Shown: one piece after another, positions 1 to 10,379 of the stretch | Layout of the letters: each line of letters begins with the position of its first letter | Numbering within the stretch: the first letter of the stretch is position 1 | Assembly: GCA_945828175.1 (NCBI GenBank) | Contig: CALZQD010000030.1 | Location: forward strand, 1-10,379 | DNA: 10,379 nt | Source of the DNA: an uncultured Bacteroidales bacterium | GTDB taxonomy: Bacteria > Bacteroidota > Bacteroidia > Bacteroidales > Muribaculaceae | Direction: 5' to 3' | Program-made: the position numbers and the translations under genes | Notes under the pieces: model-generated | What the model saw: the letters and a program-made list of their open reading frames with translations, nothing else | Told to the model about the DNA's origin: nothing | The model's database searches: none

Positions 1-90
1 CAAGTCGTAAAATATGTACCAAATCCAAAGTGCATTATTAGCACCCATTTTGACCTATACGCCAATATTTATTATGAAACAGGCTCTAAG

Positions 91-121
91 GGGCGCCCGA
101 CTCTCGATTGAGCGGGCGCCC
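91..121 (-). terminator. GC-rich hairpin downstream of the outer-membrane barrel gene
   Basis: The 9-base arm GGGCGCCCG (91-99) is perfectly complementary to CGGGCGCCC (113-121). Three more pairs (101-103 with 110-112) can extend the stem past a one-base bulge at 100, leaving a six-base loop. It starts about 40 bases beyond the stop codon of the leftward barrel gene, a suitable place for a transcription terminator. The U-rich tail expected of an intrinsic terminator is weak on the minus strand, so it could instead be a 3'-end stabilising hairpin. The rest of 1-162 is AT-rich and shows no gene I can support. Confidence 0.45.
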
Positions 122-162
122 GTCTGCTAATATTACATCTTAAGATTAAATAAAGGCCGAAT

Positions 163-768
163 TTAGAAGAGCCATGCGGCTGTGATAGTCCAGTATTTGT
201 TCTTGCCGTCGATTTTCTCGCCCTGATAGCTCGACATTGTCTCGACTGCCTTTGTCATGCCGAGGCCGTAGCTTGCGCCGACCTGCAGGTGGGTGAAGAG
301 CTGGAGGCCGAGGCCGAAGTTCCAGGCGATATCGGTTTTCTTATTGCTGAAAGCCTCAGAAATAGCGCGTTTCGAGGTCAGGAAAGCAAAGCTGGGACCG
401 GTGAAAACGTAGGGGGTGACAATTTTGCCAACGACGGGGAGGCCGATTTTCCACTTGAAGTTGATGGGGATCTCGATGTAGTCGCTGTTTGACTTCACGC
501 CGTCTTCGGTCTTGAAATTGATGTCTTTGACGCGGCGGACATACATCACCGATGCGTCGAAGGCAAGATTTACAACGGGGATGTTGAATTCAGCCATCAG
601 ACCGCCCGTAAAACCTGCGCGGTTGTCAGAATTGAATACGTCCTCGTTGAACTTCAGTGAGTTGACTTCGACACCCAGACGCGGACCGATGCGGAACTGC
701 GCCGACGCTGCTGACGCCGTCATGACGACCATGACGAGGGCAAGCAATACTCGTTTTAATGCTTTCAT
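163..768 (-). CDS. Outer-membrane beta-barrel protein (PorT/OMP_b-brl family), small barrel
   Basis: The product is a 201-residue exported protein. Residues 1-23 form a classical signal peptide: positive MKALKR, a hydrophobic core, and an ASA-Q cleavage site after residue 23. The mature part opens with FRIGPRLGVEVNSL, and alternating hydrophobic strands separated by polar turns continue to the end. The last stretch, WTITAAWLF, ends in phenylalanine, as outer-membrane barrels recognised by the BAM machinery usually do. Length and strand pattern suggest an eight-stranded barrel of the outer membrane beta-barrel type common in Bacteroidota. The specific role is unknown. The gene is a single unit read leftward, with a good promoter 49 bases before the start and a hairpin after the stop. 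Cell location is confident; any transport or adhesion role would be a guess. Confidence 0.85.
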   Translation of the reverse strand: MKALKRVLLALVMVVMTASAASAQFRIGPRLGVEVNSLKFNEDVFNSDNRAGFTGGLMAEFNIPVVNLAFDASVMYVRRVKDINFKTEDGVKSNSDYIEIPINFKWKIGLPVVGKIVTPYVFTGPSFAFLTSKRAISEAFSNKKTDIAWNFGLGLQLFTHLQVGASYGLGMTKAVETMSSYQGEKIDGKNKYWTITAAWLF

Positions 769-817
769 TGATTTGTAATTTTTATATTAGTTGAAACTTT
801 TTTTTACCTTTCAGCCA

Positions 818-848
818 CAAAGATAATATTTTCGGCCAATCTGACAAA
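818..848 (-). promoter_or_regulatory. Bacteroidota sigma-A-type promoter for the barrel gene
   Basis: Read on the minus strand, TATCTTTG (825 down to 818, followed by T) is a full match to the Bacteroidota -7 consensus TAnnTTTGY. TTTG (848-845) lies 19 bases upstream, the expected spacing for the -33 element. The start codon is 49 bases beyond the -7 box, giving an A/T-rich leader with no evident Shine-Dalgarno sequence. Confidence 0.7.
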
Positions 849-877
849 AAAATCGCAAACATTATCACTCGGCCGCA

Positions 878-899
878 CGTCTATATATGTATAAAGACG
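878..899. promoter_or_regulatory. 22-base imperfect palindrome in the divergent spacer, possible operator
   Basis: The arms CGTCT (878-882) and AGACG (895-899) are complementary, and four inner TATA pairs also match across the dyad, giving 9 of 11 symmetric positions. It lies 41-62 bases before the DUF308 gene and contains TATATATG (882-889), one mismatch from the -7 consensus TAnnTTTG. No TTTG -33 partner is seen at normal spacing. It may be an operator overlapping a weak promoter for the membrane-protein gene, or simply AT-rich chance symmetry. Confidence 0.3.
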
Positions 900-939
900 A
901 AAAACAACATCGTTTAACAACAAACATATCTCTCAAATC

Positions 940-1482
940 ATGAACGCAAAAAGCAACACGCTGACAACCGTCATCTTTTTCATCGCAGGCATACTGCTCA
1001 TAATCTTCAACGAGCGTATCAACCTATTAGCCTGGGTATCGATACTCATAGGCGTCACATTCATCATACCGAGCGCCTACAGCCTCTATGTAAGCCTCAC
1101 GGCCAAAGGCGACAGCACGACCAAGACACAGCTGAGCATCATGTCGGTCGCAGGCCTTGTGCTGGGTCTCTGCATGTGTATCTTCCCTAACGTCTTCGCC
1201 GGCATCTTCGTCTACCTCTTCGCGGCACTGCTGATAATCGGAGGCATCTACCACATACTCATCATCAGCTATATGAGCCGCCCGCTCGTGCTGCCCGGTT
1301 ACCTCTATATCATACCGGCGCTGATGATCCTGTCGGGCGTCATCATCCTTTTCACGAGCCTTCGCGAAATCAATTCGGCCGTGGTGCTCATCACCGGCAT
1401 CGCCCTTGTGCTTTCGGCCATCAACACGATGCTCGAATACCGCAGCCGCCGCGCCCTGCTCAAAAGCTCGGGCCGGCAATAA
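940..1482 (+). CDS. DUF308 / HdeD-like six-helix integral membrane protein
   Basis: The product has 180 residues and is almost entirely membrane-embedded. Hydrophobic segments fall at about 8-23, 29-51, 66-82, 84-110, 119-139 and 145-163, giving six predicted helices in three hairpin-like pairs. This repeated helix-pair layout, with glycine-rich segments such as LFAALLIIGGIYHI, resembles the DUF308 family that includes the enterobacterial acid-stress protein HdeD. The C-terminus is basic (EYRSRRALLKSSGR), which by the positive-inside rule suggests a cytoplasmic tail. The molecular function is unknown, and an acid-stress role should not be assumed for a Bacteroidota homologue. The start is the ATG after an A-rich leader. 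The gene stands between a divergent barrel gene and guaB, which has its own -7 element, so it is probably monocistronic. Confidence 0.75.
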   Translation: MNAKSNTLTTVIFFIAGILLIIFNERINLLAWVSILIGVTFIIPSAYSLYVSLTAKGDSTTKTQLSIMSVAGLVLGLCMCIFPNVFAGIFVYLFAALLIIGGIYHILIISYMSRPLVLPGYLYIIPALMILSGVIILFTSLREINSAVVLITGIALVLSAINTMLEYRSRRALLKSSGRQ

Positions 1483-1532
1483 AATTTGAGCAAGTTTTTA
1501 TTGACACTGAAAAATATTTTGAAAATAATTTG

Positions 1533-1541
1533 TATCTTTGC
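1533..1541 (+). promoter_or_regulatory. -7 promoter element of guaB
   Basis: TATCTTTGC matches the Bacteroidota -7 consensus TAnnTTTGY exactly and lies 27 bases before the guaB ATG. No TTTG is found 19-21 bases upstream: one TTTG at 1518-1521 is too close and TTGAC at 1501 is too far. The -33 half is therefore weak or absent. The surrounding 86-base spacer is very AT-rich and has no clear terminator for the preceding gene. Confidence 0.6.
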
Positions 1542-1550
1542 GCGCAATAA

Positions 1551-3047
<1,497 letters not shown>

Positions 3048-3066
3048 TTGCAAAAATACACTCATT

Positions 3067-3108
3067 CGCGCACGGCAGGCAAAAACCGCGGCCGTGCGCG
3101 GATTTTTT
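3067..3108 (+). terminator. Intrinsic (Rho-independent) terminator of guaB
   Basis: A perfect 10-base GC-rich stem, CGCGCACGGC (3067-3076) with GCCGTGCGCG (3091-3100), encloses a 14-base loop and is followed by GA and six T residues (3103-3108). It begins 20 bases after the guaB stop codon. This is the clearest terminator in the window and separates guaB from the envelope gene block. Confidence 0.88.
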
Positions 3109-3132
3109 ATGCCACGAAAAACAATAAATCAA

Positions 3133-3164
3133 TGTGCGCAGCGTTAATTATAACGTATATTTGT
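3133..3164 (+). promoter_or_regulatory. Promoter of the first peptidyl-prolyl isomerase gene
   Basis: TATATTTGT (3156-3164) matches the Bacteroidota -7 consensus TAnnTTTGY. TGTG (3133-3136), a three-of-four match to TTTG, sits 19 bases upstream as a possible -33 element. The ATG at 3182 is only 18 bases past the -7 box, so the leader of the mRNA would be very short. Confidence 0.6.
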
Positions 3165-3181
3165 AAAAACTCTAATCCACA

Positions 3182-5128
3182 ATGAAGAAATACATTTTTA
3201 GTACTGTTGCCATCGTCGCCGCCGGACTCTCGGTTTATGCCGCTGCAGCCGCCGCAGACGACCCGGTGCTGATGACTGTCAACAACCACGACATCAGACT
3301 CAGCGAGTTTGAGTACCTTTATAATAAGAACAACTCACAGCAGCTGACCAAGCAGCCGATTGATGAATATATCGGCATGTTTGTCGACTACAAGCTGAAG
3401 GTCGCCGACGCCGAGGCCGCCGGCATCGACACGACAGCCGCATTTCTCACAGAATACAACCAGTTCCGCAACGACCTGGCAGCTCCGCTGCTCAAAGACA
3501 AGGCCGTCGAAGACTCGCTGCTTCATCAGGCCTACAGCCACTATGGCGAGGAAATCGACGTCAGCCACATCATGTTCTTCACCGACGACACATCGAAGGA
3601 AGCCGACGACGAATACCGCAACCGCGCCGAAGCCGTGCGCGACTCGATTCTTGCCGGCCAGATAACTTTCGAGGAGGCAGCAGCACGCCACTCAGTCGAC
3701 CGCGGCACACGAAACCGCGGCGGCCACATGGGCTGGATTGCCGCAGGCAGAGTGCCCTGGGGCTTTGAGGAAGTTGCCTACGAGACCCCCGTCGGCGCAC
3801 TGTCGCACGCAGCCAACTCGGGCCAGTTCTACCACATCATCAAGGTCAACGCCCGTCGTCCGGCACGAGGCGAAGTCAAGGCGCGCCACATAATCCGCCT
3901 CACGCAGGGAGCTTCGGAGGAGGAGACCGCCCGTCAGAAGGAAGTCATCGACTCATTATATAACGCCATCATGGCCGGCGACGATTTCGCCGTCGTAGCC
4001 AAGGAATACTCTCAGGACGGCACCGCAGCCAAAGGCGGTGACCTCGGCTGGTTTGGCGCCGGCATGATGATTGCCGAATTCGACAGCGTCGCCTTCAACA
4101 CCCCGAAAGGCGAAATCTCGAAGCCGTTCAAAACAGCATTCGGCTGGCACATCGTTCAGCCTACCGACCGCCGTCAGACACCGAGCTACGACGAGCTGCT
4201 TCCCAAGCTCAAAGAGAGCATGGCGAGCGACAACCGCGGCACCCTCGCCGCCCGCAGCTCGCTGCGCCGCTTCATCAAGCAATATAACTCTCACCTCATC
4301 GACGAGAACCTCGACAAAATCGAGGGCATGATCGCCGCCAATCCCGAAGGCCTTGACTCGACGATGCGCGCCACGCTCGCCGTCACCGACATCGACGTAG
4401 CCGAAGTCAACGGCAAGCCCGTCAAACTGAGCGAGGTAATGGCCGAGCTGCCCGTCTCTGTCGCCCTTAACGCCAAGAACGGCCGCCAGCTCATCAGCTC
4501 GACGGCAACAGACATGCTTGAGAAACGCACCCTCGAATGTGCCGCCGAAGACCTCGCGCTGACCGACACCGACTACCGCAACCTGCTCAACGAATACCGC
4601 GACGGCATACTGCTCTTCGAAATCTCGAACCGCAACGTCTGGGACAAGGCCAACAAAGACAAGGAAGGCCTCGAGAAGTTCTTCAAGAAGAACATCAAGA
4701 ATTATGCCTGGGACAAGCCCCGCTTCAAAGGCTACATCATCTTCACGACCAACGACTCGCTGCTCAACGCCGCCTATAACTACGCCGATTCGCTGGAGAC
4801 AATCGACCCTGCCGTCTTCGCCCGCGACATGCGCGCCAAATTCGGCCGCGACCTGAGAGTCGAACGCGTGATAGCCGCCGAGGGTGACAACCCCATCACC
4901 GACTACCTCGCCTTCGGCGCCGAGAAGCCCGTCAACGAGAAGACCCACTGGACTCACTACCGCGCCTTCCGCGGCGAGATGCTCGACGCTCCGCGTGAGG
5001 TCGCCGACGTCCGTGGCAAAGTGACGGCCGACTACCAGCAGTATCTCGAAAAAGAATGGCTCAAACGCCTCCACAAGAAATATAAAGTCAAAATCAACAA
5101 GAAAGTGCTCGACAGCATTTCAAAATGA
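3182..5128 (+). CDS. Periplasmic peptidyl-prolyl isomerase/chaperone with two parvulin domains (PpiC/SurA type)
   Basis: The product is a 648-residue exported protein. A signal peptide covers about residues 1-25 (MKKYIFSTVAIVAAGLSVYA core, then an alanine-rich cleavage zone). A SurA/PpiD-like helical arm follows (about 27-120). Two parvulin domains come next. The first is about 125-225, with VSHIMFF, GGHMGWIAAG (180-189) and FYHIIKV. The second is about 232-330, with VKARHIIRL, GGDLGWFGAG (285-294) and FGWHIVQ. The remaining 300 residues are lysine-rich and mostly helical, with a second chaperone-like region. Parvulins catalyse cis-trans isomerisation of X-Pro bonds, and SurA-type proteins escort unfolded outer-membrane proteins across the periplasm. 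The gene has its own promoter and overlaps the next gene by four bases (ATGA), implying translational coupling. Family is certain; the specific clients are inferred. Confidence 0.92.
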   Translation: MKKYIFSTVAIVAAGLSVYAAAAAADDPVLMTVNNHDIRLSEFEYLYNKNNSQQLTKQPIDEYIGMFVDYKLKVADAEAAGIDTTAAFLTEYNQFRNDLAAPLLKDKAVEDSLLHQAYSHYGEEIDVSHIMFFTDDTSKEADDEYRNRAEAVRDSILAGQITFEEAAARHSVDRGTRNRGGHMGWIAAGRVPWGFEEVAYETPVGALSHAANSGQFYHIIKVNARRPARGEVKARHIIRLTQGASEEETARQKEVIDSLYNAIMAGDDFAVVAKEYSQDGTAAKGGDLGWFGAGMMIAEFDSVAFNTPKGEISKPFKTAFGWHIVQPTDRRQTPSYDELLPKLKESMASDNRGTLAARSSLRRFIKQYNSHLIDENLDKIEGMIAANPEGLDSTMRATLAVTDIDVAEVNGKPVKLSEVMAELPVSVALNAKNGRQLISSTATDMLEKRTLECAAEDLALTDTDYRNLLNEYRDGILLFEISNRNVWDKANKDKEGLEKFFKKNIKNYAWDKPRFKGYIIFTTNDSLLNAAYNYADSLETIDPAVFARDMRAKFGRDLRVERVIAAEGDNPITDYLAFGAEKPVNEKTHWTHYRAFRGEMLDAPREVADVRGKVTADYQQYLEKEWLKRLHKKYKVKINKKVLDSISK

Positions 5129-6006
5129 CAAAACGACATCTTATACCGGCGCTTTTCGGCGCTGCCGTCATCGCGCTCGGACTGCCATCGTGCAGTTCGG
5201 GCGTTGACGCTTCTCAAAGCGACGTGCTCGTCAGGCTCGGCAACGCGACCCTGACGCGCGACGAGCTGTGCCGCGACCTGCCCCGCGGCCTCTCGGAGCA
5301 GGACAGTCTGAAATATTCGCGAGCCTACATAGCCTCGTGGATTGAAAACCGGCTTATCACCGACGTCGCGGCCGACGAAATCGACACCAAGGAAATCGAC
5401 CGTCTGACCGAAGACTACCGCCGCCAGCTCATAGCTCTCGAATACCGGCGCCTGATGTATGAGACCCACGCTGGCAACGAGCCCGTCGAAGACTCGCTCC
5501 GGGCCTACTATAACAGCCACAACCGCGAGTTTATACTCGAGCGCCCGCTCGTCAGAGGCATATACCTCAAGGTGCCCGACGACGCGCCCAACCTTGGCGT
5601 CATCAAGCGCCTCTACCGCTCGAGCCGGCGCGACGACATCGACCGCCTCGAAAAAGAGGTGCTGACATCGGCGATACACTACGACTACTTCCGCGACAAA
5701 TGGGTCGACTGGGAGCAGATCGAGTCGCACATCCCCTATGACTTCGGCGCCTCGGGCGACAAATTCCTCAGCGGCCGCACCCACTTCGAGACATCGGCCG
5801 GCGGCTTCACTTACCTGCTCGAAATCAACGACATGCTGCCCGCAGGTGCGATAATGCCCTTCGAGAACGCGCGACAGATGATTACCGACCGCCTCAACGC
5901 CAACCGCCGCCGCGAATACGACGAGCGACTGCGCCGCGACCTCTACGACGAAGCGCTGAAATCGGGTAAGCTCGAAATCTTTGTCGATAACGTTAAAAAT
6001 GTGTAA
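5125..6006 (+). CDS. Lipoprotein resembling a SurA/PpiC chaperone arm, no parvulin domain
   Basis: The product has 293 residues. The N-terminus has a lipoprotein signal: basic MTKRH, a hydrophobic core, and LPSC with the lipidated cysteine at residue 23. The mature part is charged and largely helical (ARG/ASP/GLU-rich), with the segment VLVRLGNATLTRDEL (34-48) resembling the start of PpiC/SurA N-terminal domains, in which a short strand pair precedes helices. I see none of the parvulin signatures (no HI-L motif, no GG-LGW, no FGWHI), so isomerase activity is not expected. Its start overlaps the stop of the upstream double-parvulin gene, which suggests the two products are made together and may act together at a membrane. 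The +2 to +6 residues (SSGVD) are not the acidic cluster typical of surface-exposed Bacteroides lipoproteins, so a periplasm-facing location is more likely. The partner role is inferred. Confidence 0.75.
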   Translation: MTKRHLIPALFGAAVIALGLPSCSSGVDASQSDVLVRLGNATLTRDELCRDLPRGLSEQDSLKYSRAYIASWIENRLITDVAADEIDTKEIDRLTEDYRRQLIALEYRRLMYETHAGNEPVEDSLRAYYNSHNREFILERPLVRGIYLKVPDDAPNLGVIKRLYRSSRRDDIDRLEKEVLTSAIHYDYFRDKWVDWEQIESHIPYDFGASGDKFLSGRTHFETSAGGFTYLLEINDMLPAGAIMPFENARQMITDRLNANRRREYDERLRRDLYDEALKSGKLEIFVDNVKNV

Positions 6007-6035
6007 CAGACAGCCGTTAAAACGCCACTCGCGGC

Positions 6036-6065
6036 TTTGATTGCCACAATTTAGTTTATCTTTGC
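6036..6065 (+). promoter_or_regulatory. Internal promoter before the second SurA-like gene
   Basis: TATCTTTGC (6057-6065) is a full match to the Bacteroidota -7 consensus, and TTTG (6036-6039) lies 17 bases upstream, slightly shorter than the usual 19-21. The ATG at 6087 is 22 bases beyond the box. A weak AGCCG/CGGCT inverted repeat (6012-6016 with 6032-6036) lies just ahead and could be a partial attenuator for the upstream pair. The remaining spacer holds nothing else I can recognise. Confidence 0.65.
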
Positions 6066-6086
6066 AAGATAATCAAGACTTTCTTT

Positions 6087-7445
6087 ATGAAACTGATAAG
6101 AACCATCACTATGCTTACGGGCCTGTTTGCCGCTCTCGGCGCAGGCGCACAGAACAATATCGCAGAAGAAGTCGCCTGGGTCATAGGCGACGAACCCATC
6201 TATAAATCAGAAATCGAACGCGCCTATCAGGACATGCAGCAGGACCGCGTGCCCATCAACGGCGACCCCTACTGCGTCATTCCCGAGCAGCTCGCCATCG
6301 AGCGCCTCTTCCTCAACCAGGCCGACATCGACACCATCGAGGTGCAGGAGGCCATGATACAACAGCAGACCGACGCCCAGATGAACTATCTGATCGCCAA
6401 CCTCGGTTCGCGCGAGAAGGTCGAGCAGTATTTCAGAAAGCCCTTCCCCGAAATCCGCGACTACTATGCGACCAACATGCGCAACCGCTACCGTATCAGC
6501 CAGGTGCGCAACAACCTCACCAAGAACCTCAAGGTGACGCCTGCCGACGTGCGCCGCTACTTCGACCGCCTGCCGGCCGACAGCATCCCGTCGGTGCCCC
6601 TGCAGGTCGAGGTGCAGATAATCACCCTCAACCCCGTGATACCGCGCGAAGAGATTGACAACGTCAAGGCCCGTCTGCGCGACTACGCCGACCGCGTCAA
6701 CCGCGGAGAGAGCGAGTTCTCGACCCTGGCCATCCTCTACTCCGAGGCACCCGAAGGCATCCGTGGCGGTGAAATCGGCTTCATGGGCCGCGGCCAGCTC
6801 GTGCCCGAGTATGCGGCTGTCGCCTTCAACCTCAACGACACCAAGAAGGTATCGAAAATCGTCGAGACCGAATACGGCTTCCACATCATACAGCTCATCG
6901 AGAAACGCGGCGACCGCATCAACACCCGCCACATCCTTCTCAAGCCGAAAGTCGCCGAGAAAGACCTCGTGACAGCCATCGAGCGCCTCGACTCGGTCAG
7001 AGCCGACATCGTCAACGAGAAACGTTTCACTTTCGAAGAGGCCGCCCGCTACATCTCGCAGGATAAAGATACGCGATTCAGCAACGGCACGATGGTCAAC
7101 GCCGAGACAGGCACGACACGATTCGAGATGTCGCAGCTTCCCCAGGAAATCGCCAGGGCCGTCGCCACGCTTCAGCCCGGCGAGATTTCAAAGCCCTTCA
7201 TAATGAAAGACCCCAAGCGCGACCGCGACATCGTGGCCATGGTCAAGCTGACCAACCGCATCGACGCCCATGCCGCCAACCTCGCCGACGACTACCAGCA
7301 GATCAAGAACATGTATGAGGAGTCGGCCAAACAGAAGATTGTCGACGACTGGCTCGAGAAGAAAATCGAAGAGACCTATGTCAGAATCGAAGACGGCTGG
7401 CGCGGCTGCGACTTCGAGCACAAAGGCTGGGTCAAGTCAAGATAA
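6087..7445 (+). CDS. SurA-like periplasmic chaperone with one good and one degenerate parvulin domain
   Basis: The product has 452 residues, close to the length of enterobacterial SurA. A signal peptide ends at AGA-Q (cleavage after residue 21). The SurA N-terminal domain starts at once with IAEEVAWVIGDEPIYKSEIE (25-44), the usual strand-pair opening, and runs helically to about 165. Parvulin domain 1 (about 172-275) carries GGEIGFMGRGQLVPEY (227-242) and YGFHIIQL (263-270). Parvulin domain 2 (about 278-388) begins with the family motif NTRHILLKP, but the usual GG-LGW segment is replaced by SNGTMVN (332-338), so its fold is likely kept while its activity is doubtful. A helical C-terminal segment follows, as in SurA, where it packs against the N-domain. 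It has its own promoter and is followed after 20 bases by the OstA-like gene. A role in outer-membrane protein maturation is inferred from the family. Confidence 0.92.
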   Translation: MKLIRTITMLTGLFAALGAGAQNNIAEEVAWVIGDEPIYKSEIERAYQDMQQDRVPINGDPYCVIPEQLAIERLFLNQADIDTIEVQEAMIQQQTDAQMNYLIANLGSREKVEQYFRKPFPEIRDYYATNMRNRYRISQVRNNLTKNLKVTPADVRRYFDRLPADSIPSVPLQVEVQIITLNPVIPREEIDNVKARLRDYADRVNRGESEFSTLAILYSEAPEGIRGGEIGFMGRGQLVPEYAAVAFNLNDTKKVSKIVETEYGFHIIQLIEKRGDRINTRHILLKPKVAEKDLVTAIERLDSVRADIVNEKRFTFEEAARYISQDKDTRFSNGTMVNAETGTTRFEMSQLPQEIARAVATLQPGEISKPFIMKDPKRDRDIVAMVKLTNRIDAHAANLADDYQQIKNMYEESAKQKIVDDWLEKKIEETYVRIEDGWRGCDFEHKGWVKSR

Positions 7446-7465
7446 AACACTAAGAACGATACATT

Positions 7466-9271
7466 ATGTCTGACAACGGCATAAAACCATCAAGCAGCCG
7501 GCGAGCCCTCAGACTCGTCGGCTTGTGTACACTGGCACTCGTTGCCGCGCCGATGGTTATACCGACCTTCGGCCGCGAAAAGCGGGGCAACAAGGTCATC
7601 ATCGCGCCGCGCGTGCCGACGGCCGATCGCGCCTCGGGCAACCGCGTCTTCCTCGAGCACGCCGACGTGCTCACCAAGAGCGACAACGACTCGTTTATGG
7701 TGCTCAACGGCAACGTCGAGTTCACCAAAGGCCCGATGTTTATGTACTGCGACAGCGCCCACTACTACCCCGACACCGAGTCGATGGACGCCTTCGGCAA
7801 CGTCAGGATGGAACAGGGCGACACCCTCTTCGTCTACGCAGACGAGCTCGACTACAACGGCGCCACCGAACTGGCCGTGCTCTATGCCGACCCCGGCAAG
7901 AAGGTCAGGCTCATCAACCGCGACGTGATGCTCGAGACCGACGAATTTATCTATGACCTCTACGCCGACCTGGGCTACTACAACGTCGGCGGCGTGCTCA
8001 CCGACAAGCAGAACCGCCTCTCGTCGCACGAAGGCGAGTATGTGCCGTCGACCAAAGAAGCCAACTTCTATGTCAACGTACACCTCAACTCACGCTCTGA
8101 GACCGATACGCTCGACATATACAGCGACACGCTCTACTACAACACCGGTACCCATGTCGCCGAAATCTATTCGCCCAGCGAAATCATCAACGCCCGCGGC
8201 ACGATATACACCCGCGAAGGCGTCTACGAAACCGACTCAGACATCTGCAACCTATACGACCGCTCGACCGTCGTCACCAACACCAACCAGACTCTGACAG
8301 CCGACACGATTTACTACAACCGTCGCGCAGGCTACGGCGAGGCCCGCGGAGGCATGGTGCTGACCGACACGGCCAAGAAAGTCATCATGACAGCCGACTA
8401 CGGCTATTATAACGAACTTGCCGACAGCTTGTTTGCCACCGGACGAGCGCTTATCAAAGAATACTCCGAGGGCGACACCCTCTATCTCCACGGCCGTTAT
8501 ATCGAGACCTTCGCTCGGCTCGACACCGTCGCATTCGATGCCGACACCGTGGCCGCGACTCCCGCCGGCGAGCGCATCGACACGACCCATATTGCCGTGA
8601 TATATCCGCGTGTCCGCTTCTACCGCAGCGACCTGCAGGGCATCTGCGACTCGATGAGGATGACCGAGGCCGACTCGACGCTGAGGATGTTTGTCAACCC
8701 CGTCGTCTGGAGCGAGAACCGTCAGATTTTCGGCAACATCATCGAGCTGCACTTCAACGACTCGACAGTCGACCGCGCACGTCTGCCCGAATTCGGCTTC
8801 ACCGCCGAACACATCGAGGACGAATACTACAACCAGATTTCGGGCAAAGAGATGGTCGCTTTCTTCGAGAACAGCGAGCTGCGCCACCTCGACATCAGCG
8901 GCAACGTCGAAATTATAATGTATCCCGAAGAATCAGACTCGACCATCAACAAACTCGTTGCGGCGCAGAGTAGCTTCCTGTCGGCCGACTTCAAGGGCAG
9001 GTCGACAGAGAAGGTGAAGATGTGGCCCGAGACGACAGGCTCGGCAACGCCGCTGTTCATGGCGCGCAAGAGCATGCTCTATCTGTCGAAATTCAAGTGG
9101 TTTGAAGGCATCAGGCCGCTGAGCCCCGACGATGTCTTCATCGTCCCCGACGAGATGGAAGCCATAATGGTCGGCCTCGGCCGCAAACCCGCCGAACCCG
9201 AGACGGCCCCGACAAAATTGTCTGACATGTCGGACGAGTCTGACGAGTCAGACTATACTGAAAATGAATAA
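7466..9271 (+). CDS. OstA/LptA-like exported protein (OstA_2-type, LPS transport related)
   Basis: The product has 601 residues, about three times the length of E. coli LptA. A hydrophobic stretch at about 14-35, after a short polar lead, is a signal peptide or membrane anchor. From about residue 57 it shows OstA-type strands: a motif of the form V-L-NGNVEF-KG-MFMYCDSAHYY (about 78-101), then AFGNVRMEQGDTLFVYADELDY (about 109-130). The pattern 'store tag, then TLYYN or TIYYN' recurs to about residue 330, consistent with a long beta-jellyroll stack. LptA-family proteins bridge the periplasm and carry LPS to the outer membrane, so a role in LPS transport or envelope assembly fits the family and the SurA-like neighbour. 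The C-terminus is a low-complexity acidic tail of Ser-Asp repeats. The ATG at 7466 follows an AT-rich spacer. Exact substrate is not shown. Confidence 0.85.
   Translation: MSDNGIKPSSSRRALRLVGLCTLALVAAPMVIPTFGREKRGNKVIIAPRVPTADRASGNRVFLEHADVLTKSDNDSFMVLNGNVEFTKGPMFMYCDSAHYYPDTESMDAFGNVRMEQGDTLFVYADELDYNGATELAVLYADPGKKVRLINRDVMLETDEFIYDLYADLGYYNVGGVLTDKQNRLSSHEGEYVPSTKEANFYVNVHLNSRSETDTLDIYSDTLYYNTGTHVAEIYSPSEIINARGTIYTREGVYETDSDICNLYDRSTVVTNTNQTLTADTIYYNRRAGYGEARGGMVLTDTAKKVIMTADYGYYNELADSLFATGRALIKEYSEGDTLYLHGRYIETFARLDTVAFDADTVAATPAGERIDTTHIAVIYPRVRFYRSDLQGICDSMRMTEADSTLRMFVNPVVWSENRQIFGNIIELHFNDSTVDRARLPEFGFTAEHIEDEYYNQISGKEMVAFFENSELRHLDISGNVEIIMYPEESDSTINKLVAAQSSFLSADFKGRSTEKVKMWPETTGSATPLFMARKSMLYLSKFKWFEGIRPLSPDDVFIVPDEMEAIMVGLGRKPAEPETAPTKLSDMSDESDESDYTENE
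9220..9254 (+). repeat. Short 9-base repeats and tandem palindromes in the tail of the OstA-like gene
   Basis: The stretch encodes Ser-Asp-Met/Glu repeats from imperfect 9-base units (TCTGACATG, TCGGACGAG, TCTGACGAG, then TCAGAC). The same bases form two back-to-back dyads. One spans 9220-9235 around GACATGTC with one wobble pair. The other has perfect 8-base arms, AGTCTGAC (9237-9244) and GTCAGACT (9247-9254), with a two-base gap. It lies 15-50 bases before the stop codon. No T-run follows, so a classical terminator is unlikely. Confidence 0.55.
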
Positions 9272-9288
9272 CCTATGCTAAAAACTAT

Positions 9289-10140
9289 ATGGGACTAACC
9301 GAAATCACTAACACCGAATTCGGAGGCGAACGCCCGCTGTTCGGCTCCAGAAACCTGATTCTAAAGAACGTAACCATACACGCCGGCGAGTCGGCACTCA
9401 AAAACTGCGCCAACATCACGGCCGAGAACTGCCGCTTCGAAGGCAAATATCCTTTCTGGCACGTCGACGGCTTCACCGTCAAATACTGCGTCTTCACTCC
9501 GGGCGCCCGCGCCGCTCTGTGGTACTCGAAAAACCTCGTCATGAGCGACACCCTCGTCGAGGCTCCGAAGATGTTCCGCGAGATGGACAACCTGCGCCTC
9601 GAGCGCGTGAAGATTCCCGATGCCGCCGAAACGCTCTGGCACTGCTCTGACATCACGCTGCGCGACGTCGAAGTCGCCAACGCCGACTACCTCTTCATGC
9701 ACTGCCGCAACATCGACATCGAACGTTATCGCCAGGACGGCAACTATTCGTTTCAATACTGCACCAACGTCGTGATACGCAATGCCATCATCAATTCTAA
9801 GGACGCGTTCTGGAACACCGAAGACGTCACCGTCTATGACAGCGAACTCAACGGCGAGTATCTCGGCTGGCACTCTCACCGCCTCCACCTCGTAAGATGT
9901 AAGATCTCAGGCACTCAGCCGCTCTGCTACGCCACTGACCTCGTGCTCGAGGACTGCACATTCGAGCCCGACTGCGACCTCGCTTTCGAGGATTCGTCGG
10001 TCAAGGCCACGATACTTTCGCCAGTGACATCGATAAAGAATCCGCGCACCGGCACAATCACACTGCCGTCGGTAGGCGAAATCATCAAGGACGAATTCTG
10101 CCTCGCTCCCGCCGACTGCGAGATAAACACAAAAGCCTGA
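9289..10140 (+). CDS. DUF3737 family protein, right-handed beta-helix-like solenoid
   Basis: The product has 283 residues and no signal peptide or membrane segment, so it is probably cytoplasmic. The opening [17 protein letters not shown] and the late motif [19 protein letters not shown] are what I recall as typical of DUF3737. Residues 12-245 divide into about twelve coils of 18-21 residues. Many share an aromatic or Leu at the fourth position, a Cys/Ser/Thr two or three later, and alternating hydrophobics (for example [51 protein letters not shown]). This is the hallmark of a pectate-lyase-like beta-helix. No function is established as far as I know, and I see no catalytic site. The start lies 18 bases after the OstA-like gene, and its stop is four bases before the MalY/PatB start, which suggests a shared transcript and a linked role with that enzyme. 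Confidence 0.85.
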
Positions 10141-10144
10141 GCTC

Positions 10145-10333
10145 ATGGCTGAATTTGACTTTGACGCGCCCGTCGAGCGCCGCGGCACCGGCTCATACAA
10201 ATGGGACACGACAGCCGAGGGCGTGCTACCGATGTGGGTCGCCGACATGGACTTCAGGACAGCTCCGGTCATCATCGAGGCCCTGCGCCGGCGCGTCGAC
10301 CACGGCGTATTCGGCTATACAGCAGTGCCCGAC
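10145..10333 (+). CDS. MalY/PatB-type PLP-dependent aminotransferase / cystathionine beta-lyase, 5' fragment
   Basis: Only the first 63 codons are genuine. They encode [20 protein letters not shown] followed by [10 protein letters not shown] (28-37), [11 protein letters not shown] (40-50) and [11 protein letters not shown] (53-63). These match the N-terminal arm of MalY/PatB enzymes, fold-type I PLP proteins of about 390 residues that act as carbon-sulfur lyases (cystathionine to homocysteine) or aminotransferases. The PLP-binding lysine and the rest of the protein are missing because the contig ends in adapter, not because of a mutation. The start ATG is four bases after the DUF3737 stop, so the two genes are probably co-transcribed. 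The reading frame runs on open through the adapter, adding 15 false residues ([15 protein letters not shown]) that must not be annotated. Confidence 0.88.
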
Positions 10334-10379
10334 CTGTCTCTTATACACATCTCCGAGCCCACGAGACGTAGAGGAATCT
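10334..10379 (+). other. Illumina Nextera adapter read-through (sequencing artefact)
   Basis: CTGTCTCTTATACACATCT (10334-10352) is the Nextera transposase mosaic end. It is followed by CCGAGCCCACGAGAC (10353-10367), completing the read-2 side adapter. GTAGAGGA (10368-10375) is then an 8-base i7 index, the one I remember as N712, and ATCT (10376-10379) is the start of the flow-cell P7 primer sequence. Order and content fit library read-through exactly. This is untrimmed adapter assembled onto a contig end, not genomic DNA. Confidence 0.98.

Follow-up and report, generated by a model that had tools for sequence, protein, structure and literature searches.

Why does this contig break off within a gene, and does the reading frame that stays open beyond the break belong to the organism? 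The stretch of DNA analysed here, referred to as the window, comprises 10,379 bases and corresponds to contig C30 of a genome (G000) that is represented by 1,902,563 bases in 316 contigs and is 82% complete. An initial annotation of the window had proposed that its last 46 bases consist of the mosaic end, the read-2 adapter, an 8-base index and the start of the P7 primer, in library order, and that the truncation of a MalY/PatB gene at this place is a technical matter. The first of these proposals agrees with the sequence base for base: positions 10334-10379 are an exact Illumina Nextera read-through of 46 bases.

The contig ends in a Nextera adapter

Four parts follow one another in the tail, all on the forward strand. 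It begins with the 19-base Tn5 mosaic end of Nextera libraries, CTGTCTCTTATACACATCT (10334..10352), which runs directly into the 15-base Nextera read-2 arm of the i7 side, CCGAGCCCACGAGAC (10353..10367). The i7 index GTAGAGGA occupies positions 10368..10375, and the contig closes with ATCT (10376..10379), the four bases that open the P7 complement. Another contig of the same assembly, C99, runs from the same index via ATCTCGTATGCCGTCTTCTGCTTG, a string that we take to be the P7 complement, into ten A. This succession of mosaic end, arm, index and P7 complement is what read 1 traverses once it has run past the end of a short insert.

When as many as three mismatches are allowed, the exact match to the mosaic end is the only one in the window, as compared with none in 200 shuffles. 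No adapter was seen in the first 240 bases of the window, which were searched as well. We conclude, with a probability of roughly 0.99, that the last 46 bases are leftover sequencing-kit DNA, an ordinary assembly artefact without bacterial origin, and we found no evidence against an adapter origin. Past base 10333, an adapter read-through would be expected to continue through ATCTCGTATGCC.

The mosaic end derives from the ends of Tn5, and this can be counted in favor of a different explanation, namely that a chromosomal insertion with a Tn5/IS50-type end interrupts the gene. The frame, which stays open, would also suit an insertion. Its probability is nevertheless vanishingly small. The supposed element runs on into library arms and a barcode, the 42-mer containing this barcode is present in unrelated phyla, and the contig ends inside the tail, whereas an insertion should be flanked by chromosomal sequence on both sides and by a 9-base duplication.

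Tails recur at contig ends throughout the assembly

The mosaic end 19-mer is present in 179 copies in the assembly, 96 in the forward and 83 in the reverse orientation, as compared with 0 copies of a reversed control. Every one of the 174 copies that were read (the window's own, 172 fetched by place and that of C99, which leaves out C206, C210 and three others) sits no more than 76 bases from a contig end. Such confinement to ends is the behavior of adapter sequence and speaks against a chromosomal Tn5/IS50 insertion. If each copy of the mosaic end represents one end, up to 179 of the 632 contig ends in this genome carry a tail.

Apart from that of C99, which measures 76 bases, the tails at the remaining 173 ends are 25 to 53 bases long with a mode of 46. 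Both library arms are found among these 173 ends (80 i7 and 93 i5), with C99 counted besides, and in the assembly as a whole the exact 34-mer of mosaic end and i7 arm occurs 80 times and the exact i5 arm 91 times. Tails that contain mismatches (n = 8, 47-53 bases) are longer than clean ones (n = 165, at most 48 bases; Mann-Whitney p ~1e-6). The longest tail of all, the last 76 bases of C99 (L444), carries an arm with two mismatches ahead of GTAGAGGA, ATCTCGTATGCCGTCTTCTGCTTG and the ten A. These A presumably represent the A run that appears once sequencing has gone beyond the library molecule.

The indices in these tails are constant. Specifically, of the 80 exact i7 arms in the assembly, 76 run on into GTAGAGGA, and none was read that differs. 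Among the other four, C80 breaks off after seven of the eight index bases and C113 directly after the arm, only 3 bases are left on C206, and C210 was not read. The 76 i7 ends were in part picked by a search that included the index, and 76/80 is the fair figure for this reason. The search for i5 tails was run without the index in the query, and here TATGCAGT is found in 87 of the 89 tails of sufficient length, the other two showing single-base variants of it. A single dual-indexed library lies behind every end with a readable index. An index that is constant within one assembly and different in others, as seen here, is the pattern expected of adapter read-through.

Tn5 favors 9-base targets bounded by G on one side and by C on the other. 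The last genomic base before the tail is C in 47 of the 81 ends examined first (p 1.8e-8) and in 90 of all 173, against a background of 0.29 that was derived from those first 81 ends. Nine bases from the end, G is only mildly enriched among the first 81 (29 ends, p 0.08), and it is found there in 67 of 173 overall. The excess of C as the last genomic base is in line with the target preference of Tn5.

The interrupted C-S lyase gene continues on a second contig

The true genomic sequence of the window stops at 10333, where it reads ...GTGCCCGAC. On the forward strand, a PatB/MalY-type C-S lyase gene begins at 10145, and its 5′ portion of 63 codons reaches to 10333; the product of this portion matches positions 1-63 of the NCBIfam profile TIGR04350 (E 4.3e-20) and, taken alone, has no family match in Pfam at E 0.001. 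The rest of the gene is carried by C261, a contig of 3270 bases that has an i5 adapter at its start. The first genomic bases of C261 (47-63) are identical to the 17 bases ATACAGCAGTGCCCGAC with which the genomic part of the window closes (10317..10333, forward strand), and the sequence of C261 after the junction is GAGTATTACAAAGC. The window and C261 parts match successive stretches of the PatB/MalY C-S lyase profile, the former, which holds only the first 63 codons of the gene, covering positions 1-63 and the latter positions 60-383 of 384. Scanned apart, the two score 71.9 and 322.5 bits, each below the full-length cut-off of 340, and the C261 part also matches PF00155.

Comparison with orthologous proteins yields a consistent result. 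When the ortholog from another genome (G004) is used as the query against the window's own assembly, its residues 2-61 are found on C30 and its residues 57-379 on C261; the query also matches a near-full-length paralog on C95 (36% identity) and has two weaker matches. Reading C30 and C261 across their overlap yields 391 residues without a stop and without adapter, and this joined protein is identical to the ortholog at 235 of 386 aligned positions, with an alignment that is unbroken through the junction. At the contig end as it stands, in contrast, the alignment ceases at residue 63. All 12 orthologs inspected, from a set of 14 loci, have YY one to two residues past the break, where the window has LSLIHIS. 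Judging from the joined sequence, the organism has an intact C-S lyase gene. The view that its truncation is technical is thus upheld by the 179 copies of the mosaic end in the assembly, the constant index and the continuation of the gene on C261.

These observations bear on each of the alternatives. A Tn5/IS50 insertion is already refuted by the overlap of C30 and C261, given that on C261 the gene runs through the junction with no element in it, and that this contig shares 17 rather than 9 bases with the window and is itself capped by the opposite library arm. It is also conceivable that the strain has a genuinely truncated or rearranged lyase gene and that the adapter merely marks the break, since the contig does end there. 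We consider this extremely unlikely, because the rest of the gene is present in the same assembly, where 17 identical bases connect the two parts and restore one frame that encodes a protein highly similar to its orthologs. An overlap of 16 bases or more would be expected by chance only ~3.5e-6 times among all pairs of the 173 ends, if base frequencies are equal.

Finally, C261 might belong to another strain or species within the bin, such that the join would mix two organisms. The genome is incomplete and bin-like, with many contigs and 1.7% contamination, and C261 is short, all of which would be compatible with a mixed origin. Against this, the 17 bases match exactly, and the sole other match that covers the N-terminal region from the start is the paralog on C95, at 36% identity. 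A mixed origin of the two contigs is therefore improbable. Regardless of the source of C261, the verdict that the tail is adapter remains unchanged.

Genes upstream of the break

Directly upstream of the PatB/MalY gene and on the same strand lies a DUF3737 gene (9289-10140). The same adjacency, again on one strand, is found in 14 of the 14 ortholog loci that were the best matches (L012-L025), of which 13 belong to the same genus and one to the same order. The conserved pairing of this family of unknown function with a C-S lyase suggests that the two may be functionally linked. The row of genes between 1569 and 9271 encodes an IMP dehydrogenase, two PPIC-type isomerase-domain proteins and, as its last member, an OstA-like protein. 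One protein without a Pfam match is encoded between the two isomerase-domain proteins.

A proposed origin of the tails

In the most probable course of events, a Nextera (Tn5) library was sequenced and its reads were assembled with adapter trimming left incomplete. Read 1 of a short insert whose last base is window base 10333 would have continued into the i7 adapter. If coverage at this place was too thin to provide a genomic overlap of sufficient length (at least the k of the assembler), the assembler could have taken the adapter branch instead, and the contig would have stopped 46 bases in, at which point its k-mers coincide with those of many other reads that contain adapter. C261 would represent the mirror event, a read-through into the i5 adapter whose genomic start lies at the place of window base 10317, and the two contigs overlap by 17 bases because the genomic sequence of C261 begins there. 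The contigs themselves show what the tails are, that they recur, that their indices do not vary, that 17 bases overlap and that the frame is continuous; from these, rather than from the reads, we infer the read-through, the thin coverage and the stop by k-mer sharing. The longer tails with mismatches (the eight described above and that of C99) fit this course of events, as does the 45-base overlap of one pair of contigs described below.

A 9-base Tn5 target duplication at the junction of C30 and C261, which would have pointed to a single insertion behind both sides, was considered and rejected, as the overlap there is 17. An overlap of 17 rather than 9 indicates that the two reads stem from separate insertions. 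Comparison of all pairs of the 173 ends reveals only four overlaps of at least 9 bases (45, 17, 16 and 9). The single pair with an exact overlap of 9 is no more than was obtained in two of four shifted controls, each of which also has one such pair. Given how few ends overlap, most breaks cannot be rejoined from the contig ends alone.

Two other pairs in this assembly can be described briefly. The starts of C186 and C10 (L368, L265) form an adapter-ended pair with a 16-base overlap, like that of C30 and C261. The end of C178 and the start of C41 (L411, L308), both with i5 tails, overlap by 45 genomic bases and yet were not joined, which suggests that the assembler used a k above 45. Among adapter-ended stretches of other genomes, terminal identity extends up to 52 bases, with pairs across assemblies included.

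Adapter tails yield false protein ends

The frame that begins with the ATG at 10145 is open through 10378 and in frame with the C-S lyase, such that a 15-residue adapter tail would be appended to the protein. The initial annotation was correct that the frame stays open into a false tail. Its treatment of this openness as notable does not hold. Forward frames 0 and 1 of the tail, two of three, are both open, and for this reason an open frame is no noteworthy coincidence; a frame is open across 240 genomic bases and the whole tail in 49 of the 77 ends examined (81 ends minus four with short tails). If the sequence is left untrimmed, annotation yields a false protein end at the tail of the window and probably at many other ends, and the lyase gene, although whole, would be annotated as broken.

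The related claim that peptides translated from the adapter pollute protein databases is borne out by example. Two phage records, LR597652.1 (L442) and LR597651.1 (L443), contain annotated hypothetical proteins, VUF54222.1 and VUF54217.1, respectively, that start with translated Nextera adapter. The N-terminus of VUF54217.1 consists of 10 residues of the translated arm, whereas that of VUF54222.1 consists of 11 adapter residues in the third frame. In VUF54217.1 the arm is the same as that translated in the tail of the window. However, the adapter in LR597651.1 lies at the end of the record on the opposite strand and begins the protein, whereas in the window it would form a false C-terminal tail. 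In the literature collection that was searched, no paper was found to print these adapter peptides.

The same adapter in other records, and what the indices can identify

Tails of this kind also turn up in public records of genomes, viruses, phages and plasmids. A set of 397 genomes from the window's family was sampled evenly out of a larger group. Four of them, the window's own included, contain the i7 34-mer; the other three have 4, 4 and 2 copies. Seven of these 10 copies were read (in G141, G171 and G105), and they are followed by other index sequences, one of which is seen only in part. In the genome_contigs collection, at least 110 stretches contain the 42-mer that includes GTAGAGGA, among them stretches from Colwellia, Chlamydiae, Planctomycetaceae and Clostridia, and 116 of 116 matches, among the matches listed, lie within 100 bases of an end of the stretch.

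The 34-mer is similarly present in at least 120 viral_contigs stretches, and 121 of 123 matches, among the matches listed, lie within 100 bases of an end. One viral_contigs locus (L201) has the i7 arm in mid-contig, around positions 4953-4986, where two pieces were possibly joined falsely through the adapter. At least part of the 46-base tail is matched by 41 of 50,697 phage records (10 of them over at least 80% of its length) and by 9 of 72,556 plasmid records (1 over at least 80%). An E. coli collection searched with the 46 bases returned no match.

It had also been suggested that the index may identify the source library, and this is borne out only in part. Taken alone, the i7 index does not name the library: it is present in many unrelated genomes, as is evident from the 42-mer above. 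The two indices combined do better. N712 and S506 are indices in use in Nextera kits. In PMC7589761, GTAGAGGA is given under the name N712, and the sequence named S506 is ACTGCATA, to which TATGCAGT is the reverse complement. Thus, the i7/i5 pair GTAGAGGA + ACTGCATA narrows the library, yet it remains a standard pair.

Comparison with published adapter contamination

The significance of the tail is one of data hygiene only. Both indices survive in these tails, and they could therefore be used as library labels on public contigs, for checks of binning or co-assembly and, in few cases, for rejoining contigs. Whether Nextera-type tails constitute a source of fragmentation that is missed by TruSeq-only surveys, and are usable as labels in this manner, is a proposition for which we see the chances as evenly balanced.

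Adapter-ended contigs have already been published, and the tail of the window is an artefact of this known kind (PMC11536531). As far as the excerpted text of that survey goes, Moeller et al. (2024) report adapters at the contig ends of public microbial genomes and blame them for broken contigs; the adapters are oriented forward at contig ends and as the reverse complement at contig starts, and trimming let contigs merge (PMC11536531). The excerpted portion of a second paper, PMC5253355, concerns other contamination and merely mentions the filtering of Nextera reads.

The window resembles the contigs of the survey by Moeller et al. in the placement of its adapter at a contig end. It differs in the kind of adapter and in what the adapter retains. 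According to the same excerpted text, the survey counted the TruSeq 12-mer AGATCGGAAGAG, such that Nextera tails fall outside its count (PMC11536531). The adapter in the assembly of the window is the Nextera mosaic end, and the sequences of both indices are retained there.
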